Shown: positions 1-64,000 of the stretch, one piece after another
Layout: each line of letters opens with the position of its first letter
Numbering within the stretch: position 1 is the stretch's first letter
Source of the DNA: Vulcanimicrobiota bacterium
GTDB lineage: Bacteria; Vulcanimicrobiota; Vulcanimicrobiia; Vulcanimicrobiales; Vulcanimicrobiaceae
Assembly (NCBI GenBank): GCA_027452165.1
Contig: DAIDGX010000023.1
Location: 186,001 to 250,000, forward strand
Length of the DNA stretch: 64,000 bases
Reading direction: 5' to 3'
The notes under the pieces: model-generated
What the model was told of the DNA's origin: nothing
Seen by the model: the letters and a program-made list of their open reading frames with translations, nothing else
Database searches by the model: none
Program-made: the position numbers and the translations under genes

Positions 1-2
1 GC

Positions 3-404
3 GCGCTGGTCGGCACGCACGCCGGAATCGCGCACTATACGATCGGCCAGCGCGCCGGACTTCCCGCCAGCAACGACGGTGCTCGCTATGTCACGCGTAT
101 CGATCCGGTGACACGCGTCGTTACGATCGGACGCGAGGACGAGCTGTTCTCGCAGCATCTACATGCCGACGAAGTCAATCTCGTCCGGCCGGAACACTTT
201 GCGCACGGCCCCGTTCCGGTGCGCGCGATGGTCCGCTATCGCGCCGTGCCGGCGCGCGCGAGCGCGCTCCTGCGTACCGATGGGACGCTCGCTCTCTCGT
301 TCGAGCAGCCCCTTCGAGCGATTACGCCCGGCCAACTCGTCGCGCTCTTCGACGAACAAGCACACGAGGTGCTTGGCGCGGCGACGATCCGTTCCGCCTC
401 GTGA
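3..404 (+). CDS. mnmA: tRNA-specific 2-thiouridylase MnmA, C-terminal part (5' end outside window)
   Basis: The reading frame is open from the left edge to the stop at 402-404, so only about 133 C-terminal residues are present. The segment HYTIGQRAGL near the start is the conserved MnmA motif that follows the catalytic domain, and the rest reads as the usual C-terminal beta-barrel. In this family the enzyme thiolates U34 of tRNA Lys/Glu/Gln using sulfur relayed from a cysteine desulfurase. The ATP-binding PP-loop and the catalytic cysteines lie outside the window. The assignment rests on the motif and the position-specific look of the C-terminal domain. Confidence 0.85.
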   Translation, partial: ALVGTHAGIAHYTIGQRAGLPASNDGARYVTRIDPVTRVVTIGREDELFSQHLHADEVNLVRPEHFAHGPVPVRAMVRYRAVPARASALLRTDGTLALSFEQPLRAITPGQLVALFDEQAHEVLGAATIRSAS

Positions 405-453
405 CCTTACGTCATCCATAACATCCGCGCGGCCGGGCTCCGATATAGAAAAA

Positions 454-2568
454 ATGGAGCCGGGTACTCCTGCGGTCGGCACCCCCGTCGCGCTCGAGGC
501 GTTGATTCGCGTTGCCGCCGAAAGCACGCAGTCCCCGATTGCGATCCTCTGGACGCTCGACGACTTGGGGGTTCAAACGCGTGCGGTGGCCGGCACCGAT
601 CCCGAGCACGCACGTGCGCTTCTGAGCGATCGCCGCGACGGCTCGAGCGCGCTCGAAGTTCCGCTTCCACTCGAGTACGGCATTCCCGGCGCCATCTGCG
701 TCCTGGACCTTAACCAACAGCGCAGTTTCACGCCCGAACATCGGCAAACACTCGCCCATATCGCGCGGGCCGCGGGCGCACTCCTAGCCGAAGAAGGCGG
801 ACGCCCCAGCCGCTATGACGCGCTACTCGAAGCGACCGCATTTGCCGATGTCGCTATCAGCGTCTTCTCGATTGGCCCGAACGACACGACGCCGGTCTGT
901 GAATACCGCAGCGCAGGCTCGCGCGACACGTCCGAATTCTATGCGCTTGGCACGAACGATCACGCGTTACCCAAGGTCCTCGATCACGCGCGGCGCGACG
1001 ATCGCACGCCCTTCGAGTGCCGGCTCACCGATCTCGATCAGCATACGTATTGGATCGAGGTCAGCGTCAGAAAGCTCTCGCCCGGAGACAAGCAGCCGCT
1101 TCGCTACATGGTGATCGCGCGCGAGATCACCGCGCGCAAGCATGCCGAAGAACAGAGTCACCTGCTCGCCGCGGCGATCGAAGAGCAGCCGGCGGGCGTC
1201 CTTATCGTCAACTTGCAGGGCGCACATTGGTTACGTCCGCCGATCGTCTACGTGAACGCAGGCTTCTCCGCTCTGACCGGTTATAGCTTGGAGGACATCC
1301 GCGCCGGCGTCTATCCGCTGATCCTCGGCGAGAAGAGCGATCGCGAGATCGTGCGCAACGCGGCAAAGCGCGTTTTCGACGGAGAGCAAGTAACGGTGGA
1401 GCTCCAGCTCTACCATCGCAACGGCACGCCGTTCTGGGCCGAGGTACGGGCGCATGCCCTCGAATCCCCGAGGGCTTATGCGGTGTTGATCATCAACGAT
1501 ATCAGCGGCCGTCGCGCCAAAGACAACTGGATGCGAATGCTGACCGAGGCGATCGATCAAGCAAGCGACTTCGTCACCATCTTCGCGGATAGCGACTACA
1601 GCACGGGTGGTCCGAAGCTCAAGTACGCGAACCGTGCGTTTTTCGAGGCGACCCAATACGAACCCGGGGAGTTGCTCGGTCGTCCGTACACCGCCTTCTA
1701 TTCGCCCCGCAACGATGCCGTCGTGCTCGACGCCATACGCGATAGCATCGAGGCGGGACTCCCGAATTTTCGCGAGGTGCTCGCGCAGCGTAAAGACGGT
1801 AGCGAGTTTTGGATTGAGTTCGTCAGCAAGCCGATCGTCGATAGCGATGGGCGCGCCTTACGGTTGAGCATCGGCCGCGACATCACGCTGCGCCGCCGGG
1901 CAACCAATCACCTCACGCTGCTGCTCGCGGCCTTCGAGCAGTCGCCAAGCCGCGTCGTACTCTACGAGACGAACCAACACGACGAACTCGAGGTTGCCTA
2001 CGAAAACGAGGCCTCGTACGTCCACGGCCACCGGCGCCTTCTCGAGCTTTGGAACGACCAACGTCAGTCCTCGCGGGCCGTGCGCGCGCGTCTGATGGCT
2101 GGCGAGCGCGTACACTTAGTCTTCTCCGATCGCGATGTCCGCGGCATCCCGAACCTCGTTGATTTCGTCGCGATCTCCGTTCGCAACGCGTCTCGCCTCG
2201 AAGCCGTGCTGACCTTCGACCATGTGATCGCCGATGCGACGGTGGACGAATCGGAACGCAGCCGCTTGCTCGAACTCGCGATGCTCGTGCAGGCCTGCCG
2301 CGAAGCGCGCGACGAGGCCTCCGTCCTCGTGGTGCTGCGGGCGCTCTTGCTCGATCGCTTCGAGGCAGAAGTGGGCTTCACGACCCTGCCTGTGCCAAGC
2401 GGCGTATCGATCGACGCTTCGGCGCGGCAGGCGTCATTCACGCTCGGCGCTCGCTCGTATCTTGTGTCATGGGCGACCGCGCTCGAAGAGCGCGATCTCA
2501 CCGCATTGCGCTTCTGCATCGAAGTCTGCGTCGAGCACGCGCAAACGATCGCGCGCACTACATCTTAA
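454..2568 (+). CDS. GAF/multi-PAS sensory protein without recognisable output domain
   Basis: 704 residues from ATG 454; the frame is open further upstream, but that part overlaps mnmA and looks like shadow sequence. Residues about 10-125 resemble a GAF module. Three PAS/PAC units follow (roughly 130-245, 250-370 and 375-500); their PAC ends read like MVIAREITARK, VLIINDISGRR and LSIGRDITLRR. The last 200 residues hold a degenerate PAS/GAF-like region. I see no histidine-kinase H-box, ATPase domain, GGDEF, EAL or helix-turn-helix, so the signal presumably passes by protein contact. No transmembrane segment is evident, so a cytoplasmic location is likely. No strong Shine-Dalgarno precedes the ATG. 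It ends convergently with mqnC, with the two stop codons overlapping. Confidence 0.75.
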   Translation: MEPGTPAVGTPVALEALIRVAAESTQSPIAILWTLDDLGVQTRAVAGTDPEHARALLSDRRDGSSALEVPLPLEYGIPGAICVLDLNQQRSFTPEHRQTLAHIARAAGALLAEEGGRPSRYDALLEATAFADVAISVFSIGPNDTTPVCEYRSAGSRDTSEFYALGTNDHALPKVLDHARRDDRTPFECRLTDLDQHTYWIEVSVRKLSPGDKQPLRYMVIAREITARKHAEEQSHLLAAAIEEQPAGVLIVNLQGAHWLRPPIVYVNAGFSALTGYSLEDIRAGVYPLILGEKSDREIVRNAAKRVFDGEQVTVELQLYHRNGTPFWAEVRAHALESPRAYAVLIINDISGRRAKDNWMRMLTEAIDQASDFVTIFADSDYSTGGPKLKYANRAFFEATQYEPGELLGRPYTAFYSPRNDAVVLDAIRDSIEAGLPNFREVLAQRKDGSEFWIEFVSKPIVDSDGRALRLSIGRDITLRRRATNHLTLLLAAFEQSPSRVVLYETNQHDELEVAYENEASYVHGHRRLLELWNDQRQSSRAVRARLMAGERVHLVFSDRDVRGIPNLVDFVAISVRNASRLEAVLTFDHVIADATVDESERSRLLELAMLVQACREARDEASVLVVLRALLLDRFEAEVGFTTLPVPSGVSIDASARQASFTLGARSYLVSWATALEERDLTALRFCIEVCVEHAQTIARTTS

Positions 2569-3653
2569 AGAGCGGTTGCGAGCGCCACGTCGTCGCGAAG
2601 GTTCCAGTACGTATCACGGATGACTGGACGGAACCCCGCGCCGAGGATCGCTTCCTCGAGCTCGCGGCGGGTGGCATCGTTTCTTGCGCCCGCGTCGCGC
2701 ACCACGCGATCTTCGATGATCACGCCACCCATATCGTCGCAGCCGTACAGCAACGCGAGTTGGCCGAGCTTCAGGCCGGGCGTCAGCCACGATGCCTGAA
2801 GATGCGGAAAGTTATCCATATAGAGGCGCGACACCGCAAGTACGCGCAAGTACTCGAGCGCCGTTGACTCCTTGCCCCGCAGTGGCGTCTTGAACGGCAC
2901 GTACGGCCAGGGAATGAACGCGGTGAAGCCGCCGGTTTCATCTTGCAATTCGCGTAGCACGTGCATGTGCTCGATGCGTTCTTCATCGGTCTCGATCGAT
3001 CCGTACATCATCGTCGCGGTCGTCTTCATGCCGAGCAGGTGAGCTTGCCGCATAACATCGAGCCACTGCTCGGGCGTCACCTTACGGGCCGAGATACGTT
3101 TGCGCACGCGTTCAACCAGGATTTCGGCGCCGGCACCCGGCAGCGATTTCAGGCCCGCTGCCTGCAATCGTGCGAGCACCTCGCGCACCGGGAGTTGCTC
3201 GATCTTCGCAAGTCCCGTCACTTCGGAGACCGAAAGCGAGTGGATATCGACGCGCGGAAATTCGGCCCGCACGCGTGCAAAGAGCTCCTCGAACCACGCA
3301 AGCGGCAAGTCGGGGTTCACGCCACCTTGAATCATGATCTGCGTTGCGCCAAGGTCCGCTGCCTTCTTCACACGCGCGATAACGGCATCGTGATCGAGCG
3401 TGCGCCCCTCGGTGTGGTGCTCGGGCCGGAAGAACGCGCAGAAGGTACAGTGTACGTTGCAAACGTTCGTGTAATCGATCGTCGTATCGATCACATAGGT
3501 CACGGCGTTCGACGCATGCAAAGCCATACGTCGCGCGTGCGCCGCCATCCCAAGATCGTGTAAATCGGCCTCACGATAGAGCCGAACGCCCTCCTCGAAC
3601 GACAGACGTTCGCCGCCTGCGGCCTTATCGAGCAAGCTAACGAGAGACGACAC
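2565..3653 (-). CDS. mqnC: cyclic dehypoxanthinyl futalosine synthase (radical SAM) MqnC
   Basis: Radical SAM enzyme of the futalosine menaquinone pathway; it cyclises dehypoxanthine futalosine. The start is GTG at 3653 because a GGAGG lies six bases upstream; this gives 362 residues, the usual family length, and overlaps the end of mqnA by 17 bases. The 4Fe-4S cysteines are C65, C69 and C72 (CNVHCTFC, CX3CX2C). Later segments such as GLKSLPGAGAEIL and ATMMYGSIE are typical of the MqnC/MqnE/CofH group. It is the third gene of mqnE-mqnA-mqnC on the minus strand. A longer frame to ATG 3728 exists but would bury the start inside mqnA. Confidence 0.93.
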   Translation of the reverse strand: MSSLVSLLDKAAGGERLSFEEGVRLYREADLHDLGMAAHARRMALHASNAVTYVIDTTIDYTNVCNVHCTFCAFFRPEHHTEGRTLDHDAVIARVKKAADLGATQIMIQGGVNPDLPLAWFEELFARVRAEFPRVDIHSLSVSEVTGLAKIEQLPVREVLARLQAAGLKSLPGAGAEILVERVRKRISARKVTPEQWLDVMRQAHLLGMKTTATMMYGSIETDEERIEHMHVLRELQDETGGFTAFIPWPYVPFKTPLRGKESTALEYLRVLAVSRLYMDNFPHLQASWLTPGLKLGQLALLYGCDDMGGVIIEDRVVRDAGARNDATRRELEEAILGAGFRPVIRDTYWNLRDDVALATAL

Positions 3654-4470
3654 CGATGACCTCCGGAAGCGACGATGGCACGCCTGCGAGCGCGCCGATC
3701 GCGTGCAACTCGCGACAATACGCCGCAAGCCCGCTCTGGGCCGCAGAATGAAACGTAAAGTTCAGCTTGCCGTAGTATGTCTCGTAGAAGCCCGGCGCGC
3801 GCGGATGAATGCGCTGCGCATCGTCGATCACCTCTCGCATGTGCGAGCGCGACCACGTGTAGGCATCGGTCAACGCATGCATGCATGCGCGCACGGCCTC
3901 GGGGTCGCGTTCGTAGGCGTCGCGACGCGCCGCCCACACCGCAAAGACCGTTTGCTGCTTCGTCCACTCGTGCCAAAGGGTTCCGAGATCGTACACGTGC
4001 TCGCGAGGAAAGCGTTCAAGTGCGTCGATCGCCGAGTCGCCGATCAACAGCGCGGGTTTGCCCTCCGAGACGGTCGCCAGCGGGTCGGCCGATTCGACGT
4101 AGTTTGGGCGCACGCCATAGCGGCGTTCCAACACGACGCGCAGCAAGTTGCGGCCGCTCGCAGACTCGCTCGTGAGCGCGATCTGCGCGCCGTCGAGCAA
4201 GGCTGGCGGCGTCGTCGATACCAGCACGACCGAAACAACCTCGTCGCGTGCGCCGATGCAGAGATCGGGAAGCAGCACGAGTTCGTCGGCATGCGTCGCC
4301 CACGCGAAGGCGCTAATCGGGCTCAGGTCGAGTTCGCCACCGATCAACATTGCGTTCAATCGCGCGGGAACGTCGGCGTGCAATGTGCCTGGATACGCGA
4401 TCACACCGCGATCGAACGCGGCATACACCGGTAGATCGTTCGTATAGACGATCCGCCCGCAACGTAACAC
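3637..4470 (-). CDS. mqnA: chorismate dehydratase MqnA
   Basis: Converts chorismate to 3-[(1-carboxyvinyl)oxy]benzoate, the first step of the futalosine pathway. The N-terminal GRIVYTNDLPVY matches the family pattern GRIxYxNxLPxY, and the periplasmic-binding-protein-like fold follows (LDLSPISAFAW, SESASGRNLLR). Two GTG starts are possible: 4470, one base after the mqnE stop, and 4479, which overlaps mqnE by 8 bases. I chose 4470 because it places the family motif at the N-terminus (277 residues). Neither has a strong ribosome site, which suggests translational coupling to mqnE. Confidence 0.88.
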   Translation of the reverse strand: MLRCGRIVYTNDLPVYAAFDRGVIAYPGTLHADVPARLNAMLIGGELDLSPISAFAWATHADELVLLPDLCIGARDEVVSVVLVSTTPPALLDGAQIALTSESASGRNLLRVVLERRYGVRPNYVESADPLATVSEGKPALLIGDSAIDALERFPREHVYDLGTLWHEWTKQQTVFAVWAARRDAYERDPEAVRACMHALTDAYTWSRSHMREVIDDAQRIHPRAPGFYETYYGKLNFTFHSAAQSGLAAYCRELHAIGALAGVPSSLPEVIGVVSR

Positions 4471-4471
4471 C

Positions 4472-5614
4472 TCAGGCACGAACCACGTCGGCCACGACGT
4501 CCGGCGTCCAATCGTACGGGAACGTGTCGTAGGTCGAGTTGCGGCGCACCGGAACGTATCCCGCATCCTCGATCAAACGCCGGAACTCCCGATCGTCAAC
4601 GTACTGTCCCGACTGCGTTCCCGCGGCATGATAGATCATCTCCTCATCGGTCGATCCGTGCGTGCCATCCATGTCATCGGCGCCGTACTGTAGCGCCACC
4701 TGACAGATTTTTAACCCCTGGATCATCCAATAGGCCTTGATGTGGTCGAAATTATCAAGCATCAGGCGCGCGATCGCGAAGGTCTTGAGATCGTCGATGC
4801 CGCTCGTCCATCCGCAATCCGAGAGTTCGTTGCCATCGGGATGATACGCGAGCGGGATGAAGGCGTTGAACCCATAAGAGCGCCGCTGTGATTCGCGCAA
4901 GCGAATCATGTGGTCGAGACGGTCCTCGATCGATTCGACGTGACCGTAGAGCATCGTCGCGTTCGAGGCGATGCCCTGCCGATGCAACTCTTCGTGGATC
5001 GCGAGCCAGTTCTCGGAACTGACCTTGTTCGCACAGATCTTCGCGCGCGTTTCTTCGGCAAAGATCTCGGCCGCGCCGCCGTTGACGTTGTCCAGACCCG
5101 CCTCTTTGAGCGTCGAGACGATCTCGGGGATGCTCATACGGTGGCGTTTGGCCATGTACTCGATCTCGGCAGCGGTAAAGAACGAAAGCTGAACGTGAGG
5201 GAGCGTTTCTTTAAAACGCCGCATCAACGGCAGCCAGTAATCGAGCGAGAGCTGTCGCGGGTCGTGTCCGCCGACGATATGGATCTGGTTGAAGTTCGTA
5301 CCGGTCTCCATCGCCTTCGCGAAGACTTGGTCGGCGGTCATCCGGAACACTCGCTCCGGCTGCTTGAACTCGTCGGCGGCGAACGAGCAGAACTTACAGT
5401 TCGCGTAGCATACGTTGGTCGAGTTGATGTACCGGTTCAAAACGTAATAGACGTTCTTGCCGCTCTTACGCTCCTTCTGCTTGCGAGCCATCCGGCCCAA
5501 ACCATGGATGTCGTGCGTGCGGTACAGCGCGAGGCCGTCCTCCATCGTCAAGGAGACGCCTGCGTCGATCTTGCGCTCGATCTCGACGAGCGCGGGATCC
5601 ATCTCGTATGCCAT
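4472..5614 (-). CDS. mqnE: aminodeoxyfutalosine synthase (radical SAM) MqnE
   Basis: 380 residues. MqnE joins SAM to the MqnA product to give aminodeoxyfutalosine. The radical SAM cysteines are C69, C73 and C76 (CYANCKFC). Distinguishing segments include HIVGGHDP and GGAAEIFAEE, which separate it from its paralogue MqnC encoded two genes downstream. ATG 5614 follows AGGG at a normal distance. The gene heads the mqnE-mqnA-mqnC operon; MqnD and the deaminase/nucleosidase steps are not encoded nearby, so the rest of the pathway must lie elsewhere in the genome. Confidence 0.93.
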   Translation of the reverse strand: MAYEMDPALVEIERKIDAGVSLTMEDGLALYRTHDIHGLGRMARKQKERKSGKNVYYVLNRYINSTNVCYANCKFCSFAADEFKQPERVFRMTADQVFAKAMETGTNFNQIHIVGGHDPRQLSLDYWLPLMRRFKETLPHVQLSFFTAAEIEYMAKRHRMSIPEIVSTLKEAGLDNVNGGAAEIFAEETRAKICANKVSSENWLAIHEELHRQGIASNATMLYGHVESIEDRLDHMIRLRESQRRSYGFNAFIPLAYHPDGNELSDCGWTSGIDDLKTFAIARLMLDNFDHIKAYWMIQGLKICQVALQYGADDMDGTHGSTDEEMIYHAAGTQSGQYVDDREFRRLIEDAGYVPVRRNSTYDTFPYDWTPDVVADVVRA

Positions 5615-5621
5615 CGTTGCC

Positions 5622-6263
5622 CTATTCTAAAGAGGGCGAGCGGGGCCCCTCGAAGACGTTTATCGGCGCCACCGCCACCAGCGTCGCGACGGTAACGAGC
5701 CCCCAGAGTGCGCCGCCGAGGATATCGGTCAGGTAGTGGGCCCCGAGCGCCAGGCGCGACCAGCAGATCGCAAGCACGAGGAGCGTGAGAAGGCTAGCTG
5801 CCGCGACGCGATATCGCAGCCCGCTGCGCGCGATGAACGCGGCCCACAGCAAGTAGAATCCAATGGCGATCGCGGCGTGCGAACTGGGAAAGGAGAACGA
5901 GGTTTCGTGCTTGACCACCCAGTCGAGACGGCGCGGACGCATGAAGTGATGCTGGAGGAAGGCGTCCCCTCGCCATGCGAGCAGGAGCGCGATGAGTGCG
6001 AACGCGACGCGCCAGCGCCACGCGGGGTAGCGCACCGCGACGCCGATCGAGAGCAATCCGACCGGCACCAAGACGTACGGGAAGCACGCCCATGTGATCC
6101 ACCACGCGACGAGCGTCGAGTGATTGACCCACCCGCGTTCGGCGGCCATCAGTGGTTCGGGATCGGGTCCGCGCCCGACGGCGTGCCCGAGCACGAGTAC
6201 AAGCGCGAGCGCGCATGCTGCGAGCGCGAGCGCTAGGATGCGCCCGCGCGCCTCACGCATCAC
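5622..6263 (-). CDS. PAP2-family membrane phosphatase
   Basis: 213-residue polytopic membrane protein with about six hydrophobic segments. The three phosphatase signature motifs are visible: a weak first motif around HHFMRPRR, the second as FPSSHAAIA and the third as SRLALGAHYLTDILGG, with the two catalytic histidines in motifs two and three. Family members dephosphorylate phosphatidic acid, phosphatidylglycerol phosphate or undecaprenyl pyrophosphate at the membrane; the substrate here cannot be told from sequence. ATG 6263 overlaps the end of ftsK by 11 bases, so it is probably translated from the ftsK transcript, and mqnE begins only 7 bases downstream. An undecaprenyl-PP phosphatase role in wall synthesis is possible but unproven. 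Confidence 0.82.
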   Translation of the reverse strand: MMREARGRILALALAACALALVLVLGHAVGRGPDPEPLMAAERGWVNHSTLVAWWITWACFPYVLVPVGLLSIGVAVRYPAWRWRVAFALIALLLAWRGDAFLQHHFMRPRRLDWVVKHETSFSFPSSHAAIAIGFYLLWAAFIARSGLRYRVAAASLLTLLVLAICWSRLALGAHYLTDILGGALWGLVTVATLVAVAPINVFEGPRSPSLE

Positions 6264-8502
6264 CGAAGAGCTCCGTCTGACCGTCCTCGGATCTCCCGAG
6301 CCGCGGCGCGATCACCTCGAGTTCGGCCAGGCCCAGCAGAATTTTTCGCGGTTTCGTCCCCTCGTGCGGACCAACGACCTTGAACTCTTCGAGTTGCTTC
6401 ATCACGCGCACCGCACGCGGGTGCCCGATCGCAAACTGCGACTGTAACTGTGCGGTTGACGCGTAATTCGCCTCGATGATGAACTTCGCCGCATCGTAAC
6501 AGAGCGGATCGGTATCGCGCTTGCCATTCTTGTCGTCGTCGTCGGAGACGGGGACCACTTCGACGTCGAGCAGATTCTCCGGCCGTGCCTGCTGCGCCCA
6601 AAACTCCACCAGCCGATTGACCTCGCTGCCGGTGATCAGAGCGCCCTGCGCGCGTATCGGCTTGGGCGCGTCAATCGGCAAGTAGAGCATGTCGCCGCGG
6701 CCGAGCAGACGTTCGGCACCCGCCATGTCGAGGATGGTGCGTGAATCCACTTGCGAACTCACCGCAAACGCGATGCGCGACGGGATGTTCGCTTTGATGA
6801 GTCCCGTGATCACGTCCACCGACGGGCGTTGCGTTGCGACGATCAGGTGGATGCCGGTGGCGCGCGCGAGCTGCGCGAGACGCATGATCGTCGTCTCCAC
6901 CTTCGCTGGCGCCACGAGCATCAGATCGGCGAGTTCGTCGATGACGATCACGACGTACGGCAGCTGCTCGTCGGGAAATTTCGCATTGTATTCTTCGATT
7001 TTCCGCACGCCGGCCTTCGCAAAGCGCTCGTAGCGAACGTCCATCTCTTTGGTCATCTCGAAGAGGGCGCCGGCAGCCATACGCGCATCGGTGATAACGT
7101 CTTTGATCAGATGCGGAATACCGTTGTACACAGTGAGCTCGACGCGCTTGGGGTCGATCATCAGCAACTGCACCTGGTCCGGCGTCGCCGAGACGAGCAA
7201 CGAAGCGATGATCGTATTCAAACAGACTGATTTTCCGGATCCTGTCGCGCCTGCGACGAGCAGATGCGGCATCTTACCGAGGTCGCCGAAGACCGGACGG
7301 CCGGTGATGTCCTTACCGAGCGCCATCCACAGCGGCGGAACGGTGCCGCGATTGGGTAGCGCGTCGAGGATCTCGCGAATCGCGACGACCGACACCGTGC
7401 TATTGGGAACCTCGATGCCGACAGCGGATTTCCCGGGAATCGGCGCTTCGATACGCACGCTCGTCGCTGCGAGCGCGAGCGCCAGGTCGTCGGCCAGCGA
7501 CGCGATCTTCGAAATCTTCACGCCGCGATCGGGCTTGAGCTCGTATCGCGTGATCGAGGGCCCGCGTTCGATATGCGTCACCTTTGCGCCGACGCCGAAA
7601 CTTCCGAGCGTATCCTCGAGCACGTGCGCGCGGTTGGAATCATCGACAACTTGCGCCTGCGGCGGATCGAACAGCGCGAGATCGGGCAGCTTGTAGCTGC
7701 GACTGGCGCCAACGCCCGGCCGGGCTGCCACGAGATCGGCCGATTCGTAATCACCGACTACCGGCTCGCGCGCAGGCGCCGGTACCGCTACCGGCATCGG
7801 CGGCACGACCGGGGCGAGCACGACGGGAGGCGCCGCGAACGGCACGTCGTCGCCCTCTTCATCTTCGGCTTCCTCCGCGATCTCATCGACGTCGAAGGCC
7901 TGCGATGCTTGAGCGCTCTTGCTCTTGGGCTGCGTCTTGGGTAGTGCAAACGCCTCGCGCCACGAGGTATGGCCTTCCGGGAGGCGGATGCGGAAATTCG
8001 GCGCCTCGCGCGGGCGCAGGCGTGCGAGGTGCATCATCACCCAGCCGATGATCTTCTTCAAACTCGCGTTCGTGAGGTAGAGTCCGAGCGATAGCGCGAT
8101 CAGCACCAGCACGAGCCACGCACCAGCGGCTCCGACCAAACTCGCAAGCGCCCCCCAGATGCTGCGCCCGACCAGGCCGCCGCGGACCAGGCCGCCGGCC
8201 CCGAAGGCCGCGTCGATCATGAGAAAATATGCAAGCGCGGCGCTACCGAGCCCCGCGATCATCCGCGGAACGTTGATTTCAAGGAAAACGATTGCCCCGA
8301 AGAGCGCGACGACCACCGGGAAAAGCGGGGCGCCTCCTCCAAAGAGATGGCGCAACCCGGCCGCGACGTAGCGACCGACGTTGCCCGCGTGCTCCGGCAC
8401 CGCAAGCGCAATACCGAACAGGAGCGCCGCTCCGATAGCGACGATCCCAACGATCTCGAGATTGAGTTTCTTTGCACTCGCCTTGCGGCGTACGCGAGCC
8501 AT
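6253..8502 (-). CDS. ftsK: DNA translocase FtsK/SpoIIIE
   Basis: 749 residues. The N-terminal ~150 residues hold about four transmembrane helices that anchor the protein at the septum. A linker rich in acidic residues, Pro and Ala covers about 180-270. The motor domain has Walker A GATGSGKS near residue 415, Walker B VIVIDELADLM and the conserved ATQRPSVDVITGLIK segment. The C-terminal winged-helix gamma domain (about 670-740, DPLCYDAAKFI onward) should read polar KOPS-type sites. The protein pumps DNA through the closing septum and activates chromosome dimer resolution in the family. It is divergent from the icd-like gene with only 36 bases between the two starts. Confidence 0.95.
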   Translation of the reverse strand: MARVRRKASAKKLNLEIVGIVAIGAALLFGIALAVPEHAGNVGRYVAAGLRHLFGGGAPLFPVVVALFGAIVFLEINVPRMIAGLGSAALAYFLMIDAAFGAGGLVRGGLVGRSIWGALASLVGAAGAWLVLVLIALSLGLYLTNASLKKIIGWVMMHLARLRPREAPNFRIRLPEGHTSWREAFALPKTQPKSKSAQASQAFDVDEIAEEAEDEEGDDVPFAAPPVVLAPVVPPMPVAVPAPAREPVVGDYESADLVAARPGVGASRSYKLPDLALFDPPQAQVVDDSNRAHVLEDTLGSFGVGAKVTHIERGPSITRYELKPDRGVKISKIASLADDLALALAATSVRIEAPIPGKSAVGIEVPNSTVSVVAIREILDALPNRGTVPPLWMALGKDITGRPVFGDLGKMPHLLVAGATGSGKSVCLNTIIASLLVSATPDQVQLLMIDPKRVELTVYNGIPHLIKDVITDARMAAGALFEMTKEMDVRYERFAKAGVRKIEEYNAKFPDEQLPYVVIVIDELADLMLVAPAKVETTIMRLAQLARATGIHLIVATQRPSVDVITGLIKANIPSRIAFAVSSQVDSRTILDMAGAERLLGRGDMLYLPIDAPKPIRAQGALITGSEVNRLVEFWAQQARPENLLDVEVVPVSDDDDKNGKRDTDPLCYDAAKFIIEANYASTAQLQSQFAIGHPRAVRVMKQLEEFKVVGPHEGTKPRKILLGLAELEVIAPRLGRSEDGQTELFGDA

Positions 8503-8538
8503 GATTACTGTCGTTTCGTCGTCACACTAGGAGTTCAC

Positions 8539-9615
8539 TTGCCTACTCCCACGATCGTCGTTCTGGAAGGCGACCAGACCGGACAAGAGCTGCTCGCCGA
8601 ATCTCTGCGCGTTCTCGATAAGTCGGTCATCGACGTCGAGCTTGCATTCGAGCACTACGATCTCTCGCTCGAGAACCGCCGCGCGACGAATAATCAGGTC
8701 GTGCACGACGCTGCCGCGGCCATGCGAACGCACAAACTCGGCTTGAAAGCCGCGACGATCACGCCCGAGATCAAGGGTGACGTCGGATCGCCCAATGCCA
8801 TCCTGCGCAAGGAGATCGACGGCAAAGTGATCATGCGCACCGGGCGCAAGCTTCCGCGCGTGCGCCCGGTCGCGGGCATCCACGCGCCGATCTCGGTCGT
8901 GCGCATGGCCGTCGGCGATGCCTACGGCGCAAAGGAATGGCGCGAAGGTGAAGGGCTCGATGAAGTCGCGTGCCGCACGGAGGTCATCTCGCGCAGCGTT
9001 TGCCGTTACGTCGCCGAGTACGCCTTCGTTCAAGCTAAGAAGACCGGCGCTAAAGTCTTCGGCGGACCGAAATACACGGTGAGCCCGGTGTACGAAGGCA
9101 TGCTCAAAGAAGAGATGGATGCTGCCGCCGCGCGCCATCCGGACGTCGCCTACGAGCCTCAGCTGATCGACGCGACCTACGCACTGCTGCTCTCGAACGC
9201 AGGCGACCTGCCGCTCGTCATCCCCTCGCTCAACCGTGACGGAGACTGCCTTTCGGACCTCGTGATGCAGCTCTTCGGTTCGATCGCCGGCGCCGAATCG
9301 GTACTCCTCTCATTCGACGAGAACTTGCAGCCTTCGGTCGTGATGGCCGAGGCCCCGCACGGAACGGCGCCGCGCCTCTTTGGAAAGAACGTCGCAAACC
9401 CGCTTGCCATGATCCTCGCGACGGGCGCCCTGCTCTCGTACGTCGATGATCGCCGCGCCGCGAATGCCTCGCGCGCGGTGTACGAGGCCGCCCTGGAAGC
9501 CGTTCACGAAGGCATCGCCACCGCCGACTTGGGCGGCCATGCCACGACGAACGAGTTTACCGACGCCGTGATCGAGGGCGTAAAGCGAAAATTGGACGTC
9601 TGGTCCACGCTTTAG
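8539..9615 (+). CDS. isocitrate/isopropylmalate dehydrogenase family protein, probably isocitrate dehydrogenase
   Basis: 358 residues from a TTG start, chosen because AGGAG lies five bases upstream at 8529-8533. The beta-decarboxylating dehydrogenase fold is clear. The isocitrate-binding residues appear conserved: SPNAILR supplies the Ser-x-Asn-x3-Arg set, further Arg residues lie in IMRTGRKLPRV and VVRMAVGD, and Tyr/Lys lie in the DAYGAKEW and GPKYTVSP regions. LNRDGDCLSD carries the metal-binding aspartates. The cofactor loop HGTAPRLFG has Arg-Leu where NADP enzymes have Lys-Tyr and NAD enzymes usually Asp-Ile, so cofactor choice is unclear. The sequence is far from E. coli Icd, so isopropylmalate or homoisocitrate activity is not excluded. 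It stands alone, divergent from ftsK. Confidence 0.8.
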   Translation: MPTPTIVVLEGDQTGQELLAESLRVLDKSVIDVELAFEHYDLSLENRRATNNQVVHDAAAAMRTHKLGLKAATITPEIKGDVGSPNAILRKEIDGKVIMRTGRKLPRVRPVAGIHAPISVVRMAVGDAYGAKEWREGEGLDEVACRTEVISRSVCRYVAEYAFVQAKKTGAKVFGGPKYTVSPVYEGMLKEEMDAAAARHPDVAYEPQLIDATYALLLSNAGDLPLVIPSLNRDGDCLSDLVMQLFGSIAGAESVLLSFDENLQPSVVMAEAPHGTAPRLFGKNVANPLAMILATGALLSYVDDRRAANASRAVYEAALEAVHEGIATADLGGHATTNEFTDAVIEGVKRKLDVWSTL

Positions 9616-9634
9616 GTTTCAAGCTAGAGTGATT

Positions 9635-9667
9635 GTGTAAAGATTTTACCAACCCGGGACTTTACAC
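9635..9667. promoter_or_regulatory. inverted repeat upstream of the PilZ gene pair
   Basis: GTGTAAAG at 9635-9642 is repeated inverted as CTTTACAC at 9660-9667 with a 17-base spacer. It lies in the 100-base gap between the icd-like stop and the first PilZ gene, the only AT-rich patch nearby. It could be an operator or a weak transcript-end hairpin; no T-tract follows. Function is inferred from position only. Confidence 0.4.
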
Positions 9668-9718
9668 CCATACTTCGTAAGTAAAGCGTTAAGGAGCCAA
9701 ACGGAGGGGGCCGAACCC

Positions 9719-10591
9719 TTGAGTAGGATGTTATGGGTCTCGCGCCGCTCCGTTCAGGGTTTAGAACAGAGCAACCAACGGCGTTTTTACCGGCAGTCGA
9801 TTGAACTCCCGATCGCGATCGAGGTGAGCGGCCTTCCCGCGCCCGTGTACGGCACCTTGATCAATATCTCGGAGACCGGCTGCCGTTTGCGCTCGTTGAT
9901 CCTGATCGAACGCGACCGCGACGTCAACTTCGAATTGAAGTCACGCCCGGGCGCGGCGGCAATGCCGCTCAAGGGACGAATCGTCACGCGCGCGACGCCT
10001 CCGCACGGCGGCGGCTACGAATACGGCGTCAACTTCTCGCGGATGAACAGCACCGAGCGCGCGGCGCTCGCGCGCGAGATCCACGAGATGCAGCGCCGCG
10101 AAGCCCTAGCCCGTGCCGATAAAGCTCCGGCAAAGACCGGCACGATCCCCAAATCCGCGCAACAGCGCCGCGGAAGCGTCCGGACGATGGCGGCTTTTCC
10201 CGTGCGGTATCGCATTCCGGGCAAGCCCTCGATCGTCGCTGAAGCCAACGACGTTTCGACCGGAGGCTTACGGTTGATCTGCCAGGAACCCATCGCGCTC
10301 GGCACGCAGGTCGAACTGCGCTTCACCTTGCCAAGCATGGTGCTCTCGGTCTATCCGCCGGCGGCGCAACGCACCGAGATCACGCCATTCGGACCACGCA
10401 GCGTACGCATTCCCGACAATCGCCGGCCATTCGAAGAGATGACGATCGTGGGCCGCGTGGTCAGCCGCTTCCAGCCCACCCGTGGACGCGAAGTCTTCGG
10501 CGTGCAATTTACCGACATCGACGGCTACCAACGTGAAGAGATCGCACGCTTCACGCACGCCGTACAACTCGCACGGTTGCGATCAGAATAA
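9719..10591 (+). CDS. double PilZ-domain protein (putative c-di-GMP effector)
   Basis: 290 residues from TTG 9719, which is preceded by a strong GGAGGGGG; a second possible start, ATG 9728, is too far from that site. Two PilZ modules are visible. The first has the RxxxR motif in RRFYRQ and NISETG for the second motif. The other, from about residue 150, has RRGSVR and DVSTGG. Both therefore keep the residues that bind cyclic di-GMP in known PilZ domains. The C-terminal helix EEIARFTHAVQLARLR is shared with the next gene. No membrane segment or enzymatic domain is present. It probably forms an operon with its paralogue 19 bases downstream; target and phenotype are unknown. Confidence 0.82.
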   Translation: MSRMLWVSRRSVQGLEQSNQRRFYRQSIELPIAIEVSGLPAPVYGTLINISETGCRLRSLILIERDRDVNFELKSRPGAAAMPLKGRIVTRATPPHGGGYEYGVNFSRMNSTERAALAREIHEMQRREALARADKAPAKTGTIPKSAQQRRGSVRTMAAFPVRYRIPGKPSIVAEANDVSTGGLRLICQEPIALGTQVELRFTLPSMVLSVYPPAAQRTEITPFGPRSVRIPDNRRPFEEMTIVGRVVSRFQPTRGREVFGVQFTDIDGYQREEIARFTHAVQLARLRSE

Positions 10592-10610
10592 CCCTCGGAG
10601 GGGTACGCTC

Positions 10611-11492
10611 ATGACCTGGATTCCCAAACGCACAACCACCACCTCACCCCCCGCACCGGCACCCGCGACGTCTGGAGCGCCGCGCCCGGCCGGCGCCTCC
10701 CACGGACACTCGCTCGAGATGCCGGTCGTCATGAGCGTGCGCCGTCTCCCTGCCCCGGTGTACGGAACCCTCATGGAGGTCACCGCGCACGGAGCCAAGA
10801 TCCGCTCGCTCGTGCTGATGGAGCGCAACACCGAAGTCGAGTTTGACTTGGGCATCGGTGGTGCGACGATCACCGTGAATGCACGGGTCGAGGGCCGCCG
10901 CAACGCATCGTCCGGAGCGCGTTTCGAGTATTACCTGACCTTCGAGATGCGTGAATCGCAGATCGACGCGCTCGCTCGCGCCATTCGCGAACTCGAGCGC
11001 CGCGCAGCATCGTCGCGCGCCATCCAACGTTCGCTCGATGCCATGCCCACGACCGACCGCGAACGCCGCGGCAGCTACCGAGCGCTGAGTGCCTTCCCGG
11101 TGCGCTTTCGCAGAGAGGGCGAGGATTGGACGGATGCGCGTATCGGCGACATCTCGAGCACCGGCGTGCGTATGAACTGCGGGCAGACGCTGCCGATCGG
11201 AACGCTCGTCGATATGCGCTTCACGCTCCCCTCGAACGTTCTCGAGGTGTATCCCGAGGAGACCCTGGTACTCGACGTCACGAACGGAACCCCGCGCCGT
11301 AGCAGCGGGCGACCCGACCTTCGCCGTCCGTTCGACGAGATGGCGCTGCGCGGACGCGTCGTCACGCGCTTTCAGCCGGTGCGCGATCGCGAGGTGTATG
11401 GCGTGGTCTTCCTCGAGATTGACGGCTACACGCGTGAAGAGATCGCTCGCTTCACCCACGCGATCCAACTCGCCAAGATTCGCAACGCGTAA
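10611..11492 (+). CDS. double PilZ-domain paralogue with degenerate first domain
   Basis: 293 residues from ATG 10611, with CGGAGGGG just upstream. It aligns by eye along its length with the preceding protein (for example APVYGTL, LRFTLPS-type and FTHAIQLAKIR segments), so the pair arose by duplication. Only the second PilZ module (about residues 150-290) keeps both c-di-GMP motifs, RRGSYR and DISSTG. The first module lacks the RxxxR motif and reads EVTAHG where its paralogue has NISETG, so it probably no longer binds the nucleotide. The N-terminal ~35 residues are rich in Thr, Pro and Ala and look disordered. The two proteins may form a heteromer of binding and non-binding modules; that is inference. 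Confidence 0.8.
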   Translation: MTWIPKRTTTTSPPAPAPATSGAPRPAGASHGHSLEMPVVMSVRRLPAPVYGTLMEVTAHGAKIRSLVLMERNTEVEFDLGIGGATITVNARVEGRRNASSGARFEYYLTFEMRESQIDALARAIRELERRAASSRAIQRSLDAMPTTDRERRGSYRALSAFPVRFRREGEDWTDARIGDISSTGVRMNCGQTLPIGTLVDMRFTLPSNVLEVYPEETLVLDVTNGTPRRSSGRPDLRRPFDEMALRGRVVTRFQPVRDREVYGVVFLEIDGYTREEIARFTHAIQLAKIRNA

Positions 11493-11510
11493 GAACGAAG
11501 CGCGCAGCAC

Positions 11511-12719
11511 ATGAATGGGTGTGCTGCGCGCGTCCTCTTTATCCCGCGGCCCGACGCCGATCGCATCTTCGGTGGCGACGTCGTGCAGATGACGAAGACC
11601 GCGCAGGCGATGCGCGCGCTCGGCGCGACCGTCGACATCGGTCCACCCGAGGCCGCCCTCACGGACTCCTACGACGTGGTGCACCTGTGGACGAGCCTCC
11701 ACGTACCCCATATGCTGATGCCGCAACTCGACGCGCTTGCACCGCTGCGCGGGCGGGTGCCGCTCGCCTTCTCGCCCATCTGGGCCCCGCACCACCTGGT
11801 ACGCTGGATGGATGCGGCACGCCGGTGGCTCTTTGCGCGTCACCCTGACGGGGCTGCACTCGATCTAACCTCGGCAGCAAACGACCTGCGCGCGATTGCG
11901 TCACGCGCCTTGGACTTCACCCTCGACGGTCAGACGCTCTCGGCGTTCGCGCCGCACCCGTTCACCGCCGCCTGCCGGCGAGTACTCGAACGCATCGATC
12001 TGATCTTGCCGAATTCGTGGATGGAGCTCTCCGCGATCTTTACCTTCCTCGGGGATTACGCACGGTACGCGGTCGTTCCGAACGCCGTCGATGCACGCGA
12101 TTTCGAAGATGCCGATATTGCGGAACTCCCGCCGGAACTACGCGAAGGCCCGTATATCGTGATGAGCGCACGCTTCGATCCGCGCAAGCAACAAGATTTT
12201 GCGATGCTCGCGCTCAAACGCATCGACGCGCCCATCGTCTTCGTTGGTGAACCGTCCGATACAGAAATGTTTGCCCGCGTGCAGGCGCTTGCGGTGGGAC
12301 GTAGCGCCCCCGTCTTCCACTATCCGTTCATGCCGCATGCGCGTCTCAAGCACGTCTATGCAGGCGCGCGTGTGCACGTGCTCCCAAGCCTCTTCGAGTC
12401 GCCCGGACTCTCGTCACTCGAAGCGGCGCTGCTCGAACGCGCGATCGTCGTCGGCAATCTTGCCTTCGAGGCCGAGTATTTTCGCGAGGGCGCGTACTAC
12501 TGCGATCCGTGCGATGCGTTTTCAATCGAACGCGCTGTGCGCGCGGCGTGGGAGAATTTCGCGACCGACGCGCCGAGGCGCGCCGAACTCGCGCATCGCA
12601 TCCGCACCGACTACACGTGGGAGCAAGCCGCCCAAGCGACGCTCCGCACTTACACCCGCGTGGCGATCAGCGCAACGCCGACGAGCGCCAAGAGTACACC
12701 GGCCCACTGCGACGGCTGA
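11511..12719 (+). CDS. GT4-type glycosyltransferase
   Basis: 402 residues, ATG 11511. The N-terminal half looks like a GT-B acceptor domain; the glycine-rich FGGDVVQM near residue 20 is typical. The C-terminal half begins around VMSARFDPRKQ and carries the EX7E signature in LFESPGLSSLEAALLE, which positions the sugar-nucleotide. Transfer of a sugar to a lipid, polysaccharide or protein is expected; donor and acceptor cannot be read from sequence. It follows the PilZ genes by 18 bases and may share their transcript, a plausible link to c-di-GMP-controlled polysaccharide. Its last 70 bases overlap, antisense, the end of the DMT exporter gene, which makes the final ~20 residues unusual in composition. 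Confidence 0.78.
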   Translation: MNGCAARVLFIPRPDADRIFGGDVVQMTKTAQAMRALGATVDIGPPEAALTDSYDVVHLWTSLHVPHMLMPQLDALAPLRGRVPLAFSPIWAPHHLVRWMDAARRWLFARHPDGAALDLTSAANDLRAIASRALDFTLDGQTLSAFAPHPFTAACRRVLERIDLILPNSWMELSAIFTFLGDYARYAVVPNAVDARDFEDADIAELPPELREGPYIVMSARFDPRKQQDFAMLALKRIDAPIVFVGEPSDTEMFARVQALAVGRSAPVFHYPFMPHARLKHVYAGARVHVLPSLFESPGLSSLEAALLERAIVVGNLAFEAEYFREGAYYCDPCDAFSIERAVRAAWENFATDAPRRAELAHRIRTDYTWEQAAQATLRTYTRVAISATPTSAKSTPAHCDG

Positions 12720-13492
12720 AGGCGCTCGCGCAGCACGATGCGCGCGAGGAAGACCGTGCTCGCGGGGTAGAGCGAGGTGAGCACCGCGGCGATCGAGAGA
12801 TAGCCGGAGTACGCCGCCAGCACGTAGAGCGCGTTTGCGCTCATATCGAGAACGCCGCCAAAGAGGATGAGCCGCAGGCTCGGCCAGGATGGGCGAAGAT
12901 TCGTTCGCGCGATGAGCGCCGTACAGCCCAGAAGCACCACCGAAGCCGCACGCGCACCGAGCAGGGGATCGAGACCCGCGGTACGCGACGGGATCGCGAG
13001 AAATATGTAGAACCCGCCGAGCGCGATGCCCGATAGGATCGCCTCGCGCACCCCCGCCGTCGCAATCTCGCGCGTGCCGTTCGCTTCGGTGGAGATCGAG
13101 ATGAGGACGATCGCAACGAGCGCGATCGCGATGCCGCTCGATTGAGCTACGCTCAGGTGTTCGCCACGAACGACACCCACGGCGACCGGGAGCGCGGCCG
13201 CGAGCACGGCCGTGATCGGCGAGACGACCCCCATGCGGCCGATCGAAAGCGCGTGATAGAGCAGCGCGATCCCGATCCCGCCGCAGATCCCCGCAAGCGC
13301 GCCCCATCCATAATCGGCCGCCACCGCGTGCGATGGGATGAACGGGTGAACCACGACGAGCACGACCAGCCCCGCGAGTTGCGAAAGGACCACGACCGCT
13401 AGCGTGGCCACGCGCCGCGAGGCGAGCCCCCCGCAGAAATCCGCAGCGCCGTACGCCGCTGCAGCCGCCAGGCTGCAGAGGACGCCGAACAC
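12650..13492 (-). CDS. EamA/DMT-family transporter
   Basis: 280 residues with about ten hydrophobic helices arranged as two EamA repeats (for example GLASRRVATLAVVVLSQL in the first, ALVGVALIATRV at the end). Members export amino acids, drugs or metabolites across the inner membrane; the substrate is unknown. It starts at GTG 13492, one base after the TAG stop of the RNase J gene, so translation is probably coupled. The 3' end overlaps the convergent glycosyltransferase gene by 70 bases. Confidence 0.8.
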   Translation of the reverse strand: MFGVLCSLAAAAAYGAADFCGGLASRRVATLAVVVLSQLAGLVVLVVVHPFIPSHAVAADYGWGALAGICGGIGIALLYHALSIGRMGVVSPITAVLAAALPVAVGVVRGEHLSVAQSSGIAIALVAIVLISISTEANGTREIATAGVREAILSGIALGGFYIFLAIPSRTAGLDPLLGARAASVVLLGCTALIARTNLRPSWPSLRLILFGGVLDMSANALYVLAAYSGYLSIAAVLTSLYPASTVFLARIVLRERLQPSQWAGVLLALVGVALIATRV

Positions 13493-13493
13493 G

Positions 13494-15188
13494 CTAAACT
13501 TCCATGACGACGGGGACGATCACGGGGCGGCGTTTGGTCTTCGCGTGCACCGCGCGCGAAAGGGTGTTGCGAATATGTTCTTTCACGCTGTTCACGTCGC
13601 GCAGCGCCTCGACCGAAACCTCTTCCAATGCCGCGCGCAACGTGGTGCGGAGATCGTCGAGCAACTCGCCGGACTCCGGAATGTAGAACACGCCCTTCGA
13701 GATGAGATCGGGTTCGCCGATGATCCGGGCCTCTTCGGCGTCGATCGCGACGACGACCATCATGATACCATCGTTGGAGAGCGCCTTCCGGTCGCGCAGC
13801 ACCGCCTCGCCGACACCGCCGACGTCGGAGCCATCGACAAGCACGTTGCCGCCGTACGTCTTGCCCACTTTGTCGCCGTACTCCGCGGTAAACTCGAGCA
13901 CGTCACCGTTCTCGACGATGAAGATATTTTCGCTTTCGACGCCGGTTTGCACCGCGAGCCGGCCATGCTGCACGAGCATGCGATACTCGCCGTGCAAAGG
14001 CATGAAGAACTCAGGACGCACGAGGTTGAGCATCAACAAGAGCTCCTCTTGCGAGGCATGGCCGGAGACGTGCGAACGGCCGTCGGTGCCGTGAATGACC
14101 GTTGCGCCGAGCTTGTAGAGGTTGTTGATCGTCTTGTACACGCTCTTTTCGTTGCCGGGAATCGGCGTCGCGCTGATCACGATCGTATCGCCCGGGACGA
14201 TTTTGAATTTCTTGTGATCGCGTACCGACATGCGCGCGAGTCCGCTCATCGGTTCGCCTTGCGATCCCGTCGTGAGGACGACCACACGCTCCGGCGGATA
14301 ACCGTCCACGTCTTCGATCTTGACGACCGTATCGGGTGGAATTTTCAAATAGCCGAGTTCGCTCGAGAAATGAACGACGTTCTGCAGCGAGCGCCCAAGA
14401 AACGCGACCTTGCGTCCGAAGCGCACGGCATGATCGATCGCCTGTTGGATGCGCGGCACATTTGAGGCAAACGACGCGACGACGATGCGCCCCTTCGCAC
14501 GCTGAAAGATCGCGGTGAACGCTTCGCCAACGATGCGCTCGGAGAGCGTATGCCCGGGGCGCTCGGCATTGGTCGAGTCGGCGAGCATGCACAGCACGCC
14601 TTCATCGCCGATGCGTGCGATGCGCGCAAAATCGGCCGGCTTGTTGTCGATCGGCGTCTGATCGAACTTGAAATCTCCCGTGTGGAAGATCGTACCGACC
14701 GGCGTGCGCAGCGCGATCGAACAGGCCCCGGCGACCGAGTGGTTGATGTGGACGAACTCGGCCTCGATCGCGCCGTACCGCACGCGGTCTCCCGGCGTGA
14801 CGGTTACGAACTCGATCTCGCCGAACTTGTGCTCCCGCGACTTCGCCTTGATGAGCGCGATCGAGAGCGCGGTTCCCACCACGGGCGTCTGCGGAAAAGC
14901 CTTCAAAAAGTAGGGTATGCCTCCGATGTGATCTTCGTGCCCGTGTGTCACGAGGACGGCACGCAGCTTGTGCGCCCGTTCGCGGACGTAAGTGAAGTCG
15001 TTGATCACGACATCGACGCCGAACATCTCCTCATCGGGAAACATCAGGCCGCAATCGACGACCACCAGGTCGTCGTTGGTCTCGATAACCGTCATGTTGC
15101 GCCCGATCTCGCCACACCCGCCGAGCGGCACGACGCGGACGAACGGTTCTTGGGGGGGAGCGGGCACGATAAACGTATCGGAATTCAA
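13494..15188 (-). CDS. rnj: ribonuclease J
   Basis: 564 residues, the normal RNase J length. The metallo-beta-lactamase core carries the metal motif HGHEDHIGG near residue 80 and the beta-CASP motif region around TGSQGEPMSGLARM, with HGTDGRSHVSGHAS and MPLHGEYRML further on. The C-terminal domain (about 460-564) ends in KRRPVIVPVVMEV. The enzyme has endonucleolytic and 5'-3' exonucleolytic activity and drives mRNA decay and rRNA maturation in bacteria that lack RNase E. ATG 15188 is used. It is first in a two-gene unit with the DMT exporter and is divergent from the small reading frame at 15246. Confidence 0.95.
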   Translation of the reverse strand: MNSDTFIVPAPPQEPFVRVVPLGGCGEIGRNMTVIETNDDLVVVDCGLMFPDEEMFGVDVVINDFTYVRERAHKLRAVLVTHGHEDHIGGIPYFLKAFPQTPVVGTALSIALIKAKSREHKFGEIEFVTVTPGDRVRYGAIEAEFVHINHSVAGACSIALRTPVGTIFHTGDFKFDQTPIDNKPADFARIARIGDEGVLCMLADSTNAERPGHTLSERIVGEAFTAIFQRAKGRIVVASFASNVPRIQQAIDHAVRFGRKVAFLGRSLQNVVHFSSELGYLKIPPDTVVKIEDVDGYPPERVVVLTTGSQGEPMSGLARMSVRDHKKFKIVPGDTIVISATPIPGNEKSVYKTINNLYKLGATVIHGTDGRSHVSGHASQEELLLMLNLVRPEFFMPLHGEYRMLVQHGRLAVQTGVESENIFIVENGDVLEFTAEYGDKVGKTYGGNVLVDGSDVGGVGEAVLRDRKALSNDGIMMVVVAIDAEEARIIGEPDLISKGVFYIPESGELLDDLRTTLRAALEEVSVEALRDVNSVKEHIRNTLSRAVHAKTKRRPVIVPVVMEV

Positions 15189-15245
15189 AGCGAGGCTACT
15201 TTACAAGGGGCGTGGACGGCGTGATCGCCCTCCGGAGGGAATCGC

Positions 15246-15638
15246 ATGCTCTTCGGATACCGCGCCGGGGTCCTCGTGCCCTCGCTGCTGCTCGCCGTCA
15301 CGTTGACCGCGGTCACCCCGCGAGATGCCCGCTCTTGCCGTCCGGCCGAGGCCCTGTACTCCGCCCGGGCGCTGCGCCGGATGCGCGCTTACCTAGAGCT
15401 GCGGGTGCTCGAATTACGAGAGGCTCGGCTCGAACGCGTACGCGCCGTCATCCTGCGGCGTTTGCCCATCGACGAACTATTCGCACCGCAGAGCCACACG
15501 GTACCAGGCAACCACGCCATCGATAAGAAACTTCCGCGGCAAAGGCAGACTACTAGGGGATGCGGCTCGTCCGCATCCCCCATGCTTGGAGGTATTCCGT
15601 GGTGGCAGATCCCGTCGGCCCGCAATCGAACGATCTAA
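15246..15638 (+). CDS. possible small exported protein, uncertain
   Basis: A 130-codon frame with an excellent ribosome site (GGAGGG, six bases before ATG 15246) and a signal-peptide-like N-terminus: MLFGYRAG then a hydrophobic stretch PSLLLAVTLTAV. The middle is an Arg/Glu/Leu-rich helix. The last ~35 codons run through the 15556-15580 hairpin and overlap the start of the next gene by 40 bases, so that part is unlikely to be conserved protein. I recognise no family. It may be a real small gene whose original stop has been lost, or a chance frame. It fills most of the 410-base gap between RNase J and the Yip1 gene; nothing else is seen there. Confidence 0.35.
   Translation: MLFGYRAGVLVPSLLLAVTLTAVTPRDARSCRPAEALYSARALRRMRAYLELRVLELREARLERVRAVILRRLPIDELFAPQSHTVPGNHAIDKKLPRQRQTTRGCGSSASPMLGGIPWWQIPSARNRTI
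15556..15580. promoter_or_regulatory. perfect 10-bp hairpin upstream of the Yip1 gene
   Basis: GGGGATGCGG at 15556-15565 pairs with CCGCATCCCC at 15571-15580 across a five-base loop CTCGT. No T-tract follows. It ends seven bases before the GGAGG that serves the next gene, so it could act as a leader element or a processing/stability hairpin; as a terminator it would need a factor. Confidence 0.5.
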
Positions 15639-16345
15639 AAAAGGTCGTGGACACGATCGTCGCACCGAAAGAAGCGTTTGCGTCGATTCAGGCGACACCC
15701 GCCTTCGCGATCCCGTTTTTGGTGCTTGTGTTCCTCGTCATCATCGGCTTCTTTCTCCAGCGTCCCGCGCAGTTGCACACCAGCGTCGCCGTGATGCAGC
15801 ACATGGCCGCGACCAACCCGTTCTTTCACAGCATGGACGATCAGCAAAAGCAGCAGGCGCTCCACAATGCGGCGCATCCGCCGCTGTGGCAGGCGGCCAT
15901 CGGCCTGATTATGCTCGTGATCGGCAGCTTGTTCGCGATTTTTTTGAACGCGCTGTTTCTGCTCGCCACCAACGCGGTAGGCTCGGGCAAAGGGAATTTT
16001 CAGACGTTTTGGTCGGGCTCGACGCTCATCGCGGTGCCAACGCTCGGCCTTTCCTCGGTGGTGCTCGGCATCATCACGCTCCTGCGCGGCGCGGACGCAT
16101 TTAGCACGATGGGCGATCTCACCGGCGCGCTGCCGAACCTGGGCATGCTCGCGCCCTTTGCGAGCGGTCTCTTCGGGAATACGCTCGGCTCGATCAGCAT
16201 CTTCTCGCTTTGGGGACTGGCGTTGAACCTGCTGCTGCTCCGTTCGGCCGGCGTCTCGAAAGTGCTCGCGTGGGTCGTTCCGATCGCGATCACCCTAGGC
16301 GGCGCACTGATAATGGGCGCAATGGCGCACCTATACGGCGGCTAG
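15599..16345 (+). CDS. Yip1-domain integral membrane protein
   Basis: 248 residues from GTG 15599, which has GGAGG six bases upstream. About five transmembrane helices: FLVLVFLVIIGFFL, IGLIMLVIGSLFAIFL, TLIAVPTLGLSSVVLGI, a segment around 180-205 and the last WVVPIAITLGGALIMG. The N-terminal cytoplasmic part with Pro-Glu-Ala-Phe (APKEAFASI) ahead of helix one is typical of bacterial Yip1 proteins, whose molecular role is unknown. It precedes the TolC/adaptor/ABC operon by 96 bases and might be co-transcribed. The family call rests on topology and the N-terminal motif, so it is moderately secure. Confidence 0.7.
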   Translation: MVADPVGPQSNDLKKVVDTIVAPKEAFASIQATPAFAIPFLVLVFLVIIGFFLQRPAQLHTSVAVMQHMAATNPFFHSMDDQQKQQALHNAAHPPLWQAAIGLIMLVIGSLFAIFLNALFLLATNAVGSGKGNFQTFWSGSTLIAVPTLGLSSVVLGIITLLRGADAFSTMGDLTGALPNLGMLAPFASGLFGNTLGSISIFSLWGLALNLLLLRSAGVSKVLAWVVPIAITLGGALIMGAMAHLYGG

Positions 16346-16441
16346 CGCCGAAACATTACCGCCCTTCGGGGACTACGTACCCGCGTACGCCCTTTCATCG
16401 TGCTCACCCCTCCTACGGAGTCAGAGGACCTCTCGACGCCT

Positions 16442-17833
16442 ATGCGATCCGCTCTTTTCGTATTCGCCGTTGCCTGTTGCGTAGCGGCTCCGCTGCCCGC
16501 GGCCGCCACCGCCATGTCGCTCGGCGACGCCGTGTCGTACGCGCTCGACCACAGCCCGACCATCGCCCAGAAGGTTGCGGCGGCAACACAGGCCGAGCAT
16601 ATGCTCGCGCAAGCCCGCGGGAACGCCTTTCCGACCGTCACGGGCCAGCTTCAGAACACCTCGAGCAAAAGCTCGAACTTCCAAGGCGCGTACGGCATCA
16701 TCGGCTCGTCGCAGCAGAGCGTCTTCAGCCAGAACACAGCCCAGATCGGCACGAACTACAATCTCAATCTCGGCGGCTTGTCGCTGCTGCAACTCGCCTC
16801 CGCGAAGGCGAGCGCCGCGCAGGCACGCGAGGATCTCGCAAGCGCCGAAGACCAGTTGGCGACCACCGTCACGAGCGCGTACTACGCGGTCATGCAAAAG
16901 CAGGCGCTCGTTACCGTCGATGAGGCCGATCTCGCCTATCAGAACGCGCTCGTGCGGGCGGCCACGGTCAAAGAGAAGGCCGGTGTCGCCGCCGGCGTCG
17001 ACGTGCTCAAGGCACAGGTAGCGCAGACAAAGAGCGCATCGACCCTGGTGGCCGCGCGCGCGGACGTGCAGAACGCGACCGAAACGCTCGCGCAAACGAT
17101 CGGCGCATCGCTCGATCAGACGTTCTCGTTTCCAAAAACAATCGGCGAACCGCCCCTTCCCAAAGGCAGTGCTGCGACGCTCGAATCGATCGCGCTCCAT
17201 GTGCGCCCCGACGTGCAAGCGGCACAGGACGCGCTCACCGCCGCGCAACTGACGCGCAAAGGATTCGATCGCGAACTCTTTCCCCAAGTGCAGATCGGCG
17301 CATCGTTCGGCAACCAACTCTCACCGACGAACGTCTCGTACGGCGAAAAGCCCGGATGTACGCCGCTCGGTTCGCCGGCATGTCTCATGCCGCTCCCGCG
17401 CGTGGGCAACCCCGGCTTTTGGGCCCTGAGCGCGACGACCACCTTCAGCCTGCCACTCGTCGATTACGGACAACGCCACACCGAGCGCCTCTCCGACGAT
17501 GCCGCCGTCACGTCAGCACGGCAAACCCTCAAACAGGCACGCACGCAGGTCGAGATCGACGTGCGGCAGAGCTACCGGGCTGCGCAGACGGCGCTCGCCC
17601 AGCTTGCCTTCGCCAAGCGCGAATCGGAGCTCGGCACCGAATCGGCGCGTATCGCGCAGTTGCAGTACGCACGCGGCCTCATCGCGCTTGCCGACGTCAT
17701 CCAAACGCAGCAGCAATCCGTCTCCGCGCAAAACGATCTCGTTGACGCGCAAATCGCGTACGTGAACGCCATCGTTAAACTTCGCGTCTCCACCGGCACC
17801 TACGACGCACAGCGTGCGGTCGCCGATCTCTAA
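16442..17833 (+). CDS. TolC-family outer-membrane efflux protein
   Basis: 463 residues from ATG 16442, chosen because it gives a clean signal peptide (MRSALFVFAVACC, cleavage after AAATA). Two outer-membrane efflux repeats follow, each with the long amphipathic helices rich in Ala, Gln, Asp and Glu seen in TolC (SAKASAAQAREDLAS; second repeat near RQTLKQARTQVEIDVR). It should form the trimeric exit duct for the adaptor and MacB-like transporter encoded next, 10 bases downstream. An in-frame GTG at 16400 would add 14 residues in front of the signal peptide and is less likely. Confidence 0.9.
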   Translation: MRSALFVFAVACCVAAPLPAAATAMSLGDAVSYALDHSPTIAQKVAAATQAEHMLAQARGNAFPTVTGQLQNTSSKSSNFQGAYGIIGSSQQSVFSQNTAQIGTNYNLNLGGLSLLQLASAKASAAQAREDLASAEDQLATTVTSAYYAVMQKQALVTVDEADLAYQNALVRAATVKEKAGVAAGVDVLKAQVAQTKSASTLVAARADVQNATETLAQTIGASLDQTFSFPKTIGEPPLPKGSAATLESIALHVRPDVQAAQDALTAAQLTRKGFDRELFPQVQIGASFGNQLSPTNVSYGEKPGCTPLGSPACLMPLPRVGNPGFWALSATTTFSLPLVDYGQRHTERLSDDAAVTSARQTLKQARTQVEIDVRQSYRAAQTALAQLAFAKRESELGTESARIAQLQYARGLIALADVIQTQQQSVSAQNDLVDAQIAYVNAIVKLRVSTGTYDAQRAVADL

Positions 17834-17843
17834 CGAGGACTAG

Positions 17844-19169
17844 ATGAAGCCACGCATTCGTAACCTGCTCATCGTCGCCGGCGGGCTCGTGCTCGTCGTA
17901 GCCTTCTCCGTGCTCGGCATGCACCACGGCAGCAAGGCAACCCCGGTAAAGACGACCACGATCGCGTATGCTCCTTTCGCGTTGAAACTTCCGGAGAACG
18001 GCGTGGTGCAGCACCCCGACGCCGTGACCGTTCCCACGCTCGTCGCCGGCAATATCCATGCGATCTACGTGAAAGCAGGCGCAGCGGTTCACGTTGGCGA
18101 GCTTCTGGCGACCATCGACAACCCAACGCTCGAGTACACCGCGGCCGGCGCACAGGCCGATTACACCAATGCGGTAGCGACGGTGCAAACCGCGCGCATC
18201 GACGAGCAGAACGCACGCGTTCAGTATCAGGCGACGGTGGCAACGCAGCGCAGCGCCCTCAACGAAGCGCAACGCGTCTATGACGCCGACGTCGCCCTTC
18301 TCGCGCAGAAGGCGATTGCTCGCAGCCAAGTCGATGCCGACAAGGCCAAGCTCGATCAAGCGAAGGTCGCCTACGAGCAAGCCGTGCAACAGCTCAAACT
18401 CGGCGCTGTTTCTGGCTACGGAACGAGCAGCGTCCAGGCCGCTCAGGCCAACGCTGAAAAAGCGCGCATCGTTAACGAACAGAACCAGCAACAGCTAGCG
18501 TTCACGCGGATCGTTTCGCCGATCGACGGTATCGTGCAAACCGTCGCAACCGAACCGTCGAACGCGCTGCGCACGCTCCAAAACGGCGACCCCGTCACCG
18601 CAGGGCAGGCGCTCTTCACGGTGGCCTCGGGTAACGGCTACATCGTCAAAGCCGAGGTCGATGAACAAGACATCATCAACGTCAAGCTGGGACAGCGCGT
18701 CGATGTGACGAGTCAAGATTTCCCAAACCAGACGATCCCCGGGCACGTCGCCCAAATCGCTCCGGTTGCGGTGAAATCGACCGACGCAGCGAGCACCTCG
18801 ATGCAGGTACTCGTCACGGTAGCGCTCGACCGTTCGCCGAGCTTCCTCAAAGATGGGCTCACGGTCGATGTGGACATCCTCACCACCGATCTGGCACACG
18901 CCCTTGCGGTTCCAACCCTTGCGTTGCACAAGGACGGGAAAAAGCAATTCGTGTACGTTATCGACCACGGGAAGGCGGCCAAGGTGTTCGTACGCACCGG
19001 GGTAAGCAACGACACCTCGACTCTCGTGCTCTCCGGCATCGCACCGGGAGCGATGGTGATCACCGACAAGAACGCGACAATCCTACCCGGTGCAGCCGTG
19101 ACGCCGCTTCCCAGCAGCTCGCCATCGCCGGGTAACGGCGGCGGCTTATCCGTCACCGTCGGCGGATGA
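17844..19169 (+). CDS. periplasmic adaptor (membrane fusion) protein, HlyD/MacA type
   Basis: 441 residues. An N-terminal membrane anchor (LLIVAGGLVLVVAFSVL) is followed by a lipoyl/barrel-sandwich half (VKAGAAVHVGELLATID), a coiled-coil hairpin (about 100-215, rich in Ala/Gln/Lys), the second lipoyl half (IVSPIDGIVQTV) and a beta-barrel and membrane-proximal domain ending in a Gly/Ser/Pro-rich tail. It bridges the inner-membrane transporter and TolC. ATG 17844 follows GAGGA. Its stop overlaps the start of the first permease gene by four bases (ATGA). Confidence 0.9.
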   Translation: MKPRIRNLLIVAGGLVLVVAFSVLGMHHGSKATPVKTTTIAYAPFALKLPENGVVQHPDAVTVPTLVAGNIHAIYVKAGAAVHVGELLATIDNPTLEYTAAGAQADYTNAVATVQTARIDEQNARVQYQATVATQRSALNEAQRVYDADVALLAQKAIARSQVDADKAKLDQAKVAYEQAVQQLKLGAVSGYGTSSVQAAQANAEKARIVNEQNQQQLAFTRIVSPIDGIVQTVATEPSNALRTLQNGDPVTAGQALFTVASGNGYIVKAEVDEQDIINVKLGQRVDVTSQDFPNQTIPGHVAQIAPVAVKSTDAASTSMQVLVTVALDRSPSFLKDGLTVDVDILTTDLAHALAVPTLALHKDGKKQFVYVIDHGKAAKVFVRTGVSNDTSTLVLSGIAPGAMVITDKNATILPGAAVTPLPSSSPSPGNGGGLSVTVGG

Positions 19170-20383
19170 CGCGCTTTTTCGCATACGCGGGTGAAGCGCT
19201 CTCCGCACTGATGCGCAACAAGGCGCGAGCGATCCTCACGATCTTGGGCATCTTCATCGGGGTCGGCGCCGTGGATGCCGTGTATGCGCTCAGCACCGGC
19301 GCGGCAGCGGCGATCAACTCGTCGGTTTCCACCGGCGACCAACCGTCGCTCACGATCTACGCCGATCCACAGCAGGGCGACCTTACGCAGGCGCAGCCGC
19401 GGTACCGCGATGCGCAACTGATCGCCGACCAATCCAACGGAACGATGCGGCGCGTGATCCCGCAATACTCCGTGTTTTATAACAACCAACGCATCTATAA
19501 CATTCGCCAGGGGAGCGCCAACAAAAAGGTCGCTGCGCTTGGTTTTTCGTGGTATGGCGATGATTCGAACTTCGCCGTTGCGGATGGGCGAACGCTCACG
19601 ACCAGGGACGTGGAGCATGCACGCACCGTCGTCGTCGTGTCTCCCAAGCTTGCCGAAAAATTTTTCGGATCCGACGAAGCCGCTCCCGGCAACAGCCTGA
19701 CGATCAACGGCACGCGTTTTCAAATCATAGGCGTTGCCGATTCGACGACTGGAACCGCGAGCAACTATTTCGGCGGCAGCTATTACATCGTTATGCCGTA
19801 CACGACCTATCACCAGTTTGCCCCAGGCAACGTCGATGCGGTTCAGATCTGGACCGACTCACCACAGGACGAGGACGCCGCAAAGGCGGCGGCGCTCGCA
19901 ACGCTCAAACACGAACATGGCGGCCGGGCGAAATACATCGTGCAATCGACGCGCGAACAAGAAGCGCAGTTCAACAAAGTGCTGAACATCGTGGCGATCG
20001 GACTAACCGCAATCGGTGGCATCTCGCTGCTCGTCGCCGGAATCGGCATCATGAATATCATGCTCGTGTCGGTGAGCGAGCGCACTCGTGAGATCGGGAT
20101 TCGCAAGGCGATCGGTGCGCGCGCAGGCGAGATCGTGCTTCAATTTCTCCTCGAGGCCGTGCTTCTGTCGCTTGCCGGAGGCGGGCTCGGGCTCGGCCTG
20201 GCGGTCGCGATCATCGCGGGCGCGAGCGGATTTCTCGCAAGCAAGTTCGGTTCATTCGTCGTCCCGTACGCATCGATTGTCCTTATCGCGTTCGTCTTCT
20301 CGCTCTCGGTGGGTCTCGTGTTCGGCGTCTATCCTGCGATGCGCGCAAGCCGGCTCGAGCCCGTGGAGGCCCTGCGGTCGTGA
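19166..20383 (+). CDS. MacB-type ABC transporter permease (first of two)
   Basis: 405 residues with the MacB/FtsX layout: an N-terminal helix (ILTILGIFIGVGAVDAVYAL), a periplasmic MacB-PCD domain of about 220 residues and three C-terminal helices. The core motif GIGIMNIMLVSVSERTREIG, followed by RKAIGA, is diagnostic. It lacks an ATPase domain, which is supplied by the separate gene two places downstream. Overlaps by 4 bases on both sides indicate tight translational coupling. Presumably it forms a heterodimer with the next permease. Confidence 0.9.
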   Translation: MTRFFAYAGEALSALMRNKARAILTILGIFIGVGAVDAVYALSTGAAAAINSSVSTGDQPSLTIYADPQQGDLTQAQPRYRDAQLIADQSNGTMRRVIPQYSVFYNNQRIYNIRQGSANKKVAALGFSWYGDDSNFAVADGRTLTTRDVEHARTVVVVSPKLAEKFFGSDEAAPGNSLTINGTRFQIIGVADSTTGTASNYFGGSYYIVMPYTTYHQFAPGNVDAVQIWTDSPQDEDAAKAAALATLKHEHGGRAKYIVQSTREQEAQFNKVLNIVAIGLTAIGGISLLVAGIGIMNIMLVSVSERTREIGIRKAIGARAGEIVLQFLLEAVLLSLAGGGLGLGLAVAIIAGASGFLASKFGSFVVPYASIVLIAFVFSLSVGLVFGVYPAMRASRLEPVEALRS

Positions 20384-21579
20384 TCGAATATCTACGGGAA
20401 GCCTTCCTCTCACTCGGGGCCAATCGCCTACGCACCGTACTCGCCCTCGTAGGGCTCTCCGTGGGCGTGAGCGCCGTTATCGCGATCCAGATTCTGGGCC
20501 ACGCGACATCGGGAGCGATGACCGGCGTGTTCCAAGGATTGAGCAACTATACGTTCATCATTCAGCCGAACTTCCAAAACGGCTTCGATAGCAAGTCGGG
20601 GGTCACGACCGCGCAGGTCGATCAGCTCAACTCGATCCCGCACGTCGTCCAAGCGATTCCTAATACGCAGCTCACGCTTCAAGCCAAGGTCGGCCATGCG
20701 GACGCGCAGCTCTCCTTTGCGCCCGTCGGCGGGGATCCGAATTTCTATCCCGAGCCTTTTGCCCACGGGCGCCCGATCTCGGCGCAAGAGGTCGGCGCGG
20801 CATCCCGCGTGTGCGTCCTCTCAAACTTCGCGGCCAGCAAACTCAATCTCGACCCATCGCTGCTCGATGGACGCATGCTTCGCGCGGGACCGATCCGCTG
20901 CCGCATCGTCGGCGTGCTCTCGAAACCGCCCCAAGGCGCGCTCAACCTCAATTTTGCGCCCGACGTCTCGATTCCGTACACGCTCTTCGAGCGACTCTAC
21001 TTTCGCGGCAGCAGCAAGGTGTACGCCATGCAAGTCCTGGTTGACGATCCCTCCAACATCGCGAAGGCCGAGGACCGCGTCAAGAAGTATCTGTCGAACC
21101 TCAAAGACGGCAAATATACCTACCAAACGTTCGACAACCAGTTTCTCGCGAACGCCTTCAACAAGATATTCTTGGTACTCACCGTGATCGTCGGCGCGAT
21201 CGGTGCGATCTCCCTCGTGGTCGCGGGTATCGGTATCATGAACATTCTGCTGGTCTCGATCGCCGAGCGAACGCGCGAGATCGGCGTACGCAAAGCGATC
21301 GGCGGCAAGCGCTCGCAGATCATGCTGCAATTCCTGATGGAGGCCGCGGCCCTTGCGTTCGGAGGTTGCACGATCGGCACCGCGGCCGGACTCGGCCTGG
21401 GCTGGTGGATTAACAGCGCGTACATCGTAAAAATCTCGGGAGTCACCGTTCCGCTTCAGTGGCAGGCTTCGGTCGCTCTTGCCGTCATCTTTGCAACCGT
21501 CGTCACCGCCGCGTTCGGGCTCTACCCGGCGTTCCGTGCCGCGCGACTCGACCCGATTGAGGCTCTCCGCTATGAATGA
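20380..21579 (+). CDS. MacB-type ABC transporter permease (second of two)
   Basis: 399 residues from GTG 20380, in a four-base GTGA overlap with the first permease. Same architecture: helix one (TVLALVGLSVGVSAVIAIQ), a large periplasmic domain and three C-terminal helices with GIGIMNILLVSIAERTREIG, then VRKAIGGKR. The two permeases share the C-terminal half but differ strongly in the periplasmic domain, as expected for a heterodimeric mechanotransmission exporter. The start of the ATPase gene lies inside its last eight bases. Substrate unknown; drugs, lipoproteins or peptides are usual for the family. Confidence 0.9.
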   Translation: MIEYLREAFLSLGANRLRTVLALVGLSVGVSAVIAIQILGHATSGAMTGVFQGLSNYTFIIQPNFQNGFDSKSGVTTAQVDQLNSIPHVVQAIPNTQLTLQAKVGHADAQLSFAPVGGDPNFYPEPFAHGRPISAQEVGAASRVCVLSNFAASKLNLDPSLLDGRMLRAGPIRCRIVGVLSKPPQGALNLNFAPDVSIPYTLFERLYFRGSSKVYAMQVLVDDPSNIAKAEDRVKKYLSNLKDGKYTYQTFDNQFLANAFNKIFLVLTVIVGAIGAISLVVAGIGIMNILLVSIAERTREIGVRKAIGGKRSQIMLQFLMEAAALAFGGCTIGTAAGLGLGWWINSAYIVKISGVTVPLQWQASVALAVIFATVVTAAFGLYPAFRAARLDPIEALRYE

Positions 21580-22309
21580 ACGCTCGCCCGCAATCCTCTT
21601 ACAGCAGATCACGAAGACCTACAAGAACGGCGCGCTCGAGGTGCCGGTCCTCCACGGCATCGACATGCGCATCGAGCGCGGCGAGTACGTGGCGATCATG
21701 GGGCCCTCCGGCTCGGGCAAATCGACGATGATGAACGTCATCGGCTGCCTCGATCGCGCGACGAGCGGCACCTACTATCTCGACGGCGAGGACGTCTCGA
21801 ACCTCGATGATAACGCGCTCGCCGCGATCCGGCTTCGCAAGCTCGGCTTCATCTTCCAAGGATTCAACCTGCTCGCGCGCACCGACGCACTCAAAAACGT
21901 CGCGCTGCCGCTCTTCTATGCCGGGGTATCCATACGCGAGCGCGAGCGGCGTGCCCACGAAGCACTCGAGAACGTGGGATTGAGCGACCGCGCCAAGCAC
22001 AAGCCAAACGAGCTCTCCGGCGGCCAGCAGCAGCGCGTGGCGATCGCGCGCGCGCTGATCAACGACCCAGCGGTGCTCCTTGCCGACGAACCGACCGGCA
22101 ACCTGGACACCAAGACCAGCGCCGACATCATGGCGCTCTTCGACAAGCTCAACGGCGAGGGGCGTACGATCATCATGGTGACCCACGACGAGGAAGTGGC
22201 GCGACAGGCGCGGCGCATCATCCGCCTGCGGGACGGTCTGATCGTCGCCGACGACCGGATGACCAAGCAGCCCCAGCCCCGGCAGGATAGCTGGGGAACT
22301 CCTGTGTAA
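21572..22309 (+). CDS. ABC transporter ATP-binding protein, MacB/LolD type
   Basis: 245 residues from ATG 21572, which overlaps the second permease gene by eight bases. Walker A GPSGSGKST at about residue 44, the Q-loop in FIFQGFNLL, signature LSGGQQQR near 148, Walker B VLLADEPTGNLD and the H-loop MVTHDEE are all intact. It energises the two permeases; together with the adaptor and TolC they form a tripartite exporter. The operon order is tolC, adaptor, permease, permease, ATPase. A frame extending upstream to 21479 is shadow sequence inside the permease. Confidence 0.93.
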   Translation: MNERSPAILLQQITKTYKNGALEVPVLHGIDMRIERGEYVAIMGPSGSGKSTMMNVIGCLDRATSGTYYLDGEDVSNLDDNALAAIRLRKLGFIFQGFNLLARTDALKNVALPLFYAGVSIRERERRAHEALENVGLSDRAKHKPNELSGGQQQRVAIARALINDPAVLLADEPTGNLDTKTSADIMALFDKLNGEGRTIIMVTHDEEVARQARRIIRLRDGLIVADDRMTKQPQPRQDSWGTPV

Positions 22310-22379
22310 CGGCGAGCGCGGGGTCTGGGTAAGGATATCCAACGACACTCACCCGCGAACCGATCAGATCAGGAGAACC

Positions 22380-23582
22380 GTGAAGAACCGCGTCATGCCC
22401 ACGCTCATCGTCTTGTTGGTGGGCGCCATCATCGGTAGTTTCCTCATGATGCTCTACGCGAGCACGCACTTTCCGAACGTAGCCGGGCCGAACCATACGC
22501 CGCCGGCCGTCGCTGCTGCTCCGCTTACGGGCGTGAGCGATCAGGACCGTATCGTCAGCGCCGTCAAGCGTACGAAGGCCTCGGTCGTTGCGATCACCGA
22601 GACGGTCAACGGGCAACAGGTCGTGCCCGTCGATCCGTTCATCCAACAGTTTTTCGGACAGGGTCCCGGCATCGTGCGCCGTTATAAGGGCCGCGCCTCG
22701 GGCTCGGGCTTCGTGTACGACACGAAGGGCGACATCGTCACGAACGCACACGTGGTCAATCCGCCGACCGGTGGTCAGATTTCGAACCTGACCGTGATCT
22801 TCGCGAACGGCGACCACGTGCCGGCCCATGTGGTAGCGATGAACATCGGCCAGGACCTCGCCGTGGTCAAGGTAGACAACTACAAGAAGCTGCCGCCGCC
22901 GCTGCAGTTGGCCGACTCCGACAAGCTCGAACAGGGTCAGTGGGCGATCGCTATCGGTGAACCCTATGAACTCAAGCAGACGGTCACGCTCGGCATCGTC
23001 TCTGCCTTCCAACGCAACGAGCAAGTGCAAGAAGGCAACCTCGATTACGACTTCAAGGGCCTGCTCCAGACCTCGGCACCGATCAACCCCGGCAACTCCG
23101 GAGGGCCGCTGATCGATATCGACGGGCAGGTGATCGGCGTCAATCAGCTCACCAACGAAGCCGCTCAAGGTATCGGCTTCGCGATCCCCTCGAACACCGT
23201 CAAGCGCGTAATTCCCGAGTTGCTCGCCCATCCGGGGATCCATCAGGGCACGAACGGCACCGGCTTTGCGGGCTTCGCTCCGGCGGACCTGACCAAGGGC
23301 CTGCGCAACCAGATCGGCTACTCGGGTCCCAATGGCATCGCGGTCGTCGAGGTCGTTCCCGGCTCGCCGGCCGACAAAGCGGGCCTGAACCCGGGCGACG
23401 TGATCCTCCGGGCTGACGGCAAGAGCATCAAAACGGCGGCCGCCCTGCGTAGCTACATCGCCTCGAAGAAGCCGGGGCAGATCCTGCGGCTCGACGTGTG
23501 GTCGCAAGGGGTCAAGCACTTCGTCGCCATCAAGCTCGAGGAGCGTCCGGCGGCGCAGCAGATACCGCAGCAGCAACCCTAA
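22380..23582 (+). CDS. HtrA/DegP-type periplasmic serine protease
   Basis: 400 residues from GTG 22380 with AGGAG four bases upstream. An uncleaved-looking N-terminal anchor (LIVLLVGAIIGSFLMML) precedes a trypsin-like domain whose triad is visible: His in VTNAHVV (about 122), Asp in GQDLAVVKVD (about 160) and Ser in PGNSGGPL (about 240). One PDZ domain occupies about 290-390 (VVPGSPADKAGLNPGDVIL). The protein degrades or refolds misfolded envelope proteins in the family. The tail is Gln/Pro-rich. A strong terminator follows, so the gene ends its transcript. Confidence 0.93.
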   Translation: MKNRVMPTLIVLLVGAIIGSFLMMLYASTHFPNVAGPNHTPPAVAAAPLTGVSDQDRIVSAVKRTKASVVAITETVNGQQVVPVDPFIQQFFGQGPGIVRRYKGRASGSGFVYDTKGDIVTNAHVVNPPTGGQISNLTVIFANGDHVPAHVVAMNIGQDLAVVKVDNYKKLPPPLQLADSDKLEQGQWAIAIGEPYELKQTVTLGIVSAFQRNEQVQEGNLDYDFKGLLQTSAPINPGNSGGPLIDIDGQVIGVNQLTNEAAQGIGFAIPSNTVKRVIPELLAHPGIHQGTNGTGFAGFAPADLTKGLRNQIGYSGPNGIAVVEVVPGSPADKAGLNPGDVILRADGKSIKTAAALRSYIASKKPGQILRLDVWSQGVKHFVAIKLEERPAAQQIPQQQP

Positions 23583-23611
23583 AACGCCGCAACGGCAACC
23601 ACGTCCCAGAC

Positions 23612-23655
23612 GAGCGGCCGGGCAGGTGCAACCTGCCCGGCCGCTCTCGGTTTTT
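23612..23655 (+). terminator. intrinsic terminator after the HtrA gene
   Basis: A perfect 16-bp stem (23612-23627 with 23631-23646) closes on the three-base loop GCA, and TCGG plus a run of five T follows at 23651-23655. It lies 30 bases past the protease stop codon and separates it from dnaK. Confidence 0.9.
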
Positions 23656-23911
23656 ATGAAGTGTAACCCGGTCGCTCACTGCGACTAGGGAAGAAACAAA
23701 CGGCCCGGCGGTCGTGTATGATCGTCGGGTAACACTCGTGCGAACGAGTCCATAAGCGGCAAGGCGCATCCCGCCCCGCCAGCATCGCCGGACCTATCGC
23801 GAAGGCGCCCCTACCTCAAGGGCGCGGACGCATCGGCTCGACTGCGGCGGATCGTGGGAATAGCTGGTCCAGGAGCGCTCGCACAGATCACAGATGAGGT
23901 AGAACAACCTA
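23656..23911 (+). promoter_or_regulatory. dnaK upstream region with degenerate CIRCE-like repeat
   Basis: This 256-base stretch contains no convincing gene. At 23734-23749 ACTCG and CGAGT form an inverted repeat six bases apart; with its flanks (AACACTC ... GAGTCC) it has the ACTC-N8-GAGT arrangement of a CIRCE operator (normally TTAGCACTC-N9-GAGTGCTAA), but the spacer is one base short and the right arm matches poorly. HrcA control of dnaK is therefore only a possibility. No hrcA gene is in the window. The dnaK ribosome site is weak (GAGGT about 13 bases before the ATG). Confidence 0.35.
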
Positions 23912-25765
23912 ATGGCTAAAGTGGTCGGCATCGACCTCGGCACGACGAACTCCGTCGTCGCCGTGATGGAGGGCACCTCGCCCGTCGTCATTCCCAACTC
24001 CGAAGGGTCGCGTACGACCCCGTCGGTCGTGGCTTTCACGAAGACCGGCGAACGTCTCGTGGGGCAGCTCGCGAAGCGTCAAGCGATCACCAATCCCGAT
24101 CGCACGATCGCTTCGATCAAGCGTCACATGGGCGAGGGCGACTATCGCGTGAAGATCGACGGCAAGGATTACACCCCGCAAGAGATCAGCGCGATGGTGC
24201 TCCAAAAGCTCGTCAACGACGCGAGCAACTATCTCGGCGAGCGCGTGACCAAAGCGGTCATAACCGTGCCCGCCTATTTCAACGACGCGCAGCGTCAAGC
24301 AACGAAGGACGCCGGTAAGATCGCCGGTATCGAAGTGCTGCGCATTATCAACGAGCCGACCGCGGCTGCGCTCGCGTACGGTCTCGACAAGAAGGGCAAC
24401 GAGACGATCCTCGTGTGGGACCTCGGCGGCGGCACGTTCGACGTGTCGATCCTCGAAGTCGGCGACGGTGTCTTCGAAGTAAAATCCACGAACGGCGACA
24501 CGCGTCTTGGCGGCGACGATTACGATCATCGCATCGTCGAATGGCTCGTCGCAGAGTTCCGCAAAGAGCAAGGCATCGATCTCGCCAAGGATAAGCAGGC
24601 GATGCAGCGCCTCACCGAGGCCGCCGAAAAGGCCAAGATCGAACTCTCGTCGGTCGTGCAAACCTCGATCAATCTGCCGTTCATCACGGCCGATGCCGAA
24701 GGTCCCAAGCACCTCGACATCACGCTGACGCGCGCCAAGTTCGAAGAGCTTACGGCCGATCTCACCGATCGCTGTATCGCTCCCTTTAAGAACGCGCTCG
24801 CCGATGCGAAAATCGACGTCTCGCAAATCGACGAAGTCGTGATGGTTGGTGGCTCGACCCGCATGCCCGTCATTCAAGAGCTCGTCAAGAAGCTCACCGG
24901 CAAGGAACCGAACCTCACCGTCAATCCCGACGAAGTCGTCGCGGTCGGTGCGGCGATCCAAGCGGGCGTGCTCGCGGGTGAAGTCCGCGACGTCGTATTG
25001 CTCGACGTAACCCCGCTCTCGCTCGGTCTCGAAACGCTCGGCGGCGTCATGACGACGCTGATCGAGCGCAACACCACGATTCCGACGAAGAAGTCGCAGA
25101 TCTTCACCACGGCCGAAGACGGTCAGACCTCGGTCGATATCCATGTGCTGCAAGGCGAACGCCCGATGGCGCAGGACAACAAGACGCTCGGACGTTTCCG
25201 TCTCGAAGGCATTCCGCCGGCTCCGCGCGGCGTGCCGCAGATCGAGGTCACGTTCAACATCGACGCTAACGGCATCGTGAATGTCGGCGCGAAGGACCTC
25301 GGCACGGGCAAGGAACAACAGATCACGATCACCGCATCGACCAATCTGAGCAAAGACGAAGTCGATCGCATGGTTCGCGACGCCGAACTCCAAGCCGCTG
25401 CCGATCAAGCCAAGCGCGAGGATGCCGAGGTACGCAACAACGCCTCGAGCCTCATCTACTCAACGGAGAAGTCGCTCAAAGAAGTGGGCGACAAACTCGA
25501 CGTTGGCGCGCGCGGCGAAGTCGAAACGGCGCTCGCCGATCTCAAGCGCATCAGCGAGAACGGGACGATTGCCGAGATCAAGCCGGCGATCGAGAAGCTG
25601 CAACAGGCAAGCTACAAGATGGCCGAATTGCTCTACAAATCGGCATCGCCCAACGGTGAAGCGGCCGGAGCAGCGCCCGAAGGCGAGACCGCCGGCGTGG
25701 GCGCCCAGACCGGTGGCGGTCCTTCCGAAGACGTCATCGACGCCGAGTTCAAGGAAGCCAAATAG
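23912..25765 (+). CDS. dnaK: molecular chaperone DnaK (Hsp70)
   Basis: 617 residues. The N-terminal nucleotide-binding domain begins [16 protein letters not shown] and includes [12 protein letters not shown] and VGGSTRMP; the linker [12 protein letters not shown] leads to the substrate-binding beta domain (residues about 390-500) and the helical lid. The C-terminal tail ends [12 protein letters not shown], the usual bacterial DnaK ending that binds unfolded clients or co-chaperones. It works with GrpE and the DnaJ-like protein encoded directly downstream. ATG 23912 is clear. Confidence 0.98.
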
Positions 25766-25769
25766 ACCT

Positions 25770-25799
25770 TGTGGGGCAGAGGTTCACCTCTGCCCCACA
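25770..25799 (+). promoter_or_regulatory. 14-bp hairpin between dnaK and grpE
   Basis: A perfect 14-bp inverted repeat (25770-25783 with 25786-25799) with only TC between the arms begins four bases after the dnaK stop. No T-tract follows at once; a T5 run appears 35 bases later at about 25834. It could be a partial attenuator or a 3' stabiliser that keeps DnaK more abundant than GrpE and DnaJ. Confidence 0.65.
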
Positions 25800-25848
25800 C
25801 ACGGCTGCCCTACGGACACCTCTCGGATGCTCTGTTTTTCTTTGTGAG

Positions 25849-26370
25849 ATGATGAACGATAACGATTTGATTACCGAAGCTGGTGAAGCGACGATCGACC
25901 CTTCGGGGGGCGATCTGCGTACGCAGCTCGACGTGGCCAACGCCAAGGCCGACGACAACTACCAAAAGTTCTTGCTAGCGATGGCAGACTTCGAAAATTA
26001 CAAAAAGCGCATGCAGCGTGACATCGAGTCCATCGTGACCGGGCACCGCCGTAAGTTACTCGAACGCTTTCTGCCGGTTATGGACAACCTCGAACGTGCG
26101 CTGCAGTTCGATCCTTCGGGCGGCGAAAAGCTGCGCGGCGGTATCGAGCAGACGCTGCGTGGCTTCGAGGCGGTACTCGCAAGCGAAGGCGTCAAGGCTA
26201 TTGACGTCAAGGACAAGCCCTTCGATCCGCGCGTAGCGGAAGCGATCGGCACGATGCCGGCGCCCGATGGCATGGACGACGATATCGTGCTCGAAGTCGC
26301 TGAGAAAGGCTACACCATCGGTGACGAGTTGCTGCGTCCCGCAAAGGTACTTGTCTCGAAAAACGCCTGA
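25849..26370 (+). CDS. grpE: nucleotide exchange factor GrpE
   Basis: 173 residues from ATG 25849 (an ATG ATG pair; 25852 is equally possible). A long N-terminal coiled coil (LRTQLDVANAKADDNYQKFL) leads into MADFENYKKRMQRDIE and RFLPVMDNLERAL, then the beta-wing domain with FDPRVAEAIGTMPAP and ELLRPAKVLVSK. GrpE opens the DnaK nucleotide cleft to release ADP. The ribosome site is weak. The stop overlaps the dnaJ start by one base (TGATG). A frame extending to 25771 runs through the hairpin and is not used. Confidence 0.93.
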   Translation: MMNDNDLITEAGEATIDPSGGDLRTQLDVANAKADDNYQKFLLAMADFENYKKRMQRDIESIVTGHRRKLLERFLPVMDNLERALQFDPSGGEKLRGGIEQTLRGFEAVLASEGVKAIDVKDKPFDPRVAEAIGTMPAPDGMDDDIVLEVAEKGYTIGDELLRPAKVLVSKNA

Positions 26371-27389
26371 TGAACTACAAGGACTACTACGCGATCCTGG
26401 GTGTGCCGAAAACCGCCGCCGAAAAAGACATCAAATCGGCGTACCGGAAGCTCGCGCGCAAGTGGCATCCCGATGCCAACCTAGAGAACGCCAAGGACGC
26501 CGAAGAGCGCTTCAAAGAAATCTCCGAGGCCTACGAGGTGCTTGGCGACCCCGAGAAGCGTAAAAAGTACGACATGCTCGGATCCGATTGGCAACGCGCC
26601 GCGCGTCAAGCCGAACAGCAGCGCCAGTATCGCACGCGATACGGAGAGCACGACTTTTCGTTCGACTTCGGCAATGCAGGCGCAGGTGCGGGCGGTCCCA
26701 CGGGCTTCTCGGACTTCTTCGACATGTTCTTCTCCGGCATCGGACGGCGCCAGACCGCGCAGCAACCCGGCTTTCCGCAGCGGGGGCAAGATTTGGAAAC
26801 GACGATCGAACTCTCGCTGCGCGATGTGTACGACGGCGGCAAGAAGGCTGTCTCGCTTCAGGTCGAGGACCTCTGTCAGCGTTGTCGCGGAACCGGCACC
26901 GACAACGGACGGCTCTGTACGCAGTGTGGCGGTACGGGACGCGTGCTGGTTACGAAAAAGTTCGAGGTCTCGATTCCCAAGGGGATCGGTGACGGCCAGC
27001 GCATTCGCCTAGCCGCGCAGGGCGGCGCGGGCGTGCACGGAGGACCGAACGGCGATCTCTACCTGATCGTCAAACTCCTCGACGATGCCACCTACAAGCG
27101 CAAAGGCGACGATCTCTACGTAGATCTTCCCGTGAGCATGTACGACCTGGTTCTCGGCGGAGAGGTGAAGGTGCCGACGATGGGCGGTCAGGTTGCGATG
27201 ACGATTCCGGAAAGCACGCAGAACAATCGTCTTTTGCGCCTGAGCGGCAAAGGGATGCCGAAGGTCAAGGGCGGCGGCGCCGGCGACCAGTACGTGCGCC
27301 TGATCGGTCAACTGCCGCAAACGCTCAACGACAAGGAGCGCAAGCTCTTCAAAGAGCTCGCCGCCATTCGTAACGGCAAAAAGAGCTGA
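26370..27389 (+). CDS. dnaJ: DnaJ-family co-chaperone with half-size zinc region
   Basis: 339 residues. The J domain (1-70) has HPD at 33-35. A Gly/Phe-containing linker follows (DFGNAGAGAG). The zinc region has only two CXXCXGXG motifs, CQRCRGTG at 169 and CTQCGGTG at 183, whereas canonical DnaJ has four. Two C-terminal substrate-binding beta domains follow, with GDLYLIVKL and a final LFKELAAIRN helix. It stimulates DnaK ATPase and presents clients. It begins on the last base of the grpE stop. With one predicted zinc site it lies between type I DnaJ and the CbpA type. Confidence 0.9.
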   Translation: MNYKDYYAILGVPKTAAEKDIKSAYRKLARKWHPDANLENAKDAEERFKEISEAYEVLGDPEKRKKYDMLGSDWQRAARQAEQQRQYRTRYGEHDFSFDFGNAGAGAGGPTGFSDFFDMFFSGIGRRQTAQQPGFPQRGQDLETTIELSLRDVYDGGKKAVSLQVEDLCQRCRGTGTDNGRLCTQCGGTGRVLVTKKFEVSIPKGIGDGQRIRLAAQGGAGVHGGPNGDLYLIVKLLDDATYKRKGDDLYVDLPVSMYDLVLGGEVKVPTMGGQVAMTIPESTQNNRLLRLSGKGMPKVKGGGAGDQYVRLIGQLPQTLNDKERKLFKELAAIRNGKKS

Positions 27390-27459
27390 CCGCGCGGGCT
27401 GCCGCAACGAATCGTCACCGCGACCGGGTTGTGCTCCTCGTGCGTAGGAAGAACCCTCT

Positions 27460-29271
27460 ATGATGTCCGGGCATGGGCTGATGTGGTCGAACATGTATCG
27501 ATCCGACAAGCCCCACGTTCGCAAACGTGTCGAGTGGCGACGTATCGGCCGCCTCTTTGCCCCGTATTGGCGCCAGCAGGCGTTCGTCATCGCGTCCATC
27601 CTCGCAAGCGCCGTGCTCGGGCTGATTCCCGGCTTCATGACGGCGCGCATCATCGACGTCGCGATTCCCAAACGCAGCTTTCACGAACTCGTCGTGGACG
27701 TGGCGATCGTCCTCGCAACCGCGATCCTATCGATGGCGTTCGGCGTCTTGCAGGGTTGGTTCAACTCGCTCGTCGGCGAAGGGATCATGCGCGACATCCG
27801 CACGAACCTCGTCGGCCACCTGCACAAGATGCCGCTTGCATTCTTCACCGGAACAAAAACCGGCGAAATCATGAACCGCGTCTCAAACGACGTAGACAAC
27901 GTCGACAACGTGGTCACCGGCACGCTTACGACCATCATCACGAACGTCGTGATGATCCTCACGACGCTCATCGCGATGTTCGTGTGGAACTGGCGGCTCG
28001 CCCTCATCTCGCTCGTCGTGGTCCCGTTCATGGTATTGCCGCTCGGCCCGGTCGGCCGGCGCATGTACGACATTCGCAAACGTACGCGCGAGCAACGCGA
28101 CACGATCGAGTCGATCACTCAAGAAACGCTGTCGATCTCCGGGATCACGCTTATCAAATCGTTCGCGCGCGAAGCCTTCGAGCGCTCGCGCTTTTACGAC
28201 GTCGGAACCAAGCTCATGAAGCTCGAGATTCGCCTCGCAATGGTGGGGCGCTGGTTTCTCGCGTCGGTCACCGCGATGGTGATTGTCGGACCCGCGATCG
28301 TATGGCTCGGGGGCGGCTGGCTTGCGATCCAGGGGGCGCTCGACGTCGGCGTCATCGTCGCGTTCATCGGTTACATTCAGGGGCGTCTCTACGGCCCAGC
28401 CGCGGCGCTCGTCGGCATCCAAGTGCAAATCGTGAGCGCGCTCGCGGTCTTCGAACGCATCTTCGAATACCTCGACATGCCGACCGAGCAGTACGATCCG
28501 CCCGACGCGATCGTCCTCACGCAGCTTCGCGGCGACGTGCGGTTCGACCGCGTCACCTTCGGCTACGACGCCCATCGCACCGTGCTCCACGACGTTTCAT
28601 TCCATATCGAGCCGGGACAAGTGGCCGCTTTCGTCGGCGCCTCCGGCGCGGGAAAATCGACCATCACGCAACTCGTCCCGCGCTTCTACGATCCGCGCGA
28701 AGGCGCGGTGCTGATCGACGGCCACGACGTGCGCGCGGTTACGCTCGAATCGCTACGGCGCGACATCGGCATCGTCACGCAAGAGACCTATCTATTTCAT
28801 GACACGATCGCATCGAATCTGCGGTACGCGAAACCCGATGCGACCGATGCGGAATTGATCGCGGCCGCGCGAGCCGCCAACATCCACGAGTTCATCGCCT
28901 CGCTCTCCGAAGGGTACTCAACCGTCGTCGGCGAGCGCGGCCACAAGCTCTCCGGCGGCGAACGCCAGCGCCTGGCGATCGCCCGCGTGTTGCTCAAGAA
29001 CCCACGGATCCTGATCTTGGACGAGGCGACGAGCGCGCTCGACTCGCACAACGAGACGGCGATCCAGGAAGCGCTCGATCAGGTCATGCGCGGCCGTACG
29101 AGTCTGGTCATCGCCCATCGCCTCTCCACGATCGTCAACGCCGACGTGATCTTCGTCATGGCCGACGGTCGGATCGTCGAGTACGGCGCCCATACGGAGT
29201 TGCTTGCCCGCAACGGAGCCTATGCGAATCTCTATCGCACCCAGTTCCGGGAACGCAGCCTCTCTTCGTAA
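27460..29271 (+). CDS. ABC exporter, fused permease and ATPase (MsbA/LmrA type)
   Basis: 603 residues. Six transmembrane helices occupy about 35-330, including QQAFVIASILASAVLGLIPG, and the ATPase domain runs from about 360. Walker A GASGAGKST near 393, signature LSGGERQR, Walker B ILILDEATSALD and the H-loop in IAHRLST are intact, so it can form a homodimeric exporter of lipids, peptides or drugs. Several start codons cluster at 27460, 27463, 27481 and 27493; the first is used. It lies 70 bases after dnaJ and 14 bases before the next ABC gene. Confidence 0.92.
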   Translation: MMSGHGLMWSNMYRSDKPHVRKRVEWRRIGRLFAPYWRQQAFVIASILASAVLGLIPGFMTARIIDVAIPKRSFHELVVDVAIVLATAILSMAFGVLQGWFNSLVGEGIMRDIRTNLVGHLHKMPLAFFTGTKTGEIMNRVSNDVDNVDNVVTGTLTTIITNVVMILTTLIAMFVWNWRLALISLVVVPFMVLPLGPVGRRMYDIRKRTREQRDTIESITQETLSISGITLIKSFAREAFERSRFYDVGTKLMKLEIRLAMVGRWFLASVTAMVIVGPAIVWLGGGWLAIQGALDVGVIVAFIGYIQGRLYGPAAALVGIQVQIVSALAVFERIFEYLDMPTEQYDPPDAIVLTQLRGDVRFDRVTFGYDAHRTVLHDVSFHIEPGQVAAFVGASGAGKSTITQLVPRFYDPREGAVLIDGHDVRAVTLESLRRDIGIVTQETYLFHDTIASNLRYAKPDATDAELIAAARAANIHEFIASLSEGYSTVVGERGHKLSGGERQRLAIARVLLKNPRILILDEATSALDSHNETAIQEALDQVMRGRTSLVIAHRLSTIVNADVIFVMADGRIVEYGAHTELLARNGAYANLYRTQFRERSLSS

Positions 29272-29285
29272 AACTTCCCGAGCGT

Positions 29286-29981
29286 ATGCTCACCGTACGC
29301 AACCTCACCAAACGCTTTCGCTCGACCCCCGCGGTCGACGATCTCTCGTTGACGGCGGCTCCGGGTGAAATCGTGGCGTTGCTCGGCCCAAACGGCGCGG
29401 GGAAATCGACCACCTTTCTTTGCCTTGCCGGCCTGTTGCGACCCGACGCCGGCACGATCGCGTGGAACGACGCGGTGCTCGGCGCGCGCCGCGGACGCAG
29501 CATCGCGCTCATCCCCGAGACGCCCGAGGTCTATCCCAACCTCACCGTCTGGGAACACCTCGCCTTCGTTGCCGGAAGCTGCCGCCTTGCACCCACGTGG
29601 ACGCAACGGGCGAACGAACTGTTGGAACGACTGCGACTCACCGATTCGCGCGATGCGCTCGGCCTCTCGCTCTCGAAGGGCATGAAGCAAAAGACGCTGA
29701 TCGTGGCCACCCTTCTCGTCGATGCGCCCGTTTTTCTCTTCGACGAACCGATGATCGGGCTCGATCCGGCCGGTCAGCGCGAACTGCGCGAACTCGTCGC
29801 CGAGTTACGCAGCGCGGGGAAAGCGGTGCTCGTAAGCACGCACATGCTCGACTCCGCACGGACGATGGCGGATCGTGCGATCGTCATGAAGGCCGGACGC
29901 GAAATCTTCAGCGGGCCGCTTTCCACCCTCGATGGGGGCAACGACGATCTCGAGGGCGCCTTCCTGCGGATCACCGCATGA
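29286..29981 (+). CDS. ABC transporter ATP-binding protein
   Basis: 231 residues from ATG 29286. Walker A GPNGAGKST (about 36-44), Walker B VFLFDEPMIGLDP, H-loop VSTHML; the signature is LSLSKGMKQK, the variant seen in ABC-2-type and CcmA-like systems rather than LSGGQ. Its partner is the membrane protein encoded by the following gene, which it overlaps by four bases (ATGA). Likely an exporter module; substrate unknown. Confidence 0.9.
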   Translation: MLTVRNLTKRFRSTPAVDDLSLTAAPGEIVALLGPNGAGKSTTFLCLAGLLRPDAGTIAWNDAVLGARRGRSIALIPETPEVYPNLTVWEHLAFVAGSCRLAPTWTQRANELLERLRLTDSRDALGLSLSKGMKQKTLIVATLLVDAPVFLFDEPMIGLDPAGQRELRELVAELRSAGKAVLVSTHMLDSARTMADRAIVMKAGREIFSGPLSTLDGGNDDLEGAFLRITA

Positions 29982-31459
29982 ACGCTGCGTCATCCTTGCT
30001 CCGCCTCGACTGGTGGCGCACGCGCAATTCGCTGCGCGAGATCGTTCGCAAACCCTCGCGCGCCCTCATGTGGCTATTCTTTCTGCTTTGGCTCGCGTCA
30101 CTCGTCTTCATGCGATCGGCGCACGGCGCCGCGATCTTCCACGTGCGCGGAGGCACCGCGACGATCGCTGGGGCGATCGCGCTCGTGGTGCTCGGCATCA
30201 ACGTGGTGACCGCGGGAGGCACACAGCTTGCCACGCAACTCGATCTCGTGATGCTCGAGCGCAGCGCGATAGCCGAAGGCACGATCCTCGCGTGGTTATC
30301 CCTCCGCGCCTTCTTCACGCGGTCGTTTCGGGGCTTCTTCGTGCTCGCAGCGCTTGCAATCGCACATACGCGCTCGAATGCATTCGATGCGGCCCTTGCG
30401 CTGATCGCTCTCGCAACGCTCGTGCATTTCGTCTCCGTTCCCGCGATGCTCGTACGCATGCGCGCACCGCTCATCACCACGCTCGCGGGCGGCACCCTAG
30501 CGATCGTGGGACTCGGCGTCGGCATCGTCGGATGGCTCGCACCCGCGCGCGATCCGGGAATCGCGACGATCGTCACCGCGCTTTGGGACGGGTCACCCAT
30601 CGCGCTCGGCGTAACCTTCGGGCTCGCGTTGTTCTGTTGGATATGCGCCTTCGGCGCGCGCGACATCTTTGCCGACCTATACGAGCGCGCGCGTAAGGGC
30701 GCCACGCTACGCGAACGCCTTCGCGCGCGACGGCAAGCGGGTCACGCAGGCGCCGTCACGGTCTCTGCGGCCACGACGCCACCCGGAGCGGCTTCGCTGC
30801 TGTGGAAGCGCCTGATCTTTCTACGCCGCAAGAACGGGCCGCAACTCGCCGCCGGCGGCCTCGCGGCCGGCCTCGCCATCGGCATCGCTGCTGGAATACT
30901 CTCGTTTCGGCGGCCGGATGCCGCAAGCGCCATCCTGATTGCCATTCCGATTGCGGTCGCGAGCGTTTCGTTCTTCACGTCGGCAGCACTGGGCGACGAT
31001 CTCTCGCGACCGATCTGGTGGATGGGTGACGGATCGCTCGTCTCCAAGCTTGCATGGGATGCGCTCGGCAGCGTCCTCCCGTATCAACTGGTCGCGCTCG
31101 TCGCGCTGGTCACCGCTGCGGCGATCGAGCGCAACACCATGCTGCTGCTCGCGGGGGGCCTCGCATCCGTAGCGGTACCGCTAGCGCTTCGAACGATCGG
31201 CACCTTCGCCTACACGATCGCACCATCGCCGGTCGATCAACGCGGCCCGGCAATGGTGCTCCGGCTGCTGCTCTTCTACGCCGCGATCATCCTTTGCGTG
31301 GTCGCCGCCACTGCGACCACATTTCTTCTCCACAGCTTCACCGCCGGCCTGATTGCGGCTGCAGCCGTGTTGCTCGCACTCGCCGTCATAGCCCTCGCGT
31401 TTGCCGCGCGCCGCATCGAAGGGCGTGGCATCGAGCTCGCGCGCGCTGAAGGGACGTAG
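29978..31459 (+). CDS. polytopic ABC-2-like membrane protein
   Basis: 493 residues from ATG 29978, overlapping the ATPase gene by 4 bases. About twelve hydrophobic segments in two similar halves, separated by a basic cytoplasmic loop around 225-260 (YERARKGATLRERLRARRQ). The first ~40 residues, WWRTRNSLREIVRKPSRA, resemble the amphipathic N-terminus of ABC-2 exporters such as YybG-like proteins. No enzymatic motif is seen. It is evidently the permease for the preceding ATPase. An upstream frame extension to 29420 is shadow coding inside the ATPase gene. Confidence 0.75.
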   Translation: MNAASSLLRLDWWRTRNSLREIVRKPSRALMWLFFLLWLASLVFMRSAHGAAIFHVRGGTATIAGAIALVVLGINVVTAGGTQLATQLDLVMLERSAIAEGTILAWLSLRAFFTRSFRGFFVLAALAIAHTRSNAFDAALALIALATLVHFVSVPAMLVRMRAPLITTLAGGTLAIVGLGVGIVGWLAPARDPGIATIVTALWDGSPIALGVTFGLALFCWICAFGARDIFADLYERARKGATLRERLRARRQAGHAGAVTVSAATTPPGAASLLWKRLIFLRRKNGPQLAAGGLAAGLAIGIAAGILSFRRPDAASAILIAIPIAVASVSFFTSAALGDDLSRPIWWMGDGSLVSKLAWDALGSVLPYQLVALVALVTAAAIERNTMLLLAGGLASVAVPLALRTIGTFAYTIAPSPVDQRGPAMVLRLLLFYAAIILCVVAATATTFLLHSFTAGLIAAAAVLLALAVIALAFAARRIEGRGIELARAEGT

Positions 31460-31460
31460 C

Positions 31461-32132
31461 TTACGCGACGCCCGCCGGAATCTTCATCTCCGCGGGCGGT
31501 TGCGGAACGTGAAGTTTCGGCCCGGTCGCGACCTGTACGTCGTCAACGCTCACGCCCGGCGCAACCTCGCGCAGCACCATGCCGCCTGGCGTCACGTCGA
31601 TCGTCGCGAGATCGGTGATGATGCGCTGCACCACACCTCGCCCGGTAAGCGGCAGCGTGCACGCGGGTACGATCTTGTGCTCGTTCCCTTTCGCGACGTG
31701 CTCCATCATCACGATGACGCGTTTGGCGCCATGCACCAAATCCATCGCACCGCCCATGCCCTTGACCATCTTGCCCGGAATCATCCAGTTCGCCAAGTCG
31801 CCCGATTCGGAGACTTGCATCGCACCGAGGACGGCGAGATCGATGTGCCCGCCACGAATCATGCCAAACGAGAGCGCCGAGTCGAAAAACGACGCCCCCG
31901 GAAGCACCGTCACGGTCTCCTTGCCGGCGTTGATCAGATCGGGATTCTCTTCGCCTTCGTAGGGATACGGGCCCATGCCGAGGATCCCGTTCTCGCTCTG
32001 CAGCGTAACGGTGACGTTCGTGGGAACGTAGTTCGGGATCAGCGTCGGCAGACCGATGCCAAGATTGACGTACTGGCCGTCGCGGAGTTCTTGTGCGACG
32101 CGCGCGGCAAGTTGCGTTCGAGTGAGAGCCAC
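31461..32132 (-). CDS. scoB: 3-oxoacid CoA-transferase subunit B
   Basis: 223 residues. The N-terminal [18 protein letters not shown] and the catalytic glutamate in [10 protein letters not shown] are the family-I CoA-transferase B signatures. With subunit A, six bases upstream, it should move CoA from succinyl-CoA or acetyl-CoA to acetoacetate or another 3-oxo or short-chain acid. The divergent acyl-CoA dehydrogenase supports fatty-acid or ketone-body use. Atypical substrates such as butyrate cannot be excluded. It ends two bases from the convergent ABC membrane protein gene. Confidence 0.88.
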
Positions 32133-32138
32133 TGCTAT

Positions 32139-32909
32139 CTACCCCTTCGATCCTGAGTTCGTAGAAGGACGCGTCGTGACGCGCTCGATGCGTTTGCCCG
32201 CGCTTCCCACCTTGACGATACGCTGCACGAAGATTCCCGGCAGGTGCACCGCTTCGGGATCGATCGCGCCGGGTTCGACCAATTCCTCGACCTCGGCGAT
32301 CGTAATCTTCCCGGCCATCGCGCAGAGCGGGTTGAAGTTGCGCGTCGCCTTGTGAAAGATCAAGTTTCCGGCGGTATCCGCAACCGATGCACGCACGAGT
32401 GCGAAATCGCAGACGATGCCCTCTTCGAGCACGTAGTCACGTCCGCCGAAGCTACGCGTTTCTTTTTTCGGCGACGCCGTCGCGACGCTGCGATCGGGAT
32501 TGTGCTTCCACGGCAAGCCGCCGTCGGCGACGAGCGTACCGACGCCGGCAGGGGTATAGAATGCCGGAATGCCGCAGCCACCGGCGCGCAGGCGTTCCGC
32601 AAGCGTCCCCTGTGGAACGAGCTCCACCTCGAGTTCGCCGCTCAGATACTGACGTTCGAATTCTTTGTTTTCGCCCACGTACGAGCCGGTCGTGCGCCGA
32701 ATGCGCTTGTGATCCAGGAGCACGCCGAGCCCCCACCCGTCCACGCCGCAGTTGTTCGAGACGGTAACGAGCTCGCTCGCACCCTGTTCGAGGAGCGCTT
32801 GGATCAGGTTGTGCGGGATACCGTTGAGCCCGAAGCCACCGACGGCGAGCGACGCTCCGCTCGGAATGTCGGCAACGGCTTCGGCACAGGTCGCGAAGAC
32901 TTTGTTCAT
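32139..32909 (-). CDS. scoA: 3-oxoacid CoA-transferase subunit A
   Basis: 256 residues from ATG 32909. The signature [17 protein letters not shown] matches the GxGGF CoA-transferase A pattern, and [15 protein letters not shown] with [13 protein letters not shown] are the usual core segments. It pairs with subunit B encoded downstream. The C-terminus is slightly extended and basic. It is divergent from the acyl-CoA dehydrogenase gene across 95 bases, where both promoters must lie. Confidence 0.9.
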
Positions 32910-33004
32910 GCCACCTCTCTATGCGCCGACGGACGGAACGGCTCCCTCCCGCGTGGAAGTACGAACATCCCCTAAAACCTCGCTCCCAGTAGGTGATCAG
33001 ATCT

Positions 33005-34171
33005 ATGAGTATCGCACCGCCGCGCGCGCACGAATCCGATGAAGAGGCCATGATCCTCGACATGGTGCGCGAGTTAGTTGCGGAAAAAGTCGCACCGCGC
33101 GCCGCCGACATCGACGAGTCGGGCGAATTCCCGTACGACATCAAAGAGCTCTTCGCGCAGAACGACCTGATGGGCATTCCGATTCCGACGGAGTACGGCG
33201 GACTCGGCGGCACGTTTGTAACCTACGTCAAAGTCGTCGAAGAGATCGCGAAGGCGTGCGCATCGAGCTCGCTGATCGTCGCCGTGCAAGAGCTCGGCAT
33301 GTTGCCGATCTTGATCGGCGGCAGCGACGAGCAAAAGAAACGCTTCCTCCCCGACATTGCGACCGGCAAGAAGATTGCCGCCTACGCGCTGACCGAGGTA
33401 TCGAGCGGCTCCGACGCGCTCGGTTCGATGAAGACGCGCGCCGAACGCAAGGGCGACGACTACGTGCTCACCGGACAGAAAATTTGGATCACCAACGGCA
33501 GCGTCGCCGACATCGTCTGCGTCTTCGCCGTGACCGATCCGAGCGCGGGTTCGCGCGGTGTCAGCGCCTTCGTCGTCGAGAAGGGCGCGCCAGGATTCAG
33601 CGTTGGCAAAAAAGAGAAAAAGATGGGCATCAAGGGCTCGCCCACGGTCGAGCTGATCTTCGACAACTGCGTCGTCCCGGCGGCCAATCGATTGGGCGAG
33701 GAAGGCGAAGGTTTCAAGATCGCGATGAAGGTGCTCGACAAATCGCGCCCCGGTATCGCGGCGCAGGCGCTCGGCATCGCGGCGGGAGCGCTTGACTACG
33801 CCACGCAGTATGCCAAGGACCGCGTCGCCTTCGGCAAGCCCATCGGGCAACACCAAGGCGTCGGCTTCATGCTTGCTGACATGAAGACCGAGGTCGAAGC
33901 TGCGCGCCTGCTGCTCTACGAAGCGGCTCGCAAGTGCGACGAGGGCGCACCCGATGTCTCGCTCTGGGCCTCGATGGCGAAGCTTAAATGCGGCGACGTC
34001 GCGATGGCGGTCTCGACCGATGCCGTGCAGGTGCTCGGCGGCTTTGGGTACTCGGCGGAGTACCCCGTCGAGCGCATGATGCGCGACGCCAAGATCACCC
34101 AAATCTACGAAGGCACCCAGCAGATCCAGCGCCTCGTGATCTCTCGCGCGATCGTCGGCAAGGGGAAATAA
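33005..34171 (+). CDS. acyl-CoA dehydrogenase
   Basis: 388 residues from ATG 33005; a GTG at 32993 would add four. The fold is complete: N-terminal helical domain, beta domain with AYALTEVSSGSDA and KIWITNG, and C-terminal helices with DRVAFGKPIG. The catalytic glutamate is in QIYEGTQQIQ. It is FAD-dependent and oxidises short- or medium-chain acyl-CoA (butyryl-CoA dehydrogenase-like), passing electrons to ETF. Its pairing with the divergent CoA-transferase fits degradation of short-chain acids. A terminator follows. Confidence 0.92.
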   Translation: MSIAPPRAHESDEEAMILDMVRELVAEKVAPRAADIDESGEFPYDIKELFAQNDLMGIPIPTEYGGLGGTFVTYVKVVEEIAKACASSSLIVAVQELGMLPILIGGSDEQKKRFLPDIATGKKIAAYALTEVSSGSDALGSMKTRAERKGDDYVLTGQKIWITNGSVADIVCVFAVTDPSAGSRGVSAFVVEKGAPGFSVGKKEKKMGIKGSPTVELIFDNCVVPAANRLGEEGEGFKIAMKVLDKSRPGIAAQALGIAAGALDYATQYAKDRVAFGKPIGQHQGVGFMLADMKTEVEAARLLLYEAARKCDEGAPDVSLWASMAKLKCGDVAMAVSTDAVQVLGGFGYSAEYPVERMMRDAKITQIYEGTQQIQRLVISRAIVGKGK

Positions 34172-34194
34172 CCCCCACCTCCCCGCCTTAACCC

Positions 34195-34231
34195 AATCAT
34201 GGCCTTCCCGCAAGGGAGGGCCATGATTTTT
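34195..34231 (+). terminator. intrinsic terminator after the acyl-CoA dehydrogenase gene
   Basis: A 15-bp stem with one G-T pair (34195-34209 with 34214-34228) closes on GCAA and runs directly into a T5 tract at 34227-34231. Confidence 0.9.
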
Positions 34232-34331
34232 GCGAACGTTTCGCCCCTAGCTTGCGTTCTTCTGAACGTACGCGTAACCGTTTACCCGCATGCCTATCAT
34301 GCGGAGATTTGCTACGAAGGAGGTGTATTTC

Positions 34332-34718
34332 ATGAAAAAGACGCTCGCATCGCTCGTTGCCGCGGCACTCCTGATGGCCGCTCCGGCCATGGCTGCCAAC
34401 GCGACCAAGGGACACCCGGCCGCGAAGACGACCACCAAGGCTGCTGCCAAGACCAAGGCTGCCACCAAGGCCAAGGCTGCAACCAAGTCGACCAAGTCGA
34501 TGAAGTCGATGAAGTCGGCCAAGCCGGCTCCGAAGGCGACCAAGAAGCCGGTCCTTCAAAAGACGGCCGACAAGGTAGCCCCGAAGAAGGCCGCTGCCAA
34601 GAAGCCGGCGGCAAAGAAGGCCGCTGCCAAGAAACCGGCGGCAAAGAAGGCCGCGAAGACTTCGAAGAAGTCGATGAAGTCGGCCAAGCCGGCTCCGAAG
34701 GCAACCAAGAAGCCGTAA
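34332..34718 (+). CDS. exported lysine/alanine-repeat protein (histone H1-like composition)
   Basis: 128 residues from ATG 34332, which has a near-ideal AAGGAGG site; the in-frame upstream ATG at 34290 lacks one. A textbook signal peptide is present (MKKTLASLVAAALLMA, cleavage after PAMA). The mature ~105 residues are almost only Lys, Ala, Pro, Thr and Ser, in units such as KKPAAKKAAA and KSMKSAKPAPKATKKP, the composition of H1-like nucleoid proteins. Export is at odds with a nucleoid role; binding to acidic envelope polymers or extracellular DNA is a guess. It is monocistronic between two terminators. Confidence 0.7.
   Translation: MKKTLASLVAAALLMAAPAMAANATKGHPAAKTTTKAAAKTKAATKAKAATKSTKSMKSMKSAKPAPKATKKPVLQKTADKVAPKKAAAKKPAAKKAAAKKPAAKKAAKTSKKSMKSAKPAPKATKKP
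34503..34715 (+). repeat. 48-bp and 30-bp direct repeats inside the lysine/alanine-rich gene
   Basis: 34503-34550 recurs at 34668-34715 with one mismatch in 48 bases. Between them a 30-base unit is repeated in tandem at 34590-34619 and 34620-34649, also with one mismatch. The near identity at DNA level, including silent positions, points to recent duplication or slippage, so repeat number may vary between strains. Confidence 0.85.
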
Positions 34719-34745
34719 ACCGTCCTTATCTTCTCCCGTACCTAC

Positions 34746-34778
34746 CGGCGCAGTCGCAAGGCTGCGCCGATTTTTTTT
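34746..34778 (+). terminator. intrinsic terminator after the lysine/alanine-rich gene
   Basis: CGGCGCAG at 34746-34753 pairs with CTGCGCCG at 34762-34769 across an eight-base loop, followed by A and a T8 run at 34771-34778. Confidence 0.88.
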
Positions 34779-34797
34779 GCTATCCTCGGAATTACAG

Positions 34798-35313
34798 ATG
34801 GCCGATCCGATGAAACCCGATTTCACCGCCCAGAACCCCATCGTCGATGCGGCGAACCGCATCCGCGCGCAGCGTGAGGTGGCTCGCGCATTGGACGAGC
34901 GGGGCGACGCGCCGTCCCGGCTGCCCGAGGACGCGCACGAGTCGCTCACGCTCTTCGCCGAGCATCTGCAGATGGGTGCCAAGCGCCTCAACGCCATTTT
35001 CGGCGGCAGCGCCATGAAGATCGTGAAGCTCGAACGGCCATTGCGCCTGCGGGTACGCTTCGGCGCCAAGCGCGTGAGCCTCGACCTCGATGACGTTCAC
35101 CAATTGGTCCGCGTGGCGGGGGAAGGACTCGAGGGCGAGTATCAGTTCGACCTTTCGCGCCCGGTGCCGTCGCTGATCAACCTCTCGAAGCTCTCGACCG
35201 AGGCCGGCTACGGAGAGCCGTTGACCCCGTCGTCGCTGCTCAGACTCGTCGCTGCCGACGCCGAGCTTCCGCGACCCGCGCACCTCGATCGCAGCGGCCC
35301 GCTGCAGCTCTAA
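34798..35313 (+). CDS. conserved-looking protein of unknown function
   Basis: 171 residues from ATG 34798; the frame is open back to 34777, but that start lies in the terminator T-run. The N-terminal half is helical and charged (VDAANRIRAQREVARALDE, EHLQMGAKRLNAIF); the middle is beta-rich (LRLRVRFGAKRVSLDLDDV); the end is Leu/Pro-rich. No signal peptide or membrane segment. I recognise no family. A transcript beginning here must start very close to the preceding terminator. It ends four bases from the convergent endonuclease III gene. Confidence 0.6.
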   Translation: MADPMKPDFTAQNPIVDAANRIRAQREVARALDERGDAPSRLPEDAHESLTLFAEHLQMGAKRLNAIFGGSAMKIVKLERPLRLRVRFGAKRVSLDLDDVHQLVRVAGEGLEGEYQFDLSRPVPSLINLSKLSTEAGYGEPLTPSSLLRLVAADAELPRPAHLDRSGPLQL

Positions 35314-35316
35314 GCG

Positions 35317-36012
35317 TCATCGAGCGCGAACGGCGCGCGCCCGGTTCATCTTTGCAATGATCGGCGGCGTCGGGCAGATGTCGCGTACCGGACAGCTCCC
35401 GCAACGCGGCGTCGGCGCCTTACAGATCGCACGTCCGTGCAAGATCAACCAATGGTGGGCAAACCGCCATTTTGCTTTTGGCACGAGCTTCGTGACGTCT
35501 TCTTCCACCTGGCGCGGCGTGGTGCCGAGGGTCAGACCCAGCCTGTGCGCGACGCGAAACACGTGCGTATCCACGGCGAAGGCCGCTTCGTCGAAAGCGA
35601 CCGACATGACGACGCTCGCGGTTTTACGCCCCACGCCGGCCAGACCTTCGAGCGCCTCGCGCTCGCGTGGAACGACGCCGCCGTGCACCTCAACGAGATC
35701 GCGCGCGGCGCTGATGATGTTCTTCGCTTTCATGCGGTAAAACCCGCACGATTTGATGATCGCCTCGACGTCGTGCTGCCTGGCGCGCGCTAGCGCCTGG
35801 GGCGTCGGGTACTTGGCGAAAAGATGCGGCGTGGTCAGGTTGACGCGCGCGTCGGTGCATTGCGCGGAGAGAATTACCGCGATCAATAACTCGAAGGGGT
35901 TGTGATACTCGAGCGCCGTTACGGCATGCGCATAATTGCGCTCGAGAATCGCAAGTTCTTCAAGCGCGCGTGCGCGGGTGACGCGTTTAGCGGGAAAGGG
36001 TATCGCCGGCAT
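35317..36012 (-). CDS. nth: endonuclease III (DNA glycosylase/AP lyase)
   Basis: 231 residues. The helix-hairpin-helix LEGLAGVGRKTASVV carries the catalytic lysine, the catalytic aspartate lies in AVDTHVFRV, and the 4Fe-4S cluster cysteines are C197, C204, C207 and C213 (C-X6-C-X2-C-X5-C). It removes oxidised pyrimidines and nicks abasic sites in base excision repair. The second Fe-S glycosylase of this pathway, MutY, is encoded 5 kb away. ATG 36012 is divergent from the TPR/ATP-grasp gene across 38 bases. Confidence 0.95.
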   Translation of the reverse strand: MPAIPFPAKRVTRARALEELAILERNYAHAVTALEYHNPFELLIAVILSAQCTDARVNLTTPHLFAKYPTPQALARARQHDVEAIIKSCGFYRMKAKNIISAARDLVEVHGGVVPREREALEGLAGVGRKTASVVMSVAFDEAAFAVDTHVFRVAHRLGLTLGTTPRQVEEDVTKLVPKAKWRFAHHWLILHGRAICKAPTPRCGSCPVRDICPTPPIIAKMNRARAVRAR

Positions 36013-36050
36013 CGTGGTAAGGCGGTGTTTTCCGCGAGCACTGCGAACCC

Positions 36051-37334
36051 ATGCCGCCTATGACGCAGCATGTGCCAAGTATCGCCGAAAGCAACGCCCA
36101 CGCGATCGCGCTGCGCGACGCGGGACGGTTCCCCGAGGCGATCGCCGCCTTTCGCGAGGCGATCGCCGTGTTTCCAACTGCCGTGACGCTCCGCCAAAAC
36201 CTGGCCCAGGTGCTGTACGAATCGGGCGACGTGCCCACGGCTATCGCCGAACACGAGATCGTGCTCGCCGCAAACGAGCGCGACCTCGCCTCGCACCTCG
36301 CACTCTCGGAACTCTACCAGATCACCGGAGACCGCGAGCGCGCGCTCGCCCACCAGCGACGCGTCCTCGACCAGCAGCGCCTCTTTTCGAGCATCGCGCC
36401 GAACGAACGCCGACGCGTCCTCATCCTGTGCGCTCCGGGTGATTGGCAAGCGAACATTCCGGTCGATTTTCTGCTCGACCGCACGACCACGACCGTGCAC
36501 AAGCTTTACTTGCTGGACACCGATCGCCTGATGCGTGAGACGATCCCGGAGCACGACGTCATTTGGAATACGATCGCCGAATCACCCGAAGCGCGACCCC
36601 ATCTCGCGCTGGCCGCGCTCGTCGAACGCGCCGCGCAGCGGCCCTTCCTCAACGCCCCGGAACGCGTCCTCGCGACCGCACGCTTAGAGCTGGGCGCAAC
36701 CCTCGCGCACAGCGGGGCCCGCGTCGCCCCGATCGCCGAGATTACCCGCACCGAGCTCATACAAGCCAACATCCCCTTTGCATTTCCAATCATCGCGCGC
36801 CCAGTCGGCTCGCACGCGGGTCACGGACTCGAACGGCTCGATGAAGCGGCCGCGTGCGCTGCTTACGTCGAGCGCACCGCGTACGACGCGTTCTACGTGA
36901 GCCCGTTCGTCGATTATCGCAACGCCGACGGGTACTATCGCAAATACCGTATCATCTTTGTTGACGGGCAAGCGTTTGCCGTGCACCTGGCGATCTCGCC
37001 GAACTGGATGATTCACTACTACAACGCGCCGATGGCCGACAACCAGTGGATGCGCGATGAAGAAGCGCGCTTTCTCGCCGGCGTGCAGCACGTCTTCGAC
37101 GGCGAGCGGGCCGACGCGCTCGACCGGATAGCGAGCGCCGTGGGGCTCGAGTATTTTGGCATCGACTGCACGCTCGACCCCGACGGCCGCGTCTTCGTCT
37201 TCGAGGCCGATCCGGCGATGCTCGTTCACACAAGCGATCCGATCGAACGCTATCCTTACAAACACGAGTATATTCCACGCATCTATCGTGCAGTGGAAAG
37301 GATGATCGATCGGCGCAAAGCTGCCGATATGTAA
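36051..37334 (+). CDS. TPR and ATP-grasp domain protein
   Basis: 427 residues. Residues about 10-110 form three TPR-like repeats (AIALRDAGRFPEAIAAFREA, AQVLYESGDVPTAIAEHE, SELYQITGDRERALAHQ). The rest resembles a RimK/D-Ala-D-Ala-ligase-type ATP-grasp: a Rossmann-like pre-domain (RVLILCAP, HKLYLLDTD), the ATP-binding lysine region replaced by PIIARPVGSHAGHGLERL, YRKYRIIFVDGQAFAVHLA, and the metal-binding end FGIDCTLDPDGRVFVFEAD. Such enzymes ligate a carboxylate to an amine using ATP. The expected lysine of the first ATP motif reads as Arg, so activity is unproven. Seven bases separate it from the FAD gene, and the third gene overlaps, so the three likely form one pathway. Confidence 0.7.
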   Translation: MPPMTQHVPSIAESNAHAIALRDAGRFPEAIAAFREAIAVFPTAVTLRQNLAQVLYESGDVPTAIAEHEIVLAANERDLASHLALSELYQITGDRERALAHQRRVLDQQRLFSSIAPNERRRVLILCAPGDWQANIPVDFLLDRTTTTVHKLYLLDTDRLMRETIPEHDVIWNTIAESPEARPHLALAALVERAAQRPFLNAPERVLATARLELGATLAHSGARVAPIAEITRTELIQANIPFAFPIIARPVGSHAGHGLERLDEAAACAAYVERTAYDAFYVSPFVDYRNADGYYRKYRIIFVDGQAFAVHLAISPNWMIHYYNAPMADNQWMRDEEARFLAGVQHVFDGERADALDRIASAVGLEYFGIDCTLDPDGRVFVFEADPAMLVHTSDPIERYPYKHEYIPRIYRAVERMIDRRKAADM

Positions 37335-37341
37335 AAGAGCC

Positions 37342-38697
37342 ATGGAATCGCGCGCAGCGCTCGACCTCGCCGTCATCGGCGGGGGCGTCTCCGGGTCGGC
37401 CCTTGCGATTGCCCTTGCGGGGCACGCGCCACCGACCGCGGCCGCGGCATTCTTCGATCCCTCCGCGCTTGGCCCAGGCACCGCCTACGCACCCCAATCT
37501 GCAAGTTTGCTGCTCAACGGTCCCGTGCGCGCCATGTCGATCGTCCCGGGCGATCCGCGGCACCTCGCCCGCTATCTCGTGGACGAACCCGACGACGCAT
37601 TGATCTGCCGCGCGCGCTACGGCGCCTACGCGCGGGCAACCACCTCAGCGGCCATGGCATCACACACCGGTTTTCGTCACGAACCGAGCGCGGTCGTCAA
37701 CATCGAACGCGCATCATGCGGCTTCGTGCTCGACGACTCACACGGCGCGCGTTGGGCAGCACGCAATGTTGTGTTCGCGATGGGGAACCTCGAGCCCGAT
37801 GCCAGTTCGTTCCCGCTTGCGCTGCGCACGTCGGCGCATTTTGCAAACGATCCGTGGCGCGTGGACGTGGGGCGATTTGCGCACGGAGACGTAGCGCTGA
37901 TAGGAAGCCGGCTCACCGCGATGGACACGATCGCCCTGCTCGACGAACGTGCGTTCCGCGGCCGCATCCACCTGATCTCGCGGCACGGCCGAATTCCTTT
38001 CGTCGAGGACCCACGCATCCGCGGCGACGCCCGGGTTCTCGCGCAGTTGGATACGAGCACACCGTTACGCCTGCTGCGCTCGCTGCGCCGCGTCGCGCGT
38101 ACCTATTGCGGCGACTGGCGCGCGATCGTTGAAGCGCTGCGACCGGTCACGCCTGCCACGTGGGAAACCTGGAGCGAGCGCGATCGGCGGCGCTTCTTGC
38201 GCCATCTTGAAGCACTGTGGGCGATTCACCGCTATCGCGTGCCCGCGGCGACGTTTGCCGTATTTGCGCGACTACGTGCCGAAGGCCGCATCGAGGTTCA
38301 TCGCGGGCGCATCGCGGACGCGACCGCGATGGAACGTGGTCTCGCGCTCGAGATCGCATGCGGCGAGACGCGCAGCACGCTTCGCGTCGCAGGGGCGATC
38401 AATTGCACTGGTCCGAACGCCGATGTGCGACGCATAACGCAGCCGCTCGTCCAACGTGCGCTCGAACGAGGAATCATCACCCCGGATCCGCTGCGCCTTG
38501 GGATTCGCGTCACCGCCGACCTGCGTGTCGTCGGTTCCGATGGAGCGGCTGATGCGCACGCGTTCGCGATCGGCCCGCTCGTGCGCGGACAATTCTACGA
38601 GACGACGGCGATACCGGAAATCACGCGACAGGCCGACGTCATCGCGCGCACACTCCTCCAGGATTTTCGCTCCACGCCACGCGCAGAGGCTTCATGA
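37342..38697 (+). CDS. FAD/NAD(P)-binding oxidoreductase of the COG4529 type
   Basis: 451 residues. N-terminal dinucleotide fold LAVIGGGVSGSALAIAL; the next conserved stretch GPGTAYAP and LLNGPVRAMS is typical of the COG4529/NAD_binding_9 family; a second nucleotide-binding segment is DVALIGSRLTAMD (about 190) and the FAD-closing motif is near GAINCTGPNAD. Family members are poorly characterised flavoproteins, sometimes linked to hydroxylation or to sulfur metabolism. It starts seven bases after the ATP-grasp gene and overlaps the dioxygenase gene by four bases (ATGA). Substrate unknown. Confidence 0.78.
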   Translation: MESRAALDLAVIGGGVSGSALAIALAGHAPPTAAAAFFDPSALGPGTAYAPQSASLLLNGPVRAMSIVPGDPRHLARYLVDEPDDALICRARYGAYARATTSAAMASHTGFRHEPSAVVNIERASCGFVLDDSHGARWAARNVVFAMGNLEPDASSFPLALRTSAHFANDPWRVDVGRFAHGDVALIGSRLTAMDTIALLDERAFRGRIHLISRHGRIPFVEDPRIRGDARVLAQLDTSTPLRLLRSLRRVARTYCGDWRAIVEALRPVTPATWETWSERDRRRFLRHLEALWAIHRYRVPAATFAVFARLRAEGRIEVHRGRIADATAMERGLALEIACGETRSTLRVAGAINCTGPNADVRRITQPLVQRALERGIITPDPLRLGIRVTADLRVVGSDGAADAHAFAIGPLVRGQFYETTAIPEITRQADVIARTLLQDFRSTPRAEAS

Positions 38698-39212
38698 TCG
38701 AGATGACCAAACGCAGCATTTCCGACGTCATCGACGTTCCCGAGTTCGCCGCCGCGCTGCAGCGAGGCATCGACGCATTCGATCGCTATCGCTCGATGAT
38801 GCCGCCCACACGCAACGGATACACGCGTACGTTGCTCGAAAAGCATTCGCATTACGAATTGGTCGGCATGCTCTGGGCGCCCGGCTCAAAGAGCCCGATC
38901 CACGATCATGGTCCCTCACGCTGTTGGGTCGTGCTGATGGACGGGACGCTCGAAGTCGAGAATTATGAACGCGATGACGATGACGATGCGATACCGCACT
39001 TGAAGCACGTGGCGACGGAACTGCTCGGCGCTGGAGCGATCGATTACCGTCTGAATCGCAAGGAATTGCACCGCGTACGCAATCGCGACGACGCAGCAGC
39101 GTACTCATTACAACTCTACGCCGCACCGCTCTCCGACTATACGATCGTGGATGACCTCACCGGCCGTGCGCGGCGCATGCGCGCGCACTACGACGCCGTC
39201 GTCGATCTCTGA
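38694..39212 (+). CDS. cysteine/thiol dioxygenase (cupin)
   Basis: 172 residues. Cupin motif one gives the iron ligands H70 and H72 in SPIHDHGPSRCW, with C77 at the place of the Cys of the Cys-Tyr cofactor in mammalian cysteine dioxygenase. GTLEVENY completes the motif. The third iron ligand would be H126 (ELHRVRN), and Y142 in LYAAPL matches the catalytic tyrosine. The enzyme is expected to oxidise a thiol to a sulfinate with O2; free cysteine, 3-mercaptopropionate or a peptide-linked thiol are possible. Co-occurrence with an ATP-grasp ligase suggests the substrate may be made by the same operon. Its last 25 bases overlap the convergent MFS gene. Confidence 0.82.
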   Translation: MIEMTKRSISDVIDVPEFAAALQRGIDAFDRYRSMMPPTRNGYTRTLLEKHSHYELVGMLWAPGSKSPIHDHGPSRCWVVLMDGTLEVENYERDDDDDAIPHLKHVATELLGAGAIDYRLNRKELHRVRNRDDAAAYSLQLYAAPLSDYTIVDDLTGRARRMRAHYDAVVDL

Positions 39213-40417
39213 TCCGATAACGCCCGCACAGCGATCGTGAAGAGTCCCGCCGCGGCACACGCTGCGATGGCGAAGCAGGCAACGATCGCCGCCTCGAGCG
39301 GAAGTCCGGCCGCTACGGCTATGGCAATCGGCGTGCCGCATGCGAGCACCCCGGCCGCCATGCCAGCGGTACCGGCCAGCAGCGTCGCCGACGAGACGAT
39401 GCCCTCGCTGCCAGCACCGGCGCCGGCAAGCGCCGCTTGCGTAAGCGTCGGATAGGCGCATCCGATGCCCGCTCCCGCCGCGAACCACGCTGGAAATGCA
39501 AGCAAAACCGGTGCACCGAGCGCCACCACAATCATGCCCGCGCACGCGAGCAAAAGACATCCCGCGCCGCCGAGCGCAAGCACCCGCGTGCCGTAGCGCT
39601 CGAGCAGCGACGGCTGCACCGCGCTCGCGATCGACCAGCCGAGGGCGCCGAACGTCAAACAGAGTCCCGCGACAACGAGTGAGAGCGCATGCAGCAGCGT
39701 GAGATCGAGCGTAACGTATGCGTCCGCCCCAAAGAACGCGACGTGCAACAATCCGAAGGCGACAAAGGCGGCATGGCGTTGGTCGCGCATCGTCAGGGTT
39801 GCGCGGGAGACGAGCATACGCACCGATCCAAACGCATCGGCGTCGCCGCGTAGCGTCTCATGCATCTCACCGAGCGCCGGGAGCACGAGGACGGCGGCAA
39901 GCAGCACCAGCGGAAGAAACGCCGCAAAAGCATACCTCCAGCCGAGATCGGTAGCGATCAGCGCGCCGGCGCTCGGCCCGACGAGCGCCGGAATCACCCA
40001 CATGGCCGAGAGCCACGCGAACAACCGCGATCGCACGCGCTCATCGAAGTGCTTTGCGATCGCCGCGAACGACCCGGCGTAATCGAGCCCGCCACCGAGC
40101 CCTTCGATCGCGCGAGCCGATGCAAGCTGCGGCATCGAACGCGCAAGTGCCGAGCAGATAAGCCCCGCGGCGACGAGCGCGAAGGCCGTCGCGAGTACGC
40201 GCTGCGTACCAAACCGGTCCGCGAGCGGCCCGGCAAATGCCATGCCGAGCGCGCTTGCGACGAGCAGCGACCCGATCGTAACCCCGTAGAGCCCGTATCC
40301 GTGCAGGTCGGCCGCGATTCGTGGCATGATCGTCGCGATGACGAGCGCTTGCGTGGCCGACGCAAACTAGCCGACCAGCAGGCCGATCGCAAGTGCGCCA
40401 CGCCGTCCTGCGAACAC
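39188..40417 (-). pseudogene. MFS transporter interrupted by an in-frame amber codon in helix one
   Basis: From ATG 40327 the frame gives 379 residues with about eleven helices, including the MFS motif GPLADRFGTQR between helices two and three. Upstream of that ATG the same frame continues as recognisable MFS helix-one sequence (FASATQALVIATIMPRI), is broken by TAG at 40367-40369, and continues further as GRRGALAIGLLVG back to GTG 40417, five bases after the mutY stop. The intact gene would be about 409 codons. Either the gene is a recent nonsense pseudogene, or a shortened protein starts at 40327 without a complete first helix, or the base is a sequencing error (TGG or CAG to TAG). Confidence 0.72.
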
Positions 40418-40419
40418 CG

Positions 40420-41340
40420 TTACTCGCGCAACGCGACGTAGGCGCCGTCACGCGCGACGAGCCCGTCACGCTCGAGCGAGCCGATCAAGCGCTCGACGTC
40501 CTCGAACGTTCGCTCGGGCATCAACGATTGCACGTCATCGTAGAGCATCAGGAGCGAGATACGTTGGCCCGGCGCGAGTTCGCGCAAGCGATCGACGATG
40601 CGCCCGCGGGCGTAACGTGTTGTTCGCTCGAACGGCAGCGCGTTCTGCGGCGAGGGTTTCTTGGCGTGCAGCCGGCGGGCCGTATCCAGTGCGGCCGCGT
40701 CGATCGGTGCCGCAGCGCACAGCTCGCGCAACGGACAGACGAGGCATTTCGGCGCGCGCGCGCTGCAGACGCTAGCACCCAAATCCATCATCGCCGAGCT
40801 CCAGTCGTGCGCGCTGCCTGCCGGCAGCAAAGCACGCGCGCGTGCGTCGATCTGCCGCGCGTCCGCGCGCGGCGGATATTCGAAGCCAAAGAACAGACGA
40901 TGCACGATCCGGCGCACGTTGGTATCGATCGGCGCGTCGTCCTCGTCGTACCCGAAGGCCCGGATGGCCGCAACCGTATAGGGACCGATCCCGGGGAGTC
41001 CGCGCAGCGCCTGCGCGTCGCGCGGAAGGACGCCGTCATAACGCTGCGTCACCTCGATCGCAAGCGCCCGCAGTCGGACCGCACGGGAGTTATATCCCAG
41101 CCCTTGCCACATGCGAAGCACCTCGGCAACACTCGACGCGGCCAGCGCCGCGAGCGTTGGGAAACGCTCCACAAACGCAAGGAATTTCGGTACCACCCGA
41201 TCGACCTGCGTCTGTTGCAGCATGCACTCGCTCACGAGCGTGTAGTACGGATCGCGCGTGCTGCGCCACGGCAGCGACGAGCGTCCATGCTCGCGGTACC
41301 ATGCTAGGAGCGCGCAGCGTATCGCGCGTTCGTCGCTCAC
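40420..41340 (-). CDS. mutY: A/G-specific adenine glycosylase MutY, shortened C-terminus
   Basis: 306 residues from GTG 41340 (GTGA overlap with the upstream regulator gene). MutY hallmarks: N-terminal LPWRSTRDPYYTLVSECMLQQTQV, helix-hairpin-helix LRGLPGIGPYTVAAI, catalytic Asp in PIDTNVRR, and cluster cysteines C192, C199, C202 and C208. It excises adenine paired with 8-oxoguanine. The usual ~350-residue form ends in a NUDIX-like 8-oxoG-reading domain; here only about 98 residues follow the cluster and resemble a small winged helix (LIGSLERDGLVARDG). Recognition of 8-oxoG may differ. Confidence 0.9.
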   Translation of the reverse strand: MSDERAIRCALLAWYREHGRSSLPWRSTRDPYYTLVSECMLQQTQVDRVVPKFLAFVERFPTLAALAASSVAEVLRMWQGLGYNSRAVRLRALAIEVTQRYDGVLPRDAQALRGLPGIGPYTVAAIRAFGYDEDDAPIDTNVRRIVHRLFFGFEYPPRADARQIDARARALLPAGSAHDWSSAMMDLGASVCSARAPKCLVCPLRELCAAAPIDAAALDTARRLHAKKPSPQNALPFERTTRYARGRIVDRLRELAPGQRISLLMLYDDVQSLMPERTFEDVERLIGSLERDGLVARDGAYVALRE

Positions 41341-42803
41341 GTACGAAGTTGCTTGATCGCTTCGCCGATACGCCGGATGCCTTCGGGGATATCGGCTCGC
41401 GACACCGAAGTCAGCGCGAGCCGAAAATGATGGTCTCCGCCCGAGTCGGCGAAGAACGCTTCCCCGAAGAGAAACGATGCACCCAAACGCTCGGCTATGT
41501 CGAGGAGCGCGCGCGCGCGAACCTCGCGCGGCGTTGCCGCCCAGAGATAGAATCCGCCCGGCTCTCCGACCGCACGCACGTTCGAGCTCCAGTGCTGTGC
41601 GATCGCCTCGTCGGCGATGCGCCGTCGCAGGAGCAGCTCCTCGCGCAGTTGCGTCACGTGCGCGTCGTAGCCGCGCTCAAGGTAATCGACAACCGCCGCC
41701 TGCACGTAGAGGCTTGTCGCCATGTCGTAGGCCTGTTTGCGTAGGAGCAGGCGCTCGAGAATCATCCGCGGCGCGGCGAGCCACCCGACCCGAAGGCTCG
41801 GTGCAACGGTCTTAGAAAACGTCGAAAGATAGACGACGTGATCGGGCGCAAGCGCGACCAGCGGCACGAGCGGATCGCGCGAGAGCGGACCATAGGGGTC
41901 ATCCTCGATGATCGGCACGCCGGCGCGCTTCGCAATCGTCGCGAGGCGCTCGCGACGATCCATGTTCATCGTCGCGTTCGTCGGGTTATGCAACGAGGGC
42001 ATCGTGTAGATAAAGCGCGGCCTGCGCGTGCGCAAGATCGCCTCGACGTGATCCACGCGCATGCCTTCGCTATCAACCGGCACCGGAATGGCTCGCAAAC
42101 CGTTGATCTGAAAAATTTGCAGCGCGCCGGGGTACGACGGGGACTCGACGATGATCTCGTCCCCAGGCTCAGCAAGGCTCTGCGCAACGATCATGATGCC
42201 CTGCGTTGAACCGGTGAGCACGATGACGTTCTTGGGTGAGATCGCGGTTGCGCCGCTGGCATTCATACGCGCGGCGATCGCCGTTCGCAACGGTTCGTAG
42301 CCTTCGGAATCGCCGTACGAGAGGATAAAGCGCGGGTCGCTCGCGACCCGTCCGAACGATTGCGCGAGCTCTCCGAGGGGCGACGGCTCGTCCGGGGCCA
42401 CCCCTTGAACGAAGGAGACGCGGCCCGCCTCCTGTTTGGCGGCGAGCTCGCCGAGAATGTTCGGAAACTCGCCCACGCGCCACGGCGGCAGGGTGATCCA
42501 CCACGGCACACCGGCTGCCCGTTCAGGCTGGCCAGCGCGCAATTGCGGCACCACGCGTGAGCCCGATCCGACGCGCTGTTCGATCAGTCCGTCGGCCACG
42601 AGCTCGCGGTAGGCATGCACGATCGTACTGCGGTTGACGTTCAGGCGCTCCGCCAGGGCACGCTCCGGCGGCAATCGCGTCGATTCCGGCAGGGTACCGG
42701 CGAGGATCGCTTCGCGCAGGTGCTCGTATATCTGCCGGTAGAGCGGCACGATGGAGTCCCGCTCGAGCTCAGGCAGCACTCCTGACCATCCAATGTTCGC
42801 CAT
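41337..42803 (-). CDS. MocR-type GntR/aminotransferase transcriptional regulator
   Basis: 488 residues from ATG 42803. N-terminal winged helix of the GntR family (PLYRQIYEHLREAILAG, LPPERALAERLNVNRSTI) joined by a linker to a fold-type-I aminotransferase domain; the PLP lysine is in YLSTFSKTVAPS and the Tyr/Asp pocket near EDDPYGPL. Such proteins use PLP or an amino acid as ligand and often control vitamin B6, GABA or taurine genes. It is divergent from the STAND ATPase gene with 43 bases between, and forms an operon with mutY and the broken MFS gene. A frame extending far upstream is antisense to the ATPase gene. Confidence 0.88.
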   Translation of the reverse strand: MANIGWSGVLPELERDSIVPLYRQIYEHLREAILAGTLPESTRLPPERALAERLNVNRSTIVHAYRELVADGLIEQRVGSGSRVVPQLRAGQPERAAGVPWWITLPPWRVGEFPNILGELAAKQEAGRVSFVQGVAPDEPSPLGELAQSFGRVASDPRFILSYGDSEGYEPLRTAIAARMNASGATAISPKNVIVLTGSTQGIMIVAQSLAEPGDEIIVESPSYPGALQIFQINGLRAIPVPVDSEGMRVDHVEAILRTRRPRFIYTMPSLHNPTNATMNMDRRERLATIAKRAGVPIIEDDPYGPLSRDPLVPLVALAPDHVVYLSTFSKTVAPSLRVGWLAAPRMILERLLLRKQAYDMATSLYVQAAVVDYLERGYDAHVTQLREELLLRRRIADEAIAQHWSSNVRAVGEPGGFYLWAATPREVRARALLDIAERLGASFLFGEAFFADSGGDHHFRLALTSVSRADIPEGIRRIGEAIKQLRT

Positions 42804-42846
42804 GAGACTCGGTCCATTTCGGTAAAGCTCCTGAGAACGCTTGCCG

Positions 42847-45009
42847 ATGGTGGTGGTGGTGCTCGATTCACACACGGTCGATACGCGCGTCCCGTTTGTC
42901 GGGCGCGAGCTTGAGATGCAGCGTCTGCTCGCCACGCTCAAACGTGGCGGCACGTTGACCCTCGTCGGGCCGGGGGGTGTCGGCAAGTCGCGCCTGGTGC
43001 TCGAGGCCGCGCAACGTTTTGCGCGCGACAGCGCACGGCGAACGGTTTTCATCAGCCTCGCGGGCGTCACGCCCGAGGCGGTAATCGGCACCACGATGAG
43101 CGAACTTGGCGTCGCGCCGGAAGCCTCGCGCGACCCGCTCGACACCTTGCGCGACGCGATCGAGAGCGAGCCCCTCGTCATCGTGCTCGACAACTGCGAA
43201 CACGTCCCCGACGAAGCGAGCGCCTTGATCGACCGCCTGCGCGCGATCGCGAACGTCTCGCTCCTAGCAACGAGTCAACAGCGCCTCGATTACACCGACG
43301 AGGAAGTGCTTGCGATCGAGCCCTTCTCTACCCCAACGGGTGTCGCGTTCTTCTGCGCGCGCGCCGGCCGCGCGGAGAGCACGCTCTCGGCAAGCGAACG
43401 CGAGATCGTCCGCACGATCGTCAACCGCGTGGACGGCCTTGCGATCGCTCTCGACCTCGCGGCCGCTCGGCTCGCCTCGCTCTCGCTTGCAGAACTCGCC
43501 GACGAGCTCACACAACTCAAGCCCTACCAGATGCGTTCGACGCGCGGCATCGATCCACGCCATCGCACGATCGGCAACGTGATTGCCTGGACCCACTCGC
43601 GCTTACCTTCGGACGCGCAAGAAGTATTTGCGATTGCGTCGCTCTTTGCCGACGCGTTCTCGGCTCGCGATATCGCCGCGATCGCCGGCATGCCGCTCGA
43701 GCGTGCCGACGAAGCCCTCATCGAACTCGTCGATTCGTCGCTCGTCGCGCAAACCGAACTTGCGTATCGGATGCTGCTCCCGATTCAAGCCGTGGCTCGC
43801 CGTATGCTCGCGGCTCGCCCCAATCGGGCCGCGCTCGACGAAGCCTTCGCCGAGCGCATGGCCGCGATTGCGGACGAAGAACTCGCCTCGCTCGCGGGCG
43901 ATGGCGCGACCGCCGCATTCCAGCGCCTGTACGCGCGCTACTTCGACCTATCGACGACGCTCGGTTGGGCGCTCAAGCGCCCGGACGACCGCTTCGAACG
44001 CGTCGATGCGGTCTTTCGCGCACTCTCCGAGATTTGGGTGCAGAGCGGCCGCTACGCCGAGGGCCTGCGTTTTCTCGATCGGCTCGAAGCGGTTGCTCCG
44101 CGGGTCTCCCCCGAACGCCGGGGGCGCATTCACTACCTGCGCCTACGACTGGCGCACGCGGCAAGCGATCACTTGATGATGCTCGAGAGCGGGCCGCTCG
44201 TGATCTCGGCGTTTAGCATCGCGGGCAACCGGCTCGGGCTCGCGCGCGCGTACAACGCGCTCTCCATCGCCGCGCTCGCTACCGGCAAGATCGACGAGGC
44301 CATGTCGAATGTCGAGCTGTCACTGCGTATCTACAACCAGCTCGAATTCGATCGCGGCATCTCAAGCGCCCTCACCAATCAAGCCAACATCTTCTTCGAC
44401 GGGATCGGCGATTTCGCTCGGGCCCGCGTCCTCTATCGCGAGGCGATCGAGCTCCTGGAACGCAGCGGCACGCCGGAGTTGCTCGGGATCGCGCTCGGAA
44501 ATCTTGCGGAGCTCGAATCCGTCTGCCTGGAGTACGACCTGGCCGCCACTCTCGCGCGTCGAGCCCTCGGGCAGTTCGAGGCGCTTTCGAACCTGCCGAT
44601 GATCGCGTGGCAGCACGAGGTGCTCGGGCGCATCGCCATTGCGCGCGGCGATATCCTCGGCGCGAGCCGTCACCTCTCGATCGGAGCCGATCTCCTACGC
44701 CGGGCGCCGCAGCACCGGTACATGGCTCAGCTCGCCGAGGCGATCGGCCGCTATGCACTGCGCCTCGGGGAGAAGCGCACCGCCGCGCTCGCGCTTGCGG
44801 CCGCCCGGCATACGCGCCGCCGGTACCACATCAACGGCATCGGTTTTCGCGCTCGTGAAGCCGCCGACGACGACGCGTCGATCCCCGCCGAGATGGCCCG
44901 GGCGGCGCACGCCATCGTCGAGGGGTGGCCTGCCGGACGCGTCCCCGAGATGCTCTTCGGCTTGCTGGACGGAATAGGTCGAAGCACACCCGGCGAAAGC
45001 CTGGTATAG
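42847..45009 (+). CDS. STAND-family AAA ATPase with TPR-like C-terminus
   Basis: 720 residues from ATG 42847 (TTG 42841 also possible). An N-terminal NB-ARC-like ATPase with Walker A GPGGVGKSR (41-49), Walker B LVIVLDNCEHV, sensor SLLATSQQRL and the winged-helix region around DALIELVDSSLVAQ. The second half is a helical-repeat array (TPR-like, about 390-620: LGLARAYNALSIAALATGKI, GIALGNLAELES). The head VPFVGRELEMQRLLA is that of LuxR/AfsR-like regulators, but I see no DNA-binding helix-turn-helix at either end, so it may act through a partner. It lies across 43 bases from the divergent MocR regulator. The last residues run to within 42 bases of the lipoamide dehydrogenase gene. Confidence 0.8.
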   Translation: MVVVVLDSHTVDTRVPFVGRELEMQRLLATLKRGGTLTLVGPGGVGKSRLVLEAAQRFARDSARRTVFISLAGVTPEAVIGTTMSELGVAPEASRDPLDTLRDAIESEPLVIVLDNCEHVPDEASALIDRLRAIANVSLLATSQQRLDYTDEEVLAIEPFSTPTGVAFFCARAGRAESTLSASEREIVRTIVNRVDGLAIALDLAAARLASLSLAELADELTQLKPYQMRSTRGIDPRHRTIGNVIAWTHSRLPSDAQEVFAIASLFADAFSARDIAAIAGMPLERADEALIELVDSSLVAQTELAYRMLLPIQAVARRMLAARPNRAALDEAFAERMAAIADEELASLAGDGATAAFQRLYARYFDLSTTLGWALKRPDDRFERVDAVFRALSEIWVQSGRYAEGLRFLDRLEAVAPRVSPERRGRIHYLRLRLAHAASDHLMMLESGPLVISAFSIAGNRLGLARAYNALSIAALATGKIDEAMSNVELSLRIYNQLEFDRGISSALTNQANIFFDGIGDFARARVLYREAIELLERSGTPELLGIALGNLAELESVCLEYDLAATLARRALGQFEALSNLPMIAWQHEVLGRIAIARGDILGASRHLSIGADLLRRAPQHRYMAQLAEAIGRYALRLGEKRTAALALAAARHTRRRYHINGIGFRAREAADDDASIPAEMARAAHAIVEGWPAGRVPEMLFGLLDGIGRSTPGESLV

Positions 45010-45051
45010 TAGCGGAGCCTTCTCATCCACACCCACGAATAGGAGCATGTA

Positions 45052-46497
45052 GTGGCTGAACATCAGGTTGATGCAGTCGTCATCGGCGCGGGTCCCGGCG
45101 GGTACCACGCCGCTATCCGCCTCGGACAACTCGGCAAGTCGGTCATCTGTATCGACCGCGACGAAGTCGGCGGCGTTTGTTTGAACTGGGGCTGCATCCC
45201 GACCAAGGCGCTGCTCCACGTCGGCGAGGTGATTCGCCACATCGATCACGCCGGCGCAATCGGGCTCAAGGTGCCCAAAGCCGAAGTGGATCGCGAGGGG
45301 GTCGCCAAGTTTAAGAGCGACGTCGTGAACGCCAACGTCGGCGGCGTCAAAACCCTCTTCAAGGCGAACAACGTGCAGTTCATCTACGGCGACGCGAGCT
45401 TCAAGAGCGCAACCGAGATCGTCGTCAAGAAAAAAGAGGGTGGATCGGATACGATCCGCTGCACGAACGTCGTCATCGCCACCGGTTCAGCGCCGATCGA
45501 CGTCAAGGCGTGGGCGCACGACGGCGACGTCATCATCAACTCGGACGACGCCGTGCAGATGAAACGCATCCCCAAGAACATGCTCGTCATCGGCGGCGGC
45601 GTAATCGGTTTAGAATTCGCCACCGTGTACACGCGCGTCGGTGCAAAGGTGCTCGTGATCGAGGCACTGCCACAGATCCTCACCGGCACCGACCTTGAGA
45701 TATCCAAGACGCTCGGGCGCATCCTCAAGAAACAAGGCGTCGAGATCATGCTCGACACCAAAGTCGGCAAGATCGAGAAGAGCGGCAAGATCGCCAAGGT
45801 GACGTTCAACGGCGATGCCACCGGCGGCAAAGACGAGACGCGCGAGTTCGACATGGTGCTCGTCGCGGTCGGGCGCCGCCCGATCACCGATACGCTCAAC
45901 CTTGCCGCTGCCGGCCTTGCTGCAGACGACAAGGGCTTCCTGAGCGTCGATCAGCAGTGCCGCACCAAGGTTGCCAACATCTTCGCTATCGGCGACGTGA
46001 GCGGACAACCGATGCTCGCGCATCGAGCGATGAAGCAGGGCGTGATCGCGGCCGAAGTTATCGGCGGCGACAAATCAGCGGCGTTCGATCCGGTCGCGAT
46101 CCCGAACTGCGTCTACACCGACCCCGAAGTCGCCACCGTGGGGCTCTCCGAAGAAGAGGCCAAGGCCAGGGGCTACGAGTTGCGCATCGGCAAGTTCCCG
46201 CTCGCGGCGAGCGGTCGCGCGCGCACGATGAACGACACCGACGGCCTGATCAAGCTCGTCGGCGACGCGAAGACCGATATGCTGCTCGGCATGCACATCG
46301 TCGGACCGCAGGCCGAATCGCTCATCGGTGAGGGCGTGATCGCGCTCGAAATGGGTGCGACGCTCGAAGACATCGGCCTCTCCGTACACCCGCATCCCAC
46401 CCTTACCGAGGGCATCATGGACGCGGCGGAGGCGGCGCACTTCAAAGCGATCCACATCGTCAACCAAAAACCGAAGGCGGCAGCGGCGGCGAAGTAA
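45052..46497 (+). CDS. lpdA: dihydrolipoyl dehydrogenase (E3)
   Basis: 481 residues from GTG 45052, with AGGAG upstream. FAD-binding VIGAGPGGYHAA, the redox disulfide C43/C48 in GGVCLNWGCIPTK, NAD-binding VIGGGVIGLEFA, second FAD segment NIFAIGDV and the C-terminal histidine-glutamate pair in HPHPTLTE are all present. It reoxidises dihydrolipoamide in 2-oxoacid dehydrogenase complexes or the glycine cleavage system. E1 and E2 genes are not nearby, but lipB and lipA follow directly, forming a lipoate-centred cluster. Confidence 0.96.
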   Translation: MAEHQVDAVVIGAGPGGYHAAIRLGQLGKSVICIDRDEVGGVCLNWGCIPTKALLHVGEVIRHIDHAGAIGLKVPKAEVDREGVAKFKSDVVNANVGGVKTLFKANNVQFIYGDASFKSATEIVVKKKEGGSDTIRCTNVVIATGSAPIDVKAWAHDGDVIINSDDAVQMKRIPKNMLVIGGGVIGLEFATVYTRVGAKVLVIEALPQILTGTDLEISKTLGRILKKQGVEIMLDTKVGKIEKSGKIAKVTFNGDATGGKDETREFDMVLVAVGRRPITDTLNLAAAGLAADDKGFLSVDQQCRTKVANIFAIGDVSGQPMLAHRAMKQGVIAAEVIGGDKSAAFDPVAIPNCVYTDPEVATVGLSEEEAKARGYELRIGKFPLAASGRARTMNDTDGLIKLVGDAKTDMLLGMHIVGPQAESLIGEGVIALEMGATLEDIGLSVHPHPTLTEGIMDAAEAAHFKAIHIVNQKPKAAAAAK

Positions 46498-46518
46498 CGC
46501 ACGTCGCCTCGGGTACCC

Positions 46519-46556
46519 GCACGAAGAGCCTCGGTCCCTATCGAGGCTCTTCGTGC
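46519..46556. promoter_or_regulatory. 15-bp hairpin between lpdA and lipB
   Basis: A perfect 15-bp stem (46519-46533 with 46542-46556) closes on an eight-base loop. It begins 21 bases after the lpdA stop. No T-tract follows on the plus strand, so it is either a 3'-end stabiliser or part of a factor-dependent terminator. Confidence 0.6.
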
Positions 46557-46594
46557 ACCCGGGCGGCGAGCGTTACGGTTCTTGAGGGATGGAT

Positions 46595-47260
46595 ATGAGC
46601 GAGCGCGTGGGGCGGGTTTTGGATCTCGGGAAGCGACCGTATCGCGAGGTATGGGAGCTTCAGCATCGGCTGCATGAGGGGGTGCGGGATGGGAGCGAGC
46701 CGGAGACGTGGATTTTGGTCGAGCACCTGCCCGTGGTGACGATGGGGCGGCAGGCCAAGCGCGAGAACGTGCTGCTCTCGGAGGAGATGCTCGCGGCACG
46801 CGGGGTGGATCTGGTGCAGATCGAGCGGGGCGGGGATGTGACCTACCATGGGCCCGGACAATTGGTGGTCTATCCGATTCGCAAGCTCGAACGCTTTCGC
46901 GAGGTCGTGCCCCTGGTACGGGCGCTCGAGGGGGCGGTGATCGCCTCCGTCGCTCGCTTCGGCATCGAGGCAGACCGTTGGAGCGAGCATGCCGGGGTAT
47001 GGGTCGGCCGGGATCAGATATGTGCCATCGGCCTCGCGGTCCAGAAGATGGTATCCTTGCATGGCATCGCGCTGAACGTTGCGACCGAACTCGACTACGA
47101 CCGGCTGATCAACCCCTGTGGATTGACCGATCGCGGCATCACCTCGATCAGCAAACAGACCGGACGCGCGGTGAGCCTGGACGAGGTCAAACCGATTCTA
47201 ATCGAAGAGCTCGAAAAGGCGTTTGACGTGACCCTTCGACAAGACAATCATGGCAATTGA
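46595..47260 (+). CDS. lipB: octanoyl-[ACP]:protein N-octanoyltransferase LipB
   Basis: 221 residues from ATG 46595; the earlier ATG 46589 sits directly against the GAGGG ribosome site and is unlikely. The catalytic cysteine is C175 in NPCGLTDRG and the lysine K151 in AVQKMVSLHGIALNV; GGDVTYHGPGQLVVYP holds the substrate-binding segment. It moves octanoyl from acyl carrier protein to the lipoyl domains, on which LipA then inserts sulfur. The gene overlaps lipA by 11 bases. Confidence 0.95.
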   Translation: MSERVGRVLDLGKRPYREVWELQHRLHEGVRDGSEPETWILVEHLPVVTMGRQAKRENVLLSEEMLAARGVDLVQIERGGDVTYHGPGQLVVYPIRKLERFREVVPLVRALEGAVIASVARFGIEADRWSEHAGVWVGRDQICAIGLAVQKMVSLHGIALNVATELDYDRLINPCGLTDRGITSISKQTGRAVSLDEVKPILIEELEKAFDVTLRQDNHGN

Positions 47261-48152
47261 AATTAATCTGATCGAGAGCGATCCTCAAAAACCCAAGCAC
47301 GTGCGTAAGCCGGATTGGCTGCGCGTTTCGTTGCCGATGGGCGACGATTACGAGCGCGTGAAGGCGAAGGTAAACACGCTGGCGCTCAACACGGTGTGCA
47401 AAGAGGCCGCGTGCCCGAATCTCGCCGAGTGCTGGGGAGCGGGGACCGCGACGATCATGATCCTTGGCGATACCTGCACGCGCGGATGCCGCTTCTGCAA
47501 CGTGAAGACCGGCAACCCTAAGGGCGTCGTCGATTGGATGGAGCCGGTGCGCGTTGCCAACGCGGTGCGTGACATGGGTTGGAAGTACCTCGTGCTGACC
47601 GCAGTCGATCGCGACGATTTGGCCGATGGCGGAGCGCTGATCTTTGCGAACACGGTACGCGCGATTCACGAACGCGTTCCGGGCTCGAAAGTGGAGATCC
47701 TGAGCGGCGACTACCGCGGCGACACGACCGCCCTCGATATCGTGATGGACTCCAAACCGGACGTCTTCGCGCACAACCTCGAGACGGTGCGCCGATTGAC
47801 GCCGCACGTGCGCGACAAGCGCGCGACATACGATCAGTCGCTTACGGTTCTAGCGCATGCCAAGCAGCGCGCGCCCGAGCGCTACACCAAGACCTCGCTC
47901 ATGCTCGGGCTCGGCGAGAGCGAGGCCGAACTTGAAGAGGCGATGGACGACGCACGTGCCATCGGCATCGATATCTTCACCATGGGTCAATATCTGCAGC
48001 CGACCAAAAAGCATCTTCCCGTCGTCGAGTTCATCACGCCGGAGAAGTTCGAGCGGCTCGGCGCCCTTGCGCGCACGAAGGGCTTCCACCAGGTGGTTTC
48101 GAGCCCGCTCTCACGCTCGTCGTATCACGCGGAGCAGGCTTTTTCCGCATAG
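47250..48152 (+). CDS. lipA: lipoyl synthase LipA
   Basis: 300 residues. Radical SAM enzyme with two 4Fe-4S clusters: the auxiliary-cluster cysteines C50, C55 and C61 (CKEAACPNLAEC) and the radical SAM cysteines C76, C80 and C83 (CTRGCRFC). The C-terminal RSSYHAE supplies the conserved serine that ligates the auxiliary cluster. It inserts two sulfur atoms into protein-bound octanoyl groups. ATG 47250 lies inside the end of lipB. Confidence 0.96.
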   Translation: MAIEINLIESDPQKPKHVRKPDWLRVSLPMGDDYERVKAKVNTLALNTVCKEAACPNLAECWGAGTATIMILGDTCTRGCRFCNVKTGNPKGVVDWMEPVRVANAVRDMGWKYLVLTAVDRDDLADGGALIFANTVRAIHERVPGSKVEILSGDYRGDTTALDIVMDSKPDVFAHNLETVRRLTPHVRDKRATYDQSLTVLAHAKQRAPERYTKTSLMLGLGESEAELEEAMDDARAIGIDIFTMGQYLQPTKKHLPVVEFITPEKFERLGALARTKGFHQVVSSPLSRSSYHAEQAFSA

Positions 48153-48173
48153 CCCGGCAGACATGTAAGAAAA

Positions 48174-48210
48174 TGCAACCGATGTTCCGCGGCGAACGGT
48201 TCCGGTTGCA
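48174..48210 (+). promoter_or_regulatory. inverted repeat abutting the RND pump start codon
   Basis: TGCAACCG at 48174-48181 and CGGTTGCA at 48203-48210 form an 8-bp inverted repeat around 21 bases; the right arm ends at the base before ATG 48211. There is no obvious Shine-Dalgarno. It could be a repressor operator or a hairpin that occludes the start. Confidence 0.45.
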
Positions 48211-51200
48211 ATGACGCGCTTCTTTCTCAGCCGCCCGATTTTCGCTATCGTCTGCTCGCTCGTGATCCTGATCTTGGGTCTCGTTGCGATCCCGACCCTG
48301 CCAATCGCGCAGTACCCGCAGATCGCCCCGCCGGTCGTCACCGTAACGGCGGCCTACATTGGAGCGAGCCCCGAGTCGGTTGAGAGTGCCGTAACAACGC
48401 CACTCGAGAACGCGATCAACGGCGTCGAAGGGCTGCGCTATATCAGCTCGACGAGCAGTCAGGGTACATCGACCGTCACCGCCACCTTCGACCTGGGAAC
48501 GAACCTTGACATCGCGGCGACCGACGTACAGAACGCGGTACAGACGGCCATGGGCCAACTCCCAAACGAGGTCAAGCAGACCGGCGTCACCGTCACCAAG
48601 AACAACGGCTCGTTCGTAATGGCGCTCGCGCTGATCTCCGACAACGGCGCGCATAATTCGCTCTTTCTGAGCAACTACGCCGAGCTCAACATCGTCAACG
48701 ATCTCAAGCGCGTCCCCGGCGTATCGAACGTCCTCATCTTCGGTCAGCGCCGCTATGCGATGCGCATTTGGCTCAATCCCCATGCGCTCGAAGCGCGCGG
48801 CCTCACCGCGGGCGACGTCACAAGCGCGCTACAGGAGCAGAACGTCGACGTTGCGGCGGGCAGCATTGGTTCGGCGCCCGAGCCTGCAAATCAGCCGTAC
48901 ACGTATACGATCAACGCGGTCGGCCGCTTGACCACGCCGGAACAGTTTCGCAACATCATCATTCGCACCGATCCCAACGGTGGCTTCACCAAACTCGGCG
49001 ATGTGGCGCGGGTCCAACTCGGCGCCGAAGATTACAACAGCTTCCTGCGCTTCGACGGAAACGAAAATGTCGTCGGACTGGGCGTACAACAGCTCCCCAC
49101 GGCAAACGCGCTTGACGTCGCCAAAGGTGTAAGGGCCAAACTCGACGAGCTCGCAAAGTCGTTTCCGCCCGATGTGCACTACAAGGTCGCTTTCGACACG
49201 ACGCTCTTCGTCAAGGAATCGATCAAAGAAGTCGTCATCACGCTCTTGCTTTCGATCCTGCTCGTGGTGCTCGTCATTTATCTATTTTTGCAAAGCGGCC
49301 GCTCGACGATCATCCCGGCCTCGACGATTCCGATCTCGTTGATCGGCGCCTTTTTCATCATGCGTGTGGCCGGGTTTACGATCAATACGGTAACGCTCTT
49401 CGGGCTCACGCTCGCTGCGGGCCTCGTGGTTGACGACGCGATCGTCGTCATCGAAAATATCGCCCGCTATATGAAAGAGCATAAACTCGGCGGCATTGAC
49501 GGCGCACGCGCCGCCATGGACGAGATCCAGAGCGCGGTCGTCGCATCCTCGCTCGTCCTCTTCTCGGTCTTCGTTCCGGTCGCGTTTTTCCCGGGCACCA
49601 CGGGCCTTCTCTACAAGCAGTTCGCGCTCACGATCGCGGCCTCGATCTCGATCTCGCTCTTCGCGGCGCTGACGCTCGCACCGGTGCTCTCGTCGATGTT
49701 GCTCTACGACAAACCCGAAGCGACGCACGGCTTCTTCGGCTGGTTCAATCGCAAATTCGACGGATTCCGCGCCTGGTATCGCAGCGCTCTCCCCCATCTT
49801 TTCGAACGGCGCTGGCTCGTGTTCGGCATCTTCGCCGGCGCGCTTGCGCTCACGGCGCTGCTCTTCAACACGACGCCGACGGGGTTCATTCCGACCGAGG
49901 ATCAGGGCTACTTCCTCGCCATCGTTCAGGCCCCCGAAGGCACCTCGCTTGCGAACGAACACGCGATCGCCGTGAAGGCCGAGCAGATCATTCGCAAAGC
50001 GCCGGCCGTGCGCGATGTCTTCGACGTCGGCGGCTTCAGCTTCACCGGCTCGGCGCCGAACAAAGGCATCATGTTCGTGCAGCTCAAGCCGTGGAGCGAG
50101 CGCACGAGCTTCGCCGAATCGGTGATCGGCACGCTGTACGCGGGTCCGAATGCGATCGTCCCGCAGTTTCAAAAGCAGATTCCCGAGGCGGTCGTGGCGG
50201 CGTTCCCTCCGCCGGCAATCTTCGGCTTGGACACCTTCGGATTTTCGTTCGAACTCGAAGACCGCGGGAACGTGGGCCTCAAGAAGCTCACGCAAGTGGC
50301 GAACCAGATCATCGCGGCGGGCAACGCCGTGGATGAGCCTCTGACACAAGTGCAGACGCAATTTCGCGACAACTCACCCGAGTTGCAGGTGAACATCGAC
50401 CGCAATAAGGTCAAAGCCGTCGGCGCATCGCTCACCGACGTCTTCAACACGATGCAGACCGAACTCGGATCGGTGTACGTCAACGACTTCAACTACTTGA
50501 ATCGCTCGTACCGGGTGTACGTCCAAGCCGACACGCCATACCGCGATCGTGTTGACTCGCTCAACTCGCTCTACGTGCGCTCGGCCTCAGGCGGTCTCTC
50601 ACCCGTGAGCTCGTTTATCGACAGCTCGCTGAAGAAATCGGCGCCGATCATCACCCACTACAACATGTTCCGCAACATCGAGATCAACGGTCAGCCGAAG
50701 CCGGGTTATGGATCGGGACAAGCGATCAACGCGATGATGACGATTGCAAAGAAGATCATGCCGGCGGGTGTCGGATACGAATGGTCGGGACTCACCCTCG
50801 ATCAACTCGAGTCAGGCTCGCAGACGATGATCATCTTCGGCCTTGGCCTCATCTTCGTATTTTTAGTGCTTGCCGCGCAGTATGAGAGCTTCGTCGATCC
50901 GCTAATTGTGATTCTGGCGGTGCCGACGGCTTTGCTCGGCTCGCTACTCTTCATGAACTTCCGCTTGGTGCTCGGACACCTGATGCAGACACCGGGGACG
51001 CCTCTGCCGATCGTGATCATCGCGGCGCTCATCGGAGGCGATGGCGCGCTCTCGCAAGACGCGTATGCGCAAGTCGGCTACGTCATGTTGATTGGCCTCG
51101 CGAGCAAATCCGCAATCTTGATCGTGGAGTTTGCAAACCAGCAACTCAAGGCGGGCGCCGACATCGTCACCGCGGCGCTGCGTGCGGCACAGACCCGTTT

Positions 51201-51471
51201 GCGTCCGATCCTCATGACCTCGATCGCCTTTGTCGTCGCCATGCTGCCGCTCGTCTATGCATCGGGCGCGGGCAGCGCGGCACGGCATTCACTCGGTACC
51301 GTCGTTTTTGGCGGCATGCTGATCTCGACGGTGCTCAACCTCGCGATCACACCCGTGCTCTATATCATCATCAAGACGATCGAACGGCGCGGGAAACGCT
51401 CGCACCCGAACGCCCCTGCGGGCGGTCCCGTCGCCGGCTCGGAGGGACGCGGCCTGCCCTCGGCACTCTAG
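48211..51471 (+). CDS. RND multidrug efflux pump, HAE1 (AcrB) type
   Basis: 1086 residues, twelve transmembrane helices and two large periplasmic loops. The N-terminus MTRFFLSRPIFAIVCSLVI and SLPIAQYPQI-like context are AcrB hallmarks, and the proton-relay pair is in GLVVDDAIVVIENI. GSLLFMNFR and the VGYVMLIGLASKSAILIVEF segment complete the second half. It exports hydrophobic compounds from the periplasm or membrane using the proton gradient. It is unusual in having no adaptor or TolC beside it; the next gene is a putative outer-membrane barrel instead. The tail is Arg/Gly/Pro-rich. Confidence 0.93.
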   Translation: MTRFFLSRPIFAIVCSLVILILGLVAIPTLPIAQYPQIAPPVVTVTAAYIGASPESVESAVTTPLENAINGVEGLRYISSTSSQGTSTVTATFDLGTNLDIAATDVQNAVQTAMGQLPNEVKQTGVTVTKNNGSFVMALALISDNGAHNSLFLSNYAELNIVNDLKRVPGVSNVLIFGQRRYAMRIWLNPHALEARGLTAGDVTSALQEQNVDVAAGSIGSAPEPANQPYTYTINAVGRLTTPEQFRNIIIRTDPNGGFTKLGDVARVQLGAEDYNSFLRFDGNENVVGLGVQQLPTANALDVAKGVRAKLDELAKSFPPDVHYKVAFDTTLFVKESIKEVVITLLLSILLVVLVIYLFLQSGRSTIIPASTIPISLIGAFFIMRVAGFTINTVTLFGLTLAAGLVVDDAIVVIENIARYMKEHKLGGIDGARAAMDEIQSAVVASSLVLFSVFVPVAFFPGTTGLLYKQFALTIAASISISLFAALTLAPVLSSMLLYDKPEATHGFFGWFNRKFDGFRAWYRSALPHLFERRWLVFGIFAGALALTALLFNTTPTGFIPTEDQGYFLAIVQAPEGTSLANEHAIAVKAEQIIRKAPAVRDVFDVGGFSFTGSAPNKGIMFVQLKPWSERTSFAESVIGTLYAGPNAIVPQFQKQIPEAVVAAFPPPAIFGLDTFGFSFELEDRGNVGLKKLTQVANQIIAAGNAVDEPLTQVQTQFRDNSPELQVNIDRNKVKAVGASLTDVFNTMQTELGSVYVNDFNYLNRSYRVYVQADTPYRDRVDSLNSLYVRSASGGLSPVSSFIDSSLKKSAPIITHYNMFRNIEINGQPKPGYGSGQAINAMMTIAKKIMPAGVGYEWSGLTLDQLESGSQTMIIFGLGLIFVFLVLAAQYESFVDPLIVILAVPTALLGSLLFMNFRLVLGHLMQTPGTPLPIVIIAALIGGDGALSQDAYAQVGYVMLIGLASKSAILIVEFANQQLKAGADIVTAALRAAQTRLRPILMTSIAFVVAMLPLVYASGAGSAARHSLGTVVFGGMLISTVLNLAITPVLYIIIKTIERRGKRSHPNAPAGGPVAGSEGRGLPSAL

Positions 51472-51511
51472 GACTTTTCCAGCACATCCACCAGGGTTTA
51501 AGACGGGTTAA

Positions 51512-51570
51512 TCCAACTCAAGTCGCAACCGGAAGCTGATACTTTTAATAGTCCGGCCCCTCGAGTTGGA
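51512..51570 (+). promoter_or_regulatory. inverted repeat whose right arm overlaps a ribosome site
   Basis: TCCAACTC at 51512-51519 and GAGTTGGA at 51563-51570 form an 8-bp inverted repeat around 43 bases in the leader of the next gene; the right arm covers the first bases of its GGAG site at 51568-51571. If it forms in RNA it would block translation; it may equally be an operator. Confidence 0.35.
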
Positions 51571-51577
51571 GAAGTCT

Positions 51578-52801
51578 ATGCTCAAGAGCCTTTTCCGGAC
51601 GAGCGCAGCCATCCTGATCGCTGCCTCGTTCGGCCTGTCCGCCATTCCGGCGGCCGCGGACACCGGTGAAGCCCTCGCGACCGGCGTCGTGAGCGGGGCA
51701 AACACCGCGATCCGAAATGCCATGGAGCAACACACGCCCGCGAAGCAGTCGAAACTGAAGGACAGTCTGCTGCCGCCGAGCACCGTTGCCCAGGTCCCCC
51801 CCGTAAACCAACAGCCCGTCGGAGGCCAGCAACAGCAGGGCCTGCCGACCGGCTTCACCTATTTTGCCGACCTGTCCGTTGCATATCCGTTCGGCAACAT
51901 CGGTGTGTTCGGCAAGAAATGGCTACCTGGCGGTATGGACGCCATGGCCTCGTATGGATTCAACCCCACGCAGCGCGTCGTCGCGTCGTACTACGAGTTG
52001 CAGCACTACCCGGTCGGTTTCAATAGCGGTCAGGTGCCGCTGAACTTTCCGCCCGGCTTTGCAAACCCGGGTTGTGTCGATCTGAGCGGCTCGGGTTCGG
52101 CAACCTGCCCCGGCATCAGTTCACCGATCAACGTCACGACGAAGGACCGCTTCCTGTTGCTCAGCTTCGAGCAACTGCTGACGGTGGGAACGATGAAACA
52201 TCGCCCGATCCCGCTCGTCGTCACGCCGACCTTCGTGTCGCGCTGGTCAACGGTCGCGGCTTCGCCCTATTCGAACAGCGACGTTGTTCCGTTTGTCGAT
52301 CAGTACGGGACGCCGCACTTCGACATCCACACGCGCACCGCGCAGTATGACTCGATCGCGTTCACCGCACCGTTCTTGAAGACGCCGAGGATGTTCGGCA
52401 CCTTCACGCTCGCGCCGACCGTGCTTACGCACCTCAACGGCGTGAACCAGCAGAACGCGATTCAGCTCTATCAGATCCTGTATCTCGAATACGATCTGAA
52501 CAAGAACACGCGTCTCTTCTTCGAACCGCAGAGCTCGCGCGATTATCTGCCGACCGATCCGTACGCACAACATTTGATGGCGTACTTCCTCGGTGCGACC
52601 GAACGCGTCGGCAAGAACGGCTTCGTGCAAGTCGTGCTCAACAGCGGCGGCCCGACGAACTACAAGCCCTACGGCGTCACGTCGCTACAGTGCTACGCGC
52701 TGCCGTGCGGCCAGAACACCGTTCCGGCGGTCGGCGGCCTGAAGGCGACGCAGTTGCAAGTCCAGTTTGGCATCGGTTCGCCGGTGGTGCTTCCGTTCTA
52801 A
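51578..52801 (+). CDS. putative outer-membrane beta-barrel protein
   Basis: 407 residues from ATG 51578, with GGAG six bases upstream. A signal peptide is evident (RTSAAILIAASFGLSAIPAAA, cleavage near residue 25). A Gln/Pro-rich linker (about 50-85) leads to ~310 residues of alternating polar/hydrophobic strands with many Tyr, Phe and Gly (FTYFADLSVAYPFG, RVVASYYELQHYPVG), and the last residue is Phe (GSPVVLPF), the usual end of outer-membrane barrels. I do not recognise a family. The gene follows the RND pump by 106 bases and precedes a lipoprotein gene by 18, so a shared envelope role is plausible. Confidence 0.6.
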   Translation: MLKSLFRTSAAILIAASFGLSAIPAAADTGEALATGVVSGANTAIRNAMEQHTPAKQSKLKDSLLPPSTVAQVPPVNQQPVGGQQQQGLPTGFTYFADLSVAYPFGNIGVFGKKWLPGGMDAMASYGFNPTQRVVASYYELQHYPVGFNSGQVPLNFPPGFANPGCVDLSGSGSATCPGISSPINVTTKDRFLLLSFEQLLTVGTMKHRPIPLVVTPTFVSRWSTVAASPYSNSDVVPFVDQYGTPHFDIHTRTAQYDSIAFTAPFLKTPRMFGTFTLAPTVLTHLNGVNQQNAIQLYQILYLEYDLNKNTRLFFEPQSSRDYLPTDPYAQHLMAYFLGATERVGKNGFVQVVLNSGGPTNYKPYGVTSLQCYALPCGQNTVPAVGGLKATQLQVQFGIGSPVVLPF

Positions 52802-52819
52802 GAGATGGGATACGAACAG

Positions 52820-54370
52820 ATGTTGAATCGATTCTCTCGTCCGCTTGCCGTGCTCGCGCTCGGCGCTCTCGCCGCGTGCGGCGGCCCCATGTCGCCAACC
52901 GCCGGACCGCCGACCTCCGGCGCCACCGGCAACGTTCCGACGCCGACCACCAACATGCTCGTCGGCGTGGGCGACAGCCTGACCGCCGGCTATCAGTCGA
53001 GCGGCTTCCTCGGTGACACGACGGCCACGAACCCGAACTCGGGCTATACCGGCGGCGCGGTGCCGCCCGGCCAAGAGGCGGGCTGGTGGGCCGACATGTA
53101 CAACCAGATGGCTGGCACGGCGAACGCCGCCGTCATCAATAACGCGCTTCCGCTGATCAAGGCCCCGGGTCTGGCAGACCAGATCGTGATCGGCACGAGC
53201 GCGGCCAACCTGCTCTACACGACGCACTCCTCGTGCGACGCGTTCAATCAGCAGGGCTACTCCTCGACCGCATGGGTCAACACCCGCCTCAACCCGACGG
53301 CGCCGATCGCCGACCTCGCCGTCCCCGGCATCACGATGCACGAGGCGGTCGCCATGACCGGCCCGCTCACCGGGCCGCCGAACGGCGCGAATTGCGGCTA
53401 TAACACCGTCGCAAACGATCCGACCGCAGGCAGCCTGCAGTCGCTCGTCGCGGGTGAATCCGAGCTCTTCTATCCGGTGCTCGGCGGCTTCCAAGCCGGC
53501 CTCGGTCGTAACCTGACGATGCTCAACGCCGCAGTTTCGCTCAAGCCGCAGCTCACCACTGTGTGGCTCGGCGCAAACGACCTGCTGAAGTACGCCTTCT
53601 CGGGCGGAGTTCCCCAACCGGTCTCGGACACGCCCACGCAGATGGCCGCCGATCTCACGACGATCGTCACGAGCCTCACGAAGACGGGCTCGAAGGTGCT
53701 GGTCGCGGATCTTCCCGACATCCTGTCGTCTCCGCAGTTCTTCCCGCAAGCGAATCTTTCGACCAACCTGCAGGCGCTCGGCATCCCGGCCGCCGCCGCG
53801 GGGGCGATCGTTAGCTACCTCGGTACGACCTACGGGATCACCGCAGGCGGCTACCTGACCGAGGCCGGGTACCTCACGATCGTGACGACCTGCAACACGT
53901 CGCCCGCCAACTGCCTCACCCCGCAACTCGACCCGAACGGCGCGGGCAGCGGTCTTGGCGGGTACTACTTGACCCCGACCTTTGCCCAGCAAGTTCAGGG
54001 GCTCAACGACGCGTACAATACGGCGATCGACAACGTTGCAAACAACTCCGGTCCGAACGTCGCACTCGTGCCGATCAATCAGATCTTCAAGGGCGTCGCA
54101 ACGACTGGCTACACCGTTACCGGCTTCCCGCTGCCGTTCACGCTGAATTTCGGCGGCGGCCTCGTCAGCTGGGATGGCCTACATCCCTCGAACACCGGCT
54201 ACGCGGTGATCGCCAACGCCTTCATCGGCGTTGCCGACGCCAAGCTCGGCGCCACGATCCCGCCGCTCACGGCGGCGCAGATCACGACGATCGCGCAAAC
54301 CGATCCGTACGACTCGTACGCGATCAAGACCGTCAATCCGGCGTTCCCGTTCCCGCTTCCGCTTCCGTAG
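52820..54370 (+). CDS. GDSL/SGNH-hydrolase lipoprotein
   Basis: 516 residues from ATG 52820 (52805 would add five). The lipobox LGALAAC sits at the expected place, so it is lipidated and anchored in an envelope membrane. The hydrolase blocks are: Ser in VGVGDSLTAGY, Asn in VWLGANDLLKYAF and the Asp-His pair in SWDGLHPSNTGYAVIANAF. SGNH enzymes hydrolyse esters of lipids or polysaccharides; the long insertions between blocks are Gly/Asn/Thr-rich. It ends at a terminator, making it the last gene of the RND-barrel-lipoprotein group. Confidence 0.82.
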   Translation: MLNRFSRPLAVLALGALAACGGPMSPTAGPPTSGATGNVPTPTTNMLVGVGDSLTAGYQSSGFLGDTTATNPNSGYTGGAVPPGQEAGWWADMYNQMAGTANAAVINNALPLIKAPGLADQIVIGTSAANLLYTTHSSCDAFNQQGYSSTAWVNTRLNPTAPIADLAVPGITMHEAVAMTGPLTGPPNGANCGYNTVANDPTAGSLQSLVAGESELFYPVLGGFQAGLGRNLTMLNAAVSLKPQLTTVWLGANDLLKYAFSGGVPQPVSDTPTQMAADLTTIVTSLTKTGSKVLVADLPDILSSPQFFPQANLSTNLQALGIPAAAAGAIVSYLGTTYGITAGGYLTEAGYLTIVTTCNTSPANCLTPQLDPNGAGSGLGGYYLTPTFAQQVQGLNDAYNTAIDNVANNSGPNVALVPINQIFKGVATTGYTVTGFPLPFTLNFGGGLVSWDGLHPSNTGYAVIANAFIGVADAKLGATIPPLTAAQITTIAQTDPYDSYAIKTVNPAFPFPLPLP

Positions 54371-54391
54371 CACACGGCAGCACACGAGCAC

Positions 54392-54420
54392 AACGCCCAG
54401 GCTTCGGCCTGGGCGTTTTC
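54392..54420 (+). terminator. intrinsic terminator after the GDSL gene
   Basis: An 11-bp stem (54392-54402 with 54407-54417) closed by a TTCG tetraloop runs into a T4 run at 54416-54419, 22 bases after the stop codon. Confidence 0.88.
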
Positions 54421-54438
54421 GTATCTCCGCATACCATC

Positions 54439-54750
54439 ATGAGCGAACGCATCACCGTCCAAGAACTCGCCGGCTCGCGCGGCCTACGCATCATCGATAT
54501 CCGCAAAGCACCGGACGACCGGCAAATTCGCGGTGCCGAACGCTACGACGGCGAAGCGCTCGCCGCACATCCGCCATTCGAACCGCACGAACGAGTCGTC
54601 CTCTATTGCGGCAGCGGCAACTCGTGCTCGCGCATCGCGGACGATCTCCGCGCGCGCGGTTACGACACCATCGCCCTCGCTGGCGGCTACGCAGCATGGC
54701 AAACCGCCGGCTACGACACCGCCCCAATCCGCGAACAGCACACAACCTGA
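54439..54750 (+). CDS. single-domain rhodanese-like protein
   Basis: 103 residues, one rhodanese domain with the active-site loop opening CGSGNSCSRIA, the catalytic cysteine being C57. LRIIDIRKAPDDRQIRGAE is the usual N-terminal part, GGYAAWQTAGY the C-terminal part. It carries sulfane sulfur to an acceptor; the acceptor is not identifiable. It stands alone between a terminator and the repeat-rich region. Confidence 0.85.
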   Translation: MSERITVQELAGSRGLRIIDIRKAPDDRQIRGAERYDGEALAAHPPFEPHERVVLYCGSGNSCSRIADDLRARGYDTIALAGGYAAWQTAGYDTAPIREQHTT

Positions 54751-54808
54751 CGCACTGGGGTTCAAAACTCGAGAGCGCAAGGGTTCAATCTCTCGCGAGC
54801 GCTCCCAT

Positions 54809-54920
54809 GCAGATACAAGGAAGCCCCGCCGACGTGTATCCGCCCGCAAAAGCACGCTCCGCAAGCCCGCTTAGGGCGATATCGTGGTGCAGATACAAGG
54901 AAGCCCCGGCCGACGTGTAT
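54809..54920. repeat. 31/32-base direct repeat, 80 bases apart, in the rhodanese/gdhA gap
   Basis: Positions 54809-54839 and 54889-54920 share the same ~31 bases; they begin TGCAGATACAAGGAAGCC and end CCGACGTGTAT, the second copy having one extra G. The second copy is the left arm of a hairpin, the first is not. The region contains no convincing gene. It looks like a partial duplication of a structured element. Confidence 0.75.
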
Positions 54921-54979
54921 GTCAGAATACACGAGGCCGGGGCTGACGCAGTAGATGCGCCGCGAGATCGCCCTAAGCG
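54868..54979. promoter_or_regulatory. nested inverted repeats at the 3' end of gdhA
   Basis: A perfect 13-bp outer repeat pairs 54868-54880 with 54967-54979; its right arm includes the last codon and stop of gdhA. Inside it a hairpin pairs 54902-54911 with 54935-54944 (AGCCCCGGCC with its complement) and 54915-54920 with 54927-54932 (GTGTAT with ATACAC). It may serve as a terminator or stability structure for convergent transcripts, although no clear T-tract is present on either strand. Confidence 0.6.
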
Positions 54980-56232
54980 TAGATGCCGCGGAGGCGCGCG
55001 GCCTTCACTACCCGATCGATCGCAAGCGCGTATGCGGCCACGCGGAACGTGGAGCTACGTGCATTCTTGATGGCGCGCAGTTCGCCCAGGTTTGCGAGCA
55101 ACACGTCTTCGAGACGCTCGTTGACTTCGGACTCCTTCCAGAAGTAGCCCATGCGGTCTTGGACCCACTCGAAGTACGAAACCGTCACGCCGCCAGCGTT
55201 CGCCATGATATCGGGAATAACGACGATGCCCTTCTGCTTGAAGATGCTGTCGGCTTCCGGCGTGGTCGGCCCGTTCGCACCCTCGACGATCAGTTTGGCC
55301 TTCACGTTCGGTGCGTTCTCGGCGGTAAAGACCTTCTCGAGCGCTGCCGGAACCAGCACGTCGCACTCGCTCGTAAGCAGCTCGCCGTTGCTGATCTTAT
55401 CGCCGCCTTTGAAGCCCTCGAGATTGCGGTGCTTCGCCGCATGCTCGATCGCCGCGTGGACGTCGATACCGTTCTTGTTGTAGTACGCGCCCGTCACGTC
55501 GGAGATGCCGACAACCGAGCAGCCGCGCTCGGCGAACAGCTTCGCGGCATAGAGACCGACATTGCCGAAGCCTTGGATCACGATCTTCGACTGCTCGGGG
55601 ACGAGACCCATATGCGACATTTCATCGAGCGCGCAGATCGTCACGCCGCGGCCGGTCGCTTCGACGCGTCCGCGCGAGCCGCCGATTTCGAGCGGCTTGC
55701 CCGTCACGACGCCGGGCACATGCTGACGCACGTGCATCGAGTAGGTGTCCATGAACCACGCCATCACTTGCGGCGTCGTGTTCACGTCGGGCGCGGGAAC
55801 GTCTTTGTCCGGGCCGACGACCTCGACGAGTTCTGCGGCATACCGGCGGGTGATGCGCTCGAGCTCGTTCTGCGAAAGCGTCGCGGGGTCGCAGGTGACG
55901 CCGCCTTTGCCGCCGCCGAACGGCAGATCGACGACCGCACACTTCCAGGTCATCCAAAACGCAAGCGCGGTCACTTCGTCGAGCGTTACGCCCGGATGGA
56001 AGCGAATGCCGCCCTTGGCCGGGCCACGCGCGAAGTTGTACTGCACGCGATATCCGGTGAAGACTTCCATCTCGCCGCTATCACGTTGGAACGGGATCGA
56101 AAAAATGATCTGACGCGACGGGTGCGTCAGGATACGGCGCATCCCGGCATCGAGTTCGAGCAGATCGGCAGCCTGATTAAAATAGGCGATGCCGTCACCG
56201 AAAACCGAGACTTCGCGCACAGCAGTGGTCAT
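54973..56232 (-). CDS. gdhA: glutamate dehydrogenase (Glu/Leu/Phe/Val family)
   Basis: 419 residues. The N-terminal substrate domain has KGGIRFHPGVTLDEV and PFGGGKGGV, which contain the conserved glutamate-binding lysines; the Rossmann domain has VIQGFGNVGLYAA. Catalyses reversible oxidative deamination of glutamate to 2-oxoglutarate. Length and motifs fit the hexameric class found in many bacteria and archaea. ATG 56232 follows GGAGG by 12 bases. Leucine or valine dehydrogenase is less likely given length. It is the only gene on its transcript. Confidence 0.9.
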   Translation of the reverse strand: MTTAVREVSVFGDGIAYFNQAADLLELDAGMRRILTHPSRQIIFSIPFQRDSGEMEVFTGYRVQYNFARGPAKGGIRFHPGVTLDEVTALAFWMTWKCAVVDLPFGGGKGGVTCDPATLSQNELERITRRYAAELVEVVGPDKDVPAPDVNTTPQVMAWFMDTYSMHVRQHVPGVVTGKPLEIGGSRGRVEATGRGVTICALDEMSHMGLVPEQSKIVIQGFGNVGLYAAKLFAERGCSVVGISDVTGAYYNKNGIDVHAAIEHAAKHRNLEGFKGGDKISNGELLTSECDVLVPAALEKVFTAENAPNVKAKLIVEGANGPTTPEADSIFKQKGIVVIPDIMANAGGVTVSYFEWVQDRMGYFWKESEVNERLEDVLLANLGELRAIKNARSSTFRVAAYALAIDRVVKAARLRGIYA

Positions 56233-56317
56233 AGGTAATAACAGCCTCCAGCGGAGTTCAAACCCTGCACGATTGGGCGAAACGCCGCCTTCCCCCTTGA
56301 TACATTAAGGGCAAAAA

Positions 56318-57412
56318 CTAGACGTTGAAGCGGAAGTTGACGACGTCGCCTTCCTGCATCACGTACTCCTTGCCCTCGCTCCGGACTTTTCCGGCAGCAC
56401 GGAGTGCGTCCATGGTCTTAAGGGCGACGTAATCGGCATACGAGACGATCTCGGCGCGAATGAAGCCGCGCTCGATGTCGCTGTGAATTTTGCCCGCGGC
56501 TTGCGGGGCTTTCGTGCCCTTGGCGATCGTCCAAGCCCGCACTTCCTTCTCGCCGGCGGTCAGGAACGTCATGAGGCCAAGCAGGTCATATGCGGTCAGG
56601 GCCAGCTCGTCCAGGCCGCTTCGCTCGATGCCGAGCTCGGTGCAAAACTCCCGGGCCTCCGCATCCGTTAGGCCGGCCAGCTCCGACTCGATCTTGCCGC
56701 AGAGCATCACGACCGGGCTACCTTCCGCCCGAGCTACGTCGCGCACCGCCTGCACCAGCGGCCCCGGCTTCCCGATCTGCGCCTCGTCCACGTTCGCCAC
56801 GTAGAGCAGGGGCTTGACCGTGAGCAGGAACGACTCGAGCGCAACCTCGTGCTCGAGCGACCCGGTTGCGAAGATGCGAGCAGGCTTGCCGCCCTCGAGC
56901 GACGCGGTGAGCCGTTTCGCGGCCTCGAGACGTTCCCGTAATTTGGGGTTTGCGCGCGCCTCGCGTTCGAGCCTGTCCACGCGTTTTTGCATCGTCGCGA
57001 GGTCAGCGAGCGCGAGTTCGATCGCGATGATCTCGATATCGCGCGCGGGGTCGGGATGCCCCTCCACGTGGGTGACGTTGGCATCCTCGAAGCAGCGCAC
57101 CACCATCGCGATCGCATCGGTCTCGCGGATGTGGCTCAAAAATGCGTTACCCAATCCTTCGCCCGCGCTCGCGCCCCGCACGAGGCCCGCAATGTCAACG
57201 AATTTCACCGTCGCCGGTACCACCCGCTCGCCGCTGACGAGTTGTTGCAGCACGTGCAAGCGGTCGTCCGGTACGGCGACCTCACCGACGTTGGGCTCGA
57301 TCGTGGCAAAGGGATAGTTTGCCGCGAGCGCCTGTGCCGAGCGTGTCAGCGCATTGAAAATGGTCGATTTGCCGACGTTAGGAAGGCCGACGATACCGCA
57401 TGAAAGAGCCAT
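56318..57412 (-). CDS. ychF: ribosome-binding ATPase YchF (Obg family)
   Basis: 364 residues from ATG 57412; the upstream frame to 57475 lacks family sequence. G1 motif GIVGLPNVGKSTIFNAL, DIAGLVRGAS and the NVDE motif (YVANVDEAQIG) of the ATP-preferring Obg subclass, then a coiled-coil insert (about 130-200) and a C-terminal TGS-like domain with GEKEVRAWTI and IERGFIRAEIVSY. Universal ribosome-associated factor linked to stress and translation control. It is divergent from the bifunctional-nuclease gene by about 105 bases. Confidence 0.95.
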   Translation of the reverse strand: MALSCGIVGLPNVGKSTIFNALTRSAQALAANYPFATIEPNVGEVAVPDDRLHVLQQLVSGERVVPATVKFVDIAGLVRGASAGEGLGNAFLSHIRETDAIAMVVRCFEDANVTHVEGHPDPARDIEIIAIELALADLATMQKRVDRLEREARANPKLRERLEAAKRLTASLEGGKPARIFATGSLEHEVALESFLLTVKPLLYVANVDEAQIGKPGPLVQAVRDVARAEGSPVVMLCGKIESELAGLTDAEAREFCTELGIERSGLDELALTAYDLLGLMTFLTAGEKEVRAWTIAKGTKAPQAAGKIHSDIERGFIRAEIVSYADYVALKTMDALRAAGKVRSEGKEYVMQEGDVVNFRFNV

Positions 57413-57516
57413 GATGAACCGCCCTCGGTTCGCCCTGGCACACCCCGGCCCTCTTGCCACCACCTTCGGCGGCAAGAGAATCCCCGTAACGCGTCGGATA
57501 GGAGGCCATGCGACAA

Positions 57517-57984
57517 ATGAAGGTCGACAAGCTCGGTATCGACCTGCTCACGCACGATCCCGTGGTGATCCTCAAAGACATGGATGGGGCGCACTATCTG
57601 CCGATTCTGATCGGCCCGTTCGAGGCAACTGCCATCGCGCTCGCGCTCGAAGGCTCCCCGGTTCCGCGGCCGCTCTCGCACGATCTCATGCGCACCATTC
57701 TCGAGACGCTCGATGCAACGCTCGAACAAGTGATCATCCACGACATCAAAGACGCGACCTTTTTCGCGAAACTGATCGTGCGCAGCGACGGTGAGCTGCA
57801 CGAAATCGATTCGCGCCCCTCCGACGGCATCGCCCTCGCGTTACGAACCAACGCGCCGATCTACGTCTCCGACAAGATCGTACTCGAAGAGGCCACCACC
57901 GAGAGTAAGCCCGTCGATGACACCGAGATGGCAAAGTTCAAAAAGTTCCTCGACGAGTTGAAGCCCTCGGATTTCAACCGCTGA
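57517..57984 (+). CDS. bifunctional-nuclease (BFN/DUF151) domain protein
   Basis: 155 residues from ATG 57517; ATG 57508 adds three but lies two bases from the AGGAGG site. The BFN domain covers about 1-125: LPILIGPFEATAIALALEG and RPLSHDLMRTILE are signature segments, and SRPSDGIALALRTNAPI the third. Family members show nuclease activity in plants and some bacteria, or are called conserved hypothetical in prokaryotes. A charged C-terminal tail (EMAKFKKFLDELKPSDF) resembles the UVR-type tail. No membrane segment. Confidence 0.85.
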   Translation: MKVDKLGIDLLTHDPVVILKDMDGAHYLPILIGPFEATAIALALEGSPVPRPLSHDLMRTILETLDATLEQVIIHDIKDATFFAKLIVRSDGELHEIDSRPSDGIALALRTNAPIYVSDKIVLEEATTESKPVDDTEMAKFKKFLDELKPSDFNR

Positions 57985-58003
57985 GCCCCGGAATGCGCCC
58001 GGG

Positions 58004-58111
58004 TTAGTGGGCGGGGCCGATCCAGCCGCGGGCGATAGCGAACATCTTCGTGTTGATCACGAGGAAACGCCAGAGTTGGTAGGGCCAAAAATAACGCCAG
58101 AATTTTCCCAT
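58004..58111 (-). CDS. 35-residue aromatic mini-protein downstream of the SQR-like gene
   Basis: The frame starts at ATG 58111, five bases after the SQR-like stop, and ends at 58004. GGAG sits eight bases upstream, inside the end of the flavoprotein gene. The product begins MGKFWRYFWPYQLWRFLVIN and has five Trp, several Phe/Tyr and Arg, an amphipathic-helix composition of a membrane-peripheral peptide. The position and ribosome site support a real, co-translated gene. No family recognised; a role anchoring or stabilising the flavoprotein at the membrane is a guess. Confidence 0.55.
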   Translation of the reverse strand: MGKFWRYFWPYQLWRFLVINTKMFAIARGWIGPAH

Positions 58112-58116
58112 TGCTA

Positions 58117-59538
58117 TTACTCCGGTATCATCTGCCAGCCGGGTTTGGCTTGCAGTTTCCACATGAATGCGTCGTGCAGCATGCGCTTGGTCCACGCGCC
58201 GCTAATGCCGACGTCGAGATCGCAGAGGTCCAAATCGCGCCCGTACTCGGGGTACTTCTCGAAATCGCGCACCACCGGAATCATGATGATCGACGCCGCC
58301 GAACCGTTCCAGATCGACTTCCCCATCGACGCGATGCATGCCGCCGGCATCTCGCTCATGCGTGCGTGGTGTGAAGGTTCGCGTCCAGCAATCTGATCCG
58401 CGATGTTGTAAGCGACGGTGCGCCCCATGATGCCTGATGCCATGCCCGTACGCGGCGGCGTCGCTTGAATGACCGTGCCGGCGCTCGTCTTCTTCCCTTT
58501 CGAAATCGGGTGCGGCGGCGCGAACGCGATCCCCGCAGCGTACACGTTGTCATAGAGCGGCGACCGGTATAACGCCGGCCAGTCCTGCGCGCGATACTGA
58601 TCGTAGCTCTTCGCGGTATAGTCCGCATCGACACGCATGAATCCGTTAGGCAACGTCATCTTATCGGTAATGTCGGCACCGTCGTGCGCAACGTATTTTA
58701 GCGGGATTCCACGGAACTGTGGAATCAGCATCGCAAAATCGTAGGCGATCGTTCCGGGATCCACCCCAATTTGGTCGTAGGTAATCACCCCGGGCTCCAC
58801 CTTCGTAACGCCCGCGGCGATCATCGGTTTGATATTCGACTCGTCGAAGAGCATCTGGACGAGCGCCTTTCCGGTGACGATGCTCCCGCGCTTTTTCGCC
58901 TCGACACCGTCCACACCGAAGTCGCCCGGATCCGGCTCGTTGCTCAGCCACACGAGTTCGGCTTTGTCGCGCAGTCCGCGGTTGCGCAGATCCCAGTCGA
59001 GATTCATGATATACTCGAACGCCGCGCCCTCACAGGTGGCGGCTGGATGCCCAACGCCGACGACAAGCCGTTGACGCTGGCCTTTCTCCATCGCGCGCAC
59101 GCTTGCCAGATACGCATCACGCGCTCCGACAGCGTGCTCAACCGAACAGACGCTCTGCGTCGTTCCCGCCGTCGGACCAAGACCCGGCGTTCCCTCGAAA
59201 TTCAAATATGGGCCCGTTGCGTTGAGCAGAAAATCATATTCGAGTTCCCGCGTCTCACCGCCGGGAAGACGCACCGTCACGCGCCGATCGTCGGGTGCAA
59301 TCACCTCCGCCCGCCCATCGACATAGGTGATGCCGAGTTTCTCGTACACTGGAGCGAGTTCGAAGTGTACCTTGTCTTCAGACATCGTTCCGGTACCGAC
59401 CCAGATCAAGCTCGGAAACCAGGTAAAGCGGTTTCGCGGAGCCACGACCGTGATCTCCGCGCGATCGTGGACCAGATGGGAGAGGTGCAGCGCGGCCGTA
59501 TGACCGGCAAAGCCTGCGCCCAAGATAAGGACTTTCAT
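58117..59538 (-). CDS. sulfide:quinone oxidoreductase-like FAD flavoprotein
   Basis: 473 residues from ATG 59538, with AAGGA upstream; the frame beyond that is shadow. FAD-binding LILGAGFAGHTAALHL, the ATGPYLNFEG segment and the second flavin contact VYAAGIAFAPPHP show the SQR/NDH-2 fold. Cysteines C131 (SVCSVEHA) and C169 (PAATCEGAAFEY) match the two N-terminal cysteines of SQR, but the third catalytic Cys near 356 is missing. The C-terminus (GISGAWTKRMLHDAFMWKL) looks like a membrane-binding helix. It may be an atypical SQR or another quinone reductase. It follows a TolC gene by 19 bases. Confidence 0.75.
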   Translation of the reverse strand: MKVLILGAGFAGHTAALHLSHLVHDRAEITVVAPRNRFTWFPSLIWVGTGTMSEDKVHFELAPVYEKLGITYVDGRAEVIAPDDRRVTVRLPGGETRELEYDFLLNATGPYLNFEGTPGLGPTAGTTQSVCSVEHAVGARDAYLASVRAMEKGQRQRLVVGVGHPAATCEGAAFEYIMNLDWDLRNRGLRDKAELVWLSNEPDPGDFGVDGVEAKKRGSIVTGKALVQMLFDESNIKPMIAAGVTKVEPGVITYDQIGVDPGTIAYDFAMLIPQFRGIPLKYVAHDGADITDKMTLPNGFMRVDADYTAKSYDQYRAQDWPALYRSPLYDNVYAAGIAFAPPHPISKGKKTSAGTVIQATPPRTGMASGIMGRTVAYNIADQIAGREPSHHARMSEMPAACIASMGKSIWNGSAASIIMIPVVRDFEKYPEYGRDLDLCDLDVGISGAWTKRMLHDAFMWKLQAKPGWQMIPE

Positions 59539-59557
59539 TGAAATGATCCTTCCCGCG

Positions 59558-60862
59558 TCAGAGTAATCCCGCCGCAAAACGGAGTTGCACGACGCTTTGC
59601 CGCAACGCGGCTTGTGCATTGGTAAGCGTTTGTCGGGCGCTACGATCCCCGAGTTCGGCATCTTGCAGTTCGAGCGCGGTCCCGACGCCGCCGCGATAGC
59701 GCACTTGTGCAAGCCGTAGGTTCTCGTCGCTCAGTGCGACGAGCTTTTGCGCGGCATCGACGCCCGCGCGTGCCTCATTGAGGTTGAGATACGCCTGCCG
59801 CACTTGCAGATCGATCCCGTTCTGCAACTGAGCTACGCCCAGCTCCGCCTCACGCAGTCCGGCGCGCGCTTGAGCCAGGCGCCCTGCCGTATACCCGTTG
59901 TCGAAGAGGGTCCAAACGGCGCTCAACCCGATGGAAAACTGGTTGTGAAAACCGCCGACGACGGCCGGCTGCGTGTTACCGTCGGCAACGACCGCCTTGA
60001 CCGTCGGAAGCGAGCCCGCGCGTGCTGCCTCGACCGCGCGCTGCGCGGCCTCGACGGCAAACCGTGCCGCCGCCAACTCGCCCCGCGATTCGTGCGCGGA
60101 GGCAAGCAACTGTTCGAAGGTCATCGACGGTATCGAGCCTTCGAGCGAATCGGTCGGCCGATAGACGTTCGTCAATGGTACGTCGAGCACGTTATCGAGC
60201 GAAGCCATCGCCAAATTCACACCGTTGCTCGCGGCGATTTGATTGACCGTCTCGTTGGCCAATTCAGCTTGCGCGCGCAAGAGGTCGGCTCGCGGGATCA
60301 TCCCCGCCGTGAGGAACTGCTGCGCTTCTTTGACGTGGGCTTTGGCAACGGCTACGGCGCGGTCGGCAACCTCACTCATCTGCTCCGCCGCAACGAGATC
60401 GTAGTACGATTTAGAAACGGTTGCGATAACCGTCGCACGCGCTTCACGAGCGGCCGCCTCGGCGGCGGCGAAACCGGCCGAAGCCTCGCCGATACGCGCC
60501 GCCGTCAAGCCGCCGTCAAAGAGCGTGTACTGCATTGCGATCAGCGGTACGTTGGTCGCGTTGACCGCGCTGAACGGCAACGCGCCGATCGGCGTACTGA
60601 GTTTCGCGATGTTATTGACGTATTGATACTGGTCTTGGACGGCAACGCCAGGTAGTTCAGGCGCCCGAGCCTGGCGAAGCTGTGCCGCCACCCCGTCAAC
60701 TTTTGCCTGTGCGCTCTGGTAGGCTAGGTTCTGCTTGAGCGCAAGCGCAATCGCGGCGTCGAGAGAGAGCGGCGTGACACGGGGCGTCTGCGCAAAAGCG
60801 CCGCTGGCAGCCGACGATGCGAGTAGCACCGCAGCGAATGCCGTTGTGATGAGTTTACGCAT
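59558..60862 (-). CDS. TolC-family outer-membrane protein
   Basis: 434 residues from ATG 60862, with GGAGG ten bases upstream and a signal peptide (MRKLITTAFAAVLLASSA, cleavage after GAFA). Two efflux repeats with long Ala/Glu/Gln-rich helices (AAAREARATVIATVSKSYY; LREAELGVAQLQNGID). It overlaps the end of the RND pump gene by eight bases, so it is the outer-membrane channel of that pump. The adaptor gene probably lies to the right of the window, upstream in this operon. Confidence 0.9.
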   Translation of the reverse strand: MRKLITTAFAAVLLASSAASGAFAQTPRVTPLSLDAAIALALKQNLAYQSAQAKVDGVAAQLRQARAPELPGVAVQDQYQYVNNIAKLSTPIGALPFSAVNATNVPLIAMQYTLFDGGLTAARIGEASAGFAAAEAAAREARATVIATVSKSYYDLVAAEQMSEVADRAVAVAKAHVKEAQQFLTAGMIPRADLLRAQAELANETVNQIAASNGVNLAMASLDNVLDVPLTNVYRPTDSLEGSIPSMTFEQLLASAHESRGELAAARFAVEAAQRAVEAARAGSLPTVKAVVADGNTQPAVVGGFHNQFSIGLSAVWTLFDNGYTAGRLAQARAGLREAELGVAQLQNGIDLQVRQAYLNLNEARAGVDAAQKLVALSDENLRLAQVRYRGGVGTALELQDAELGDRSARQTLTNAQAALRQSVVQLRFAAGLL

Positions 60863-63800
60863 GTTCGAACGACCTCCACGACGGAGCATTCGTGTCGGCT
60901 GAACGAAGCGTGAGATGTTGTTGTCCTTGGAGCTTTCCATATGCACTCGTGAAGGTGACGGTCGATCGCTCGACCTTGAACGGTCCGTGTAGCTTAGCAA
61001 CGGCATCGATGGCATCGCCCTCGCCGCGAAAGAGCTCGGCATCGAGCGTAACGGTCTCGCCTTCGAGCATCCGCGGCAGCGTTGAGGTCTCCATGACGAA
61101 GCCGTCGAGTTCGGGGAAGGTTACGCGACTCGTGAGCCCGGTTTGTTCCTCGGGCAGGTCGACGGCCGTATCGGCCGCCGCTTTTTCGCGCTCTTTACCG
61201 GCCGCGACGCGCGCGTAGAGCAGCGGAATCGCAAGCACCGAGAGCACGGCCGATGCGGTCATTCCGAAGACGAGCGCCCATGCGAGGCCGCTCCATACCG
61301 GATCCGACGCGATGACGATCGACGAGAGCACGCCTGCCGCTGCGGTCAGGAAGATCGGGCGCGTGCGCGCCGTCGTCGCTTCGACAAGCGCATCGTGCAT
61401 CGGTATGCCTTCGTTGAGTTTGTCTTCGATGAACTCGATCAGGATGATCGAGTTTCGGACAACGATACCGATCAATGCGATCAGGCCGATCATCGCCGTT
61501 GCCGAGAAATAGATACCAAACGGGGCAAGCAGCGCAAAGCCCGGCAGCACGCCGATCACCGCAAGCGGCACCGCCGCAAGCACGACAAGCGGAATCGTAA
61601 ACGACCGGAAGCGCGCAACCAGCAGGAAGTAGATCAAGATAAAAGCGATGAGCATCGCACGCCCGAGGTCGGCAAAGACGGTGTTCGTTAGCTTCCACTC
61701 GCCGCCCCACGAAAGCCGGTACCCGGCGGGTAGCGGCTCGCGCGCCAACTGTAACGCCATGTCGATCACCGCATAGGTGGAACTACGTCCCGCCATATCG
61801 GCGCCCACGTAGGCGACGTTCTGGTAGTCGTCACGATAGAGCGGCTGGTCCACGTTCGTCGCCACGACGTTCGTCACGGCGCTCAGCGGCACGAGACCGC
61901 CCATGCGCGACGGGATCATGATCGATCCCAATGCCGCGGCATCGCAACGGTAGGCGGGCGCGAAACGCACGAAGATGCCTACCGGACGCGTATCGTCTCC
62001 GGTATGGAGCGTTGACACGGAAGCTCCGTGCAAAGCCATGCCGAGCGTCTGTGCGATCGTCGCGGTATCGACGCCGGAAAGCGCGGCCTTACGTTGGTCA
62101 ATCTGCAGTTGAAGCGCCGCCGGCAGCGTCTTATAGCTGGAATCGATATCAACGACGCCGGGTTCGACGCGCATCATCCCTTCCACGCGTGCGGCGATAG
62201 CGCGGCGAACTTCGGGATCGGGTCCGTAGATCTTCGCGAGGATCGTATCGCGAACCGGAGGGCCGGGCGGAACCTGGAGAATGCGCAGCGTGGCGCCGTA
62301 CGCCGATGCGATGCGCTGGAGTTCCGGACGAATGCTCGCGACGAACGGCGCGGACTGCGTCTTGCGCTGGTCTTTCGGGAGCAGATTGACGCGGATATCT
62401 GCCTCGTTCGGAGCGTTGCGGAAGACCGTACCCTGGAGCAGCGCGGCAAGATCGGGAACGGCATTCTGCCCGACGAAGGTTTGATAGTTTGCGACATCGC
62501 GGTAGGTCGCGAGTTTCGCACCGACCGCGTCGGCTATCACGGTCGTATTTGCCACGGTGCTGGAAGCCGGGGCGTCGATCGAGACGAGAAACGACGTTTC
62601 GTTTGCGTCGGGGAGCATGCGGAACTTCACAAGCGTGAAGATTGGCAGCATGGCGCTGAGGATAAATGCCACGAGCAGACCCGCTAGAAACACACGCCCC
62701 GCCTTACGATTGGCAAGCAGGCGCGCCAGCGTGTCGCGAAACGGCCTAATCCAACGCGGCGTCCCGTGCGATGCTTTGGGCTTCTGATTGCGCAGAAGCG
62801 CATAGGTTGCCCAGGGCGTGATCGCAAAGGCAATCAAGAGCGAGGCTATCATCGCCACCGGAACGTTGATCGGGATCGGGCGCATATACGGCCCCATCAT
62901 CCCGGTGACGAAAAGCATCGGAAGGAACGAGAGCACGACCGTGACGGTTGCAAGCGTCGTTGGGCTGCCGATCTCGGCCACAGCGCGTACCGTGGACTCG
63001 GCCTTTGGGCGGTCGGGATCGACCTGGTAGTGGCGATGAATGTTCTCGACGATAACGATCGCCTGATCGACGAGCAACCCGAGGCCGAGGATCAGCGCGA
63101 AGAGCGTGATGCGATTGATCGACTGTCCGGTCATCATGCCGACGCCGAGCGTGACGAAGAGCGTGAGCGGAATCGCCGTCGCGACGACCAGCGCCTCGCG
63201 CCAGCCGAGCACGAGCAGCAAGATGACCACGATGACGATCGCTTCGATCAGACGTTCGATCAGTTCGTTGACGGCAAGATTGGCCTTATTGCCGTCGTTA
63301 CGCGTCACGGTCACGTGCACGCCCGGCGGCATTTCGGTTGCATTCACCGCCGCGAGGATCCGGTTCGCGATTGCGACCGCGTTCGTTCCCGCCTTCTTGG
63401 CAATTGCAATACTCACCGCCGGCTGCGGCGCTTTGGAGACGGCGCGATCGGCGCCGCCGTACCCGAATTGCGTTTGCGATTCGGCCGGAACGAATCCGAG
63501 TTGTACGTCGGCCACTTGTCCGAGCGTGACGGGTTGCCCATTGCTGACGCTCACGATCTGCGAGCGCACTTGATCGACGTTCGAAAACGCCGTGCCGGCG
63601 TGAATTGCAAGCTCCGTCTTTCCGTCGCGGAGCGATCCGACGGGAGCGGTCAAGTTGGTAACGCCGAGAGCCTGCGCGATCTGCCCGGGCGAGAGGCCGT
63701 ATGCGGCAAGTTTGACCGGGTCGATCGTGACGTTGACTTCGCGGGGACGGCCGCCATAGGTATCGATCGTCGAGACGCCGTCGATCGGACGCACGGCGTC

Positions 63801-64000
63801 GATCAGGCGTTCCGCCGCGAGATAGAGCTCCCCACGATCGTACTGCGCGCCGTGAAGTGTCAAGACGACGATCGGAATGTCATCTACCGATAGGGGCGTA
63901 ATCTGCGGCTGCGATGCACCCGGCGGAAGCTCGTTCAGGTGCGCAAACACCTGGTCGTAGAGGTTGACGAACGACTTGGTCGGATCGTCACCGACGTGAA
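60855..64000 (-). CDS. RND efflux pump with C-terminal extension (5' end outside window)
   Basis: The frame is open to the right edge, so about 1048 residues are visible and the true N-terminus, with helix one, lies outside. RND features: the large periplasmic loops (TFPVGSL-like core TAPVGSLRDGKTEL), helix four LILGLGLLVDQAIVIVENI with one aspartate in the relay where HAE1 pumps have two, and the second-half GIVVRNSIILIEFIED. About 110 residues after the last helix (from AAGKEREKAAAD) form an extra soluble domain rich in Glu/Thr/Val. It pairs with the TolC overlapping its end. Substrate class (drug, metal or lipid) is uncertain. Confidence 0.9.
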   Translation of the reverse strand, partial: HVGDDPTKSFVNLYDQVFAHLNELPPGASQPQITPLSVDDIPIVVLTLHGAQYDRGELYLAAERLIDAVRPIDGVSTIDTYGGRPREVNVTIDPVKLAAYGLSPGQIAQALGVTNLTAPVGSLRDGKTELAIHAGTAFSNVDQVRSQIVSVSNGQPVTLGQVADVQLGFVPAESQTQFGYGGADRAVSKAPQPAVSIAIAKKAGTNAVAIANRILAAVNATEMPPGVHVTVTRNDGNKANLAVNELIERLIEAIVIVVILLLVLGWREALVVATAIPLTLFVTLGVGMMTGQSINRITLFALILGLGLLVDQAIVIVENIHRHYQVDPDRPKAESTVRAVAEIGSPTTLATVTVVLSFLPMLFVTGMMGPYMRPIPINVPVAMIASLLIAFAITPWATYALLRNQKPKASHGTPRWIRPFRDTLARLLANRKAGRVFLAGLLVAFILSAMLPIFTLVKFRMLPDANETSFLVSIDAPASSTVANTTVIADAVGAKLATYRDVANYQTFVGQNAVPDLAALLQGTVFRNAPNEADIRVNLLPKDQRKTQSAPFVASIRPELQRIASAYGATLRILQVPPGPPVRDTILAKIYGPDPEVRRAIAARVEGMMRVEPGVVDIDSSYKTLPAALQLQIDQRKAALSGVDTATIAQTLGMALHGASVSTLHTGDDTRPVGIFVRFAPAYRCDAAALGSIMIPSRMGGLVPLSAVTNVVATNVDQPLYRDDYQNVAYVGADMAGRSSTYAVIDMALQLAREPLPAGYRLSWGGEWKLTNTVFADLGRAMLIAFILIYFLLVARFRSFTIPLVVLAAVPLAVIGVLPGFALLAPFGIYFSATAMIGLIALIGIVVRNSIILIEFIEDKLNEGIPMHDALVEATTARTRPIFLTAAAGVLSSIVIASDPVWSGLAWALVFGMTASAVLSVLAIPLLYARVAAGKEREKAAADTAVDLPEEQTGLTSRVTFPELDGFVMETSTLPRMLEGETVTLDAELFRGEGDAIDAVAKLHGPFKVERSTVTFTSAYGKLQGQQHLTLRSADTNAPSWRSFEHA

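Follow-up and report, generated by a model that had tools for sequence, protein, structure and literature searches.

Three closely spaced genes in a genome of Candidatus Eremiobacterota (2.6 Mb, 27 contigs) encode a TPR-containing protein with a predicted ATP-grasp ligase domain (hereafter ATPg), a flavoprotein (FLAV) and a cysteine dioxygenase family protein (CDO), which raises the question whether the three proteins act in one pathway and what this pathway would produce. A sequence-only reading of the locus had proposed such a pathway, with an ATP-dependent ligation making or carrying a thiol that is then oxidized to a sulfinate. Here, the locus is analyzed within its window, i.e., the whole stretch of 64,000 nucleotides to which all positions refer, and across 149 genomes of the phylum, the only one covered in depth and represented largely by metagenomic assemblies.

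Organization and conservation of the locus

The open reading frame coordinates, re-read from the window, place all three genes on the forward strand, at positions 36051–37334 (ATPg), 37342–38697 (FLAV) and 38694–39212 (CDO). ATPg and FLAV are separated by 7 bases, and FLAV and CDO share a 4-base start/stop overlap, ATGA (38694–38697), exactly as the sequence-only reading had it. The flanking genes, identified by Pfam and synteny, are all on the reverse strand. Upstream is the divergent nth gene (endonuclease III; 35317–36012), a syntenic flank outside the pathway. Downstream, an MFS transporter gene (39188–40327) is convergent with the CDO gene, overlapping it by 25 bases, and is followed by another syntenic flank, mutY (adenine glycosylase; 40420–41340).

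Homologs of the cassette with 44–77% identity are present in 10 genomes where the gene order and overlaps are kept, which excludes chance open reading frames. These 10 genomes, from 5 genera (G000, G097, G098, G088, G089, G056, G057, G073, G074 and G058), encode ligase-FLAV-CDO in this order next to nth, with mutY beyond the cassette wherever the contig extends that far. Hence the genes adjoin each other well beyond the host genome, the first of two tests that the sequence-only reading had set for itself. The ligase-FLAV gap is 3–8 bases in most cassette genomes; the 4-base FLAV/CDO overlap recurs and is possible at most other loci whose junction is intact. The MFS transporter is at most an optional companion of the cassette given that only some cassette genomes have one at this site (found in L036, L037, L040 and L045, absent from L041, L042 and L043). 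Partial versions of the arrangement exist as well: in genus g2, two genomes encode ligase-FLAV next to nth and lack CDO there, and genus g12 has FLAV-CDO at the nth/mutY site with the ligase missing.

The FLAV/CDO pair and its sulfur context

With an E-value threshold of 1e-30, 52 FLAV loci are found across the 149 genomes. With a pair defined as FLAV and CDO in the same orientation and at most 1 kb apart, 40 of these loci are paired, almost evenly split between the FLAV-CDO (21) and CDO-FLAV (19) orders; the remaining 12 have no CDO. Many of the pairs occur without the ligase, among them those in g5, g12 and g34, and in the CDO tree, the reversed pairs are spread over at least two lineages. 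No other evidence of a function shared by FLAV and CDO is as strong as this repeated pairing, in differing gene orders and locations. FLAV and CDO are the core and the oldest unit of the cassette, and the ligase is a newcomer. The shared pathway proposed by the sequence-only reading is thus supported by the conserved gene order, with its center shifted to a pair that also exists ligase-free and reversed.

The genomic context of FLAV frequently points to sulfur. In one genome (G074), a second pair lies directly behind a sulfate transporter operon, in the order Sbp-CysT-CysW-CysA-CDO-FLAV; here, CysT, CysW and Sbp score above the NCBIfam cut-offs, and CysA above the cut-off of the sulfate-subfamily model. 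Among 14 plasmid regions from Proteobacteria and Streptomyces that encode FLAV relatives, picked from the best-scoring annotated matches and so not a random sample, 6 contain sulfate, sulfonate or taurine genes within 5 kb. A FLAV relative from Verrucomicrobium adjoins cysT and cysW genes. The CDO queries yield no match in the plasmid collection, and no FLAV/CDO pair was found there. Of the 30 CDO loci viewed in 25 Actinobacteria that encode FLAV relatives, none adjoins FLAV, and the pairing may therefore be phylum-specific; a search by alignment against 198 Actinobacteria, with an E-value threshold of 1e-15, came back empty, a result that says little. No dominant family is apparent among the neighbors of the actinobacterial FLAV relatives.

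FLAV, a flavoprotein with an N-hydroxylase-like fold

The FLAV protein (451 residues) belongs to PF13454 (E-value 7e-23), a family of FAD/NAD(P)-binding flavoproteins. A profile search started with an alignment of 50 relatives identifies L-aspartate N-hydroxylase (8cp2/8cp5) as the top structure, with an E-value of 1.8e-24 compared to 1.8e-07 for the next best. The same is the case for a Foldseek search with the AlphaFold2 model (mean pLDDT 93.6), in which the best match, 8cp2 (E-value 4e-21), is followed by ornithine, lysine and diamine N-hydroxylases (PvdA, DesB, KtzI). The protein shares with class-B N-hydroxylating monooxygenases the FAD and NADPH dinucleotide motifs (G13-x-G15 and G188...D195, both invariant) and a modeled helical domain. 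A plain pyridine-nucleotide reductase was considered and rejected because reductases rank below aspartate N-hydroxylase in both profile and fold searches.

Three further residues, N59, R267 and R297, are invariant. The 8cp2 structure has a cluster of arginines that binds the substrate and an active-site residue, Asn62, that faces the flavin (PMC10404684). N59 is equivalent to Asn62 and is present in all 50 FLAV family sequences, but Arg13 of the substrate site is not conserved, its aligned counterpart being Ser17, and the other residues of the arginine cluster fall in a region that is not alignable to FLAV by sequence. Given that Asn62 is retained but Arg13 is replaced, FLAV is best described as N-hydroxylase-like in its predicted fold and is not called an aspartate N-hydroxylase. 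The sequence-only reading had named the family correctly and overlooked both the kinship to N-hydroxylating monooxygenases and the frequent sulfur context.

CDO, a natural SQY variant of cysteine dioxygenase

The CDO protein is a cupin of PF05995, cysteine dioxygenase type I, with a score of 53.2 bits compared to the cut-off of 23. Six residues are invariant in all nine full cassette CDOs aligned, namely, the metal ligands H70, H72 and H126, along with C77 and Y142, all correctly listed in the sequence-only reading, and R45. The latter aligns with the YTR motif of mammalian CDO (the mammalian alignment row served only as a ruler; PDB sequences give the same alignment), i.e., the carboxylate-binding residue of the Arg type (Arg60) is kept. 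The retention of Arg45 argues in favor of a free cysteine-like substrate. The cysteine of the Cys-Tyr pair (C77 and Y142 here) is present also in most CDOs of the phylum, although according to PMC8050391 the bacterial enzymes employ an unmodified tyrosine.

The enzyme is not canonical, however, which the sequence-only assignment to the cysteine dioxygenase type, otherwise sound, had missed. The Ser-His-Tyr (SHY) relay of canonical small-molecule thiol dioxygenases (Ser153-His155-Tyr157 of CDO) is broken: position 140, that of the relay histidine, is glutamine in every cassette CDO that covers the region (S/T138-Q140-Y142), whereas histidine is found in the g12 orthologs, which occupy the same genomic site, and in nearly all other CDOs of the phylum (one sequence, L247, is apparently misaligned around this position). 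The best PDB match of the window protein is itself a CDO chain with SLQ at this place, in contrast to SLH in the other CDO chains among the matches listed. Substitution of the relay histidine lowers kcat by about two orders of magnitude in CDO (H155A) and about 20-fold in MDO (H157N) (PMC10966181). Because replacement by Asn or Ala is that costly, by analogy the activity or substrate of the cassette CDO may differ from those of its canonical relatives. In the CDO tree, the glutamine-containing sequences form a single clade, with the g12 clade as the sister group, so that the SQY change would map to the branch where the ligase joined (unless the other branch lost it). To judge from these sequences, the ligase joined in one event, and its link with the SQY variant rests on one inherited change.

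The predicted ATP-grasp ligase and a PLP-dependent decarboxylase

Within ATPg, Pfam recognizes only the TPRs (residues 11–108, positions 36081–36374); the C-terminal two thirds are not covered by any Pfam model. The AlphaFold2 model (mean pLDDT 86.6, from nine input sequences) consists of three TPRs and an ATP-grasp domain (residues 121–427, positions 36411–37331) for which a Foldseek search identifies LysX/ArgX, D-Ala-D-Ala ligases and synapsin-type proteins (best E-value 1.6e-11, probability 1.00), in accord with the domain assignment made from the sequence; the fold is thus present in the prediction, the second of the two tests. The conserved residues are R250-P-x-G-S-H-A-G, K298-Y-R300, D372, E385-A-D387 and H393. 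Arg250 occupies the usual position of the ATP-binding lysine, and E385-A-D387 replaces the E-x-N metal site, both features being kept in close relatives. Since Lys to Arg and E-x-N to E-A-D are conservative changes, ligase activity appears possible.

The host genome encodes 5 paralogs of the ligase, and other genomes up to 11; relatives are found also in Rhizobium, Paraburkholderia and Cupriavidus. The gene contexts of the host-genome paralogs reveal no common partner. In non-cassette genera, the nearest relatives of the cassette ligase adjoin a PF00282 decarboxylase gene, between glmU and a GGDEF gene; in the cassette genomes, the decarboxylase is still at this site, and the ligase is gone from there. 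Strong matches to the ligase and the decarboxylase occur together in 41 genomes (41/43), with 2 genomes containing only the ligase and 2 only the decarboxylase (Fisher's test, 9e-32; as the genomes share ancestry and the thresholds were chosen by eye, this figure is not a true probability). The tree of the ligases places the cassette clade among decarboxylase-linked clades, with weak support for the deep nodes. These observations can be read as relocation of the ligase from the decarboxylase site to FLAV/CDO. In Rhizobium tumorigenes, a TPR/ATP-grasp relative is encoded two genes before a PLP decarboxylase.

The decarboxylase itself is most similar to tryptophan, DOPA and diaminobutyrate decarboxylases. 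Its identification as a clear cysteine sulfinate decarboxylase is unsupported (141 bits, against 233 bits for the nearest matches).

A tentative pathway and its alternatives

Taken together, these observations are best compatible with a three-enzyme oxidation-and-ligation operon that yields a conjugated oxidized-sulfur metabolite, a reading that we hold tentatively, at a probability of roughly 0.45. CDO would convert a cysteine-like thiol to a sulfinate, in the simplest case L-cysteine to L-cysteine sulfinate, an aspartate isostere. FLAV, as a class-B monooxygenase of the aspartate N-hydroxylase type that uses NADPH and FAD, would then place oxygen onto the CDO product, either on the sulfinate, giving a sulfonate, or on the amine. 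In the last step, the TPR/ATP-grasp protein would activate a carboxylate with ATP and form an amide, and the PLP decarboxylase encoded elsewhere may supply the amine partner or trim the product. The CDO and ligase steps are predicted from family and fold, and the FLAV step from pairing and fold; we infer the substrate, the order of the steps, the choice between S- and N-oxygenation, and the product. Nothing shows the ligation-first order of the sequence-only reading, and the argument from Arg45 favors, without proving it, oxidation before ligation.

Among the alternatives, the one that appears possible, if doubtful, is that FLAV is a genuine N-hydroxylase, and the operon makes an N-oxidized cysteine product (N-hydroxy, oxime, nitro or S-N bonded) which the ligase joins to another amino acid in the synthesis of a specialized metabolite. 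Amine N-hydroxylases are indeed the best structural matches of FLAV, cysteine sulfinate would mimic aspartate, the substrate of 8cp2, as its isostere, and orphan sulfonamide-type clusters that pair ATP-grasp genes with a cysteine-oxidizing cupin have been reported (PMC9113183). However, the substrate-site arginine is a serine in FLAV, the shorter helical domain defies alignment by sequence, and the sulfur-transport context of FLAV relatives suits sulfur assimilation equally well. A more elaborate form, in which the SQY dioxygenase and FLAV act one after the other on cysteine to give an N-oxidized (or S-N) sulfinate that is amidated by a new family of TPR/ATP-grasp enzymes, we consider rather unlikely; it would amount to a novel route to N-O or S-N sulfur metabolites in a phylum that has hardly been studied.

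The ligase might also be a chance neighbor recruited by a promoter, with FLAV and CDO simply removing surplus sulfur from cysteine, by way of a sulfinate made from the thiol and then converted to sulfite or sulfate. This would account for the pairs without a ligase in g5, g12 and g34, the copy behind the sulfate transporter operon, and the abundance of ligase paralogs; nevertheless, it seems unlikely given that the ligase-FLAV-CDO order and the short gaps persist across 5 genera whose genomes have diverged, and that the CDO relay residue changed on the same branch. A taurine-type route would combine CDO (cysteine sulfinate), the PLP decarboxylase (hypotaurine), FLAV (taurine, as with mammalian FMO1) and the ligase (conjugation of taurine). 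All four activities could coexist in the same genomes, and FLAV, a predicted class-B monooxygenase, has relatives near taurine or sulfonate genes. Such a route is nonetheless very unlikely because the PF00282 decarboxylase matches cysteine sulfinate decarboxylase with the lower score and is encoded at a separate locus in the cassette genomes.

If the oxidation-and-ligation reading is correct, it would assign a function to PF13454 flavoproteins, which often occur in sulfate/sulfonate clusters and for which the nearest characterized relatives found are aspartate N-hydroxylases, and to TPR/ATP-grasp ligases whose ligase domain is missed by Pfam. The same would apply to the SQY thiol dioxygenase, a naturally occurring variant with which the role of the conserved SHY histidine can be tested. 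The transfer of a sulfinate from a bacterial thiol dioxygenase to a class-B monooxygenase becomes a testable proposition.

Comparison with known systems

The component parts of the cassette are known folds, and their combination is undescribed in the literature searched. No paper on COG4529, the FLAV/CDO pair or the three-gene operon was found in the open literature, which agrees with the sequence-only reading, although this absence is weak evidence, the search having covered open papers only. ATPg has in common with LysX/ArgX, RimK and Ddl the ATP-grasp fold (by model) and an acidic metal-site pattern (D372, E385, D387), and differs from them in Arg250 instead of lysine, the motif HLAISxxWMxHYY, the fused TPRs and the lack of a Pfam family over the domain. 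The cassette CDO resembles the mammalian Arg-type CDO (PF05995) in the three histidine ligands and in Arg45, Cys77 and Tyr142, which correspond to R60, C93 and Y157 of the rat enzyme, and differs in Gln140 replacing His155 in every cassette member.

Like the L-aspartate N-hydroxylases of the FzmM/CreE type (8cp2, 8cp5; PMC10404684), FLAV is predicted to combine a helical insert with Rossmann domains for FAD and NADPH, but it is smaller (451 compared to about 616 residues), shows 19% identity over the structure alignment, has the shortened helical domain and the Arg13 to Ser17 replacement noted above, and has no adjoining lyase gene. In the SbzM-type orphan clusters of actinomycetes, compared here by their description only, a cysteine-oxidizing cupin adjoins an ATP-grasp ligase, as in the cassette; the available part of this source (PMC9113183) mentions no FLAV relative in these clusters. 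SbzM forms 2-sulfamoylacetaldehyde, and the cluster known for it, unlike the cassette, requires an aldehyde dehydrogenase. The aspartate N-hydroxylases (PMC10404684) and the cupin/ATP-grasp orphan clusters (PMC9113183) are the closest precedents for the cassette.

Gene neighborhoods of the cassette families

The TPR/ATP-grasp family is expanded in this bacterial family, with 5-11 copies per genome that are encoded in unrelated gene contexts (contigs C8, C9 and C21 of the source genome, G000; genomes G077, G091 and G092). In many Eremiobacterota genera, a TPR/ATP-grasp ligase and a PLP group-II decarboxylase (PF00282) form a conserved gene pair (e.g., locus L050, 3447-6228, and similar loci) that looks like a separate, undescribed pathway. 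In Rhizobium tumorigenes (locus L033, 6019-10770), an unclassified protein of PLP-like appearance is encoded between the ligase and the decarboxylase.

Plasmids of Shinella and Mesorhizobium carry a sulfur gene cluster in which two PF13454 flavoproteins are encoded near each other (L225, 4986-8255; L232, 4001-8725), one of them adjoined by an Rrf2-family regulator. The window itself encodes, at 34290-34718, a small protein with a signal peptide-like start and a long Lys/Ala/Pro-rich tail; the same place in related genera (L085, L104) is occupied by a protein with AAKKPMAKK repeats.

Most CDO (cysteine dioxygenase)-family proteins of this phylum (loci L144-L173) contain a cysteine at the position of the mammalian cross-link residue C93, even though bacterial CDO forms have been described as lacking the cross-link (PMC8050391).
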